Assembly: GCA_913060615.1 (NCBI GenBank)
Contig: CAJXUL010000003.1
Location: 1-52,609, forward strand
Direction: 5' to 3'
Source of the DNA: an uncultured Gammaproteobacteria bacterium
GTDB lineage: Bacteria > Pseudomonadota > Gammaproteobacteria > Pseudomonadales > Azotimanducaceae
DNA: 52,609 bases
The position numbers and the translations under genes were made by a program. A model generated the notes under the pieces. The model was not told the origin of the DNA. It worked only from the letters and a program-made list of their open reading frames with translations, and did no database searches. Shown here piece by piece: positions 1 to 52,609 of this stretch (its first letter is position 1; the number at the start of each line of letters is the position of its first letter).

Positions 1-48
1 TCTACACCTCTCTATTCGTCGGCAGCGTCAGATGTGTATAAGAGACAG
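1..48 (+). other. Illumina P5/i5/Nextera Read-1 adapter contamination (artificial sequence)
   Basis: 1-7 TCTACAC (end of P5), 8-15 CTCTCTAT (matches Nextera i5 index S502/N502), 16-48 TCGTCGGCAGCGTCAGATGTGTATAAGAGACAG (Nextera transposase Read 1 adapter, exact). Confidence 0.98.
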
Positions 49-386
49 CTGCATTGTCGCTGCAATTTTTTTGGCGAGGCCACGCCGCTGGCTTCTAACA
101 GAACATGTTCTATTGGAAACTCGCCTAACTGCGCTCTTAATGTTTCCAGCGCCTCGCTCAAGTCTTCACCAATAGTGCAGCACACGCAGCCATTGGTGAG
201 GCCGATGACTTTGCCGTCTGGCGATTTTTCTTTGATCCATTTAGCGTCTAGGTTGATGTCACCAAAGTCGTTAACCAATACCGCTAAGTTGGATGGCGGG
301 GAGTCGCTGGTCAAAATGCTATTGATTAGGGTTGTCTTACCGGCGCCCAGATATCCGCCAATTATGGAGATGGGGATATTGTTCAT
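49..386 (-). CDS. CobW/G3E-family GTPase (COG0523), partial, 3' end missing at contig edge
   Basis: ISIIGGYLGAGKTTLINSIL Walker A, NGCVCCTIGEDL CXCC motif; the C-terminal residues LLYTSDAADE in the ORF track are translated adapter. Confidence 0.9.
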
Positions 387-2041
387 AAGGTTGTCGTTGG
401 GAACACTTTGCCCTCGAAAACCGTGGCGTAAATGTTGATGTCCCGCAGATTCATTGGGTCGCAGGTAAGTGGATCTTCATCCAGTACGGTGAAGTCGGCC
501 CGCTTGCCTGAGCGAATGCTGCCGGTGATGTCTGCCATACCCATAACATGTGCCGCGTTGATGGTAATGGCTTGTAGGGCTTGTTGTTGGGTAAGACATT
601 CTTCAGGGCACATAACGTCGCCCTCTGAGTTGATTCTATTCACTGCCACCCATGCGCTGTTTAAGGGTTCTGCTGGTGCCATGGTAAAATCAGAGTGCAG
701 GGTGGTGTTAATGCCCTCGCGGAAACAGGTGCCAAGCCGGGCCATTTGCGATGCTCTCTCATAGCCTACTGCGTCTTTCGCGTACATGTCTGAAAGTTCA
801 TGTAGGTAGTAGGCGTTGGCGGAAACCTGCCCGCCTAGGGCCTTAATCCGCTTGATCTGTTCAGGGGTACTTATACCAAAATGTTCGAAGGTATAACCAT
901 GATTGAATCGTGGTCGTTCGAACTGCATTTTTTCTAGCACATCTATTGCCAGCTCTAGTCCTAGGTCACCAGTTACATGCACATGGATTTGGAATCCAGC
1001 ATGCCAGTAAGCGCGAATGTTTTTTTCCAAAATTTCTGGCGGCATTAACCACTCGCCATGGTGTTCATCGATATAGCCCGGAGCCTGAAGTTGTGCCAAA
1101 GCGCTGAAAAATGCGCCATCGCTGAACATTTTAATGTGTTTACCAAAGTGCAGGCGGTGGCTGTTGCGCTCGACGAGCCCTTCGGCTTTTTCCACCGCCT
1201 GCTCTAACGTTCTGCCACCGCCACTCATTCGTGCAGAATGGGCGACAAGTCGAGTACGAAAGGGCACTTCGTCGCCTTCAAGCAATTGCGCTAATGTTGT
1301 GGCTTCGGTTTCAAAGTCAAACAGTCCGGTAGCAAGATCGCCAATGGTGGTGTGGCCGCCATGGTGAACAACCTTCTTAAGTCGTTCTAGCCCGGCTGCA
1401 TAAACGTCTGGCGCAAGTATCCAAGGGTTAAGGTGTTTGATGGCGTAGCCTAAGCCGTTTTCAAAGAAGTGCCCGTTGTTGATATCAATCTGGTCGCCTT
1501 GTTTGATGTCATCAATGTTTACCCCAGCCATTTGCATTGCTGCATCGTTCATATACAGCTCGTGAAAGGAGCGGTGCCAGACAACTATGGGTCGAGTGGT
1601 ACTTATGGCATTGATGCGCGCTTTGCTCATAGGCCCATGCCACAACTGATGGAACCCCCAAATGAACAGCGGTTCAGGCTCATCTGCGCCGCCGTCATTT
1701 TTGCCGGCATGCAGGGTTTGCATTCGTTCATCAAATCCATCTTTTGTTGTAGTGGGCTCCACTGTGCCCCATGGGAGTTTCCAGCGCATGGCGGTAATAA
1801 ATTCCATGGGCAGTAAAACAGCCGCCATGCTGGGGTGTAGGTGGGGGTCGATAAAGCCGGGGCAGATCACTTTATCGGCAAACTGTTCATCCACCTGATA
1901 CTCCTGACCCTCAAGCCACGGCTGCATATTTTCCCGCTCGCCCACCTCAAGAATAATGCCATCGCGCACCAGTACTGCGCTGGCTCTGGGCATGGAGTCG
2001 TTCATGGTAATGATTGAGCGCGCTGGGTAGAGGGTTAACAT
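383..2041 (-). CDS. amidohydrolase family protein (YtcJ-like, amidohydrolase 3)
   Basis: 552 aa; CPGFIDPHLHPSM metal-binding motif, C-terminal SGKRADFTVLDEDPL; ATGA overlap with the downstream GTPase gene. Confidence 0.88.
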   Translation of the reverse strand: MLTLYPARSIITMNDSMPRASAVLVRDGIILEVGERENMQPWLEGQEYQVDEQFADKVICPGFIDPHLHPSMAAVLLPMEFITAMRWKLPWGTVEPTTTKDGFDERMQTLHAGKNDGGADEPEPLFIWGFHQLWHGPMSKARINAISTTRPIVVWHRSFHELYMNDAAMQMAGVNIDDIKQGDQIDINNGHFFENGLGYAIKHLNPWILAPDVYAAGLERLKKVVHHGGHTTIGDLATGLFDFETEATTLAQLLEGDEVPFRTRLVAHSARMSGGGRTLEQAVEKAEGLVERNSHRLHFGKHIKMFSDGAFFSALAQLQAPGYIDEHHGEWLMPPEILEKNIRAYWHAGFQIHVHVTGDLGLELAIDVLEKMQFERPRFNHGYTFEHFGISTPEQIKRIKALGGQVSANAYYLHELSDMYAKDAVGYERASQMARLGTCFREGINTTLHSDFTMAPAEPLNSAWVAVNRINSEGDVMCPEECLTQQQALQAITINAAHVMGMADITGSIRSGKRADFTVLDEDPLTCDPMNLRDINIYATVFEGKVFPTTTL

Positions 2042-2120
2042 GAATACTTCTCCGCTGTCAGTTTTGGCGTAGGGCTTGCTACGGATTCTTAAATAAGGCC
2101 TTTCAGTCTAAATCTTTTTG

Positions 2121-2190
2121 TTCAAGGCCTTTAGTTCAAGGCCTTTAGTTCAAGGCCTTTAGTTCAAGGCCTTTAGTTCAAGGCCCTCAA
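2121..2190. repeat. 14-bp tandem repeat TTCAAGGCCTTTAG, 4 exact copies plus a degenerate fifth
   Basis: read directly; unit contains the palindrome AAGGCCTT. Confidence 0.95.
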
Positions 2191-2414
2191 GCTGAGGCCC
2201 TTGGTTTAAGATTCTTAGTTCACGATAGTTGCACTAAGAGCATTAACGTTAATCGCAGCTTTTTATCAGCCTGCAAGAATGCCCTTAATATTGTGAAAAG
2301 AAAACGGCGGTTTGAGCAGGAATTTGTCACGTAAATTTACCCGTTACCAAGATGGCTGTAGAGTTAGCCGTCTACCGGTGATTACACCGATTTTCCAGAT
2401 TTTCTGAGGTATAT

Positions 2415-3431
2415 ATGGACCCCATTAGTCAGGGTGTGCTGGGCGCATCCTTTGCTCAGGCTGCTGCCAAAAACAAAGAAAAAATTATTGCCGCTGCTTG
2501 GTTTGGGGCGTTGGCAGGTATGGCGCCAGACTTAGATGTGGTAATCCAATCGCCGTCAGATCCGTTGTTGTTCTTAGAGTTTCACCGGCAGTTTACCCAC
2601 GCATTGATCTTTATTCCGCTGGGGGCGCTGTTGGTGGCGTGGCCACTGTTTAAGTTGCAGGTGCGTTTTTTTCAGCCGTATTTGTCACTGCGGGAAAGCT
2701 ACTTGTTTTGTTTGTTGGGCTATGCCACCCATGGCCTGCTGGATGGGTGTACTTCCTACGGCACACAGTTACTCTGGCCGTTTAGCGATGAGCGTTTTGC
2801 GTGGAATAACATCTCTATCATTGACCCCCTGTTTACTTTGCCGTTGCTGGTTTTAGTGGCGTTAGCGGGTTACAAACGTAGGCGCGGTTTTGCTATTGCC
2901 GCGTGTCTTTGGGCTTTGAGCTACCTGAGTTTAGGTTGGCTGCAAGTAGATCGCGCAGTTGCCGCTGGAGAGTTAGTAGCAGCCCAGCGCGGTCATACTC
3001 CTGAACGATTAACTGTGAAGCCGAGTTTTGCCAATTTGTTTTTGTGGAAGGTCATTTACGAATTTGACGGTGATTATTATGTGGATGCGGTGCGGGTACT
3101 AAATGAGCCGCAGTGGTGTGAGGGTGAAAGCATTGCAAAATTTGATGTCGACAAGCAATTTCCCACCTTGGCACCAGAGAGCCAGCAGCGTATTGATATA
3201 GAGCGATTTCGCTGGTTTTCTGATGACTATTTGGCCGTTAATGGGCTGGGTCAGGTGATAGATATGCGTTACAGCTTTTTGCCAAATGAGGTGGCGGCCA
3301 TGTGGGGTATTGAAATAACGCCCTTAAAGCCAGACACCCATGTTGCTTGGTGGGCCAACCGCGATTTAGACGAGTCCCAGCGGGAGGATTTCTATAACCT
3401 ACTCTCGGGGCAAAGCTGCCTGTCGCTATAG
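2415..3431 (+). CDS. membrane-bound metal-dependent hydrolase (YbcI/YdjM, DUF457 family)
   Basis: MDPISQGVLGASFAQA, GMAPDLDV, HRQFTHALIF, GYATHGLLDGCTSYGTQLLWPFS motifs; several TM segments. Confidence 0.87.
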   Translation: MDPISQGVLGASFAQAAAKNKEKIIAAAWFGALAGMAPDLDVVIQSPSDPLLFLEFHRQFTHALIFIPLGALLVAWPLFKLQVRFFQPYLSLRESYLFCLLGYATHGLLDGCTSYGTQLLWPFSDERFAWNNISIIDPLFTLPLLVLVALAGYKRRRGFAIAACLWALSYLSLGWLQVDRAVAAGELVAAQRGHTPERLTVKPSFANLFLWKVIYEFDGDYYVDAVRVLNEPQWCEGESIAKFDVDKQFPTLAPESQQRIDIERFRWFSDDYLAVNGLGQVIDMRYSFLPNEVAAMWGIEITPLKPDTHVAWWANRDLDESQREDFYNLLSGQSCLSL

Positions 3432-3566
3432 AGCGCAATGGCAGTGGTGAATAGCAGCGGCTGTTTATTGAATACTCCTACAGACACTTCTAAGGCGCTT
3501 TTATAAAATAGGCACTTTGAACAATCGTTTTCGAAAGGCGTGCACAAAATTTAACAAAGGGTATGT

Positions 3567-4052
3567 ATGAAATCACTGACAGAAATGAGCATGGTTGTAG
3601 CGGAGTTGCTTAAGGAGCATGGAGAAACGGTGGCCGTTGCGGAAACCTCAACCGGTGGTCTAATTTCTTCGGCGCTTCTGGCGGTACCGGGTGCATCTGC
3701 TTATTACAAAGGGGGCTCGGTGATTTATACACTAGAGTCGCGCAAAGAATTGCTGGGTATTAATCGTTCTCACGTTAAGGGGTTAAAGCCTATGACGGAA
3801 GCCATGGCACTGCGTTTTGCAGAAGTTGCACGTGCGCAATTGAATGCAACGTGGGCGATTGCTGAGTTGGGCATAGCCGGCCCAACAGGTGCACCTTATG
3901 GCGTGGATGCTGGAACGAGTGTGATCGCTGTAGACGGGCCGCAGCCAATGACCATAACTGTTGCAACTGGAACCTGCGACCGCGAAGAAAACATGTGGGC
4001 CTTCACTGCTGCGGCCTTTCAATTGTTTGGTCGCGCATTGGCAGTTAGATAA
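3567..4052 (+). CDS. CinA C-terminal domain / nicotinamide-nucleotide amidohydrolase family
   Basis: AVAETSTGGLISSALLAVPGASAYYKGGSVIYT, AELGIAGPTGAPYG motifs. Confidence 0.85.
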   Translation: MKSLTEMSMVVAELLKEHGETVAVAETSTGGLISSALLAVPGASAYYKGGSVIYTLESRKELLGINRSHVKGLKPMTEAMALRFAEVARAQLNATWAIAELGIAGPTGAPYGVDAGTSVIAVDGPQPMTITVATGTCDREENMWAFTAAAFQLFGRALAVR

Positions 4053-4082
4053 GCTCTCTTAGCCTTTGCAAAAGCGGTATTG

Positions 4083-4463
4083 CTACCGGCCGCTTTGTCG
4101 CTGCCCAGTAAACGGTCTGTCGCCCCTCGGCGTTGCGATTGAACCGTTCATGGTGTCTTGGTCTATTTGTCCGGTGTATGTCAGTTCAAAAGTGCCAAAG
4201 GCAGTTTTCATCTGAAAAGGGAAGCTGAACGAATTGCCGACCACTTCTATTGCATCAATCGCAATAGTGGCTTTGGGTCCAGCCAAGGCACCCGAAAATT
4301 CCCCTGGTGCCTTCTCCAAAATAGTCAAAGTTGGCGTAGATTTGCCCCTAGGCCCATCTACCGCCAATAGCCATTCGCCGCTGATAGGGACGGCGGCATG
4401 TAGGCTTATGCTAAAAGTGAAAAAAAGCAGGGTGGCGAATACGAAAGACTTCAAATACTGCAC
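4083..4463 (-). CDS. small secreted hypothetical protein
   Basis: signal peptide MQYLKSFVFATLLFFTFSISLHAAVP; lies between annotated genes with no competing ORF. Confidence 0.6.
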   Translation of the reverse strand: MQYLKSFVFATLLFFTFSISLHAAVPISGEWLLAVDGPRGKSTPTLTILEKAPGEFSGALAGPKATIAIDAIEVVGNSFSFPFQMKTAFGTFELTYTGQIDQDTMNGSIATPRGDRPFTGQRQSGR

Positions 4464-4774
4464 AGTGTTGTTCCTAAATTGATTATTATTATTTGCTCAG
4501 CGTGAATAATACAGCGGAGAAAGATAGCAAAAACAGTTTTTGAATTTACTGCCGCTGATCAAGTTTTGGTTAAACGTTTGCTGAAAGGTGTGGCGCAAGG
4601 TGTGGCAAAAGAGGTCGTGGCTTGGCCTCGTTATGGCCTTTTATCCAACGTATGCCAAACCCTCCTAAGCTACCGCTTATACCAACAGCTGATAAGCGGT
4701 TGGGCGCGTTTTACGCCCTACCTCTTGCCAATTGTTGTGGTTACCTTCTTTTGGGGGTGGCGGGGCAGTTCAAC

Positions 4775-5872
4775 TTAATGATCAAATTCCAAAATAGCTC
4801 GGCCCGTAATTTGGCCACTTTGTAGCGCTTGTGCGGCTTCATTAATTTGGTCGATTTTGTATCTAGCCGTGACCATCCCTTGAAGATTCAGGTGGCCGCT
4901 GTTTTGCCATTCAAGAAAGCGTGGAAAGTCTCGGTCTGGCGCACAGGATCCGCCAATACTGCCAACGAAGCGCTTTTCATTAATCAGTACATCTACTGCA
5001 TTAAGCTCCACAGTGGTTGTGGGCACGCCAACCAATATGGCTGTGCCACCTCCTTTAGCGCCGAAGTAGGCTGTTCTGCACGCGGGCACAATCTGTTCCA
5101 TAGTTTGCTTTATACCGATGCAGTCAAATGCGTAGTCAACACCTGAAACCGGCTGCCGCGAAATATTGAATTGTCCTGGTCGAGGGGTCAGGGCATGGAT
5201 GGCGGCCACTGGGTCTTCCTTGCTGGCATTAATGCAGTGAGTTGCGCCAAAGGTTTTAGCAAATTCTAGCTTACCGTCATCTAGATCCACCGCGATGATT
5301 GGATGGGCTCCGGCCATCTTTGCGCCAACTACCGCAGATAAGCCAACACCGCCTACGCCAAATATGGCAACGCTTTCGCCTTTCTGTACATCTGCGGTAT
5401 TAATTACCGCTCCGGCGCCGGTCATTACCGCGCAGCCAATGATTGCGCTGACATCTTTCTCGATATTTGGATCTACCTTCACCACATATTGCTCATCTGC
5501 AATGGTGTGATCTGCCCAAGTAAAAACGTTTTGTGAGGTGGCTATGCCGTCGCTGACCTGTAGGTTTGCAGCTTCCGGTGGGTTAGCTGCGGTCTCGATA
5601 TCTCTAGGCACCCAAGTGACCATAACAATGTCACCTTCTTTTACGTGGCTAACGTTGCTACCTGCCTTTAGTACGATGCCCGTGGACTCATGGCCAAGAA
5701 TGATTGGATTTTTTCGGGGGGCATGCATTTGATGTAGTTGGGAATGACAGATACCAGATGCAAATTGGCGTACCACCACCTGGTTTGGTTGTGGGTCGGG
5801 TAATTCAATGGATTCTATTCTAAGTGTATTGCTGTCTTGTGGCAGTACTACCACGCGTGCTTGTGTTCCCAT
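4775..5872 (-). CDS. zinc-dependent alcohol dehydrogenase, class III / NDMA-dependent-like
   Basis: GICHSQLHQ, ILGHESTGIVLKAG, VAIFGVGGVGLSAV Rossmann; start set at MGTQARV rather than the longer ORF start at 5983. Confidence 0.85.
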   Translation of the reverse strand: MGTQARVVVLPQDSNTLRIESIELPDPQPNQVVVRQFASGICHSQLHQMHAPRKNPIILGHESTGIVLKAGSNVSHVKEGDIVMVTWVPRDIETAANPPEAANLQVSDGIATSQNVFTWADHTIADEQYVVKVDPNIEKDVSAIIGCAVMTGAGAVINTADVQKGESVAIFGVGGVGLSAVVGAKMAGAHPIIAVDLDDGKLEFAKTFGATHCINASKEDPVAAIHALTPRPGQFNISRQPVSGVDYAFDCIGIKQTMEQIVPACRTAYFGAKGGGTAILVGVPTTTVELNAVDVLINEKRFVGSIGGSCAPDRDFPRFLEWQNSGHLNLQGMVTARYKIDQINEAAQALQSGQITGRAILEFDH

Positions 5873-6205
5873 CCTGCTTCTCCTATTTAGCTGCTCCAAT
5901 TTACCTTGACTAGGAAATTTGTATATAAAAATGTCTGTGGAAAATTTGGCCTGTAGTCCAAGCAAAGAAATGTGCTTATGCAATGATTTAAAGCGGCGTT
6001 GTTTATGCCACTATTGGTCGACAATTTGGGTGACAGTTGTTGGATGATTTTTTATCAGTGGGTCGCGCTTTAGCGACAGTTTGTGAATAAAAATATAACT
6101 CTTATTAAGCAGTCCAATGCCGAGTGTGAGCGCTGGGCTGTGGGACAAACCACACCGAAATAATTCGGCACTAACTCATAAGTAACTTTTAAATAAAAAG
6201 GAAAT

Positions 6206-6826
6206 TTGATGAAGCTACATGAAGCCCCTTCTCCTAACGCCCGCAGAGTCCACATCTTTATGTCTGAACTGGGTATTGAATGTGAGCGCGTTGCGGTAGA
6301 TATTCGCGCAGCGGAAAATTTATCAGCTGAGTTTTTGGCGAAGAATCCGGGTGGGCGAGTGCCAGTTTTAGAGTTAGATGACGGTACCTTTATTGGTGAG
6401 TCCGTAGCTATTTGCCGCTACTTAGATTCCATTGCTGCGAACTCGGCGGCCCCCAGTATGTTTGGCCATGATGGTGTAAGCGCGGCGCAAATCGAAATGT
6501 GGCAGCGTCGTGTTGAGTTTAATTTTCTGCTCGAAGTGGCGGGAGCGTTTCGCAACATTACGGCATTTTTTAAGGACCGCGAAACTTGTGTGAAAGAGTG
6601 GGGCGAGGTTTGTGCGGAGCGAGCGCCTAAGGCGTTGGCTGTGTTTGACGCGCAGTTGGCGCAGCACGAATATTTGGCGGGCGAACACTTTTCTATTGCC
6701 GACATAACCTTAGGTATCAGTATTGATTTTGCCAAGATGGTTAAGGTAGTGGAATTGCCAGAACTGCCAAACCTTACTCGCTGGAAAACGCAGATAGATG
6801 CTAGAGCCAGTTTTAGCGCCCAGTAA
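6206..6826 (+). CDS. glutathione S-transferase family protein
   Basis: KLHEAPSPNARRVHIFMSELGIE, PGGRVPVLELDDGTFIGESVAICRYLD thioredoxin-fold N-domain; preceding AAAAGGAAATTTG SD-like. Confidence 0.9.
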   Translation: MMKLHEAPSPNARRVHIFMSELGIECERVAVDIRAAENLSAEFLAKNPGGRVPVLELDDGTFIGESVAICRYLDSIAANSAAPSMFGHDGVSAAQIEMWQRRVEFNFLLEVAGAFRNITAFFKDRETCVKEWGEVCAERAPKALAVFDAQLAQHEYLAGEHFSIADITLGISIDFAKMVKVVELPELPNLTRWKTQIDARASFSAQ

Positions 6827-6886
6827 TTTCCACTGTGTTTGAGTCGCAAAGCCCGGCTATTCCTAATCCAGCGCAGGCGCTCAAAG

Positions 6887-7531
6887 CTAGTCGAATAAAA
6901 CTTTCGCTAGCTTGCCTGCTCTCGCTGCAAACGCTGTTTCAATATCATCGAGATTCACGCGCCCTTTAGACAGGGGCGGCAGTTCATCTAGCGCAAAAAA
7001 TTGAGCAGCGGAGACTTCCATGCCCGGCGTCGCTATTATGCTTTTATCTACTTGCTCACATAAGAAAAATAGTTTGTAGAAATCTCTAATGTCGGGGCCA
7101 TAGTCATGTTGGGCTTTGTGTTTTATGGCATATAAGCTTGTAACGGCGACATCAATTTGCGCTTCTTCGCTGATTTCTTTCTTGATGTTTTGTGATGCGG
7201 AAAGCCCGCTGTCAGCATAGCCGCCTGGTAGCGCCCATAAACCATCAGTTTTTTCTTTCACTAATAAGATTTTATTGTTTTTGAAGACTGCGCCACGTAC
7301 GTCTACTTTGGGTGTTGCATAGCCGTTACCCAAGTCGCCCAGCAAATTTTCAATTCGCTCAATGGGTACATTGCCCAAATCTGCGAGCATCTTATTGCCA
7401 ATATCAGCAAGCTCTTGATACCGCTCTTTGTCAAAGTCGTCGGTGGCAAAGGTCATACCTGTATCGGCGATACTTTGAATTCTCTTGGCATAGGTAAGCC
7501 AGCTAGATTCCATCCTCAACCTCCATTTCAT
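6887..7531 (-). CDS. NUDIX hydrolase with N-terminal helical extension
   Basis: GGYADSGLSASQNIKKEISEEAQI Nudix box. Confidence 0.9.
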   Translation of the reverse strand: MKWRLRMESSWLTYAKRIQSIADTGMTFATDDFDKERYQELADIGNKMLADLGNVPIERIENLLGDLGNGYATPKVDVRGAVFKNNKILLVKEKTDGLWALPGGYADSGLSASQNIKKEISEEAQIDVAVTSLYAIKHKAQHDYGPDIRDFYKLFFLCEQVDKSIIATPGMEVSAAQFFALDELPPLSKGRVNLDDIETAFAARAGKLAKVLFD

Positions 7532-7744
7532 TAATCATGTCGCGCCCTGATGACGGGCGTGGAAAAATTACATCACTGTATCAGTTGCCAAACTTCAAAA
7601 ATGTACGTGAGTCTGACAGCACCTACCTCTTATCGGAAATTTGTACACCAAAAGTTTATTTCCCGGTAGAACGTGGCACGAATAAAACAGTGTCGTAACT
7701 TCAGCACCGATGAGTTGAGCGCAAATTACTTAAAGAGAGATAAC

Positions 7745-9397
7745 ATGAAAGCTTCTGATTTGATGGTGAAGTGCTTAGAGGCAGAAGGCGTTGAGCTTAT
7801 TTTTGGTGTGCCTGGTGAAGAAAATGCTGATTTTATGATGAGTTTAGAAAAATCTGCGAGCATTCGATTTGTGCTCACCCGGCATGAACAGGGTGCTGCA
7901 TTTATGGCAGAAATATACGGTCGTCTTACCGGCGCGCCGGCTGCGTGCCTAGGCACTCTTGGTCCTGGGGCCACCAATCTGATTACCGGCGTTGCTGATG
8001 CCAATATGGATCGAGCGCCAATGTTAGTTCTCACCGGCCAAGGCAGTACCAAGCGCCTGCATAAAGAATCTCATCAGATCATGGACGTGGTAAAGATGTT
8101 CGAGCCGGTAACGAAATGGGCGACAACTATTATTCATGCTGACAACATTCCCGAAATTGTGCGCAAAGCTGTGCGTATTGCGCGTAGCGAAAAGCCCGGC
8201 GCAGTACTCATTGAGTTGCCAGAAAACATTGCCGAAGACGATACCCTGGCTTTGCCAATGCTGCCCATCCGATTTCGGCGTTCCCAAGCCCATAGCGAGA
8301 CCATTGTGGATGCGGCAGCAAAAATTTGCGCTGCAAACCGCCCAGTTATTTTGGCCGGTAATGGCTGCGTAAGAAAAAGAAGCGCAGGAATATTGCGCGA
8401 ACTGGCAGCAGTTACGGGTATTGGTGTACTCAATACTTTTATGGCGAAAGGTGCACTCCCAACTGACTCTGAGCAATCTTTGTACACCATCGGCCTCGGT
8501 TCAAAAGACATTGGTACTTATGCCATTGATGCGGCGGATTTAGTCATTTGTATTGGTTTTGATATGGTGGAGTACCACCCTAGCCTTTGGAATGCGGCGG
8601 GGGAGAAAAAAATCATTCATATCGATTTTACTCCTGCGGAAATAGACAGTGACTACCACCCGGAGCTGGAGTTGGTTGGTGATGTTGCTGACACCTTAGA
8701 AGCCTTGGTATTTGAGTTAAAAAAATCTCCGGGTTTTGATTTTGATCTCAGCCAGCAAGCGTTAACGCGTAAAGAAATGGCCACTGAATTGGACCTTTAT
8801 CGTAATGACGTAACTCAAGGCCTTATCAAACCGCAGAAAGCATTGGCCGACGTGCAACAGATCTACGCTAAAGATGGTTTGTTATTGTCTGACGTGGGCG
8901 CCCACAAAATGTGGATAGCCCGCCATTATCACTGTGACATTCCCAATGGCTGTCTTATTCCTAACGGATTCTGTTCAATGGGTTTTGCTTTGCCAGGGGC
9001 CATTGCGGCAAGCCTAGTGGAGCCTGAGCGTAAAATTATCGGCATTGCTGGCGACGCTGGATTTTTGATGAACGTGCAGGAAATGGAAACGGCCAAGCGT
9101 CTGAACAGTAATATTACGATGATGATTTGGGAAGACAATGCCTATGGGCTAATAGCCTGGAAACAATGGGCGCAATTTGGTCGGCATACAGATTTGTCCT
9201 TCAATAATCCTGATTGGTCATTGCTGGCGGCCTCTTTTAGCTGGGACTATAAATATGTCGATGACAGTCGACTGCTGCTTGATGCGCTGGTTGAGGCATC
9301 TCAGCACAATGGTCCTAGCCTTATTGTGATACCAATAGACTACAACGAGAATCAACTTCTAACCCACCGATTAGGTGAAATGAACCGACAGCTATAG
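7745..9397 (+). CDS. acetolactate synthase large subunit-like ThDP enzyme
   Basis: LIFGVPGEENADFM, RHEQGAAFMAEIYGRLTG, GPGATNLITGVADANMDRAP, GDAGFLMN; start at MKASDLMV with upstream AGAGAGA. Confidence 0.88.
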   Translation: MKASDLMVKCLEAEGVELIFGVPGEENADFMMSLEKSASIRFVLTRHEQGAAFMAEIYGRLTGAPAACLGTLGPGATNLITGVADANMDRAPMLVLTGQGSTKRLHKESHQIMDVVKMFEPVTKWATTIIHADNIPEIVRKAVRIARSEKPGAVLIELPENIAEDDTLALPMLPIRFRRSQAHSETIVDAAAKICAANRPVILAGNGCVRKRSAGILRELAAVTGIGVLNTFMAKGALPTDSEQSLYTIGLGSKDIGTYAIDAADLVICIGFDMVEYHPSLWNAAGEKKIIHIDFTPAEIDSDYHPELELVGDVADTLEALVFELKKSPGFDFDLSQQALTRKEMATELDLYRNDVTQGLIKPQKALADVQQIYAKDGLLLSDVGAHKMWIARHYHCDIPNGCLIPNGFCSMGFALPGAIAASLVEPERKIIGIAGDAGFLMNVQEMETAKRLNSNITMMIWEDNAYGLIAWKQWAQFGRHTDLSFNNPDWSLLAASFSWDYKYVDDSRLLLDALVEASQHNGPSLIVIPIDYNENQLLTHRLGEMNRQL

Positions 9398-9451
9398 AGT
9401 CTAGCTGCTACAGAACGAATGAACGAATGAATCAGTAGGAGAATAATAACA

Positions 9452-10978
9452 ATGGATCATTTACAACAACTAGCCCAGACAGTAATACAATGGGGCGCAC
9501 TGCTGCTACTGTTTTTTGTCGGCGTTGGGGCGCTCTGGATATTCGTCATATACCTTGTTGATAAGACGCAAAAGATCCACACAATTCGCCGTAACTATCC
9601 AGTCATTGGGCGTCTGCGTTACGTGTTTGAGCATTTTGGCGAGTTTTTTCGCCAGTACTTTTTTGCCATGGATCGTGAAGAGTTGCCGTTTAATAGAGCG
9701 GAGCGATCTTGGGTATACCGGGCGGCAAAAAACGTAGATACAACCATCGCCTTTGGTTCCACCCGTCCTTTAGATCAGCCGGGAGATGTGATCTTTCTTA
9801 ACAGCGCCTTTCCTGTGCTTTCTCAAGACAGTGCCGATGCTGGTGCCATAACTCTAGGGCAGGGCAGTTGCAAGCAGCCTTATACCACTAAGTCAGTGAT
9901 CAATATTTCTGGCATGAGTTTTGGCGCTATTTCAAAGCCTGCTGTACGCGCTTTATCGAGAGGCGCGGCGGCGGCGGGTATCTGGATGAATACCGGTGAA
10001 GGTGGCCTTTCGTCTTACCATTTAGAAGGTGGTTGTGATTTGGTCTTTCAAATTGGCACAGCCAAATACGGCGTTCGCGCTGCTGAGGGTGGCTTAGACC
10101 CAGTTAAGTTGGCGGCGGTTGCCGCTTACCCCCAAGTAAAGATGTTTGAAATAAAAATGAGTCAGGGTGCGAAGCCCGGCAAGGGTGGTATTTTGCCCGG
10201 CGGCAAGGTGACAGAAAAAATTGCAGAAATTCGTGGCATAACTGTGGGTCAAGATTCTATAAGTCCAAATGGGCATGAAGACATTAGGTCGGTAAACGAC
10301 CTGCTCGATATGATTGAGAACGTCCGTGAGATTACGGGTAAGCCGGTTGGATTCAAAATAGTGGTTGGTCAAATAGAATTCTTTCATGATCTGTTTGATG
10401 AAATTAATCGGCGTGGCGTACTCAGTGCACCGGACTTTATTACCCTTGATAGCGCTGATGGCGGTACTGGCGCTGCACCGCAGCCGCTGATGGATTATGT
10501 CGGTTTGGCGCTGCGTGAAAGCCTGCCGATGATTGTTGATAAGTTAGTCGAGTATGGGTTGCGTGATCGAATTAAAGTTATTGCCTCCGGCAAATTAATT
10601 ACTCCGGGAAAAGTCGCTTGGGCATTGGCCTGTGGTGCCGACATTGTTACTTCTGCGCGGGGTTTTATGTTTGCGCTAGGGTGCATTCAAGCGCTTCAAT
10701 GCAACAAGAATACTTGCCCCACTGGTATTACCACGCACCAAAAGGAATTGCAGCGTGGCTTAGTGCCAGCGGAAAAATCTTTGCGAGTGGCTAGTTTTGC
10801 TCAACAAATTGTGCATGACGTAGGCGTTATTGCGCATTCGTGTGGGGTTTCGCAACCACGCGAGTTAGAGCGCCACCACGTGCGTGTTATAGAGTCTGGT
10901 GGCCTTTCTGTATCTTTGGCGGAGCAGTACCCAACACCTGTGGTTAGCCAAAAAATAAACTTGCCACCGTCAGTTTAG
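9452..10978 (+). CDS. FMN-binding glutamate synthase family protein with N-terminal TM segment
   Basis: ISGMSFGAISKPAVRALSRGA, GAKPGKGGILPGGKVT, LDSADGGTGAAPQPLMD, CNKNTCPTGITTH. Confidence 0.9.
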   Translation: MDHLQQLAQTVIQWGALLLLFFVGVGALWIFVIYLVDKTQKIHTIRRNYPVIGRLRYVFEHFGEFFRQYFFAMDREELPFNRAERSWVYRAAKNVDTTIAFGSTRPLDQPGDVIFLNSAFPVLSQDSADAGAITLGQGSCKQPYTTKSVINISGMSFGAISKPAVRALSRGAAAAGIWMNTGEGGLSSYHLEGGCDLVFQIGTAKYGVRAAEGGLDPVKLAAVAAYPQVKMFEIKMSQGAKPGKGGILPGGKVTEKIAEIRGITVGQDSISPNGHEDIRSVNDLLDMIENVREITGKPVGFKIVVGQIEFFHDLFDEINRRGVLSAPDFITLDSADGGTGAAPQPLMDYVGLALRESLPMIVDKLVEYGLRDRIKVIASGKLITPGKVAWALACGADIVTSARGFMFALGCIQALQCNKNTCPTGITTHQKELQRGLVPAEKSLRVASFAQQIVHDVGVIAHSCGVSQPRELERHHVRVIESGGLSVSLAEQYPTPVVSQKINLPPSV

Positions 10979-11023
10979 GTCGAATGGTAACTATAGGAAT
11001 TTAGTAGCCTGGGTTTTGTTAGC

Positions 11024-11093
11024 CAGTTTTTTACAAGTGAGTTTTTACCAGTGAGTTTTTACAAGTAGGGTTTTGCAGGCAGGTTTTACAAGT
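11024..11093. repeat. degenerate about 14-bp tandem repeat (GTTTTTACAAGTGA-like), about 5 units
   Basis: CAGTTTTTTACAAGTGA/GTTTTTACCAGTGA/GTTTTTACAAGTAG/GGTTTTGCAGGCAG/GTTTTACAAGTT. Confidence 0.75.
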
Positions 11094-11110
11094 TAAAGAG
11101 AGACTGAGCA

Positions 11111-12352
11111 ATGATAAGCACAATTATGGGTCAGGTTTTAGCGATCAGCGGGTTGGCCGTGGTGGGTTTGTTGATGCAACGGTTGCTGCGTATTGAGCTT
11201 ACCTTGGCATGTTTATTGGTCGGTTTCCTTGCTGGATTGGGTTTGGAATTTACTGGTTTTGATACCGGGATAAGAGCCAGCAACTTACACGATCTAGTGT
11301 TTTTTGTGATTTTGCCAGTACTCATCTTTGAAGCAGCTTGGGAGCTTAACCCAGGCCTACTTAAAAAGTGGTTGCTGCCCATTTTATTGATGGCTACGTT
11401 GGGGGTGTTGCTGTGTACTTTTATCACCGCTGGATTGATCTACTTAGGTATTGGTCAGGCAGAAGGGTTCCCTTGGGTGGCTGCACTTTTGACTGGCACC
11501 ATTCTGGCAGCGACAGACCCTGTGGCGGTTATTGCACAATTACGCAGCGCTAAGGTATCCGCGGATCTCACCACAATATTCGAGGGCGAAAGTCTGTTTA
11601 ACGACGCGACTGCGGTAGTGCTATTCAGTATTGTCATTGGCTTGGCTACTAATAGCGTAGAGGCTGGCGACAGTAATCTGGCGTTCTTCTCATTGGTCGC
11701 CGTTGGCGGTTTAGTGTTTGGCGCCATTGCTGGATTGGTGGTCAGCGCCGTTGTATTGCTTGTGGGTTCGTCCATAGCCAGCCGTTTTATATTGGTCTTT
11801 TCGGCCTTTGCGAGTTTTTTTGTGGCGGAGCATGTGCTGCACATCTCGGGTATCTTGGCAGTGATGATGACAGCCATTGTTTCTCGTTTTACTTTGCGAG
11901 AAGTAGAGACCACCGTTGCTGAAGGTATCGCCGGCACATGGGAGTGGTTGGGCATATACTTTAATTGTATTTTGTTCGCCATTATGGGGCTTGTGGTTAC
12001 GTTAGCCATGTTCCGTGATCAATGGGTGGCTATGCTAGTTGCCATTGCCGCAGCGATTATTGCTCGAGTCGTTGCCGTTGGCGTTAGTTGTTTGTGCGCC
12101 CGTCCTCTCAGTACGCCTATTTCATTAGCGTGGCAGGGGTTACTGGTTTGGGGTGGTTTGCGCGGCGCAATAGCTATTGCATTGGTGCTGTCCCTACCAA
12201 CAAGCTTACCTTACTGGTGGACAATACAGTCGATGGTATTTGGCGTGGTGCTGTTCAGCCTGCTTGTACAGGGCACGACTAACCCTTACCTGATCGCACG
12301 GGTTGTTGGCTCGCCGCTAACAACCTCTACTAATACCTCAGAGGGCGGCTAA
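11111..12352 (+). CDS. Na+/H+ antiporter, CPA1 (NhaP-type) family
   Basis: FVILPVLIFEAAWELN, GTILAATDPVAVIAQL, FEGESLFNDATAVVLF, WGGLRGAIAIAL. Confidence 0.93.
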   Translation: MISTIMGQVLAISGLAVVGLLMQRLLRIELTLACLLVGFLAGLGLEFTGFDTGIRASNLHDLVFFVILPVLIFEAAWELNPGLLKKWLLPILLMATLGVLLCTFITAGLIYLGIGQAEGFPWVAALLTGTILAATDPVAVIAQLRSAKVSADLTTIFEGESLFNDATAVVLFSIVIGLATNSVEAGDSNLAFFSLVAVGGLVFGAIAGLVVSAVVLLVGSSIASRFILVFSAFASFFVAEHVLHISGILAVMMTAIVSRFTLREVETTVAEGIAGTWEWLGIYFNCILFAIMGLVVTLAMFRDQWVAMLVAIAAAIIARVVAVGVSCLCARPLSTPISLAWQGLLVWGGLRGAIAIALVLSLPTSLPYWWTIQSMVFGVVLFSLLVQGTTNPYLIARVVGSPLTTSTNTSEGG

Positions 12353-12367
12353 AACCCTCTAATCTAT

Positions 12368-14620
12368 TTAGTTCAATGTTATGGCTAAGGTCCGATAACC
12401 AGCCGATTCTATTGCCGCTTTAACCGGCCCAGTGCTGTCCGGGCATAGGGCGATCATGGATCCACCACCACCACCACCGGTGAGCTTTGCACCCACTGCG
12501 CCATTTTGCCGCGCAACGTGAATCATTTCTTCTAGCTCAGGCGTGGAAAGCTGCAATGCATTGAGATAGCCGTGACACAAATTCATCAGTTCGCCTAACT
12601 CATTCAGTTGCCCGCTTTTGACTGCGTCGCTTGCGGACATAGTGAGATGCCCGATCTGATCAAAAATGGTTTCGTAACGCCCCGGATATTGTTGCCACGA
12701 GGCTCTTACCCTGGCTACTGTGTCCGCGGTTAGGCTCTCTTTACCGGTCATGCCAATAACTAATTCTAGCGGTTGGCCAAGTTTTAAAGTGCTGAATAAC
12801 GGTTGCTCGTCGCGGCGCTGGTAATATAGTGGCGAGCCATAAGTGGCCACAGTGTTGTCCACACCGGAAGGTGTGCCGTGAGCGGCTTTTTCGCACTCAA
12901 AGGCCAATTCATTAATGCGCCCATCTTTGAGATCTAGTTTATAAGCGTGGTCGATGGCACGGATAATCGCCACAGCCAATGCCGAAGATCCACCTAGTCC
13001 CATTGCTCTGGGGATATGTGGAAAAACCTCGATGGTCATATTTTCTTTATTGAGGCCAAGCTGCTCTAGCAGCTGTGCGATAATGCCGGTAAAGCCGGGG
13101 TTAGTGACGCGCACTTTTTGCTCAACACCCCAGCGCGGAATGACTACATTGATACCGTCGCCACCTTTGCGAATGGCGGCTTCCACAGCCAAGGGAATTG
13201 GTAGGGCGATAGCCGGTCTGCCATAAACTACGGCGTGTTCGCCAAGCAAAATGATTTTGCCGCAAGCGGCTTGGCGCTCGGCAACGTCAGGTTGGACGAT
13301 TTTGCGCGCTAGATTTTTGGCTATCTCTTGGGCTTTCCAGACTTTAATTTCGCCCGATTCAATAAGGCTTTCTACCACGGTTTCAAAGTGTTCGTCTGAA
13401 ACGCCTGCAGAACTAGCCACGCTGCGGGCATGCAAATTCATATGGTTTTGCTGTATGCCGTCGGTGGAAAGTGAGCGTAGGGCGGCAAAGTTTTGTGCCA
13501 AGCCAATTGCCGCCATAATACCTGCCAGTTCCGAGGCGTTGGGTGAGCCCAGCAGTCTATGGTTGATTCTAACGCTAGGGTTGGTCTCTAACGACCCGCC
13601 TACAGTGCCTACTTTCATTGGGATAGCTATTTCGCCAACCAAATAGCCGGGCTCGTCTTTGTGCCAAACCGTTAACGCTTTATAACGCCCGCTTGCTGCT
13701 GCATAAGCATGGGCAGCAGCTTCAATGGCGCGCCAGTCGTTACCCGTGGCAATAGCCACAGCGTCTACGCCGTTCATAATGCCTTTGTTATGGGTTGCTG
13801 CACGGTAGGGGTCGGCCAGTGCTAAGTCGTTAGCGAGGACTATGCCGTCTCTGACTTCTTCGCCCGTGTAGCCTTTACCTTCCAAATTTTGGATAGGTAT
13901 GCGCACCTTCGCTCGAGCCACTGCGCGATCTGTAAGGTTAGATAAAATGCGTAAGAAAACTTTACCGCCTGTAAGGGTTTCAGCTAGTGAGGCAACGCCC
14001 TCGCACATGGTGTTAACCAGGTTTGCGCCCATGGCGTCTCGGGTATCTACTAGCAGGTGCATGACCACCATTAGGCGACCGTCGTGTTCTGCCTTGTAGT
14101 CAAATACTTCTATGTCTAGTGCGCCGCCGCCTCGCGCCACCATTTTTGGGTGCAAGCTATTGGCTAGCGCCAGTATTTCTTCTTTGTTTTCTAGTAATAC
14201 AGATTTAGCCGCTTCTGGATCGCCATCTATGACTACCTGTACTTGGCCAATGAGTATGGGAGTTACTTCCTCGGCAATAAACCCACCGCCCAGGCGTGCT
14301 AGGCGTGCGGCGCCGGATAGGCCTGCAACGATAGAAGGCTCTTCTACTACTAGCGGAATAACGTAGTCGCGGTTGTTAATGAGGAAGTTTAGGGCTACGC
14401 CCATGGGCAAACCAAAAACACCGATGACATTTTCTATCATCTTATCGGCCACGTTAAGCTGCACCTGGTGGCTGCCGGTCGTAAGTTGCTGCACATCCTC
14501 TTGGGAAAGCAGGCCGCGCTGATGTAGCGCTGCAATGCGTTGATTGATGTTTAAGCGGAAAAAATTTGGGATCCGAGAAGATCCCTGTTGGTCTTGTTCA
14601 GTCTTTGACTGTGATGCCAT
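12368..14620 (-). CDS. fused class II 3-hydroxy-3-methylglutaryl-CoA reductase - mevalonate kinase
   Basis: N-terminal half: HMGR (FRLNINQRIAALHQRGLLS, EEPSIVAGLSGAARLARLGGGF, KGIMNGVDAVAIATGNDWRAIEA, GTVGGSLETNPS). C-terminal half: GHMP kinase (CGKIILLGEHAVVYGRPAIALPI, PRAMGLGGSSALAVAIIRA, GTPSGVDNTVATYG, GAKLTGGGGGGSMIAL). Single uninterrupted 750-aa ORF. Confidence 0.92.
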   Translation of the reverse strand: MASQSKTEQDQQGSSRIPNFFRLNINQRIAALHQRGLLSQEDVQQLTTGSHQVQLNVADKMIENVIGVFGLPMGVALNFLINNRDYVIPLVVEEPSIVAGLSGAARLARLGGGFIAEEVTPILIGQVQVVIDGDPEAAKSVLLENKEEILALANSLHPKMVARGGGALDIEVFDYKAEHDGRLMVVMHLLVDTRDAMGANLVNTMCEGVASLAETLTGGKVFLRILSNLTDRAVARAKVRIPIQNLEGKGYTGEEVRDGIVLANDLALADPYRAATHNKGIMNGVDAVAIATGNDWRAIEAAAHAYAAASGRYKALTVWHKDEPGYLVGEIAIPMKVGTVGGSLETNPSVRINHRLLGSPNASELAGIMAAIGLAQNFAALRSLSTDGIQQNHMNLHARSVASSAGVSDEHFETVVESLIESGEIKVWKAQEIAKNLARKIVQPDVAERQAACGKIILLGEHAVVYGRPAIALPIPLAVEAAIRKGGDGINVVIPRWGVEQKVRVTNPGFTGIIAQLLEQLGLNKENMTIEVFPHIPRAMGLGGSSALAVAIIRAIDHAYKLDLKDGRINELAFECEKAAHGTPSGVDNTVATYGSPLYYQRRDEQPLFSTLKLGQPLELVIGMTGKESLTADTVARVRASWQQYPGRYETIFDQIGHLTMSASDAVKSGQLNELGELMNLCHGYLNALQLSTPELEEMIHVARQNGAVGAKLTGGGGGGSMIALCPDSTGPVKAAIESAGYRTLAITLN

Positions 14621-15554
14621 GTTTGGCCATCTCCAAATCTAATAACAAAAAATTTTGATCCGATACCCTACTGCGAAATTTTTCTAGTGCATCTTTATCT
14701 TGGCTCAGCGCTATGCCGATATCGCCGCCACCTGCGCCACAAGGTTTATAGGTGAGGCCGTGTGATGCCGCCAGTTTAACCAAGCTGAGGTGCTCTGTGG
14801 TAAAAATATTCAGCTTTGCGCTTTGATCTAGAGCAAAAAGTGCTTTTTGATACTGCTTGAGCAAATCATTGCTGGTGGGTTGCTCGCACAACAAGCTACT
14901 CAGCGCAGATAGATCATCAAGCAGGCCAGAATCATCTGTTTGCCGCCAAGTATCAAAACTTGCTATGTGGTCTGTGGTTTTGGCACTTTTACCGGTCCAG
15001 ACCAGCTGCCAATGCAGATCTTCTGGCCATTGGAAGGGTTGGGCGACGCCGTTTTGATACGTTATCACGCCACCGAACCAAGATGCTGCAACGTCTAAGC
15101 CGCTACCTTTGCCGCTTTGCCAGTTGCGATGAATTTGCTGTGCTTCGGCCAAAGACGGTTCTTTGTCCAATAAATGACAGAGCCCCGCATAGGTGGCATT
15201 ACATACCGCGGCTGAGGAACCTAAACCCAATTTTTGGCCAGCAGAAAAAAAATCAGAGCTGTCGGTATGCAGGTGCATGCCAGCGCATAGCTCGTTGAGG
15301 TGTTGTATACCCCAATGCTGCAATACAGCAGCGGTAAATCCGGTGGTAGGGGCAGTGGGTAATGTTTCGCCTTCTTCATTGACGCTGACGCTGGGGCTGT
15401 CAAATCCTGCGCTGCTGAAGTGCCATGTTTGGTCGCTGCGCGTTTCTATGCTCACTTGAGCCGTGGCGTTCACTGCCATGATAGCGGCGGGCGCGCCAGT
15501 CAACACGGCATACTCACCCCAAAGAACCGCTTTGCCCGGTGCGGTAAACTTCAC
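14598..15554 (-). CDS. phosphomevalonate kinase-like GHMP kinase
   Basis: VKFTAPGKAVLWGEYAVLTGAPA, KLGLGSSAAVCNATYAGL, GKGSGLDVAASWFGG, YKPCGAGGGDIGIAL; GTG start overlapping mvaD stop as GTGA. Confidence 0.85.
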   Translation of the reverse strand: MKFTAPGKAVLWGEYAVLTGAPAAIMAVNATAQVSIETRSDQTWHFSSAGFDSPSVSVNEEGETLPTAPTTGFTAAVLQHWGIQHLNELCAGMHLHTDSSDFFSAGQKLGLGSSAAVCNATYAGLCHLLDKEPSLAEAQQIHRNWQSGKGSGLDVAASWFGGVITYQNGVAQPFQWPEDLHWQLVWTGKSAKTTDHIASFDTWRQTDDSGLLDDLSALSSLLCEQPTSNDLLKQYQKALFALDQSAKLNIFTTEHLSLVKLAASHGLTYKPCGAGGGDIGIALSQDKDALEKFRSRVSDQNFLLLDLEMAKHGITVKD

Positions 15555-16498
15555 TGGTCGATAATCTGTGCGCCTTCGCCCAGTCCACAGTCGATAATTT
15601 CTAACACGCCTGGTACTTGCGCCAATGCTGCGCTGACGGCTGGACGACTTTCCGCTGTGCACACGGCCTTAATTTGTGGCCCTGCATCTACAGTAAAAAA
15701 AACTTGATGGCCTTGGTCACGCAGGGCTCTTACGCAATCCATGCAAGCAATACTTGCGGGTGTCCAGTAGCTCAAGGTTGGGTTACTGGTCAGCATCAAG
15801 CTGTGCATTTTTAGACAGCTCAGTTCTGCAACTTGGGCCAGTTGAGTGAAATCGCGCAAACTAATTGCCTGGGCGGCCGAGCTATAATCTTCGGCTGCAC
15901 CTCGCAACCAAGCATTGTAAAAAGGTGAGGTTTGCTTGGATCGCTGCATACCTTGAGTAGAGTTCACAGCTTTTGCTGCTCTGCTGGTCACAGCAACGAC
16001 GACTTCTAAGGGCCAGTGACTGCTGGGCGCCAGGCGCATGGCTTCCCATTGAGGCGGTACTAACGCCACAAATCCTCCGTGAATTGAACGAGCTGCGCTT
16101 GCAGACCCTTGGCGCGCCCAATTTGAACGCATCTCCTCATTTAGACCCAGGTCGCAATGTGCGTTAACGGCTGTGATGAGGGCCGCAAAGCCAGATGCAG
16201 AAGAGGCAAGACCCGCACTGGTTGGAAAGTTGTTGTCGCTATTGATGATCAGGCTTGGTACTTCGAATTCACTGCGAAGCGTCTGCAACCAGCGTTCTAT
16301 CTTCGCGTCCTCAATCTGCTCACCGTTAAGGTGAAACGCGTCCTTTTTGCCTTCCTTTATCTTCGTGGTGGTGGTCAGATTTGACAGGGTAATAGACAGG
16401 TTGGGCGTAGCGGGCAGGTTGCCGGGCTTGCTTTGTTTACCCCAGTATTTCACTAGGGCAATGTTTGGGTGCGCTTGGGCTGTAGTTGTATTTTGCAT
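15551..16498 (-). CDS. mvaD: diphosphomevalonate decarboxylase
   Basis: AHPNIALVKYWGKQSKPGNLPATPNLSITLSNL, NNFPTSAGLASSASGFAAL, STQGMQRSKQTSPFYNAW, TVDAGPQIKA. Confidence 0.93.
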   Translation of the reverse strand: MQNTTTAQAHPNIALVKYWGKQSKPGNLPATPNLSITLSNLTTTTKIKEGKKDAFHLNGEQIEDAKIERWLQTLRSEFEVPSLIINSDNNFPTSAGLASSASGFAALITAVNAHCDLGLNEEMRSNWARQGSASAARSIHGGFVALVPPQWEAMRLAPSSHWPLEVVVAVTSRAAKAVNSTQGMQRSKQTSPFYNAWLRGAAEDYSSAAQAISLRDFTQLAQVAELSCLKMHSLMLTSNPTLSYWTPASIACMDCVRALRDQGHQVFFTVDAGPQIKAVCTAESRPAVSAALAQVPGVLEIIDCGLGEGAQIIDQ

Positions 16499-16618
16499 AG
16501 CGGCGCAATGTTACCTCATATCTCCCATTGGGAGCAGTTAGCTTAGGTTTGAGGCAAAAATTTCAGGGAAGCGTGCGTTGAATGGCTAGCGCCTAGGACA
16601 CAAGTGCGCGTCATTATG

Positions 16619-16667
16619 GAAATGCCAAAATGCCAAAATGCCAAAATGCCAAAATGCCAAAAGGCAA
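16619..16667. repeat. 8-bp tandem repeat AAAATGCC, about 5 copies plus degenerate end
   Basis: GAAATGCCAAAATGCCAAAATGCCAAAATGCCAAAATGCCAAAAGGC. Confidence 0.93.
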
Positions 16668-16777
16668 AAAAAAGACTATAAATCAGTGACTTATAGCCTA
16701 TGGTTCAGAAAATTGAAGCCCGCGTTGCGGCGCGCCTGAACGCGCTGGTTGAGGGTTAGTTGGGTACTAAATAAGTG

Positions 16778-18232
16778 CTACATATAAGCGGGCGGCGGTG
16801 TGAAACCAAACCCTGCTAATTCCAGCTTTTGCGCCACGCCAATGGTGATTAAATCACCCAGCTCAGGCCCAACGATCTGCACGCCAATGGGCAATCCATC
16901 TTTATTCAGCCCTGTGGGAATAACCGTAGACGGCAGGAAGGAGACGCCAGTAAGCCCGGCCCAGAACACTTGCTCAAAGTAAGGGCGTTCTTGGTTGTCT
17001 ACTTGCAACGTGCGCTCGGCAAAGGGTCGCTGGTCGTGCTTAAAGGCGGGAGTTGCCATCATAGGTGTGAGCAAAATATCGTATTTGCCGAAGAACTCAT
17101 GCCAGACCCAGCGCAGTTTGTGTCGGGCTTCATTGGCCTCGCCCCATTGCTTAAAGCTCGAAACTTGAGCGCGCAATACCTTTGAACTTTCGCGGTCGTC
17201 ATTTGGGTCTAAGTCTTTCACGTACTTGAGCAAATTCTCATAGTCCGCGTCAGACATGCGCATGGCCATAGTTGAGTGCAGTAGCTTGCGGTAAACGTCT
17301 TCTACATGTGCAGCAGAAAAATCAGGGCGCGCATCTTCATCAATCGTAGCACCTTCATCTCTTAATGCTTGAGCCACTAAATCCACTCTCGCTTCAACTT
17401 CTCGGCTGACAGGTGCCGATGCTTCGTTTTTCCAAACGCCGACTTTAAGGTCACTCAGAGGCCGGTTGCCTAACACTGGCAGGTCTAGCTTAAAGCCGCG
17501 AGACGTTATCTCATCAGGACCAGCCATCACTCTTACTGCGGTTTCCAGATCAAATGCAGATCTAGCTAGCGGACCGATTACTGAAATGTCAGATCCTGCG
17601 CGGCTGTCTCCTGGGGGTGCATGCCCACGCATCCAGAGTAAATTGTGGGTAGGCTTATGGCCGAATACCCCGCAGAAGTGCGCTGGATTACGAATGGAGC
17701 CTCCGATATCCGAGCCCGTTTCCAGCCCTGTTAAGCCAGCAGCTAGCGCTGCAGCGGACCCGCCAGAAGAACCGCCGGGAATACGCTCGTGGTCATAGGG
17801 GTTATTAGTTGTGCCGTAAATTTCGTTGTAGCTTTGAAAATCAGCCAAAGACAGCGGTACATTGGTTTTACCAAAGAGTGTAACGCCGGCTTGTTTGAGT
17901 TTCTTTACAGACTCGGCATCCTCATTTGGCACGTTGTCTGCCCATGCCGGATTGCCCCATGTGGTGGGCGTACCCGCAACGTTATAGGATTCCTTCACTG
18001 TCATAGGTACGCCGTGAAGAGGGCCGCAAGATTCACCTCGCGCCATCTTGGCATCTGCTTCCTCGGCATCTTTCAATGCCTCTTCGCGGATATCCACAAT
18101 GATCGCATTGAGGTCACCGTTGTATTGGTCCACGCGACCTAAATAGTGATTAAGCAGCTCGACTGCGGAAATTTCTTTGTTTTGTATTTTTGCGGCCAAC
18201 TGTGTTGCCGAAAGAAATGCTAGTTCGCTCAT
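16778..18232 (-). CDS. amidase (amidase signature family)
   Basis: GPLHGVPMTVKESYNVAG, IPGGSSGGSAAALAAGLTGLETGSDIGGSIRNPAHFCGVFGHKPT. Confidence 0.92.
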   Translation of the reverse strand: MSELAFLSATQLAAKIQNKEISAVELLNHYLGRVDQYNGDLNAIIVDIREEALKDAEEADAKMARGESCGPLHGVPMTVKESYNVAGTPTTWGNPAWADNVPNEDAESVKKLKQAGVTLFGKTNVPLSLADFQSYNEIYGTTNNPYDHERIPGGSSGGSAAALAAGLTGLETGSDIGGSIRNPAHFCGVFGHKPTHNLLWMRGHAPPGDSRAGSDISVIGPLARSAFDLETAVRVMAGPDEITSRGFKLDLPVLGNRPLSDLKVGVWKNEASAPVSREVEARVDLVAQALRDEGATIDEDARPDFSAAHVEDVYRKLLHSTMAMRMSDADYENLLKYVKDLDPNDDRESSKVLRAQVSSFKQWGEANEARHKLRWVWHEFFGKYDILLTPMMATPAFKHDQRPFAERTLQVDNQERPYFEQVFWAGLTGVSFLPSTVIPTGLNKDGLPIGVQIVGPELGDLITIGVAQKLELAGFGFTPPPAYM

Positions 18233-18419
18233 GGTTCTTCCCTCCCGAAAAAGTGCCAATAAGTTTTAGAAGTCAGCTTGGACTGTGCAGGGTTAGCTGG
18301 AAATTTTCAAGGTATGGGGTATTTGGGTATGTTGGAAAAGGTTTGGGGACTGCCGGGCTGACGGTTGTACTCCAGGCTAAGAGTTTGCTGTGGGTTAGAG
18401 CACTTTGCCGGCGTTGTTT

Positions 18420-18683
18420 TTATTTTGTGCTTTGAATGCGCAGTTTCTCCATCCAAACCTCAATGTGTTTTCTGGCGGGGGGTATATCTAGCCCGATAAG
18501 TGCCACGCCTAATGGCAGCATCCAAAACCCCAGTATAGGCAAGAAACCAAACACGCCGCCTACCATACAAAGTAGCCCGACAATGCTGCGAATGCCTGGC
18601 GGCAATTTATCTTGACCAAATTTTAAGACCCGGTAACAAATACCCGCAATGCGTGTCTTCAATGCGGGTGTTTGTTCAGACAT
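18420..18683 (-). CDS. small membrane protein (87 aa)
   Basis: hydrophobic hairpin IVGLLCMVGGVFGFLPILGFWMLPLGVALIGLD. Confidence 0.65.
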   Translation of the reverse strand: MSEQTPALKTRIAGICYRVLKFGQDKLPPGIRSIVGLLCMVGGVFGFLPILGFWMLPLGVALIGLDIPPARKHIEVWMEKLRIQSTK

Positions 18684-18720
18684 TTTATTTATTCAGCTAA
18701 ACGATTGGTTAATCGGTTGA

Positions 18721-19851
18721 CTAAACGTACGTCGGTGCTTCATTGGGCGCATCGTGATCGTTCGGATGCGCACGCCTTGCTAACGTTGGATCGATGGAAC
18801 GGTATTTGTAAACGCCTTCATCATTCAGTTCGCGTTCGATCCGATTGCGGTGAATTAGCAAGTGCACATGGGCTATTGCCTCGCCCAACGCCATCATCAT
18901 TTGTGGAGGTCCTAGCTCTCTAGAGAACAAGACCGGGAGCAATTCTTTTGCGTCTTTTGGTTCAATACAGGCTTCTTCGATGGCCAACATTCTGTCGTCG
19001 TGGTGGCTGATCAAATCGCGTAGCCGCGCTTTTACTCCATAAAATGGTAAGTTATGTGCAGGTAATACAAAGGTATCGTCAGGGATTACTTTTAGGAAGT
19101 GATCGTGTGAGGTCATCCAATTATGCATGGGGTTAGCATTGGGCTCCGACGGATGAACGCTGACGTTTGAGGTGATGATGGGTAAAATTTGATCACCGGA
19201 AATCAGTACTTTAAGTGCGGGGCAGTATAAGCACGCGTGCTCTGGTGAATGCCCAGAACCCACCACAATGCGCCAATCGTTGTTGCCTATGGTGAGCACT
19301 TGACCATCTTCTAAGCGCTCAAAACCGCCACTCATAGTGGGCATGTTCATGCCTTCGGCTGCGCGTGTGGACCACATCTTTTCAATCTGTTCCATGTAGT
19401 CGTCAGGCATACCCGCTTGTTTGTAAAATTTCTTGCCAATCCAATTGTTGTGGCTAAAGCCGCCGCTGCTGGAAAATGCTCGAGCTTGGTAATATTCGCC
19501 GCATGTCATATAAAGCGGGCACTGAAATTTGTTGGTGATCATTAACGACTGACCAATATGGTCAGGGTGCATGTGGGTGCAGATGACGCCGATGACGGGC
19601 TTACCTTGCAGCTCGTCAGCAAAGATTTTTTCCCACAAGGTTTTGGTTTGATCGTTACTTAGTCCGGTGTCCACAACCCACCAGCCCTCGATGTCTTCAA
19701 GCAAGTAAAGGTTGATGAAGCCTAAGGAGCCGGGCATTGGCATGGCCAACCAACGTACGCCGGGGGCGACTTCCATGGTTGTACCAGCGTCGGGTCTCTC
19801 GGTAAGCGGATAAGTTATCTCTGTATGTTCTTTTTGGTTTTCTATATTCAT
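18721..19851 (-). CDS. MBL-fold metallo-hydrolase
   Basis: ICTHMHPDHIGQS, GSGHSPEHACLY, ISGDQILPIITSNV. Confidence 0.92.
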   Translation of the reverse strand: MNIENQKEHTEITYPLTERPDAGTTMEVAPGVRWLAMPMPGSLGFINLYLLEDIEGWWVVDTGLSNDQTKTLWEKIFADELQGKPVIGVICTHMHPDHIGQSLMITNKFQCPLYMTCGEYYQARAFSSSGGFSHNNWIGKKFYKQAGMPDDYMEQIEKMWSTRAAEGMNMPTMSGGFERLEDGQVLTIGNNDWRIVVGSGHSPEHACLYCPALKVLISGDQILPIITSNVSVHPSEPNANPMHNWMTSHDHFLKVIPDDTFVLPAHNLPFYGVKARLRDLISHHDDRMLAIEEACIEPKDAKELLPVLFSRELGPPQMMMALGEAIAHVHLLIHRNRIERELNDEGVYKYRSIDPTLARRAHPNDHDAPNEAPTYV

Positions 19852-20100
19852 AACCGCAAAGTATAGCCTGTAGTGGTCTAGGCTGCCTTATCTGCGTAAG
19901 CGGAATCTGTAAAATCCTAATAAAATTTATCACAGTATTATTTTTACGCTCGCTTCTTTGAATCCTAAACAAATCTGAATAACGTTCATCCATGCTGGTG
20001 AAAACCAGCGAATATGCTAGTTTCTTTAAACATGGGGGCGCCGACTTTTAGCATAAAGGGCGGTGTTACAGTCCAAGAGGCGGTGAGTCGGGGGGCTTAA

Positions 20101-22401
20101 GTGAAGCAAATATTAAACGGCATTACCGTTGTAGAAGTGGGTAACGGACCCTTATCAGGCATGGTGGGTATGGTTCTGGCAGATTTCGGTGCGCAAGTAG
20201 TTTGGTTTGAATACGGACAAGCAGAAAGTGAATACCGGGTTTGGCATCGGGGTAAGCTGCGTGTAAGCGTTAATTTGGCCGTGGCAGCGGGCAGTGCCTG
20301 TGAGGATGCTGCCAAGATACGCCAGCATATTTTGGCTTCTGCCGATGTATTTCTGACGGATTTATCTGCTGCCGCTCTGGCGCAACTGGGCCTAAGCTGG
20401 CCTGATTTTGAACCTTCACGGCCCGATTTGATTCAAGGCCAGATCAGCGGCTTTGGTGAAGACAATAAATACAGTCATCTGGCAGCCAACGGTGAAAGTT
20501 TAGCGGCGGATGAATCTATAGTAGCAGCTGCCATTGGTCGCATGATGGTTTTTGAGGGTGTGGCCCAGCGTCCGGGTCCAGTGTACCCGGCTCTTAAAGT
20601 GGGTACTCATGGCGCGAGCCAAGCCATGCTTGCGGGCATTTTGGCCCAGCTGTTTAACAGAACTGAGACCGGTCACGGGCAGTTACTGCGCAGCAATATG
20701 CTCCGCGCCCTTACCGCTTACGACCTTGTGGGCCTGGGTGCCAGCCAAGTAGACCCCTCGCCGGTGCCTGATACAAACCCCCATGCGGTGCTGCCCATGC
20801 TCAATTATCAGCCTGTGCAATGTGCCGACGGGCGCTGGTTACAGTTGGGGAATTTGTTGCCTCACCTACAAGCTAATTTTCTCAAAGCTGCGGGCCTTGA
20901 GGATGTGCTTGAGGAAGTTGAGTTACTCGAAGAGCCTTTTAGCGAAGCAGTGATTGAAGACTTTAGGCGACGTATTTGTCTACAAATGCAGACCCGCACT
21001 CAGCAGCAATGGATGGATATTTTCTTAGCCGATGGCGGTGTTGCCGGTCATCCTTATCAAAGCACCCAAGAAGCATTATTAGATGCAGACATAGTGGCTA
21101 ACGGCCACAGCGACACAGCAGGTGGCGTAACTCAGCTCGGTCTTTTGGGTGATTTCACCGCAACGCCTGGGCAGGTCGCTGGCGCGCCTGAAGCCATTTC
21201 TATGGTCGCTCTTGCGCTTAAGAATTTGCCTAACGCGGCGCCTATTGATGCATCTAAGACAGAGGCAACATTGCCTTTGGCTGGCGTGACCATAGTGGAA
21301 GCCGCGGCCATTATCGCCTCGCCTTTTGGCGCCAGCATGTTGGCGGACCTTGGCGCTCGGGTGATCAAGATAGAACCCATAGAGGGTGACCCCTTTCGTG
21401 TCATGGCCTTTGGCTTGGGTGCAGCTCGGTGTAATACGGACAAAGAGAGTATTGCCCTGAACCTGAAATCGGTTGAGGGACAAAAAATAGCCCAATCTCT
21501 GATTGCTAAGGCGGACTTGTTTATGCACAACTACCGGCCGGGAGTGCCAGAGCGTTTGGGGCTAGATTACGCAAGTCTGTCCGAACTCAATCCCAAGCTC
21601 GTGTACATGTCCGTGAATGGCTACGGCCCTAATGGACCTGGCGTACTGCGTCCGTCTACGCACCCCATACCGGGCGCGGCGCTGGGGGGCGTACTTTATC
21701 AATTTGGACAGTTGCCTAGCCAGCTGCAAGCCTACCCCGAGTTACTTGAGACCAGCCGGCGTTTATTTCGCGCCAATGAGGTCAACCCAGATCCAAATAC
21801 GTCTTTTGTGGTGGCTAGCGCTGCCACTATGGGTCTGCTTGCCGCGCGTAGGTTGGGCAAAGGGCAGATTGTTTATCTAGATATGTTTGGCGCCAATGCT
21901 TACGCGAATTTTGACGACTTTTTGTTGCAGGCGGAGGCCAGTAGCAGGGTGGCATTGGATGTAGATTATTTGGGTAAAGGGCCTTATCACCAGCTTTATC
22001 CCTGTAAAGAGGGTTGGCTTTTTGTGGGCCTCAGCAGCAAAGCAGAACAACAGCAATTCCACGAGGTGGTAGGCGATTTTGCCGACCTAATGAATTTGTC
22101 TTCGCAACAGTGGGAGCAAAAGCTTCTGCCGTTGGGGCTAGGGTGTATTCAAGCAGACGGCCCAACGCCGGGAGAGCGCATTCAAGCCGAGCATTTTGTC
22201 GGCAGTGAGTTGGCTGTGCAGTTCACCCACCTTTTGCATGGGGCAGGGTTACGGCATGGTGCGATGTCTGAATGGCCGCAGTTGCAGCGCACCCTGCAAG
22301 GGCCGTGTGAAGCAGGGGACAGCACCGACGCGCTAATGGGTGAGTTGGGTTTTACCGCGCCTGAAATTGCTCAATTGAAAACAAGCGGCGCTATTCATTA
22401 G
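20101..22401 (+). CDS. double-domain CaiB/BaiF (type III CoA-transferase) family protein
   Basis: two tandem CaiB-like halves: LNGITVVEVGNGPLSGMVGMVLADFGAQVVWFE and LAGVTIVEAAAIIASPFGASMLADLGARVIKIEPIEGDPFR; GTG start. Confidence 0.88.
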   Translation: MKQILNGITVVEVGNGPLSGMVGMVLADFGAQVVWFEYGQAESEYRVWHRGKLRVSVNLAVAAGSACEDAAKIRQHILASADVFLTDLSAAALAQLGLSWPDFEPSRPDLIQGQISGFGEDNKYSHLAANGESLAADESIVAAAIGRMMVFEGVAQRPGPVYPALKVGTHGASQAMLAGILAQLFNRTETGHGQLLRSNMLRALTAYDLVGLGASQVDPSPVPDTNPHAVLPMLNYQPVQCADGRWLQLGNLLPHLQANFLKAAGLEDVLEEVELLEEPFSEAVIEDFRRRICLQMQTRTQQQWMDIFLADGGVAGHPYQSTQEALLDADIVANGHSDTAGGVTQLGLLGDFTATPGQVAGAPEAISMVALALKNLPNAAPIDASKTEATLPLAGVTIVEAAAIIASPFGASMLADLGARVIKIEPIEGDPFRVMAFGLGAARCNTDKESIALNLKSVEGQKIAQSLIAKADLFMHNYRPGVPERLGLDYASLSELNPKLVYMSVNGYGPNGPGVLRPSTHPIPGAALGGVLYQFGQLPSQLQAYPELLETSRRLFRANEVNPDPNTSFVVASAATMGLLAARRLGKGQIVYLDMFGANAYANFDDFLLQAEASSRVALDVDYLGKGPYHQLYPCKEGWLFVGLSSKAEQQQFHEVVGDFADLMNLSSQQWEQKLLPLGLGCIQADGPTPGERIQAEHFVGSELAVQFTHLLHGAGLRHGAMSEWPQLQRTLQGPCEAGDSTDALMGELGFTAPEIAQLKTSGAIH

Positions 22402-22505
22402 CGCGGTTTAGGCTCGTTTATGCCCGTATATGCAATGGAACTGATGCTTTAGGGGGAGTAAGATCTAAGCCCCAGTATTTTGAATATGGATCTCGAGAGG
22501 TCTAA

Positions 22506-23429
22506 ATGAGTGATTTACAACGTCCCGGCGATTTCTTCTCGCCGACTGAAATAGCCTACCTGCGTACAGTATCTAGCTGGCGTAGCACCTTGGCTATTGT
22601 GCATTGCTGGGGTGTCATTTTGGGCGCCTGGGTTGTGGCCAGCATTTGGACCAACCCGCTGACCGTTATTTTAGCCATTATGATCATTGGTGCTCGGCAG
22701 TTGGGTTTATTTGTTCTTACTCATGACGGTGCGCACGGTGCGTTGTACGCCAACCGCAAGGTTAATGATTGGGTCTGTGAGTGGATTCTTAATCGACCTT
22801 TTACTGATGAAAAAATTGATACCTACCGCAAGTACCATGTAAAACACCATGTGAATACTCAGCAAGAAGACGATCCAGATCTTGCGCTGTCAAAACCTTT
22901 TCCAATTTCTAAATCTTCATTTCGTCGCAAAGTCATACGCGACCTCACTGGGCAAACCGGTTGGGATCAATATGGGCGTATTTTCCGTGCCGCATTTAAG
23001 GGCGACACGCTAAGTCAACGCCTAGCAAACGCTTGGCGCAGAATTGGCCCCAACGTGGTGATCAATTTGTTGTTCTTGGCGGGCTTCGCAGTGGCGGGGG
23101 TTTGGTATATGTACTTCCTGTTGTGGTGGGTACCAGCGTTAACTTGGAACCGCTTTGTTGTGCGCCTTAGAAATATTGGTGAACATGCGGTAGTGCCAGA
23201 CAATGATGACCGCCTGCGTAATACTCGAACGACTATTGCCAGTTGGTGGGAGCGTGCGCTGATAGCACCCTACAACGTGCAGTATCATTTGGAGCACCAC
23301 TTGGTGGTTAACTGCCCTCATTACAAGCTCAGAGATGCGCATAAAATGCTCATTGAAAAAGGCTTTGAGGATCAGATGGAAATTCAGAAAGGCTATAAGG
23401 CGATCTTGGCGTTAGCGGTGCCTTCTTAG
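22506..23429 (+). CDS. fatty acid desaturase family protein
   Basis: LTHDGAHGALY, YHVKHHVNTQ, QYHLEHHLVV histidine boxes. Confidence 0.92.
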   Translation: MSDLQRPGDFFSPTEIAYLRTVSSWRSTLAIVHCWGVILGAWVVASIWTNPLTVILAIMIIGARQLGLFVLTHDGAHGALYANRKVNDWVCEWILNRPFTDEKIDTYRKYHVKHHVNTQQEDDPDLALSKPFPISKSSFRRKVIRDLTGQTGWDQYGRIFRAAFKGDTLSQRLANAWRRIGPNVVINLLFLAGFAVAGVWYMYFLLWWVPALTWNRFVVRLRNIGEHAVVPDNDDRLRNTRTTIASWWERALIAPYNVQYHLEHHLVVNCPHYKLRDAHKMLIEKGFEDQMEIQKGYKAILALAVPS

Positions 23430-23483
23430 TAAAGAGTTAGTAAAGAGCTAATAAAGAGTTAATAGAGAGCTAATAAAGAATTA
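23429..23483. repeat. 11-bp tandem repeat (R)TAAAGAG(Y)TA, 5 units abutting the desaturase stop codon
   Basis: GTAAAGAGTTA/GTAAAGAGCTA/ATAAAGAGTTA/ATAGAGAGCTA/ATAAAGAATTA. Confidence 0.9.
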
Positions 23484-23639
23484 ACGGAAAGTCGCTTCAA
23501 AACAAGATGATCAGCTAACGGATTTTAAACAGCAGTATCTACTCAGTGCATATAAAGAACAGTCACCGCAGATAAAGAAAAGGCAGTGTGGATTTTACCC
23601 AGACTGCCCATTCCCCCGCTTTAACAGCCAGCTACACCC

Positions 23640-24125
23640 CTAAGTCTTTTTTGCTCTCTGAGCATTAATAAACTCAATCAAAGTCAGCGTTTCTGCTGCG
23701 TCCATACGCCCTACGGGTGAGTTACTGTAAGTGGATGCCATGACCTTGCCGCTCTTGGTGAGGATGAATTCGCTTGGCTGAATAAAGTCTCTACCCTCAT
23801 CCCACCACGCGCCTAGGCTGTCGCCTTGTGCTCGTGTGACCCCATGGGCTACTGGAAAGCCCAGTGGTTGTGCTACCTCACTGGTTTTCTCTAACGAGTC
23901 TACGGCGGCGGCAATCATCGTTACCCCTTGTGCTGCAAGCGCTTCACGGCGCTCTTCATAGCCGGCTAACAGTCGGCGGCAGTAAGGTCACCAATGGCCG
24001 CGATAAAACAGCACTACGGTAAATGGACTGGTGAGATCAGCAGGGAGGTTTATTTCACTGCCGTCTACGCTTGAGAGGGTAATGTCTGGAAACATATCCC
24101 CCGGTTGAAGTTTTTCGACCATCAT
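23640..24125 (-). CDS. candidate selenoprotein: peroxiredoxin-like (AhpC/TSA, thioredoxin-fold) protein with in-frame UGA at 23988-23990 (Sec46)
   Basis: conceptual translation MMVEKLQPGDMFPDITLSSVDGSEINLPADLTSPFTVVLFYRGHW[UGA]PYCRRLLAGYEERREALAAQGVTMIAAAVDSLEKTSEVAQPLGFPVAHGVTRAQGDSLGAWWDEGRDFIQPSEFILTKSGKVMASTYSNSPVGRMDAAETLTLIEFINAQRAKKT; one frame throughout, TGA occupies the peroxidatic/CxxC first Cys. Confidence 0.82.
23961..23977 (-). promoter_or_regulatory. putative bacterial SECIS hairpin downstream of UGA
   Basis: hand-folded GCCG-A-CU[GUU]AG-C-CGGC: 4 bp, A-C mismatch, 2 bp, GUU loop; the apical G is 18 nt after the UGA. Confidence 0.45.
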
Positions 24126-24211
24126 TTTTCCTTTTTATTTTTTGCGAATCTTTCCTAAACAAAGCTCATTAAACTCATGACGCTAAGTCAAAAAAACCTT
24201 TTTCTTGGACT

Positions 24212-25366
24212 CTAAAATAGACTGTCAAAGTCTCTGCGCTCGTTGCTGCCGCGGCAGCTTTGAATACATTTGGCCAGTATCGGAATGCCGGCGCTGATTT
24301 GTTCGAATGTCAGGTGGCCAAAAGCCAATCGTAAATAGGCCACATCTTTGCGTTGGTAGTGAAATGACTGGCCCGGTAGGAAGTTAAGGCCTTCGCCCAA
24401 TGCCATGTCGCGCAGTGCTTTTCTATCTACGTCTTCGGGTATGCGCACCCAAATAAACAGTCCGCCAACGGGTTCGGACCAAACACAGATATCGCTTAAC
24501 TCGCTTTCTAGACCCGCAATAGTCAGATCTCGTTTCTCTTTGAGTATGGGGTTGGTGGCTTTAGCGTGGGCTTGAATACCTTCTTTATAGAACTCTGCAG
24601 CGATGGCGGCAGCCAAATAGTTACTGCCGGCATCGTGCCGGCGCGCCATGATTTTTTCTAACATGGGAGGGCGTGCGTAGATGTAACCCAGCCTCAGTCC
24701 TGGGGCGAGAATTTTTGACAGCGAGCAGAGGTAAATCTGATTCGGGTCGTCGTCCAGCGCGTAAAACGCGGGTTCTAGCGGGCCATCGTAGTGCACGTCT
24801 GCGTAGCAATTGTCTTCAACAATGGGCACATTGTAGTGCTTGGCCAGTTCTATAATTTGTAGTCGACGGGCCTTGGGCATAACAAAGCCCGTAGGGTTTT
24901 GGTAAGTGCTGATAGTGTAAATAAACTTCGGTAGGCGCTTTTCTTTGTCTAGCCTAGATAAAGCTGCTTCTACAGCGTCAGGACACATGCCGCCCTCATC
25001 TAAGGGAATGCCCACCATGTCGTACTTCAGACTGCGGTACGCACTGAGCGTGCCGGGGTAGCAGTATTCTTCTACCAACACCGTGTCGCCAGGATTATCT
25101 TGTAGAGCCTCTGCAGTGAGCGTGACGCCTTGCATAGAGCCATTGGTCAGAAGTAAGTGATTTGGATCAATTTTTAGACCTTCACGATCTGCTTCGCGTT
25201 CAGCCATGGCGATCCGCATGCCCTCATGCCCTAAATTCCCCGGATATTGGGTCAACGCCTCTGCTTGTTCTTCAATGACCTTAGTTGCAGCGGCTTGCAG
25301 TGCGGCCACCGGAAATGTTGCAGGGTCTGATCGACCACTACCGAAATCGTATTTTATTTTAGACAT
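24212..25366 (-). CDS. PLP-dependent aminotransferase, 2-aminoadipate transaminase/MocR-like fold I
   Basis: PGNLGHEGMRIAMAERE, YTISTYQNPTGFVMPKARR, VEDNCYADVHYDG, SLSKILAPGLRLGYI. Confidence 0.92.
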   Translation of the reverse strand: MSKIKYDFGSGRSDPATFPVAALQAAATKVIEEQAEALTQYPGNLGHEGMRIAMAEREADREGLKIDPNHLLLTNGSMQGVTLTAEALQDNPGDTVLVEEYCYPGTLSAYRSLKYDMVGIPLDEGGMCPDAVEAALSRLDKEKRLPKFIYTISTYQNPTGFVMPKARRLQIIELAKHYNVPIVEDNCYADVHYDGPLEPAFYALDDDPNQIYLCSLSKILAPGLRLGYIYARPPMLEKIMARRHDAGSNYLAAAIAAEFYKEGIQAHAKATNPILKEKRDLTIAGLESELSDICVWSEPVGGLFIWVRIPEDVDRKALRDMALGEGLNFLPGQSFHYQRKDVAYLRLAFGHLTFEQISAGIPILAKCIQSCRGSNERRDFDSLF

Positions 25367-26129
25367 TGCCTTCAGCCAATTGGTTTTCTGTTAAGTATTT
25401 GTAGCTGCGCGCTATAGCTGTAAGCATATCTGTGGCGCAGGCGTCGAGTTCTACCACTGCCCATTCAAAAACCTCCTGATCCGCTGCTGCGAACACTTTG
25501 GCAATATCCATTGCGCCAGAGCCCACAGCCACATGGGGCATATCGGGTTTCAGCGGGCCATCTTTGATATGCATCAACGGCGTGCGCTGTTTAATGCGGG
25601 CTAATTCTGCCGCGGGGTCATTGTTGCCAAAGTTAGCCGCCCAGTAGGTGTCTAGCTCAAAGGTCAGTTCGGGAATGGCGTCTTGTAAATAGTGATAGCC
25701 GGGGCGACCCTGAATTTCGTTGAATTCCCAATAGTGGTTATGTAGGAATAACGTCAGATCATAGGGTTTGAGCTGGTCAACAAAAGCTTGGGTGGTCTCA
25801 ATTGTGCGATTGACTGCGTCCATGTCTTTGAAGTCGTCGGGAGCATAGCCACCGGGCACACGATTTAGCCCCAGTTCTTTAACGATGTCAGCCACGCGGC
25901 CAATGTCCGGGTTGCGATTGACCCAGGGGAAGTGAGTGGAAGAAACTTCCATGCCCAGGTCTTCGACCTGCTTTTTAAACTCCGCCGGGGTTTTGCCAAA
26001 GAGGTGAAAGGGCTCTACGCCCTTAAAACCAAGCCGCGCAATAATATCTAGTACTTGATCAAAGTTCTCAGCGGAGGCCTCTCTGACGCTGTAAAGCTGT
26101 ACCGAAATAGGTACTATTTTTGTACTCAT
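25359..26129 (-). CDS. sugar phosphate isomerase/epimerase (xylose isomerase-like TIM barrel)
   Basis: VPISVQLYSVREASAENFDQVLDIIARLGFKGVEPF, FLHNHYWEF, MHIKDGPL, VVELDACATD; start at MSTKIVP. Confidence 0.88.
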   Translation of the reverse strand: MSTKIVPISVQLYSVREASAENFDQVLDIIARLGFKGVEPFHLFGKTPAEFKKQVEDLGMEVSSTHFPWVNRNPDIGRVADIVKELGLNRVPGGYAPDDFKDMDAVNRTIETTQAFVDQLKPYDLTLFLHNHYWEFNEIQGRPGYHYLQDAIPELTFELDTYWAANFGNNDPAAELARIKQRTPLMHIKDGPLKPDMPHVAVGSGAMDIAKVFAAADQEVFEWAVVELDACATDMLTAIARSYKYLTENQLAEGNV

Positions 26130-26202
26130 AAGTCTCTCCCAATACCGTATCCTAACCTGTACTTTATAATCTGACACCCTGAAAGAAAAAGAGGCCAACA
26201 CA

Positions 26203-27336
26203 ATTAAATCGAGAAAATTAAAGTTTGGTTTAGTGGGCGGCGGCATTGGTTCCTTTATTGGTCCAGTGCACCGTATGGCTGCGGAAATGGATGGGTTGGC
26301 CACGTTAGTGTGTGGCGCTTTTTCATCTAGCGCACAGCGTTCCATAGCGTCTGGTGAAACAATCTATCGAATACCCGCTGACAGATCATACGGGTCATAC
26401 GAGCAGATGTTTCTAGCGGAGCAACAGCTGCCGCAAGACCAGCGCATGGACTTTGTGGTTATTGCCACGCCCAATCATCTGCATTATCCCGTTGCGATGG
26501 CAGCACTGGAGTCAGGGTTTCATGTGGTCTGTGATAAACCAGTGGCCTTTGACGTTGAACAAGCATTGGCCCTGCAAAGTAAAGTGAGCGAGTGTGGGTT
26601 GAATTTTGCGCTGACACATAATTACACCGGTTACCCAATGATTCGGCAAGCTCGAGCGCTTATTCAAGAAGGTAAGTTAGGAGCCATTCGACGGGTAAAC
26701 TGCGAATACCTGCAAGGTTGGTTGGCCCAGCCAATGCCGGACAATAAGCAAGCGGATTGGCGCACTGACCCAACCCGCGCCGGTGCTGCTGGATGTTTTG
26801 GCGACATAGGTAGCCATGCTGAAAACCTGATGAGTTACGTTACCGGTCTTGAGATTGAAGCTCTCTGCGCTGACACTACAACCTTTGTCCCCGGTAGACA
26901 GTTAGAGGACGACGGCAATGTATTGTTGCGCTTTGCTGGTGGGGCTAAGGGCGTACTTAGCGTCAGTCAAATTGCGTTAGGCAAAGAGAATGATTTAACG
27001 CTTCAAGTGTTTGGTGACCAAGCCAGCATTGAGTGGCGTCAGGATGATGCCAATTCATTGATCGTTAGATATGCAGACGCCCCCATGCAAGTTTTGCGTT
27101 CGGGTTGGGCGGGCACAGGCGCTCACTCCACCGCTGCCACGCGACTGCCGCCTGGACATCCAGAAGGCTATTTGGAAGCTTTTGCCGAAGTGTATAGAAA
27201 TTTTTGCAAACACTTATTGGGTGTTGTGGATGTTGCCGACTACCCCGGTATTGCTGAGGGGGTACGCGGTATGCGGTTTATTCAAAGCGTAGTTGCTAGC
27301 GCTGAGCAGGGCGCGCAGTGGGTAAGTTTGGACTAG
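26203..27336 (+). CDS. Gfo/Idh/MocA family oxidoreductase, probable non-canonical ATT start
   Basis: in-frame extension [27 protein letters not shown] restores the first Rossmann beta strand lost in the ORF-track GTG start at 26233; AGAGG SD at 26190-26194. Confidence 0.8.
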
Positions 27337-27407
27337 GTTTAGTTGAGCGCCTATTTGCTAAAAAATTTGCTAACAAATTAGATAGATGCGGTTGGTCAGT
27401 ACGGGCC

Positions 27408-27459
27408 GTACAGGTCACCAGTACAGGTTACCAGTACAGGTCACTAGTACAGGTTACCA
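27408..27459. repeat. 13-bp tandem repeat GTACAGGTYACYA, 4 copies
   Basis: GTACAGGTCACCA/GTACAGGTTACCA/GTACAGGTCACTA/GTACAGGTTACCA. Confidence 0.95.
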
Positions 27460-27489
27460 ATGCAGATGACAAATATAGGGATTGGATAA

Positions 27490-28548
27490 ATGAAAACTCT
27501 TAAAGGTCCGGGCATTTTCTTAGCCCAGTTTATGGCGGACGAGGCGCCCTTTAACTCAATTGATGCAATGGCTGAATGGGCAGCAAAGCTGGGCTTTGTC
27601 GGTGTACAGGTCCCCATTGGTAACACTAACTTTATTGATGTGGCGTTAGCCGCGCAAAGCCAGACTTATTGTGATGAGTTGATGGGACGAGTCGCGGCCC
27701 ATGGCATACAAATTACGGAACTTTCGACCCACCTAGAGGGGCAGTTGGTTGCAGTACATCCGGCGTACGATGAAATGTTCGATGGGTTTGCCGCGCCTGC
27801 GGTGAGGGGTAACCCAGAGAAGCGTCGACACTGGGCGGTAGAACAGGTGAAGTTGGCGGCCCGTGCCAGTCGCCGGTTGGGGCTGACCGAACACGCGACG
27901 TTTTCTGGCTCATTGCTTTGGCCATATATGTACCCGTGGGCGCCACGACCAGCGGGCTTAGTTGAAGAGGGTTTCACTGAACTGGCTAAACGTTGGCTAC
28001 CAATTTTGGATGTCTTTGCCGACGAGGGCGTTAACGTCTGCTATGAAATTCATCCTGGCGAAGATTTGCACGATGGCGTTACTTTTGAACGCTTTTTAGA
28101 TGCGGTAGATCAACATGGGAGCGCGAATATTCTTTATGACCCAAGCCACTTAGCCTTGCAGCAAATGGACTACCTAAGTTTTATTGATCATTATCATGAG
28201 CGCATCAAAATGTTTCATGTAAAAGATGCTGAGCTTAAGCCCAATGGTAAGAGCGGCGTTTATGGTGGTTTCCAGGATTGGTTGCAAAGACCCGGACGTT
28301 TTCGTTCATTAGGCGATGGGCAAATCGACTTTAAGGCGATATTTTCCAAGTTTGCAGGTTATGATTTTGATGGCTGGGCGGTGTTGGAGTGGGAATGCTG
28401 TCTTAAGCATCAGGAAGTCGGTGCGCGTGAAGGCGCTGAGTTTATTCGTCAACACATTATACCTGTGACAGATAAAGCCTTTGACGACTTCGCCGCAGGT
28501 GCATTGGACGGGCAAACCAACCGAAGGATATTAGGCTTAGACAGTTGA
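27490..28548 (+). CDS. sugar phosphate isomerase/epimerase (TIM barrel)
   Basis: VCYEIHPGEDLHDGVTFERFLDAV, ILYDPSHLALQQMDYLSFIDHYHERIKMFHVKDAE. Confidence 0.9.
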   Translation: MKTLKGPGIFLAQFMADEAPFNSIDAMAEWAAKLGFVGVQVPIGNTNFIDVALAAQSQTYCDELMGRVAAHGIQITELSTHLEGQLVAVHPAYDEMFDGFAAPAVRGNPEKRRHWAVEQVKLAARASRRLGLTEHATFSGSLLWPYMYPWAPRPAGLVEEGFTELAKRWLPILDVFADEGVNVCYEIHPGEDLHDGVTFERFLDAVDQHGSANILYDPSHLALQQMDYLSFIDHYHERIKMFHVKDAELKPNGKSGVYGGFQDWLQRPGRFRSLGDGQIDFKAIFSKFAGYDFDGWAVLEWECCLKHQEVGAREGAEFIRQHIIPVTDKAFDDFAAGALDGQTNRRILGLDS

Positions 28549-28607
28549 TTATTTAGTAGCAGTGCCTTGGGTAGAAAAGGCCCAAGGTTTTTAGCGAGGA
28601 GGGCGCT

Positions 28608-29486
28608 ATGCAAGATATTTTAAACCGGTCAGCAAAAACACTGAGCCAAACCCAGCGGCAAGGTTATTTCCGCGATGGATTTATTGGTGTTGAACGGCTA
28701 GTGAGCCAGCAATGGTTAGACCGGCTAAATGCGGTGACTAATGAGTTTGTCGAGATCAGCCGCAATTTGCAGGGTAAGGACAGGCGTTTCGATTTAGAAC
28801 CCGATCATACACCCGTCACACCACGTATCCGCCGTCTAAACTCGCCAGTTGATTACCATGAAACTTTTTGGGAATTTGCTAGCCGAGGTCCGTTTGTAGA
28901 TGTTGCCGAAGATTTGTTAGGGCCGGACGTTAAGTTTCACCATTCGAAGTTAAACTTTAAATGGGGAGGTGGTGGTGAAGAGGTTAAGTGGCATCAAGAT
29001 ATTCAGTTTTGGCCGCACACCAATTATCAAGTATTGACCATTGGCGTTTACCTCGATGATGTAACAGACGACATGGCACCTATGGGAGTAATTCCCGGAA
29101 GTCATGATGGCCCCCTCTATGATTTGTACGACGAGTCTACGCAATGGACAGGCAATATTGCCGACAAGGACATTGCCCAACTCAACGCGGCAAGTGCCGA
29201 GTATCTGGGCGGCCCCGCCGGTTCCATAACAGTACATAACTGTCGCAGTGTCCATGGCTCGCCGCCAAACCTGAGTCCAACGCCTAGACCCCTATTTTTG
29301 TGTGCTTACTCAGCTGCTCATGCCATTCCAATTACTAACCTAACTGCTGGCGCTAAATACTCCGAGGTGATTGTGCGTGGTCAAGCTGCACGTTGGGCAC
29401 AGTTCGACCCAAGGCCCGCGCTTTTGCCACCAGATTGGTCAAAGGTAGGTCATAAATCGATCTTCGAGCATCAGCAAGGCAAGTAG
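28608..29486 (+). CDS. phytanoyl-CoA dioxygenase family protein (Fe(II)/2OG)
   Basis: VKWHQDIQFWPHTNYQVLTIGVYLDDVTDDMAPMGVIPGSH, ITVHNCRSVHGSPPN. Confidence 0.9.
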   Translation: MQDILNRSAKTLSQTQRQGYFRDGFIGVERLVSQQWLDRLNAVTNEFVEISRNLQGKDRRFDLEPDHTPVTPRIRRLNSPVDYHETFWEFASRGPFVDVAEDLLGPDVKFHHSKLNFKWGGGGEEVKWHQDIQFWPHTNYQVLTIGVYLDDVTDDMAPMGVIPGSHDGPLYDLYDESTQWTGNIADKDIAQLNAASAEYLGGPAGSITVHNCRSVHGSPPNLSPTPRPLFLCAYSAAHAIPITNLTAGAKYSEVIVRGQAARWAQFDPRPALLPPDWSKVGHKSIFEHQQGK

Positions 29487-29726
29487 ACTTAAGAGTGTTG
29501 TAGCTGGCCTTTGTGCAGTTCACCCGCCAGACCCCATCTTCCGCTTAGATTTACTGTCTGTTCTACAAGACGTCAGAAAAATTCTACCGCTTATCAAAAC
29601 CCAGATGTGTTGCTGCGATAAATCTATACGGTGCTGGCTTGAAAGAAGTCAGCACTGTTCTAATTTTTTAGCTGGCCTCTCTACACAAGTAATCGTAAAA
29701 CCAATTTTGCAATTTTTCGAAAAAGA

Positions 29727-29777
29727 CATCGAAAAGAAACATCGAAAAGAAACATCGAACAAGAGATATCGAAAAGA
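29727..29777. repeat. about 13-bp tandem repeat ATCGAAAAGAAAC, 3-4 degenerate copies
   Basis: CATCGAAAAGAAACATCGAAAAGAAACATCGAACAAGAGATATCGAAAAGAC. Confidence 0.85.
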
Positions 29778-29990
29778 CAATGAACGTTTCCACACCTAAA
29801 CATCAACTTCAGCATCAGCGCGCCTTATGCAGCGGCAGCGTGCTGTGCGTGATGACGGTGGTTAGTTATTCGTGGAAAACCGTGGCGACCACCATTATCG
29901 CCGCACAAGCAAGAGTAGAAAGAATAGTCCATGACGCTTTCTACGACCGGGGTAAATCGGTTGGTTAATTTGATTCATTTACTGAATTTT

Positions 29991-30030
29991 AAAAACCCCG
30001 AAGCGCCCCAAGCCTTCGGGGTTTTTTTTT
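29991..30030 (+). terminator. rho-independent terminator
   Basis: AAAAACCCCGAAG-loop-CCTTCGGGGTTTTTTTTT. Confidence 0.93.
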
Positions 30031-30070
30031 ACCTGTTTAAAAGGCTGAGAACCAAAGGCAGAAAACCATA

Positions 30071-30100
30071 GGCTTGCACAGGCTTGCACAGGCTTGCACA
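30071..30100. repeat. 10-bp tandem repeat GGCTTGCACA, 3 exact copies plus a degenerate fourth
   Basis: read directly at 30071-30100, followed by GGTTTGTATG. Confidence 0.93.
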
Positions 30101-30266
30101 GGTTTGTATGGGTTACGAGATCGGTAGTACTTCTGTTGGCTAAAGAACGGCCAGCAAAGGACGAGGGCTTTGGAAAGGCAGATGACGGGCTCGATACAGC
30201 GAGCGTCTTTTTTAAAATCAGCAAGCAAAAAATCAGCAAGCAAAAAGAGATTAACGAGCAGTAATA

Positions 30267-31571
30267 ATGGAAACAAAAATAAAAATACACGCGCCCACTG
30301 CGCCGAATAGCCAGGAGCGGCGATTATTGCGACGCAATATCCCTAGCTCAATGTGGCTCAGGTTTTTCTATGTCTTTGGCATAGTCATGCCGTTGATTGT
30401 GCCTTTGTTTCAAAGCAAGGGTTTAGACATGCAGGAAATTTTTGCGCTGCAGACAATATTCGCTCTGGCTATGTTGGTCAGTGAAGTGCCTTCTGGTTAC
30501 CTCGCGGATGTATTTGGGCGGCGCAATATTATTCTTGTGGGTTCAATCGCTGCTGGGCTTGGTCACAGTCAACTTCTGTTTGCCGACAGTTTTGCAGCCC
30601 TAGCTGTTTACGAGTTTACCTTGGGTATTGGAGCGTCCTTGCTTTCCGGTGCCGACCTCGCGCTGCTCTATGACACTGAACTTGCGCTAGGCAAAGACGC
30701 TAATCGACAGCGCCGTGTGGTGGGCAAACTGTATAGCGTTGGTACATTTTCCGCAGCTATATCTGCGGCCATGTGCTCCATGGTGCTTTTGGCTGGAGGC
30801 ATCAATGAAGTTGTTTGGGTCCAAGCGATTATCGGCTGGGGGCCATTGTGTGTGGTGTACTTTTTGGTTGAGGCGCCGCGCCCGCACAAGCCCTCTGAGC
30901 CTGTTGTTGCCAACACTTCTCATTGGCAGGCTTTTGGGCAAATTGTTCAGGTGCTATTAGTGCAATCGGCAATTTTGCGGCAAATATTTTTGGCGCTGTG
31001 CATTTGGCCTCTTACAACTTTTTACGCGACATGGCTGTTGCAGCGCATATGGCAAGACCAAGGGGTAGACCTAATTCACTTTGGCTGGTTGTGGGCGGCA
31101 TTGACCTTATTGACCGCGTTATTTTCGCGCTTTAGTCACCGCATAGAAGCATTGCTGGGGCCGCGGATTTTGTTGGGCTTTATTGGCCTTGCGCCGATTG
31201 TTGGTTTTATTGCGTTGGCGGAGTTTGGGTTTTTGCTTGGTCTGCTAGGCGCAGCTATATTTTTTATCATTAGAGGTCTGGGCACGGTGTTGTTGACCGA
31301 TGCGCTGAACCGCCGGATTTCAAGCGACTACAGGGCTACGGCTAATTCCTTAACGAGTTTCGGCTTTCGTAGCAGCTTTGCCTTAACCGGCCCAATGGTG
31401 GGTTTTGGTTTTGATGTTTGGGGCTTGGAAGTGCTGTTGTTGGCTCTGGGGCTAATCAGCGGAGTGCTGTTTCTTGTGATTCTTTGCCCGCTCATGCGCT
31501 CGCTGCCCGAAGGCAGGGTATTTAGAAAACAACAAAAAGATATGAATTCATTGACGATAAAGGAGGCTTGA
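30267..31571 (+). CDS. MFS transporter
   Basis: about 12 hydrophobic segments; EVPSGYLADVFGRRNIILVG MFS motif A-like. Confidence 0.88.
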   Translation: METKIKIHAPTAPNSQERRLLRRNIPSSMWLRFFYVFGIVMPLIVPLFQSKGLDMQEIFALQTIFALAMLVSEVPSGYLADVFGRRNIILVGSIAAGLGHSQLLFADSFAALAVYEFTLGIGASLLSGADLALLYDTELALGKDANRQRRVVGKLYSVGTFSAAISAAMCSMVLLAGGINEVVWVQAIIGWGPLCVVYFLVEAPRPHKPSEPVVANTSHWQAFGQIVQVLLVQSAILRQIFLALCIWPLTTFYATWLLQRIWQDQGVDLIHFGWLWAALTLLTALFSRFSHRIEALLGPRILLGFIGLAPIVGFIALAEFGFLLGLLGAAIFFIIRGLGTVLLTDALNRRISSDYRATANSLTSFGFRSSFALTGPMVGFGFDVWGLEVLLLALGLISGVLFLVILCPLMRSLPEGRVFRKQQKDMNSLTIKEA

Positions 31572-31572
31572 T

Positions 31573-31905
31573 ATGCAACGTAAGGCAACATTGGTTGATG
31601 CCAACCACATCGACTCCACATTAGAGGGGGTTCCTAAGGATAACCCTAGCGAAGTGATTGAAGAGGCGACTGAAGAAATTCATCAAGACCCGCTTGAAGG
31701 CACGCTAGGCGACTTTCCGCCAAATCAATACTCAGCGGGCGCAACAACTATGCTGCGCAAGCCAGGGGTGGAGTACGAATTGAAACTTATAGAGGGCAGT
31801 GGTGGCCAGCTTGCGCTTGTGGAAGTGCGGCCAGAGCCGAGTTTTTTCATTCGCTGGTTTTTGGCCTATGGCAATGCCCTGCAACACCATGACCTCTTTA
31901 TGTAG
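31573..31905 (+). CDS. hypothetical protein (110 aa)
   Basis: starts 2 bp after the MFS stop with AGGAGG upstream; acidic N-terminus. Confidence 0.65.
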   Translation: MQRKATLVDANHIDSTLEGVPKDNPSEVIEEATEEIHQDPLEGTLGDFPPNQYSAGATTMLRKPGVEYELKLIEGSGGQLALVEVRPEPSFFIRWFLAYGNALQHHDLFM

Positions 31906-31907
31906 GT

Positions 31908-31945
31908 CTCTAGTTAGATCTGTAGTTAGACCTGTAGTTAGACCT
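31908..31945. repeat. 12-bp tandem repeat CTGTAGTTAGAC, about 3 copies
   Basis: TCTCTAGTTAGA/TCTGTAGTTAGA/CCTGTAGTTAGA/CCTG. Confidence 0.88.
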
Positions 31946-32141
31946 GCCCTGAGGTTCATATTTGGGCTTAGGTATAAGTGAGAGGTTTAACCCTGTTTGT
32001 GCTTAGGCATTGTCTGGTTTGGGATACATTGCTGTTTATAGCAGTTTTTCTTACCGTTAATTTTTCCGGTTGACGCGTGTCGGGATGGATATCAGCGTAA
32101 GTTCTCGCTATGGTCCTGACAGCTTTTTACCGGAGAGGGCA

Positions 32142-33632
32142 ATGTCTAAGCCAAACATCATTTTTATTTTCGCGGATCAACATCGCCATGACGCACTGGG
32201 GTGCGCGGGCAATGAAGTTATTCAAACACCCAATTTAGATCGTCTAGCAGGAGAGGGCGTGCGCTTTGCTAACACTTGGTGCCAGTCGCCTATTTGTCAG
32301 CCGTCTCGTGCGTCTATGATCAGCAGCGCATATCCAAACGAATTGGGTGTTATGCGCAATTTTGGCCGCGACCTTGATAGCAACACCCCCACTTTTATGC
32401 AGCACTTACAAAGCGCCGGCTATCGCACGGCCAATGTGGGTAAAACCCATTACTACTCTGAAGGTTTGGTAGAGCCAGATAAGGACGATGGCGATATGCG
32501 TCAATTTGATGCTCAAGTTAAGGCCTTTGGCTTTGATCATAACGTGGAAGAATTCGACCGTTACGTGCACGCTATGGATGGAGTCACTACACCCTATACA
32601 GAATACTTAAAGCGCGAAGGGGTGTTTGAGCCTTACAGTGATCTGATTAAATCCATATGGCGTCTAACGCCTCAGCATTGGGATGGCGTGACCAGTCCAA
32701 TAAGTAAGGAGCAGGATTTAACCAGCTTTTTGACTAGGGAAGCCCAGCAATGGATTGCCACGCAAAAAGAGGATCAGCCTTTCTTTCTGCAACTCTCTTA
32801 TGTTCAACCCCACGTGCCGTTAATGGGTGACCCGCAATGGGCGGAATATTATGCCCAAGCACCGATCACTCGCGGGGCAGCCCTTGTACAGCAGTCACAC
32901 CCGGAGGTTTGGCAGAACTATTTAACTTGGTGCGATCACCATGCTAACGGTAAGTTGCTCACCGATGAATATGTGTTAGCTGGCGCGCGTCAGTACTATG
33001 CAATGATTTCTCTTGTTGATGAGAGTATTGGCAAGATTTTGGCGCAACTTGAAGACCAGAATATGTTGGACAACACAATGATCGTGTACAGCTCGGATCA
33101 TGGCGAAATGCTCGGTGATCATGGATTAATGGCCAAATTCAGCTTTTACCGTAGCTCGGTGCAGATTCCACTCATTGTTAGACCCGCTGGGGGTTGTGCG
33201 GGCAAGGTGTCCGAGGCGCTGGTTGAGTTGGTAGATGTCGGCCCTACACTGTTAGACGCTGCTGGCGTTGCAGGTCTGGAAGACACTCAAGGGCGCTCGG
33301 TGCTGCCGCTGATGCGTGAGGGCGATGATGTTAAAGGCGCTGATGTTAAAGGTGCTGCTCAGAACGGTGGGCGAGAATATTTGTTCAGCGAAATTATGCA
33401 GCAAACCAGAAGTAAAGATGGCCCCACATTTCGCGCCATTCGTAATGGTCGTTATCGTATGACGATAGAAACTAAAACACGAACCCCCTGTGAATTCTTT
33501 GACTTGCAGGAAGACCCTAACGAGCTAAATAATTTGGTTGCAGGAGCGGGCGCTGATCTAGCAAAGCATGCTGACACAATGGCGGCGATGGTGGATGCTA
33601 TAGATAGCCGAATCAGTAATTCTATGGACTAG
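32142..33632 (+). CDS. sulfatase family hydrolase (arylsulfatase/choline-sulfatase-like)
   Basis: PNIIFIFADQHRHDALGCAGN, CQPSRASM (CxPSR formylglycine site), VYSSDHGEMLGDHGLMAKFSFY. Confidence 0.93.
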   Translation: MSKPNIIFIFADQHRHDALGCAGNEVIQTPNLDRLAGEGVRFANTWCQSPICQPSRASMISSAYPNELGVMRNFGRDLDSNTPTFMQHLQSAGYRTANVGKTHYYSEGLVEPDKDDGDMRQFDAQVKAFGFDHNVEEFDRYVHAMDGVTTPYTEYLKREGVFEPYSDLIKSIWRLTPQHWDGVTSPISKEQDLTSFLTREAQQWIATQKEDQPFFLQLSYVQPHVPLMGDPQWAEYYAQAPITRGAALVQQSHPEVWQNYLTWCDHHANGKLLTDEYVLAGARQYYAMISLVDESIGKILAQLEDQNMLDNTMIVYSSDHGEMLGDHGLMAKFSFYRSSVQIPLIVRPAGGCAGKVSEALVELVDVGPTLLDAAGVAGLEDTQGRSVLPLMREGDDVKGADVKGAAQNGGREYLFSEIMQQTRSKDGPTFRAIRNGRYRMTIETKTRTPCEFFDLQEDPNELNNLVAGAGADLAKHADTMAAMVDAIDSRISNSMD

Positions 33633-33706
33633 TCTTTGCTCGCTTAGCCTTGTAGAGACTGCTCTAGTCTAGAAACGCTAAGGCCAATGCGAGCGAGGAC
33701 ACTAAC

Positions 33707-33762
33707 GCAAATGTTCCGGCTTAACTGTGAAGGTTTAGCGTAACGAAAGCCGGTCTATTTGC
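33707..33762. repeat. interrupted inverted repeat between convergent genes
   Basis: GCAAAT-GTT-CCGGCTT ... AAGCCGG-TCT-ATTTGC. Confidence 0.8.
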
Positions 33763-33785
33763 ATTTGCAGTAGTAGTTAAAGGCG

Positions 33786-36266
33786 TTAGCTAGATCTGTT
33801 GTTAGCCACAGCCTTGGCTGGCGCAGGATTTCTAATAAGCTGCGCTGACGGCGTTTTACGCTCGTATTTCTCGGCCGGAGTATTGATGATCTCCAACAAT
33901 TCCCCTTGCCTGTCACCCGCCTTAATGCGCTCCCCGCTTACAGTGCCGTAAACTGTGGAGCGCTGTTGCGGGTCTCTATTGAGATTACGCACTATGGTCT
34001 GCATTTGCCGGGGCGAGGTTTCTTGACCATGCTGAGTACCAGCGGCGCGGCTGATAGATTCGTTCATCAAGGTGCCGCCTAGGTCGTTACAACCAGCATT
34101 AAGGCAAGCCTCTATGCCTTTATGGCCCATCTTCACCCAGCTCGCCTGAATGTTATCAATTTGGCCGTGCAGCGTTAGACGTGCAACCGAGTGCAGTAAA
34201 ACAGCTTCGCGGAAGGTTGGGCCTTTGCGCGCTTTGCCCTTCAAGTACATTGGCGCTTCCATATGAATGAAGGGCAGTGGTACGAACTCTGTGAAACCAC
34301 CGGTTTTTACTTGTTGAGCGCGTATCCGCAATAGGTGCCTGGCGAGGTGCTCGTGCTTCTCAACATGGCCGTACATTACGGTTGCGGTAGTTTTGAAGCC
34401 GACTTCATGAGCCGCTTCCATAACATCTAACCATTGTTGGGTATTGATCTTATCTGCACAAATTACCGCACGAACTTCGTCATCGAGAATTTCTGCAGCT
34501 GTGCCGGGTAGTGTACTGAGCCCTGCATCTTTGAGTTGGGTTAGATAGGTCTTAAGATCCATCTCAAGTGTTGCCGCACCCTGCCACACTTCTAGCGGTG
34601 AGAACGCATGTATATGCATTTCTGGCGCCGCCGCTTTGACAGTTTTAATAATGTGGGTGTAGGTGTCGCCAGTGTACTCAGGGTGTATGCCGCCCTGCAT
34701 ACACACCTCGGTTGCGCCTCTGTCCCAAGCCTCGACTGTGCGACGGGTAATTTCTTCGTCGGAAAGGTCATAAGGTCGACCTCTTAGGTTCTCTGACAAC
34801 TTACCCTTTGAGAACGCACAGAATTGGCATTTGAAATAACAAATATTGGTGTAATTGATATTTCGGTTAACGACAAAGCTGACGCTGTTACCGTTGGTGT
34901 TGCGGCGTAGTTCATCGGCAGCCTGCACTACCGCGCTGAAGTCATCGCCGCGTGCTTGAAACAAACGAACTACCTCTGCTTCAGTCAGTTCTCTGCCTGT
35001 TTTAGCGTCTTCGATAATAGAAGCTAAGTCGGCGGATATGCGCTTAACCGGATTAATGATGGCGCTCATGATTTCTTCAGGGGGTTGAGTGTCTACGTCT
35101 CCCGGAGACCACTCATCAATGCGCGGCATGCCTTCGGTGTCGATCATTTCCAACACACGTTCATGCAAGTCTGGGTGAACCCAGCGCTGAATATCTTGGG
35201 CATAAGCTGGGTAAATTGTTAACCGTTCGGTGAGATACTTGCCAGCTGACGCAGTTTCGCGGGCGAGCTCTTCAACCTGTGGCCAAGGGGCTTCAGGATT
35301 AACAAAGTCAGGAGTCACTGGCGACACGCCGCCCCAGTCGTTGATGCCAGCGTGAACAATTTGCGGTAGCACGCCAGGGCTTAAGTTGGGTGGCGCTTGG
35401 ATACTCATAGTGGCACCGAACAAAATGCGCGCAACGGCAATAGTCCACAACAGTTCGCCAAGATCTGGCTCTGGCGCGTTGACCATTTTGGTATCTTCCT
35501 TGGCACGGAAGTTCTGAATAATGATTTCTTGTACGTGGCCGTGGCGCAAGTGAATGTCACGTATCGCCAGCAAACTTTCAACGCGCTCAAGGCGGGTTTC
35601 ACCGATGCCAATTAATATGCCCGTGGTGAAAGGCACGCCTGCAATGCCAGCGTTTTCTAGAGTTTGTAGGCGAACGGCGGGAATTTTGTCTGGCGAGCCA
35701 TAGTGGGGCATGCCTTTTTCGCACAGCCGTTCACTGACAGATTCCAGCATGATACCCATAGACGGCGAAACCGAATGGAGTTTGGCCAATTCTTCAGGCT
35801 CTAAATTGCCGGGGTTTAGGTGGGGTAGTAGCCCTGTTTCTTTAAACACGGCCTCTGCCGCAGCAAACAAGTATTCAGTGGTCGATGCGTAGCCCATTTC
35901 GGCCAGCGCATCTCTAGCTGCTCGATAGCGCAGCTCAGGTTTTTCTCCAAGGGTGAAAAGCGCTTCCTTGCAGCCCATGGCTTGACCATGTCGTGCCACC
36001 TCCAAAACCTCTTCAATGCTCATGTAGGGGGCTTTAACCTTGCGCGGCACTTGAGCGAAGGTGCAGTAGTGACAGACGTCTCTGCACAGGTGGGTGAGCG
36101 GTATGAAGACTTTACGTGAATAGGTCACAACATTTCTGAAGCCCTGGTCGCGCATAAGTGATGCCGCATCAGCCAGCGCACGGGTGTCTGTGTTGTCGGC
36201 AAGTGTTAAGGCTTCTTCGTTGCTTGGGCTGATTCCAGCTACTGCATTTTCGAGTAGGGACTTCAT
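33786..36266 (-). CDS. fbiC: bifunctional FO synthase (CofG-CofH fusion), coenzyme F420 biosynthesis
   Basis: two radical SAM sites: CRDVCHYCTF and CYFKCQFCAFSKG; GILIGIGETRLERVESLLAIRDIH; CMQGGIHPEYTGDTY. Confidence 0.95.
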   Translation of the reverse strand: MKSLLENAVAGISPSNEEALTLADNTDTRALADAASLMRDQGFRNVVTYSRKVFIPLTHLCRDVCHYCTFAQVPRKVKAPYMSIEEVLEVARHGQAMGCKEALFTLGEKPELRYRAARDALAEMGYASTTEYLFAAAEAVFKETGLLPHLNPGNLEPEELAKLHSVSPSMGIMLESVSERLCEKGMPHYGSPDKIPAVRLQTLENAGIAGVPFTTGILIGIGETRLERVESLLAIRDIHLRHGHVQEIIIQNFRAKEDTKMVNAPEPDLGELLWTIAVARILFGATMSIQAPPNLSPGVLPQIVHAGINDWGGVSPVTPDFVNPEAPWPQVEELARETASAGKYLTERLTIYPAYAQDIQRWVHPDLHERVLEMIDTEGMPRIDEWSPGDVDTQPPEEIMSAIINPVKRISADLASIIEDAKTGRELTEAEVVRLFQARGDDFSAVVQAADELRRNTNGNSVSFVVNRNINYTNICYFKCQFCAFSKGKLSENLRGRPYDLSDEEITRRTVEAWDRGATEVCMQGGIHPEYTGDTYTHIIKTVKAAAPEMHIHAFSPLEVWQGAATLEMDLKTYLTQLKDAGLSTLPGTAAEILDDEVRAVICADKINTQQWLDVMEAAHEVGFKTTATVMYGHVEKHEHLARHLLRIRAQQVKTGGFTEFVPLPFIHMEAPMYLKGKARKGPTFREAVLLHSVARLTLHGQIDNIQASWVKMGHKGIEACLNAGCNDLGGTLMNESISRAAGTQHGQETSPRQMQTIVRNLNRDPQQRSTVYGTVSGERIKAGDRQGELLEIINTPAEKYERKTPSAQLIRNPAPAKAVANNRSS

Positions 36267-36934
36267 AAATTATCCTGGGCCAAATGGGTGTTGGTACTAA
36301 GCCGGTGGGCGATACCAGATCTATTTAAGTAAATGGCAGTTTGGCTGCGCGGTTGTTGTTGGTAGAGCGCCATCAAATCTTTTGGCGTATCAACATCAAG
36401 GGCAAAGCAACTGGCAGGCACAATTTTGGGTGTGATGCCTGCAGCAAAGGCAGCATCTACGTGGGGTTTGAAACTTTTGCCGTCGAAAATGTACGGCACG
36501 CTGAGCGGCGGTGAACAAATTAGTCCATTAGTGCCGACATTTTCAGAGTCTGGCAGCACGGTAACTTGATTGTGCGAGCGCACCAATTGATCCACTTCAT
36601 CAGTGGTTATGGCTGGCACATCGGCAGGCACAACAAAAATGCCTTTAGCGGAGAAGTGAGAAACTAGGTATTGGGCTGCCTGGGTTAAAGCGCCAGCTAA
36701 ATCCACATTGGGACTCTCTGCGAAGCGTTCTGTGGCAAATGTCTCTGCAAGGGCGTCGGCTTCTCTAGCGCGAGAAACAATGAGCACGCCGGTTAGGGTC
36801 TCGCTGTGAGACAGACACGTCAGCACGTCACGTGCCATAGCCAACATGAGTGATCTTCGTTCGTCTTCGTTTAAGACATTAGCCAGACGTTGTTTCGCCC
36901 GAGCGAAAGTCTTGATGGGAACGATAGCCCACAT
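36263..36934 (-). CDS. cofC: 2-phospho-L-lactate / 3-phosphoglycerate guanylyltransferase
   Basis: MWAIVPIKTFARAKQRLANVLNEDERR; start chosen for AGGAG spacing; ATGA overlap with fbiC. Confidence 0.9.
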   Translation of the reverse strand: MWAIVPIKTFARAKQRLANVLNEDERRSLMLAMARDVLTCLSHSETLTGVLIVSRAREADALAETFATERFAESPNVDLAGALTQAAQYLVSHFSAKGIFVVPADVPAITTDEVDQLVRSHNQVTVLPDSENVGTNGLICSPPLSVPYIFDGKSFKPHVDAAFAAGITPKIVPASCFALDVDTPKDLMALYQQQPRSQTAIYLNRSGIAHRLSTNTHLAQDNL

Positions 36935-36997
36935 CAGCATCTCCTGTTTTGTTAATAACACGGTATCGACCCCTATTCGCACCCCTTTATTGTGCAA

Positions 36998-37140
36998 CTG
37001 AGTTGTCGTAACCGTTCTGGACTATTGCAGTGGCTCGTAGTGCTACGAGTATCAGCAAAGCTGATCATTACCGGGTTAGCCGAATGCAGCCGTTACTTCA
37101 TATGCCTATGAGGTAAGCGACTCAGCAAAAAAGACCGGTA
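36998..37140 (-). promoter_or_regulatory. structured cofD-cofC intergenic region with three stem-loops
   Basis: TACTTCATA/TATGAGGTA (37094-37115), ATCAGC-AAA-GCTGAT (37051-37065), CTCGTAG-TG-CTACGAG (37034-37049). Confidence 0.6.
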
Positions 37141-38070
37141 TTATTTAGACTGCAGTGTGTCCAAAAACCTTATGCATTCGCGGGCTAAATCCACGCGATC
37201 TTCTAAAGTTACCATGACCGACTTAGTGGCGATAGCTGGTATTGCTAATTCCCCTATGCTCTGGGCATCGGTTTCATCCAAGACGAAACCGTCTATCAGT
37301 CCTTCATACTGGTCAGCAATTGCCTTAGCCGTGGTTGGTATTTGTAGTTCTTGCATCATTTTTGCGGCGGGCCCTTTCAGTGCCAGCCCGGCAACAATTG
37401 GCGATACCGCGATAATGGGTAGGTGCGCTATGGCCTGCCGCATGCCCGGTACTTGAAGAATGGGCGCAACCGAGACGAACGGATTAGACGGGCAAATGAT
37501 GACGCCGTCGCAGTCTTGTAACCAAGCTTCTATAGCGGGGTTGATCTTCGCCTGCTCAATGCCTTCAAATCTGAATCCGGTGACAGCAGGTTTGCATTGT
37601 TCGCGCACAAAATAGTGTTGGAAGGCTAACTCGCCGTCAGTGGTATTCACCATGGTGCGAATAGGGTCATCGCTTATGGGCGTCATGGAGTGCTTGATGC
37701 CCATGCGCGCGGCAATTTCCGCGGTAGCTTGGGTCAGAGTTTTATTCTCTTTGAGCAATTGGGCGCGGCGCATATGTAGGGCAAGGTCTTTATCGCCGAG
37801 GCGAAACCATGCTTCTCCGCCCAAACCACCGAGTGTTTCAATAAACTGCCAAGTCTCGCCTGAGCGTCCCCAACCTAATTCTTGATTGTTTTCGCCAGAC
37901 AAAGCGTAGGTCAGGCTGTCTATGTCTGGAGAAATATGTAGGCCAAGGTGTTCAAAGTCGTCACCCACATTGACGGCGAACATGACTTCTTCGGGGCTGA
38001 GAATCTTCGACAAGCCCAAAGCTAATTTGGCGCCGCCTACGCCGCCGGTCAGCGCAAGAATTTTCGCCAT
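37141..38070 (-). CDS. cofD: 2-phospho-L-lactate transferase (CofD/FbiA)
   Basis: ILALTGGVGGAKLALGLSKIL, NVGDDFEHLGLHISPDIDSLTYALSG, ICPSNPFVSVAPILQVPG. Confidence 0.95.
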   Translation of the reverse strand: MAKILALTGGVGGAKLALGLSKILSPEEVMFAVNVGDDFEHLGLHISPDIDSLTYALSGENNQELGWGRSGETWQFIETLGGLGGEAWFRLGDKDLALHMRRAQLLKENKTLTQATAEIAARMGIKHSMTPISDDPIRTMVNTTDGELAFQHYFVREQCKPAVTGFRFEGIEQAKINPAIEAWLQDCDGVIICPSNPFVSVAPILQVPGMRQAIAHLPIIAVSPIVAGLALKGPAAKMMQELQIPTTAKAIADQYEGLIDGFVLDETDAQSIGELAIPAIATKSVMVTLEDRVDLARECIRFLDTLQSK

Positions 38071-38855
38071 TAGCGGAACATGTCTTCAGCAAGGGGACGA
38101 TTAATGTCCTGAGCTGTTTGAACGGGGTCACCGTCGTTGGTAAGAGTAGTGGCCTTGGGTAAACCGCGCAAAATCACCACAGGCAATTTTTCTGTAGTTT
38201 CACCCATCATAAGAGTGGCGCTGCTTGCCAGGGCGTCGGCTCTATTGACCAAGGTGGCTTGCAGTGAGCGACCGTAAATGTCTTCGCCACCACGATAGTC
38301 ATCAAGCACGTTGATGCCGGCACAGCCAATAGCGCTGCCAATGGTGCCCATACGCCATGCGCGATTATGCGAATCGGTAATAACTACGCCAATTTGCACG
38401 CCAAATCGTTGTTGTAGCTGCTCGCGTATAAGTGCTGCGGATTGGTCCGGATTTTTCGGCAGTAATAACGCCTGTTCGCCGTTGCTGTGATCAACATTAG
38501 ACTGATCAATGCCGGCGTGTGCGCCCACAATTCCCAGCTTATGTCTTACCACGAGGACGTTGGGCTTGTGCCGCATGACTTCGCTAGATTCATTCAGAAT
38601 CAGCTGCACCATACGGGGATCTTTATTTGTAGCCGCCGCCAGTTCAATGGCCTCTGGCCCAGCTTCAATGCTGGCGAGAGCAACCGTTTGGCCTTCTGCT
38701 TTAGAAATAATTTTTTGTGCAAGGCAAAGGACATCGCCGTCTTCAAGCGTGAGAGCTTGAGCCTTTAGGGTACTAGAGATAATCTCGCTGAGATCATCTC
38801 CAGATTCCACCATAGGAATGCCCGGCACACCTATGACGGAGAAGCGCAGAGCCAT
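38070..38855 (-). CDS. cofE: coenzyme F420-0:L-glutamate ligase
   Basis: GIPMVESGDDLSEII, DVLCLAQKIISKAEGQ, ITDSHNRAWRMGTIGSAIGCAGINVLDDYRGGEDIYGR; TAATG overlap with cofD; no C-terminal nitroreductase domain. Confidence 0.95.
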   Translation of the reverse strand: MALRFSVIGVPGIPMVESGDDLSEIISSTLKAQALTLEDGDVLCLAQKIISKAEGQTVALASIEAGPEAIELAAATNKDPRMVQLILNESSEVMRHKPNVLVVRHKLGIVGAHAGIDQSNVDHSNGEQALLLPKNPDQSAALIREQLQQRFGVQIGVVITDSHNRAWRMGTIGSAIGCAGINVLDDYRGGEDIYGRSLQATLVNRADALASSATLMMGETTEKLPVVILRGLPKATTLTNDGDPVQTAQDINRPLAEDMFR

Positions 38856-38858
38856 GGA

Positions 38859-39521
38859 TTAGTGCTCTTGACCGATGATCTTGATGCCAGAATGGGACAA
38901 AATGCCACCGCGGTTGATCTGGATCAGGATTGAAGTTAACGCTTCTGCTGCGGCTGCATTGGCAATCGGTCCTGCGTGCCAGCCGGTCATGCCCGCTTCG
39001 GTGATCATTTCAATGACCTTGGCGCGTGAATCTTTGCTGTTACCTGAGACTAAAACGTCGCACTCAATCACGACGTCTTGCTGTAGCAAGTGTGCTGCGA
39101 TGTTTTGGAACGCGCTGACCACGTGTACTTCTTCACCAAGGAAATCTTGTGCACGCTTACCTGCGCTGCCCTCTTCAGGAAGCTGTACGGTGCCAACTTT
39201 GGGCGGTACCAATGGCACAGTCACGTCAATAAGGATTTTGCCCTTCAGGTGATCCTTCAGTGCGTCTAGTGTAGAAATTTGGTGTGCGGCAGGTACAGTT
39301 AAAACCACAATGTCGCCAGCTGCTGCTGCATCGCCATTTTCCATAGCTTGGGCAGGTGTGTCTGGGCTGATGGCTTGCAATGCCTCTACGGCTGCCTGAG
39401 CTTTATCTAAAGTTCTTGAGCCAATAACGATGTTGTAACCGGCTTTCGACCAACGAATTGCCAAGCCTGTACCGAGGTCACCTGTACCGCCAAGAATGGC
39501 GACTGTTTCTTTTGTAGACAT
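38859..39521 (-). CDS. npdG: F420H2:NADP+ oxidoreductase family
   Basis: VAILGGTGDLGTGLAIRWSKAGYNIVIGSRTLDKAQ, VVSAFQNIAAHLLQ, DVLVSGNSKDSRAKVIEM. Confidence 0.92.
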   Translation of the reverse strand: MSTKETVAILGGTGDLGTGLAIRWSKAGYNIVIGSRTLDKAQAAVEALQAISPDTPAQAMENGDAAAAGDIVVLTVPAAHQISTLDALKDHLKGKILIDVTVPLVPPKVGTVQLPEEGSAGKRAQDFLGEEVHVVSAFQNIAAHLLQQDVVIECDVLVSGNSKDSRAKVIEMITEAGMTGWHAGPIANAAAAEALTSILIQINRGGILSHSGIKIIGQEH

Positions 39522-39729
39522 TGAATTACCAGATCTATGAATTAGGGCGCAAGAGTATGCCGCTAATCACTAGGTAATGAAAAGTCCGTATTTGTAACCC
39601 TTGATTGTACAAAGGCGTGTTGCTGGTCATAAACGGCGTTTTGGCCTTTAGAATGTGTGGGCGTGACATTCCACTTGTATTAGCAGCAGGCTTGGGCCAG
39701 CCTTACTTTTTTCAATTTTGGAGAGGGTG

Positions 39730-40635
39730 ATGCGGATAGGTGCAATGATTGGTGCGGATGGCACTAAAAGTTCAATAGATGAAGTTATTCAGTTGGGCAA
39801 GGACATGGAGCAAGCGGGTCTTGACCACGTTTGGTTGGCGAATATTTTTTCTTATGATGCCATATCTACCCTTGGACTGATTGCGCGAGAAACTTCAACT
39901 ATTCGCGTTGGCACAGCCGTTACTCCCACCTACCCACGACATCCGGGCGCGCTGGCGCAACAAGCAATGACCACGGCTGCGGCGTCAAAGGGCCGCTTTA
40001 CTTTGGGCATTGGTTTATCGCACAAGGTGGTGATCGAAAATATGTATGGCATGAGCTATGACAAGCCTGCCAAGCATATGAAGGAATATCTAAATGTACT
40101 GATGCCGCTCATTCGTGGTGAAACTGTCAATTACAATGGAGATGAGTTTCAGGTTAATGGTCTGACTTTAGATATTCCAGGCGGCAATGATTTACCCGTA
40201 GTTGTTGCAGCTCTAGGCCCGCTCATGATTAAGCTTGCAGCGCAAATGACTGATGGCACCAATACGTGGATGGTGGGCCCCAAGACCATGGAAGAACATA
40301 TTATCCCCAGTTTTCGTGATGCAGGTAAGCCAGACCCAGCCATTGTTGCGGGCATGCCTATTGTGTTGACCACTAACGTAGACCAGGCCAAAGCTGTGAT
40401 TGCGGAAAACTTAACCGTTTATGGTCAGCTGCCCAGCTATCGCGCCATGCTCGACCGCGAAGGTGCTGCCGGTCCCGCTGATATTGCAATTGTTGGTGAT
40501 GAAAATCAGTTGCGTGGCCAGATTAAGCGCTTTGAAGATTTGGGTGTGACCGACTTCAACGCGGCCATTATGGATACTGAAGAGGGCGCTTATGCGCGTA
40601 CGTTAGAATTCCTCGGCAGTTTGAAAGGTAATTAG
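39730..40635 (+). CDS. LLM class F420-dependent oxidoreductase
   Basis: MRIGAMIGADGTKSSIDEVIQLGKDMEQAGLDHVWLANIFSYD; divergent from the F420 biosynthesis operon; GGAGAGGGTG upstream. Confidence 0.9.
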   Translation: MRIGAMIGADGTKSSIDEVIQLGKDMEQAGLDHVWLANIFSYDAISTLGLIARETSTIRVGTAVTPTYPRHPGALAQQAMTTAAASKGRFTLGIGLSHKVVIENMYGMSYDKPAKHMKEYLNVLMPLIRGETVNYNGDEFQVNGLTLDIPGGNDLPVVVAALGPLMIKLAAQMTDGTNTWMVGPKTMEEHIIPSFRDAGKPDPAIVAGMPIVLTTNVDQAKAVIAENLTVYGQLPSYRAMLDREGAAGPADIAIVGDENQLRGQIKRFEDLGVTDFNAAIMDTEEGAYARTLEFLGSLKGN

Positions 40636-40671
40636 CAGTCTAGTTTAGAATAGGGCACAAGGGTTCTAGGT

Positions 40672-41271
40672 ATGTTTGAAGCAAAATTTTCGCCTGCGGC
40701 GGAGCGTAACAAAGATGTAATTTTGTCCGTGTTGCGCGACGTGCTGCCGCGCAGTGGAGATGTGCTAGAAATAGCCAGTGGTACTGGTCAGCATATTTTG
40801 CATTTTGCCAAAGCATTGCCTGATTTGCACTGGCTGCCTAGCGAGCCCGATGAATCCTATCGAGTGCCTCTGCATGACATTATCGAGCAAGCAGGGCTGA
40901 TTAATGTAGCGGAACCCATTGATTTAGATGTGCTTGAGACTTGGCCAGACATCACTGTGAATGCGGTGATAGTTGCTAACATGTTGCATATATCGCCCTT
41001 TGCTACCGTGCAGGGGTTGGTGGCAGGGGCTGCAAGGGTGCTGGTGCCCGACGGCATTCTGCATGTTTATGGACCCTTTAAAGCAGGTGGTGAGTTCACC
41101 AGCCCAAGCAATGAAGACTTTGACGTAAGTCTTAGGGCGCGCAATGAACTGTGGGGCATTCGAGATTTGGAGGAAGTGACCTTGGTGGCTATTGAGCAGG
41201 GGCTGCAATGCATCAGCATTAAGCCGATGCCGGCGAATAATTTTTCTCTGGTGTACAAGAAAACCAACTAG
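40672..41271 (+). CDS. DUF938 SAM-dependent methyltransferase
   Basis: EIASGTGQHILHFAKALPDLHWLPSEPDE, NMLHISPFATVQGL, YGPFKAGGEFTSPSNEDFD. Confidence 0.92.
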   Translation: MFEAKFSPAAERNKDVILSVLRDVLPRSGDVLEIASGTGQHILHFAKALPDLHWLPSEPDESYRVPLHDIIEQAGLINVAEPIDLDVLETWPDITVNAVIVANMLHISPFATVQGLVAGAARVLVPDGILHVYGPFKAGGEFTSPSNEDFDVSLRARNELWGIRDLEEVTLVAIEQGLQCISIKPMPANNFSLVYKKTN

Positions 41272-41340
41272 CTTTCTTCTATTTAGCGCCTCAGTTAATT
41301 AACTACCGAGTTAACCAGTCATTCAAAACGAGCATCTGCA

Positions 41341-41568
41341 TTAATAGTGAGGCGGGGGCGGTTCTATTTGTGGTTCCGCGCCTTCATCTTCTTGGCCCTG
41401 AGACTGCAACTTCTCAGTGAGCATTTGTAAACTCTTCTCTTGGCGATACAGCCTCTTCTGCAACAGCACCATTTCGTCGTTTAACTCGGTAATGGTCTCA
41501 TCTTGAAACTCAAGGCGAGTTTCAAGCTCAGTAATACGTTGCTCTGTGTCATTCACGGTGGTTGTCAT
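41341..41568 (-). CDS. slyX: SlyX family protein
   Basis: coiled coil RITELETRLEFQDETITELNDEMVLLQKRLYRQ; C-terminal PPPPHY. Confidence 0.88.
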   Translation of the reverse strand: MTTTVNDTEQRITELETRLEFQDETITELNDEMVLLQKRLYRQEKSLQMLTEKLQSQGQEDEGAEPQIEPPPPHY

Positions 41569-41605
41569 ATTTTGTTTATCTTTGTGAGCAGGGTTTGATG
41601 CGCAA

Positions 41606-42412
41606 TTAGATGTGTCCACGGAAGCCAATGCGCATGCGGGTTTTAAAAGCGAAAAAATTGTCTTTGCCCGAAACCTTTATGCGCTTAAGGCGAAAAGTAT
41701 TCGGCCGAGTATCTATGCCCTCGTCTGTTGTCACCGCAGTGCGGAATTCAGCTGCTTGGCACAGCTTAACATCTTCGTCTCCATAGTGGCCGAAGGGGTA
41801 AGCGAAACTAGTAACTTGGGTGGCGAAGGTTGTACTCAATACTTTTTTGCATTCATTGATTTCAAATGTCTTGGTGTCCATGTCGACACTGGGAAGGTGG
41901 CAATGAGTCAGCGTATGGCCGCCAAGTTCAAATACATTGGACGCAAGCATTTCTACCACCTGTTCATCGCTGAGCTTTGGCTCGCGCATCAAGTCGCCAG
42001 AGTTGTGTTTGGCATTTTTGCTCACTGACCAATCTCTTTCATGGCGGTCAGTGACTAAGTAAAGGGTGGCGCAGGCATCATACTTTTTCAGTATGGGCAG
42101 TGCTTGGCTGTAGTTGTCTTCGTAGCCGTCGTCAAAAGTGATGGCCACGCGCTTGTCGCCGCGCGCCTTCACTGTGAGTAGTTCTGAGGCTTTTATAAAG
42201 GTCCAGTTATTTGCCTTTAGCCAAGCTATCTGGCGTTCAAACATTTCAGGGCTAACCCGTAGACCTCGGTGTTTTTGCTTTGGCTGGGATTCGCTGATCA
42301 TGTGATACATAAGAATGCGCGGGTGCTCTAACCCAACGGTAGGCCGCCACCAACAGTATTTTAGTGAGAATAAAATAAACACAATTAGACCTGTGCTGAT
42401 CATCCACAACAT
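41606..42412 (-). CDS. polysaccharide deacetylase family protein
   Basis: ILMYHMI, VAITFDDGYEDNY, LGGHTLTHCHLP, FAYPFGHY. Confidence 0.93.
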   Translation of the reverse strand: MLWMISTGLIVFILFSLKYCWWRPTVGLEHPRILMYHMISESQPKQKHRGLRVSPEMFERQIAWLKANNWTFIKASELLTVKARGDKRVAITFDDGYEDNYSQALPILKKYDACATLYLVTDRHERDWSVSKNAKHNSGDLMREPKLSDEQVVEMLASNVFELGGHTLTHCHLPSVDMDTKTFEINECKKVLSTTFATQVTSFAYPFGHYGDEDVKLCQAAEFRTAVTTDEGIDTRPNTFRLKRIKVSGKDNFFAFKTRMRIGFRGHI

Positions 42413-42439
42413 TACGCTTTAGCCCTCAGTGGGTTTGCA

Positions 42440-43567
42440 TTAACCGTCACAGTGCACCAGTTCAGCATAAGCACTAAGAGTTTGTGCGCACATGTTCTCA
42501 AGCAAAAAGTCAGTGTTGTCTTTGATCTTAGTTTTTGTGGTCTGCGCCTCATCGCTGAGTACGCGCTCACATACGGCAAATAAATCATCAGTATCCTGTG
42601 GGCGCACTCGTCCTTCTGGATATAGTACGCTCAAAATTTCGCCCACTCCGCCGGTGTCGAAGCCTATGGTAGGGGTGCCGATGCTCAAAGGTTCAAGTAC
42701 GGTTCTACCGAATGACTCGGCCTTGGTAGATACGGCTAAGACCACGGAGGAGACCGCGTAGATATTGCGGATGTCGGATCTATGCCCAATAAAGGCGATG
42801 TCGTCTTGTAGTGATTTGCTCGCAATATCTGCCTTTAGGGAGGCCAAATAGGTGTCGTGGTCGGAGTCCGCGCCGCCAACGATAATACCTTTGACGTCGC
42901 TCACGCCCTGTTCTTTAAGGCGTTGGATGAGGTTGACTAAATGGTTGTGACCTTTTAGTCGTGACAGCCTGCCCGGTAGACAAATCAATCTTTGACCCTC
43001 GAGGTTTGGCCATTCTCTCGCCCAGTTATCCAACCACTGCGCCGTGGGTTGATAGCCTCTTGGAAAATCTTCTGGGTCTGTGCCGCGATGAATGACTTTG
43101 ATTTTGGCAGCGTCAATTCTAGGATAATTGTCGACGAGATATTTTTTCGCCACATTAGACACGGTGATGACGGTTTCGCCGCAGCCCATGATTTCGCTGT
43201 AGCGACTAACCGAATGCAGGCCGTGCAAGGTGGTGACCAGTTTAGGCCTTGTGGCGGGGTTCATCTTGCGCCAAGCCAACCAGACGATCCATGCCGGCAT
43301 GCGTGAGCGCACATGAATAACATCTGCATTAACGTGCTGTAGCCATTTTCTTAGCGGACGAATATGCCGCAGGGTCAGTGGCGATTTTTTGTGTAGTGGC
43401 CAACTGTGGTGCTGACTACCCTGCATGATGAGTTGATCTACTAAACGGCCACCATTTGAGACCACGTGAGATTCGTGGCCGTTAGCTACCAACGCTTGTG
43501 CAATTTCAAGCGTACCGCGTTCGACGCCGCCGCTCTCCAGACTGGGTAAAAACTGAATGACTTTCAT
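42440..43567 (-). CDS. glycosyltransferase family 4
   Basis: LESGGVERGTLEIAQALVANGHE, CLPGRLSRLKGHNHLV, ESFGRTVLEPLSIGTPTIGFDTGGVGEIL. Confidence 0.93.
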   Translation of the reverse strand: MKVIQFLPSLESGGVERGTLEIAQALVANGHESHVVSNGGRLVDQLIMQGSQHHSWPLHKKSPLTLRHIRPLRKWLQHVNADVIHVRSRMPAWIVWLAWRKMNPATRPKLVTTLHGLHSVSRYSEIMGCGETVITVSNVAKKYLVDNYPRIDAAKIKVIHRGTDPEDFPRGYQPTAQWLDNWAREWPNLEGQRLICLPGRLSRLKGHNHLVNLIQRLKEQGVSDVKGIIVGGADSDHDTYLASLKADIASKSLQDDIAFIGHRSDIRNIYAVSSVVLAVSTKAESFGRTVLEPLSIGTPTIGFDTGGVGEILSVLYPEGRVRPQDTDDLFAVCERVLSDEAQTTKTKIKDNTDFLLENMCAQTLSAYAELVHCDG

Positions 43568-43661
43568 TGCAGCTTATTCGGCTTGTGCAGTTTATGCAGA
43601 AGCGGCCCTAAGCTTATGGGCAAGCATATGGGGTAGCAAATTTTCTTGCGCGGGCTTATCA

Positions 43662-44933
43662 CTAAAGTCTGCCGTCTACCGCGTCGCCGGGTAAAGTGCC
43701 TTTGGTGTCGAACAGCACGTGGCTCGCCTTACCCCATTTTCTAATCTCACTCACGCCGAGAGTCTTGAATTCTTTGTGTGCGACGGTAAGTACAATGGCG
43801 TCGTAGGTATTGTTCTCAGGCTGGCTAATGGGTTCTATCTTGTAAGCACTTTTTGCTTGCTCAGGGTCGGCCCATGGGTCAAAGACATCCACGTCCATGC
43901 CGAGGTCGGTGAATTCGCTAACAACATCTATTACTCGGCTATTACGTAAGTCTGGACAGTCTTCTTTAAAGGTCAGGCCTAACACTAGAACTTTTGCGTT
44001 GTTCACTGCAACGTCATGTTGAATCATCAGTCGAATGACTCGGTCAGCCACATATGCGCCCATGGCATTATTGATTCTACGGCTGGCCCTAATCAGTTCG
44101 GGGTTATGACCAACAGACTGAGCTTTGCGGATAAGATAGTAAGGGTCTACGCCAATACAATGGCCGCCTACCAACCCCGGTCTAAAGGGCAAAAAATTCC
44201 ACTTAGTTCCCGCCGCTTCGAGCACCTCCAAGGTATCTAAACCAAGTTCAGCAAACAGCGTGGCGAGTTCGTTAACTAACGCTATATTTACGTCCCTTTG
44301 AACGTTTTCTATGACTTTTGCCGCTTCTGCAACGGCTAAACTGGGCGCTAGGTGGGTACCGGCGGTGATGACCTTTGCATAAATGTCGTCAATAGTTTTG
44401 GCCGCCTCAGGTGTTGAACCAGAGGTTACTTTAACAATGTCGGTAAGCCCTCTGGTTTTATCGCCGGGGTTAATCCGCTCAGGGCTGTAACCGACATAAA
44501 AATCTGCGTTGAATTTAAGGCCAGACACCGACGCTAAAACAGGCACACAAATTTCTTCTGTTGCGCCGGGGTATACGGTGGATTCAAAAACCACTATGTC
44601 ATCGATTTTTAGATATTTGCCGACCGTATTGCTGGCGCTGATCAGTGGTGAAAAATCAGGTTGGTTTGAGTCATCTACCGGCGTGGGTACAGTAACAATG
44701 TAAAAGTCGCACTGGGCTATGTCATTGGGGTTTGAAGATAACGTCAGTTGGGTCAGTGCGCCGAGCTCTTGTGTGCTGAGTTCTCCAGTGCGGTCGAAGC
44801 CGTCTATTAAGCCGCCCACACGCTCGTCGTCGACATCAAAGCCAACAACTGGAAAGTATTTTGCGAAGGCAGCGGCTATGGGCAAGCCCACGTAACCTAA
44901 GCCAATCACTGCAATATTTTTTTGCCGCTGCAA
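43662..44933 (-). CDS. nucleotide sugar dehydrogenase (UDP-GlcNAc 6-dehydrogenase/TviB-like)
   Basis: IAVIGLGYVGLPIAAAFAKYFPVVGFDVD, GGHCIGVDPYYL, VLVLGLTFKEDCPDLRNSRV. Confidence 0.93.
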   Translation of the reverse strand: MQRQKNIAVIGLGYVGLPIAAAFAKYFPVVGFDVDDERVGGLIDGFDRTGELSTQELGALTQLTLSSNPNDIAQCDFYIVTVPTPVDDSNQPDFSPLISASNTVGKYLKIDDIVVFESTVYPGATEEICVPVLASVSGLKFNADFYVGYSPERINPGDKTRGLTDIVKVTSGSTPEAAKTIDDIYAKVITAGTHLAPSLAVAEAAKVIENVQRDVNIALVNELATLFAELGLDTLEVLEAAGTKWNFLPFRPGLVGGHCIGVDPYYLIRKAQSVGHNPELIRASRRINNAMGAYVADRVIRLMIQHDVAVNNAKVLVLGLTFKEDCPDLRNSRVIDVVSEFTDLGMDVDVFDPWADPEQAKSAYKIEPISQPENNTYDAIVLTVAHKEFKTLGVSEIRKWGKASHVLFDTKGTLPGDAVDGRL

Positions 44934-45098
44934 GGGCGTACCCCAATTAAGAAAAGCGCACTATAGAACGAAACTGCGTTGAGCCAAAGCTCACAGCCAA
45001 CGCGGAGGTGTTTTTGTTGCATCTTTTGTTTTAGGTGGATTTTGTTTCTGCGTCCTTGGAAAATTTGCTCATTATCTGCATGTAGCCAAGAAAAGCGG

Positions 45099-45920
45099 TT
45101 ATGAGGCCGGTAGGTCTGCTTGATATTTCCGCCCTTTGTATTGGGCATCAATCAATTTTTTTGGGTGCATGCCATCTACATAGCCTTTGAATCCGGGTTC
45201 GATAATATTGTAGCCCAGCATATTTTGAATTTTGGCACTGTACTGGCCCGCTATATTTGGCGGCACGGCCAAGACCATATTTTCAATTTGCCTCAGCCCA
45301 GGCGAGCAGTATTGGGGCGTAATGGCCAAGCGGTCGGCGCTAGAGTTGTTTGCGCCGCCTCGGTGAATTAGGGCGCCATCAAATACCAAAACCGAGCCGG
45401 CGGGCATAATGACTTTAATGGCCTCGCCCTCGTTACCTAGCCTTTCTTCAGGCCAACGGTGGCTGCCGGGAATAACCTCTGTCGCGCCGTTATTTTGAGT
45501 GAAGTCGTCAAATGCCCAAATAGTGCTGACACCAAAGCGGGGCCTGGGTTTGTTGATGCCTAATTGTTCGACTGCATCGTCGTAGTGAAAGGGCTGGGGC
45601 GTTTCTCCGGGGTGTACTAAGATGGACAGCGCCGCAGAGAGTAAATAATTGCTTGGCAAAAGTGCATCGACTAAGGACATAACACCTGAATGCTCTATGA
45701 TTTTTGCCACCGACGGTGCTTTAGCCAGCAGCGCATAGACGCGCTCGGTGTGGTGGCCCTCGAAATCATTTCTACCCGGATGTTTGCCTTGGCAAAAGGG
45801 TGCGAGTTCGCTGCGAATTTCGTTCACCAATGCGTCATTAATGGCGTCTTCAATAATAGTAAAACCATCGTTTTCTATGGCTTGTAAGTGTCCTGCCAAA
45901 TTGCTGTTTAGATTATTCAT
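45099..45920 (-). CDS. phytanoyl-CoA dioxygenase family protein
   Basis: PFHYDDAV, NNGATEVIPGSHRWPEER, VLVFDGALIHRGGANNS. Confidence 0.9.
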   Translation of the reverse strand: MNNLNSNLAGHLQAIENDGFTIIEDAINDALVNEIRSELAPFCQGKHPGRNDFEGHHTERVYALLAKAPSVAKIIEHSGVMSLVDALLPSNYLLSAALSILVHPGETPQPFHYDDAVEQLGINKPRPRFGVSTIWAFDDFTQNNGATEVIPGSHRWPEERLGNEGEAIKVIMPAGSVLVFDGALIHRGGANNSSADRLAITPQYCSPGLRQIENMVLAVPPNIAGQYSAKIQNMLGYNIIEPGFKGYVDGMHPKKLIDAQYKGRKYQADLPAS

Positions 45921-46041
45921 GTGCCCTTCCGCCTACCAATCTTATGCCATTCACTATGGACCTTCTAAGGTGCAGATTCTATGCTCGGGGGCGAGGCTAC
46001 TTATCATTAGGTGAGTCCAAATTAGCTAAGGGAGAGAGATT

Positions 46042-46809
46042 ATGTTGCAAGATTTATCAAATAAAGTGGCGTGGATTACCGGCGCCGGAACAGGCATTGG
46101 CGAAAGCGGCGCTATTGCTTTGGCTCAGGCAGGCATGCATGTCGTACTGTCAGGTCGTCGTAAGGAAAAGCTTGAAGGGGTTGCTGCTCAGTGTGAGGGT
46201 CGCGCAACAATTGAAGAGCTAGACGTGGCAGACCGAGATAGCGTGTCTGAAGTTGCACAAAGAATTATTCAAAAATTTGGGCGCATTGATGTTTTGGTAG
46301 CCAGTGCGGGCATTAACGTAAAAGAGCGTAATTGGCATAACGTCAGCTTGGATGACTGGGATTCCGTGATTCGGATTGACTTAGATGGCGCTTTTTATTG
46401 CTGTAAGGCGGTATTACCAACAATGAAAGAGCAAGGTAGCGGCCTGATCATTAACATCTCCTCTTGGGCGGGTAAATATGTCAGCGTGGTTACCGGCCCT
46501 GCCTATACGGCAGCCAAGCACGCTATGAACGCTATGAATGAAAGCATCAATATGGAAGCCGGTAGTTTTGGCGTTAGAGCCTGTGCCATGTGCCCTGGAG
46601 AAGTAGCGACGCCGATTTTAGACAACAGACCTATTCCTGTGTCCGCGGAGGATCGCGCGCAGATGGTGCAGCCGGAAGATTGTGGTGAAGTAATTCGCTT
46701 TTTGGCGCAGTTGCCCAACCATGTGTGTATCAATGATTTGACCATCAGCCCTACCTACAACCGTGGCTATGTGGCCCAAGCCAAGGGACATATACCCGGT
46801 CCTGCTTAG
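46042..46809 (+). CDS. SDR family oxidoreductase
   Basis: VAWITGAGTGIGESGAIAL, VASAGINV, INISSWAGKY, YTAAKHAMNAM. Confidence 0.94.
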   Translation: MLQDLSNKVAWITGAGTGIGESGAIALAQAGMHVVLSGRRKEKLEGVAAQCEGRATIEELDVADRDSVSEVAQRIIQKFGRIDVLVASAGINVKERNWHNVSLDDWDSVIRIDLDGAFYCCKAVLPTMKEQGSGLIINISSWAGKYVSVVTGPAYTAAKHAMNAMNESINMEAGSFGVRACAMCPGEVATPILDNRPIPVSAEDRAQMVQPEDCGEVIRFLAQLPNHVCINDLTISPTYNRGYVAQAKGHIPGPA

Positions 46810-46825
46810 AGCTTTAGTTGCAACC

Positions 46826-46886
46826 TGAAGGCTCGTTGCGAGCCTTCATCTTCATTCAATAGAGCAAGGGCACTTTACGTGCCCTT
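46826..46886. terminator. two consecutive perfect stem-loops between convergent genes (probable bidirectional terminator)
   Basis: TGAAGGCTCG-TTG-CGAGCCTTCA (46826-46848) and AAGGGCAC-TTTAC-GTGCCCTT (46866-46886). Confidence 0.65.
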
Positions 46887-46922
46887 ATCTCTACGCTAGC
46901 GGATCCGCTTGGTGGGTAGTTT

Positions 46923-47858
46923 TTAGTTTAAAGCGTTTATTGCTGGCAGCAGTTGCTCTACTAGCATTTTGGTCTGCTCGATCATATCCGCAGTGCCAGA
47001 AGCTATGGGTCGCAGAATAAACTTATGCGCGCCACTTGCGTGAAAGTCTTCAACCATCGCCATCATTTCATCGACACCGCCAACGGCACTGTAAGCGGCT
47101 GGGTCCTTGCCTAAACGTTTTGCTAAGACTTCATTGTACTTTTGCACCATCGGGTCGCTTTGCTTGCCGAAGCGAAAGCCGAAGCCAGCGCCAAAGTGAT
47201 CGTCGTCTATTTTTCGCCCCAGCTCCCCGGCACTTATTTTGATCGCCGCAATGACAGGCTTTATTTCCGCTGCGGATTCTATTCCAGCCTGCCAGCCGGT
47301 GCCCCAGCGCGCAGTTCTCGCAATGGCTTGCGGCGCAGAACCACCAACCCAAAGAGGCATGGGCGACTGTACCGGCTTTGGCGAGATGGTTGCGTCAATC
47401 AATTGGTAGTAATCACCTTGAAAGTTGACATTGTCCTCGCGCCATAGTGCGGACATAATTTGTAAGCTTTCTTCAGTGCGCTTGCCGCGTCCTTTGGTAT
47501 CTCGGCCGGTGGCGATAAAGTCTCTAGATAGCGCACTCCCTACGCCGAATGCGGGCAGCAGACGTCCTCCAGACAATACATCAATGGTTGCGCAGGCTTT
47601 GGCCGTAAGCACAGGGTCTCTTAGTCCCATGCTGGCTACGTTCATGCCAAATTTGAGTTTTTTGCTGCCGCCGGCTAACGCTGCCATCACACTCATAACT
47701 TCTAGGTTGGGTGCTTTCTCAATAATGCGATCACTTTGCCAGATCGAATCAATGCCACCGTTGTCGCAAAGGTTCACCCACTCCCAAAAGCCCTTACCAT
47801 CATCAAATGTGAAATTTGCTATTCCGATTCCTGCGCCGACGGTCATACATTTCCCCAA
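46923..47858 (-). CDS. LLM class flavin/F420-dependent oxidoreductase
   Basis: CDNGGIDSIWQSDRII, GRLLPAFGVGSALSRDF, PLWVGGSAPQAIARTARWGTGW; an internal ATG (MTVGAG) at about 47846 is an alternative start. Confidence 0.9.
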   Translation of the reverse strand: MGKCMTVGAGIGIANFTFDDGKGFWEWVNLCDNGGIDSIWQSDRIIEKAPNLEVMSVMAALAGGSKKLKFGMNVASMGLRDPVLTAKACATIDVLSGGRLLPAFGVGSALSRDFIATGRDTKGRGKRTEESLQIMSALWREDNVNFQGDYYQLIDATISPKPVQSPMPLWVGGSAPQAIARTARWGTGWQAGIESAAEIKPVIAAIKISAGELGRKIDDDHFGAGFGFRFGKQSDPMVQKYNEVLAKRLGKDPAAYSAVGGVDEMMAMVEDFHASGAHKFILRPIASGTADMIEQTKMLVEQLLPAINALN

Positions 47859-47970
47859 GTTCTTGCTGCGTAATTTTTTATTGCAGAGAGAATACTACCG
47901 GGATCTACCAGGCAAGCGAAACTTTCTTAGATTAAGGTAAGGTTGTGATGCTTGCCTACCATTAGCCTCG

Positions 47971-48020
47971 CTTGGCTTGGCTTGGCTTGGCTTGGCTTGG
48001 CTTGGCTTGGCTTGGCTTGG
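47971..48020. repeat. pentanucleotide microsatellite CTTGG x10
   Basis: 50 bp of perfect CTTGG copies. Confidence 0.98.
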
Positions 48021-48061
48021 CGTTAGGCGGTTTCTTTTTACCTAACGTTATCTGACCGCAT

Positions 48062-48511
48062 CTACTCAATTTTAGCGACGGTACCTTTTAGCGCTACTCC
48101 CACCACAAAAGTTCCCGCGCCGCATTGAAACAGACTACCGTTAGAAAATTCTTTGTGTTTGTAGTTGCTCTTGATGTTAATCACTGCATTGCCGCCTTCT
48201 TGTAACGCGCGCTCTTGTAAGGCGATAAGTGCCGAGAACGACGCCCATTCACAAGCAGTGGCATCTGATTTTCCAAATCCGTTAGTCTTTCTGCTGGTTG
48301 AAATGTTTTTCAACGTTTCTAGCATTGCAGGCTCATCTCCGCCAGCAAAAAATAGTTGTACGCTAGCATTAAAAATTCCCTGCTCAAGGCCTTTAATGAT
48401 TGACTCTTGTAGTGGATAGTTTTGCACCGTACCACGCGCAAATGATGGGGCGGCACTGAATAAAAAAAGCAGGGCTAATAGTGTTGCAGCTGAGAAGACT
48501 TGTACCTTCAT
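48062..48511 (-). CDS. secreted hypothetical protein (YbjQ-like/heavy-metal-binding-fold resemblance)
   Basis: signal peptide; ALQERALQEGGNAVINIKSNYKHKEF ... CGAGTFVVGVALKGTVAKI. Confidence 0.7.
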   Translation of the reverse strand: MKVQVFSAATLLALLFLFSAAPSFARGTVQNYPLQESIIKGLEQGIFNASVQLFFAGGDEPAMLETLKNISTSRKTNGFGKSDATACEWASFSALIALQERALQEGGNAVINIKSNYKHKEFSNGSLFQCGAGTFVVGVALKGTVAKIE

Positions 48512-48747
48512 GGTTGTTCCTCTGTATCAATGAAATCGATTATTTAGAAAACAACTTCTACCTTTGAATGAGGAGTAGAGCAGAAGAGTGTATCTGGCTA
48601 ATGTATTTCTGCAACAGGCGCAAACACGCATTTTTGCTGCTTAAAGGCGTATTTTTAGGTCCAAGCGGTTTTACTCGGCAAATCAACTAGGGCCTAACTT
48701 TTGCAGTTATAGCCCGCATTATTGTTAATTTGGTCTTTCTGTCAGAA

Positions 48748-49614
48748 TTATAAATTGACAGGGTTGCGCTGAATCTCATCGCGGTGATCGCTCAGTCGGT
48801 CGCCTAAGGTGTTACAACACCAAAGTGTGGTGACCAAAAGTACCCCGGGGAAAATCAGCATCCAAGGTGACGACTCTATGGTTGCGGTGCCATCGGCAAT
48901 GAGCACTCCCCAGCTGGTATTAGGCTCTTGTACACCAAGGCCAAGAAAACTGATAAAGCTCTCGGCGAGAATGACGCTGGGCAGGGTAATGGTTGCGTAG
49001 ACGATAACCGGGCCAATGACATTGGGAATAATGTGTCGCCAAACGATTTGGCCGGTATGTGCGCCCAAGCTTCTAGATGCTTCAATAAACAGCGCTTGGC
49101 GAATGCTCAGAGTTTGCCCGCGCACAATACGCGCAAGATCAAGCCAAAATATTGCGCCGAGTGCTGCAAACAGCAGGTACGGGTTGCGGCCGAACAGCAC
49201 AACTAACAATATGACTAAAAGTATAAAGGGCAAGCCGTACAATACATCAACAATGCGCATCATGAATTGGTCCACCCGACCGCCCAAATAACCAGCAAAA
49301 GCGCCCCAGGGCACGCCAATAATAAGGCTTACGAAAGTGGCAATGACGGCAATGGTTAGAGAGGTGCGTGCGCCGATCATAGTGCGCACAAATAAATCGC
49401 GGCCGACTAAGTCCGTGCCAAACGGGTGGGCTAGAGAAGGGCCTTGTTCCATGGCGTCCCAATCAATGTCTTCGGGTTGCCAGTTGCTCAGTTCGGGTCC
49501 AATGATTGCCGCTATGACAATGATGGATAGCAAAATTATTGACACTCGGGTACTGCGTCGCATCTTGCGCTTATTGTTGGGTCTCGCTGTATCTTTATTT
49601 AAATGCAGCATCAT
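48748..49614 (-). CDS. ABC transporter permease, OppC-like
   Basis: HPFGTDLVGRDLFVRTMIGARTSLTIA, EASRSLGAHTGQIVWRHIIPNVIGPVIVYAT, GLGVQEPNTSWGVLI. Confidence 0.92.
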   Translation of the reverse strand: MMLHLNKDTARPNNKRKMRRSTRVSIILLSIIVIAAIIGPELSNWQPEDIDWDAMEQGPSLAHPFGTDLVGRDLFVRTMIGARTSLTIAVIATFVSLIIGVPWGAFAGYLGGRVDQFMMRIVDVLYGLPFILLVILLVVLFGRNPYLLFAALGAIFWLDLARIVRGQTLSIRQALFIEASRSLGAHTGQIVWRHIIPNVIGPVIVYATITLPSVILAESFISFLGLGVQEPNTSWGVLIADGTATIESSPWMLIFPGVLLVTTLWCCNTLGDRLSDHRDEIQRNPVNL

Positions 49615-50546
49615 TGGCGCAATCTTATGCGCGGGTCTAACCACGCATAGGCCAAATCAACGAAAAAGTTGAAGGTAACGATTGCCGCTGAATAAACCAC
49701 CACCACACCCATGACCAGGGTGTAGTCTCGATTCAGCGCGCCCTGAACAAAGTAGCGGCCGATGCCAGGAAGATCGAAGACTTGTTCTACCACCACTGAG
49801 CCGGTTAATAAGGTGGCTGCGGCGGGTCCAAGAAAGGAGATTACCGGTAGCAGCGCCATAGGCAAAATATGTCGATACACCAGGCGTGATTGACTCAGAC
49901 CTTTGGCCATTGCAGTTTTTACATGGGGTTCAAGCTTTGTTTCTATTATGCCTGCGCGGGTTAAGCGGGCTATGGCAGCGCTATAGGGCAGGGCTAGGGC
50001 AATGGTGGGTAGCACAAAGTGCCAAATAGAGTCGCTGCCGCCAGCGGGAAACCAACGCAGCAATACTGAAAAAACAAGTACCATTAGCGGTGCAACGACA
50101 ATGGTGGGCAGCGCAATATTTAAATTATTCACCGCCATTATCAGGCGATCAGCAAAGGTGCGTTGGTTAAACCCCGCCGCTATGCCTATGCCAATTCCTA
50201 AGATAAGGGCAGTGAAGAGCGCGGCAACACCTAAGCCAGCGGAGATCGGCAGGCCGGCGGCTATTAGTTCATTAACATCGAAATCTTTTTGCCTGAAGGA
50301 AGGTCCCAAATCGCCTTGCAACAGCCCGCTCATGTAACGCGCGTATTGCTGATAAATGGGTTCATCTAAGTGGTAGGCGGCGCGAAGATTGGCCTCTATA
50401 TCCGGCGGCATTTGGCGTTCGCCATCAAATGGTCCGCCCGGCGCTAATCGGACTAACCCAAATACTAAGGTGATGACGGTGAGCAATGTGATGAGCATAA
50501 AGGCAAATCGCGCCAGTAGGTAACGTGATGAGATTCTAGGCTTCAC
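49611..50546 (-). CDS. ABC transporter permease, OppB-like
   Basis: TLVFGLVRLAPGGPFDGER, YARYMSGLLQGDLGPSF, KTAMAKGLSQSRLVYRHILPMALLP. Confidence 0.93.
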   Translation of the reverse strand: MKPRISSRYLLARFAFMLITLLTVITLVFGLVRLAPGGPFDGERQMPPDIEANLRAAYHLDEPIYQQYARYMSGLLQGDLGPSFRQKDFDVNELIAAGLPISAGLGVAALFTALILGIGIGIAAGFNQRTFADRLIMAVNNLNIALPTIVVAPLMVLVFSVLLRWFPAGGSDSIWHFVLPTIALALPYSAAIARLTRAGIIETKLEPHVKTAMAKGLSQSRLVYRHILPMALLPVISFLGPAAATLLTGSVVVEQVFDLPGIGRYFVQGALNRDYTLVMGVVVVYSAAIVTFNFFVDLAYAWLDPRIRLRQ

Positions 50547-50603
50547 AATGCTTTTGCACCCACTAAGTATGCTCGTATTGGTTTAGTTGAGCGCCGCTGT
50601 ATT

Positions 50604-52271
50604 TTAGCGTGCATCTTCCCAACTTAGATAACGCACTTGGTGCATATCACGTAAGTTATCCTCCCAACCCTTTATCTGCGGGGTGACTAATCTTTTCACA
50701 CTCAAATTGTATAGAGGCACTACTGGATAATCTTGTGCGGCAACGGCGGCGGCGGCGGATAACAGTTCATTGCGTTGGGTTGCGTCTGCTAGGGCTTGGG
50801 CCTTTGTCATTAGGGCGTCAAATTCCTTTGACTGATAGCGACCATAATTTACAGAGCCAATGTTGGATTGTAAAAGAGAAAGGTAATGTTCTGCATTGTT
50901 TTCGCCAATCCAGCCAGCCCACGCAACACTGAATTTTCCTTGGCGTAGATCAGTGAAATGCGCTTTAAGCTCCGCTTGATGTAGGGTGGTTTTTACGCCG
51001 ATACCGCGCCACATGCCGGCGATGGCTAGGTTTATTTTTTTGCCCTCAAGGCCACTTACGTGACGAAGAGTGATCGTTAGAGGGTTGGCTTCATTAAAGC
51101 CTGCCTCATTGAGCAGTTCTTTTGCCATGGCTTGGCGTTGGCGCAATGGTAGCCTCACATGATTTGGCGTGGCGGGTTGATAATTACTAATGAGCATTGG
51201 TGCAAAAGTGTAGCTTGGCTTATCTCCAGAACGCATGACTTTGCTTGTTAATATTTCTTGATCAACAGCTATAGACAGCGCTTTACGCACGCGTAAATCT
51301 GCAAACGGTTGTTCTGCTACATTGAATACAAGGTACATTGACGACAGTAACGGTGATAGGCGCAAGGCCTTGCCGCCGCTTTTATTAGGTGAGTTTTTGA
51401 GGGTTTGCAGTTCACTTGTTGGCACGCTGGGGATGGCATCCAATTCGCCGCTCCGATAACGGTTATAGCCCGATTGTTCACTGGCCAAAGGGTGGTATCT
51501 AACTCGCTCTATTGCCACAGAGGTGTAGAAGTGGGGGTTAGCGGTCATCTCTACATAAGCTTGGGGCTGCCAAGCTTGCAGTTTATACGCGCCATTGGAG
51601 ACCCAGTGTTCTGGTTTTATCCAGTTGTCGCCGACTCTTTCAATAACATGCTTGGGCACTGGAAAAGCAATAGGATAGAGGAGGCGTTCGAGGAAGTAGG
51701 GGTAAGGGGCGGCTAATTTTATCTGCAGTTGCCTGGGGTTAACCGCGCTGATGCCTAAAGATTCCTGCGGCATTGAGCCTTGGTTCACCTGCACTGCGTT
51801 TTCTATCATGTAAAGAAAGTAAGCAAGGCTGGCTGCGGTTTTAGGATTGAGTAGTCGGCGAAAGGAGTAGACAAAGTCGTCTGCGGTTAAAGGTGCGCCA
51901 TCTGACCAGCGAAGATCTTCCCTTAGGTTAAATGTCCAAGTGAGGCCATCTGCACTTTGTATCCATGACTTCGCCGCGCCTGGCACAATTTCGCCCTTAG
52001 CATTAAAGGTGGTTAGTCCAAGAAACAGATCATTGAGTAACGTTTCTTCCAGCCTAAGGTTGTAGCGGTGGGGGTCTAGTGTTTGTGGCTCGCCAGTATT
52101 GCCAAGATTGAGTGTTTTTGGCTCTGCGGCAATGCTTGCAGGTGTAGATAAAAGAAGCTGGCAAAGTAGCAGACCGAGGACCGCAAATTTGTGCCACGCG
52201 CTTGCCCCGTAATCTTTATTATTACGATGTGGTGCAAGGAGGCTTAACCAATTACTTTTTGTGGCGATCAT
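50604..52271 (-). CDS. peptide ABC transporter substrate-binding protein, OppA-like
   Basis: NLGNTGEPQTLDPHRYN, DGLTWTFNLREDLRWSDGAPLTADDFVYSFRRLLNPKTA. Confidence 0.93.
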   Translation of the reverse strand: MIATKSNWLSLLAPHRNNKDYGASAWHKFAVLGLLLCQLLLSTPASIAAEPKTLNLGNTGEPQTLDPHRYNLRLEETLLNDLFLGLTTFNAKGEIVPGAAKSWIQSADGLTWTFNLREDLRWSDGAPLTADDFVYSFRRLLNPKTAASLAYFLYMIENAVQVNQGSMPQESLGISAVNPRQLQIKLAAPYPYFLERLLYPIAFPVPKHVIERVGDNWIKPEHWVSNGAYKLQAWQPQAYVEMTANPHFYTSVAIERVRYHPLASEQSGYNRYRSGELDAIPSVPTSELQTLKNSPNKSGGKALRLSPLLSSMYLVFNVAEQPFADLRVRKALSIAVDQEILTSKVMRSGDKPSYTFAPMLISNYQPATPNHVRLPLRQRQAMAKELLNEAGFNEANPLTITLRHVSGLEGKKINLAIAGMWRGIGVKTTLHQAELKAHFTDLRQGKFSVAWAGWIGENNAEHYLSLLQSNIGSVNYGRYQSKEFDALMTKAQALADATQRNELLSAAAAVAAQDYPVVPLYNLSVKRLVTPQIKGWEDNLRDMHQVRYLSWEDAR

Positions 52272-52481
52272 TTACAGGTCCTGTGTTCAAGCCGCGCACC
52301 ATACTAAAAAGTCTCTGGCTCTGACAGCTTTTGCAGGTATGGTTTTCTGACGGTCCGCTGGCTTGAATCCACTTTTTGCAAAAGACCGTGGTCCTGTTCA
52401 CTGATTGCTGTTGGGTTAGCCCGAAAATTGCTATAAGTTCTCCGCTGGCTTTATCCGTCGCTAGTAAGTTTTGGAGGAAAA

Positions 52482-52609
52482 ATGACAGTAGGTTCATCCT
52501 TGGTCGCAGATATTGGCGCCACTAATGCGCGTTTTCAATGTTGTGCCATAAGCGACGACCCCGCTGTACCGCCGTTGCTGATGGGCGAGCCGTTGGTTTT
52601 GTCCACCAC
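52482..52609 (+). CDS. glk: glucokinase, N-terminal fragment (runs off window)
   Basis: GGAGG SD then MTVGSSLVADIGATNARFQCCAISDDPAVPPLLMGEPLVLSTT. Confidence 0.85.
   Translation, partial: MTVGSSLVADIGATNARFQCCAISDDPAVPPLLMGEPLVLST

Follow-up and report, generated by a model that had tools for sequence, protein, structure and literature searches.

We identified a selenoprotein gene in a stretch of DNA of 52,609 nucleotides from a marine gammaproteobacterium (the window), at positions 23640..24125 of the minus strand, where the gene is otherwise annotated as broken and stop-based annotation yields fragments only. The gene is very probably functional, with its in-frame UGA at codon 46 decoded as selenocysteine (Sec) through SelB and a two-hairpin bSECIS just downstream. 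Our computations give a conserved UGA, a complete Sec machinery, constrained hairpins and a predicted fold, and from these we infer Sec insertion, binding of either hairpin by SelB, the catalytic role and the substrate. The encoded protein belongs to the Prx-like (AhpC/TSA) UxxC selenoproteins, an established class of which the window gene is a new member.

The frame is opened by tandem ATGs at 24125 and 24122 and closed by TAG at 23640-23642, and read-through translation (24125-23640, minus strand) gives a protein of 161 aa from the first ATG, or 160 aa from the second, with a single internal TGA at 23990-23988. Translation thereby confirmed the first-pass annotation, which had described a 161-aa AhpC/TSA frame starting at the tandem ATGs and broken only by this codon. 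It had also remarked that the ORF track shows only the 92-aa fragment 23640-23918, and that fragment is indeed all of the gene that the mechanical ORF list contains. The Pfam AhpC-TSA domain (PF00578) matches residues 8-129 (E 2.9e-18, 66.4 bits versus a cut-off of 26), so the domain spans the UGA. Because a probable ribosome binding site AAGGA (24129..24133, minus strand), placed suitably for such a role, lies 6 nt before ATG 24122, and because an ATG at that position recurs in the nearest homologues inspected, ATG 24122 appears a likelier start than ATG 24125. No sigma-70-like promoter or minus-strand terminator stood out around the gene.

The TGA (23988..23990, minus strand) specifies residue 46, predicted to be Sec, and opens the redox motif U-P-Y-C (U46 and C49; 23979..23990, minus strand). 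In the homologue alignment position 46 is invariant as Sec or Cys, and position 49 as Cys. A search of the order recovered the gene with one TGA in G180 (99%), G201 (93%), G040 (68%), G281 (62%), G256 (55%) and G030 (53%); other genomes yielded uninterrupted relatives, Cys-type or more distant. Of the 89 places returned by a search of the family, 87 have the in-frame TGA at this codon, the exceptions being a MAG copy in which the frame is lost after W-UGA-P (L217) and an unrelated weak match (L218). Outside the family search, G256, G030 and a public assembly (L024) also have UGA at this codon. About 90 relatives retain it, with protein identities as low as about 53%. When the DNA of every place was extracted and read, the motif Y-R-G-[HYF]-W-UGA-P-[YF]-C was present in 91/91 UGA rows. 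Judged from these alignments, a TGA that recurs at one codon throughout the alignable close relatives is far beyond chance. More distantly, TGC or TGT occupies the codon in homologues from Chloroflexi, one actinobacterium and a wastewater gammaproteobacterium (L025), and the expectation that homologues would have Cys or UGA at position 46 was borne out. A search for the wider class at an E-value of 1e-30 found none of its members in the 368 remaining sampled genomes, which places the UGA form mainly in the window's family and in a few others; a pattern scan of viral contigs gave no match.

The first-pass annotation had described the flanking protein as conserved on both sides, and selection is indeed purifying on both sides of the UGA, with dN after the UGA well below dS wherever dS could be estimated. 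It had also counted further disruptions in close relatives as an argument against recoding; there are none, save the one frame break in the single MAG mentioned above. These results bear directly on a pseudogene reading, according to which a nonsense mutation struck a Cys-type gene that now has no product beyond residue 45. Such a mutation would account for the interrupting stop and for the 92-aa fragment returned by standard ORF calling, but it is at odds with the recurrence of this UGA across some 90 relatives of one family and in three genomes outside it, with purifying selection downstream, with codon-level constraint found only after the UGA, and with the full Sec machinery in the genome. 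We give it a very slight probability and consider it in practice already refuted. An error of sequencing or assembly, TGC or TGT being read as TGA, could be suspected in an assembly made of fragmented MAG-like contigs with adapter remnants at their ends. The same TGA, however, stands in independent public assemblies from different studies (L021, 99% identity; L022 and L023, 93%; L024, 57%), which already refute this reading and leave it a negligible chance.

As for decoding as Sec, the first-pass annotation had held that absence of selA, selB, selC and selD would refute it. All were found in the window's genome (G000; 3.16 Mb, 309 contigs), selB in two contig-end pieces. The tRNA-Sec scores 69 bits, over the Rfam cut-off, and is also called by ARAGORN with anticodon tca; SelA scores 524.5 bits and SelD 259.5 bits. 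The N and C parts of SelB lie on separate contigs, at the ends of C256 and C282 (L221, L222). Since the transposase adapter CTGTCTCTTATACACATCT is present at both of these ends, the split is an assembly break, and the assembly lacks a central part that comparison with G040 puts at about 115 aa. In G040, a genome of the same genus, selA and selB are intact and adjoin each other, and the tRNA-Sec lies about 3 kb further on. More broadly, a tRNA-Sec of more than 62 bits is present in 7/7 UGA-bearing genomes examined; that of the L024 genome scores 78.5 bits. As a separate observation, SelD (G000:C144, L223) is the Cys form (RCGGCGAK) and makes up the C-terminal part of a 747-residue open frame, of which the N-terminal part, by reading, resembles an NADH-dehydrogenase-like flavoprotein.

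The frame would be equally open with TGA as any residue, and the UGA could in principle be read as another amino acid through a change of code or near-cognate read-through. Against this, a tRNA-Sec with the matching anticodon is present, homologues have Cys, neither Trp nor Arg, at the site, the nearest relatives L022 and L023 also use TGA as the stop that closes the same gene, and, of the codons tested, this UGA alone has SECIS-like constraint after it. We therefore hold this alternative to be highly improbable.

The evidence for a recoding signal comes from comparison among relatives. Folding of the window sequence by itself, over 45-70 nt after the UGA, gave no energy signal (z 0.28, -0.94, 0.48), and a comparative approach was used instead. 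For 88 distinct UGA genes, the identity of synonymous codons was measured column by column against the level predicted by codon usage elsewhere in the gene. The excess averages 0.03 upstream of the UGA, 0.23 over codons +1 to +17 (23937..23987, minus strand; the putative bSECIS region) and 0.01 beyond. Among the stretches tested, this one alone is more conserved at synonymous sites than expected; in the rest of the gene such sites are close to random. Inside it, a scan for hairpins with six-position stems and a G near the loop start, with no preset positions and with synonymous randomisation as null, peaks at two places only, with loops that start 16-17 nt (55/86 sequences, null 11) and 39-40 nt (56/86, null 15) after the UGA.

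At the first of these places, hairpin 1 (GCCGACUGUUAGCCGGC, 23961..23977, minus strand) has in the window the loop UGUUA (23971-23967), which starts 16 nt after the UGA, on a stem with 5/6 pairs and an A.C mismatch (core -4.8 kcal/mol). Its loop type is xGUUx, with UGUUA or AGUUG in most members. Hairpin 2 (GAGCGCCGUGAAGCGCUU, 23937..23954, minus strand; -7.7 kcal/mol) has the loop CGUGAA (23948-23943), of the type CGUGNN, beginning 39 nt from the UGA. Both hairpins occur in the window gene. The 90 UGA rows divide into 30 with hairpin 1 alone, 31 with hairpin 2 alone and 29 with the two together; no row lacks both. At least one hairpin is thus present in 88/88 distinct UGA genes, whereas synonymous randomisation would leave about 63 of the 88 without either; what counted as a good hairpin was decided after viewing the sequences, which are related, and the null was held to the same thresholds. 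Neither hairpin occurs in 8/8 Cys rows. The SECIS-like hairpins that had been anticipated after the UGA are thus in place and under selection. A further candidate, a hairpin with the 13-nt loop GACUGUUA, was dropped because its G.C-rich arms can pair instead around a loop of 5 nt or 3 nt, a form with far stronger enrichment over the null.

The published bSECIS model specifies a 3-9 nt loop whose first two positions include G, a stem of 4-16 bp, a distance of 16-37 nt after the UGA and an energy of at most -7.5 kcal/mol (PMC13188914). Hairpin 1 agrees with the model in loop (UGUUA), stem (5/6 pairs) and spacing (16 nt), but its core energy is above the model value; hairpin 2 is stable enough, but its loop, at 39 nt, is 2 nt outside the published range. 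Both share with the canonical bSECIS of the E. coli fdhF type (PMC13188914, Fig. 2) a hairpin just after the UGA and a small loop with G in the first two places, then U. The window's family differs from the canonical element in having two hairpins, with the GU loop at 16-17 nt, at 39-40 nt or at both.

We give about even odds to a tandem SECIS in which the GU loop, placed at the near site, the far site or both, would have moved several times, with the hairpin 1 stem kept, perhaps as a spacer, and with the RNA fixing the peptide ERRxAF in users of hairpin 2. In members with hairpin 2 only, the hairpin 1 stem persists in 27/31 cases (null 7.5), and most of its loops are without a G near the start. 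The peptide ERRxAF, which lies under hairpin 2, is coded almost invariantly as CGC-CGT-GNN-GCG, and the codons beyond are free. Because the peptide is near-invariant in members with hairpin 2 and free in members without it, the RNA appears to constrain the protein here. On a quick tree with many forks unresolved, parsimony requires at least 10 changes of hairpin 1 and at least 5 of hairpin 2; when the two hairpins were set against each other in an independent-pairs test on this tree, the pairs were too few for significance. At the level of sequence, the alternating GU loop is well supported as a pattern of selection, and use of either hairpin by SelB would be the mechanism behind it.

A simpler reading is that hairpin 1 alone is the SECIS and that hairpin 2 is something separate, for example a constraint on the ERRxAF peptide or another RNA element. 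Hairpin 1 does fit the published spacing, hairpin 2 lies beyond it, and in the window's genome two further candidate UGA genes have a hairpin with an xGUUx-type loop a short way past their UGA. Yet the 31 UGA genes that fall short for hairpin 1, mostly through a loop without a G near its start, all have hairpin 2 with GU, and no UGA gene lacks both. A peptide constraint sits poorly with codons that are almost invariant under hairpin 2 and free beyond it, and with a peptide that is not kept in hairpin-1-only members. We regard the single-hairpin reading as possible, though rather unlikely.

Under the tandem arrangement, SelB-GTP-Sec-tRNA-Sec would be held near the ribosome by the bSECIS just 3' of the UGA, and the ribosome would decode UGA codon 46 as Sec. 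Hairpin 1 (xGUUx, 16 nt) and hairpin 2 (CGUGNN, 39 nt) may each present GU to SelB, the GU loop being carried by one, the other or both depending on the family member. In a limited literature search, we found no description of a bSECIS with a GU loop that alternates between two tandem hairpins, one of them beyond the accepted distance. If true, the tandem SECIS would extend the accepted distance from UGA to loop and provide a natural series of SECIS relocation. The selenoprotein is common to 88 of 201 sampled genomes of one gammaproteobacterial family. With about 90 natural variants in which the SECIS hairpin is moved, doubled, or lost together with Sec, the working distance of SelB from the UGA and its choice of hairpin become directly testable.

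The loss is illustrated by the wastewater Cys member (L025; JAHEHN010000001.1, 3001-3450), which is nested in the UGA group on a quick tree of few columns, where it forms a long branch. Both hairpins are lost in it, and its genome, of which the completeness is not established, has no tRNA-Sec over the cut-off (best 43.9 bits). This pattern suggests that Sec was replaced by Cys and the Sec system lost. Cys members also occur alongside tRNA-Sec, in Chloroflexi genomes, and are therefore not confined to genomes without Sec.

The AlphaFold model of the protein (mean pLDDT 93.8, pTM 0.89) has a peroxiredoxin/thioredoxin fold, with TM-scores of 0.75-0.84 by query length against solved peroxiredoxins. 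In the profile alignment to 6q5v and 5xbq, U46 aligns with the Thr of TxxC, and the peroxidatic Cys corresponds to C49. The protein thus has the fold of peroxiredoxins, but where peroxiredoxins sensu stricto carry Thr or Ser, three residues before the peroxidatic Cys, it has U46. The first-pass annotation had placed U46 at the catalytic Cys. This stands insofar as U46 aligns with the Cys of homologues, but U46 opens a thioredoxin-like UxxC and is not the peroxiredoxin catalytic Cys, and we dropped U46 as the peroxidatic position on the basis of this alignment.

Given that U46 takes the Thr place of TxxC, UxxC chemistry of the thioredoxin type is likelier than that of classical peroxiredoxins, and the product is probably a cytosolic Sec-dependent thiol:disulfide oxidoreductase or peroxidase, the former being likelier. 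As a soluble thioredoxin-fold protein with a U-P-Y-C pair, it would use Sec as the nucleophile, probably attacking disulfides or peroxides, and C49 would resolve the selenenyl-sulfide or selenenic form. That it is a true selenium peroxiredoxin, acting as a peroxidase, is suggested by PF00578, by the peroxiredoxin fold and by an invariant G-R aligned to the G-R of peroxiredoxins; we nevertheless find this doubtful, since TxxC is replaced as described and UxxC is a thioredoxin-type pair, as noted for the Sargasso Sea Prx-like selenoproteins (PMC1088965). The neighbouring genes, named by reading as aminotransferase-like, sugar-isomerase-like and desaturase-like, are conserved only within the genus and so indicate no partner for the thiol:disulfide oxidoreductase that we favour.

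Reports of Prx-like UxxC selenoproteins with PF00578 date from 2005 and 2008 (PMC1088965, PMC2398784), and a 2026 review (PMC13188914) lists them among those predicted with high confidence, in line with the first-pass view that the class was already known. The Sargasso Sea 'Prx-like protein' and the GOS 'Prx-like 1' share with the window protein the Pfam AhpC-TSA domain and a UxxC at the same kind of place (PMC1088965, PMC2398784, PMC13188914), as well as marine bacterial abundance, Cys homologues and a downstream bSECIS, a likeness drawn from their published descriptions. As far as we know, two alternative hairpin positions have not been reported for them, whereas they are present in the window's family. 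The selenocysteine peroxiredoxins with TxxU have the same fold, PF00578 and Sec in the active-site loop, but their Sec is at the last place of the motif and that of the window protein at the first. Similarity to SelL-related redox proteins (NF040769) is weak (residues 12-83, 24.7 bits, far below the curated cut-off of 120 bits), and the window motif differs in being UxxC.

The window's genome holds further selenoprotein candidates. One (L019, G000:C40) is an AhpC/TSA gene with an in-frame UGA at locus 1573-1575, in S-A-D-W-U-P-F-C, after which comes a strong hairpin whose loop contains GUU. Another (L020, G000:C66) is a 371-aa frame with an AhpC/TSA part and a UGA at locus 1537-1539, in F-Y-R-G-F-W-U-P-P-C, followed by a hairpin with the loop AGUUA; the related genomes G281, G221 and G134 also have TGA-containing matches, in frames of about 400 aa.

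Elsewhere in the window, which opens with a Nextera-type transposase adapter (1-48), ORFs 12-386 and 34-438 run into the adapter (peptides CLLYTSDAADE and MYKRQ) and are partly artefact. Positions 33786-39521 (minus strand) hold a coenzyme F420 biosynthesis cluster, here in a gammaproteobacterium, with a CofG/CofH-like double radical-SAM protein, CofC, CofD, an F420 ligase and an F420-dependent NADP oxidoreductase; by reading only, luciferase-like F420-type oxidoreductases lie at 39718-40635 and 46923-47858. Mevalonate pathway genes occupy 12368-16498 (minus strand), where a single 750-aa protein, next to diphosphomevalonate decarboxylase, joins HMG-CoA reductase with a GHMP kinase that is probably mevalonate kinase.
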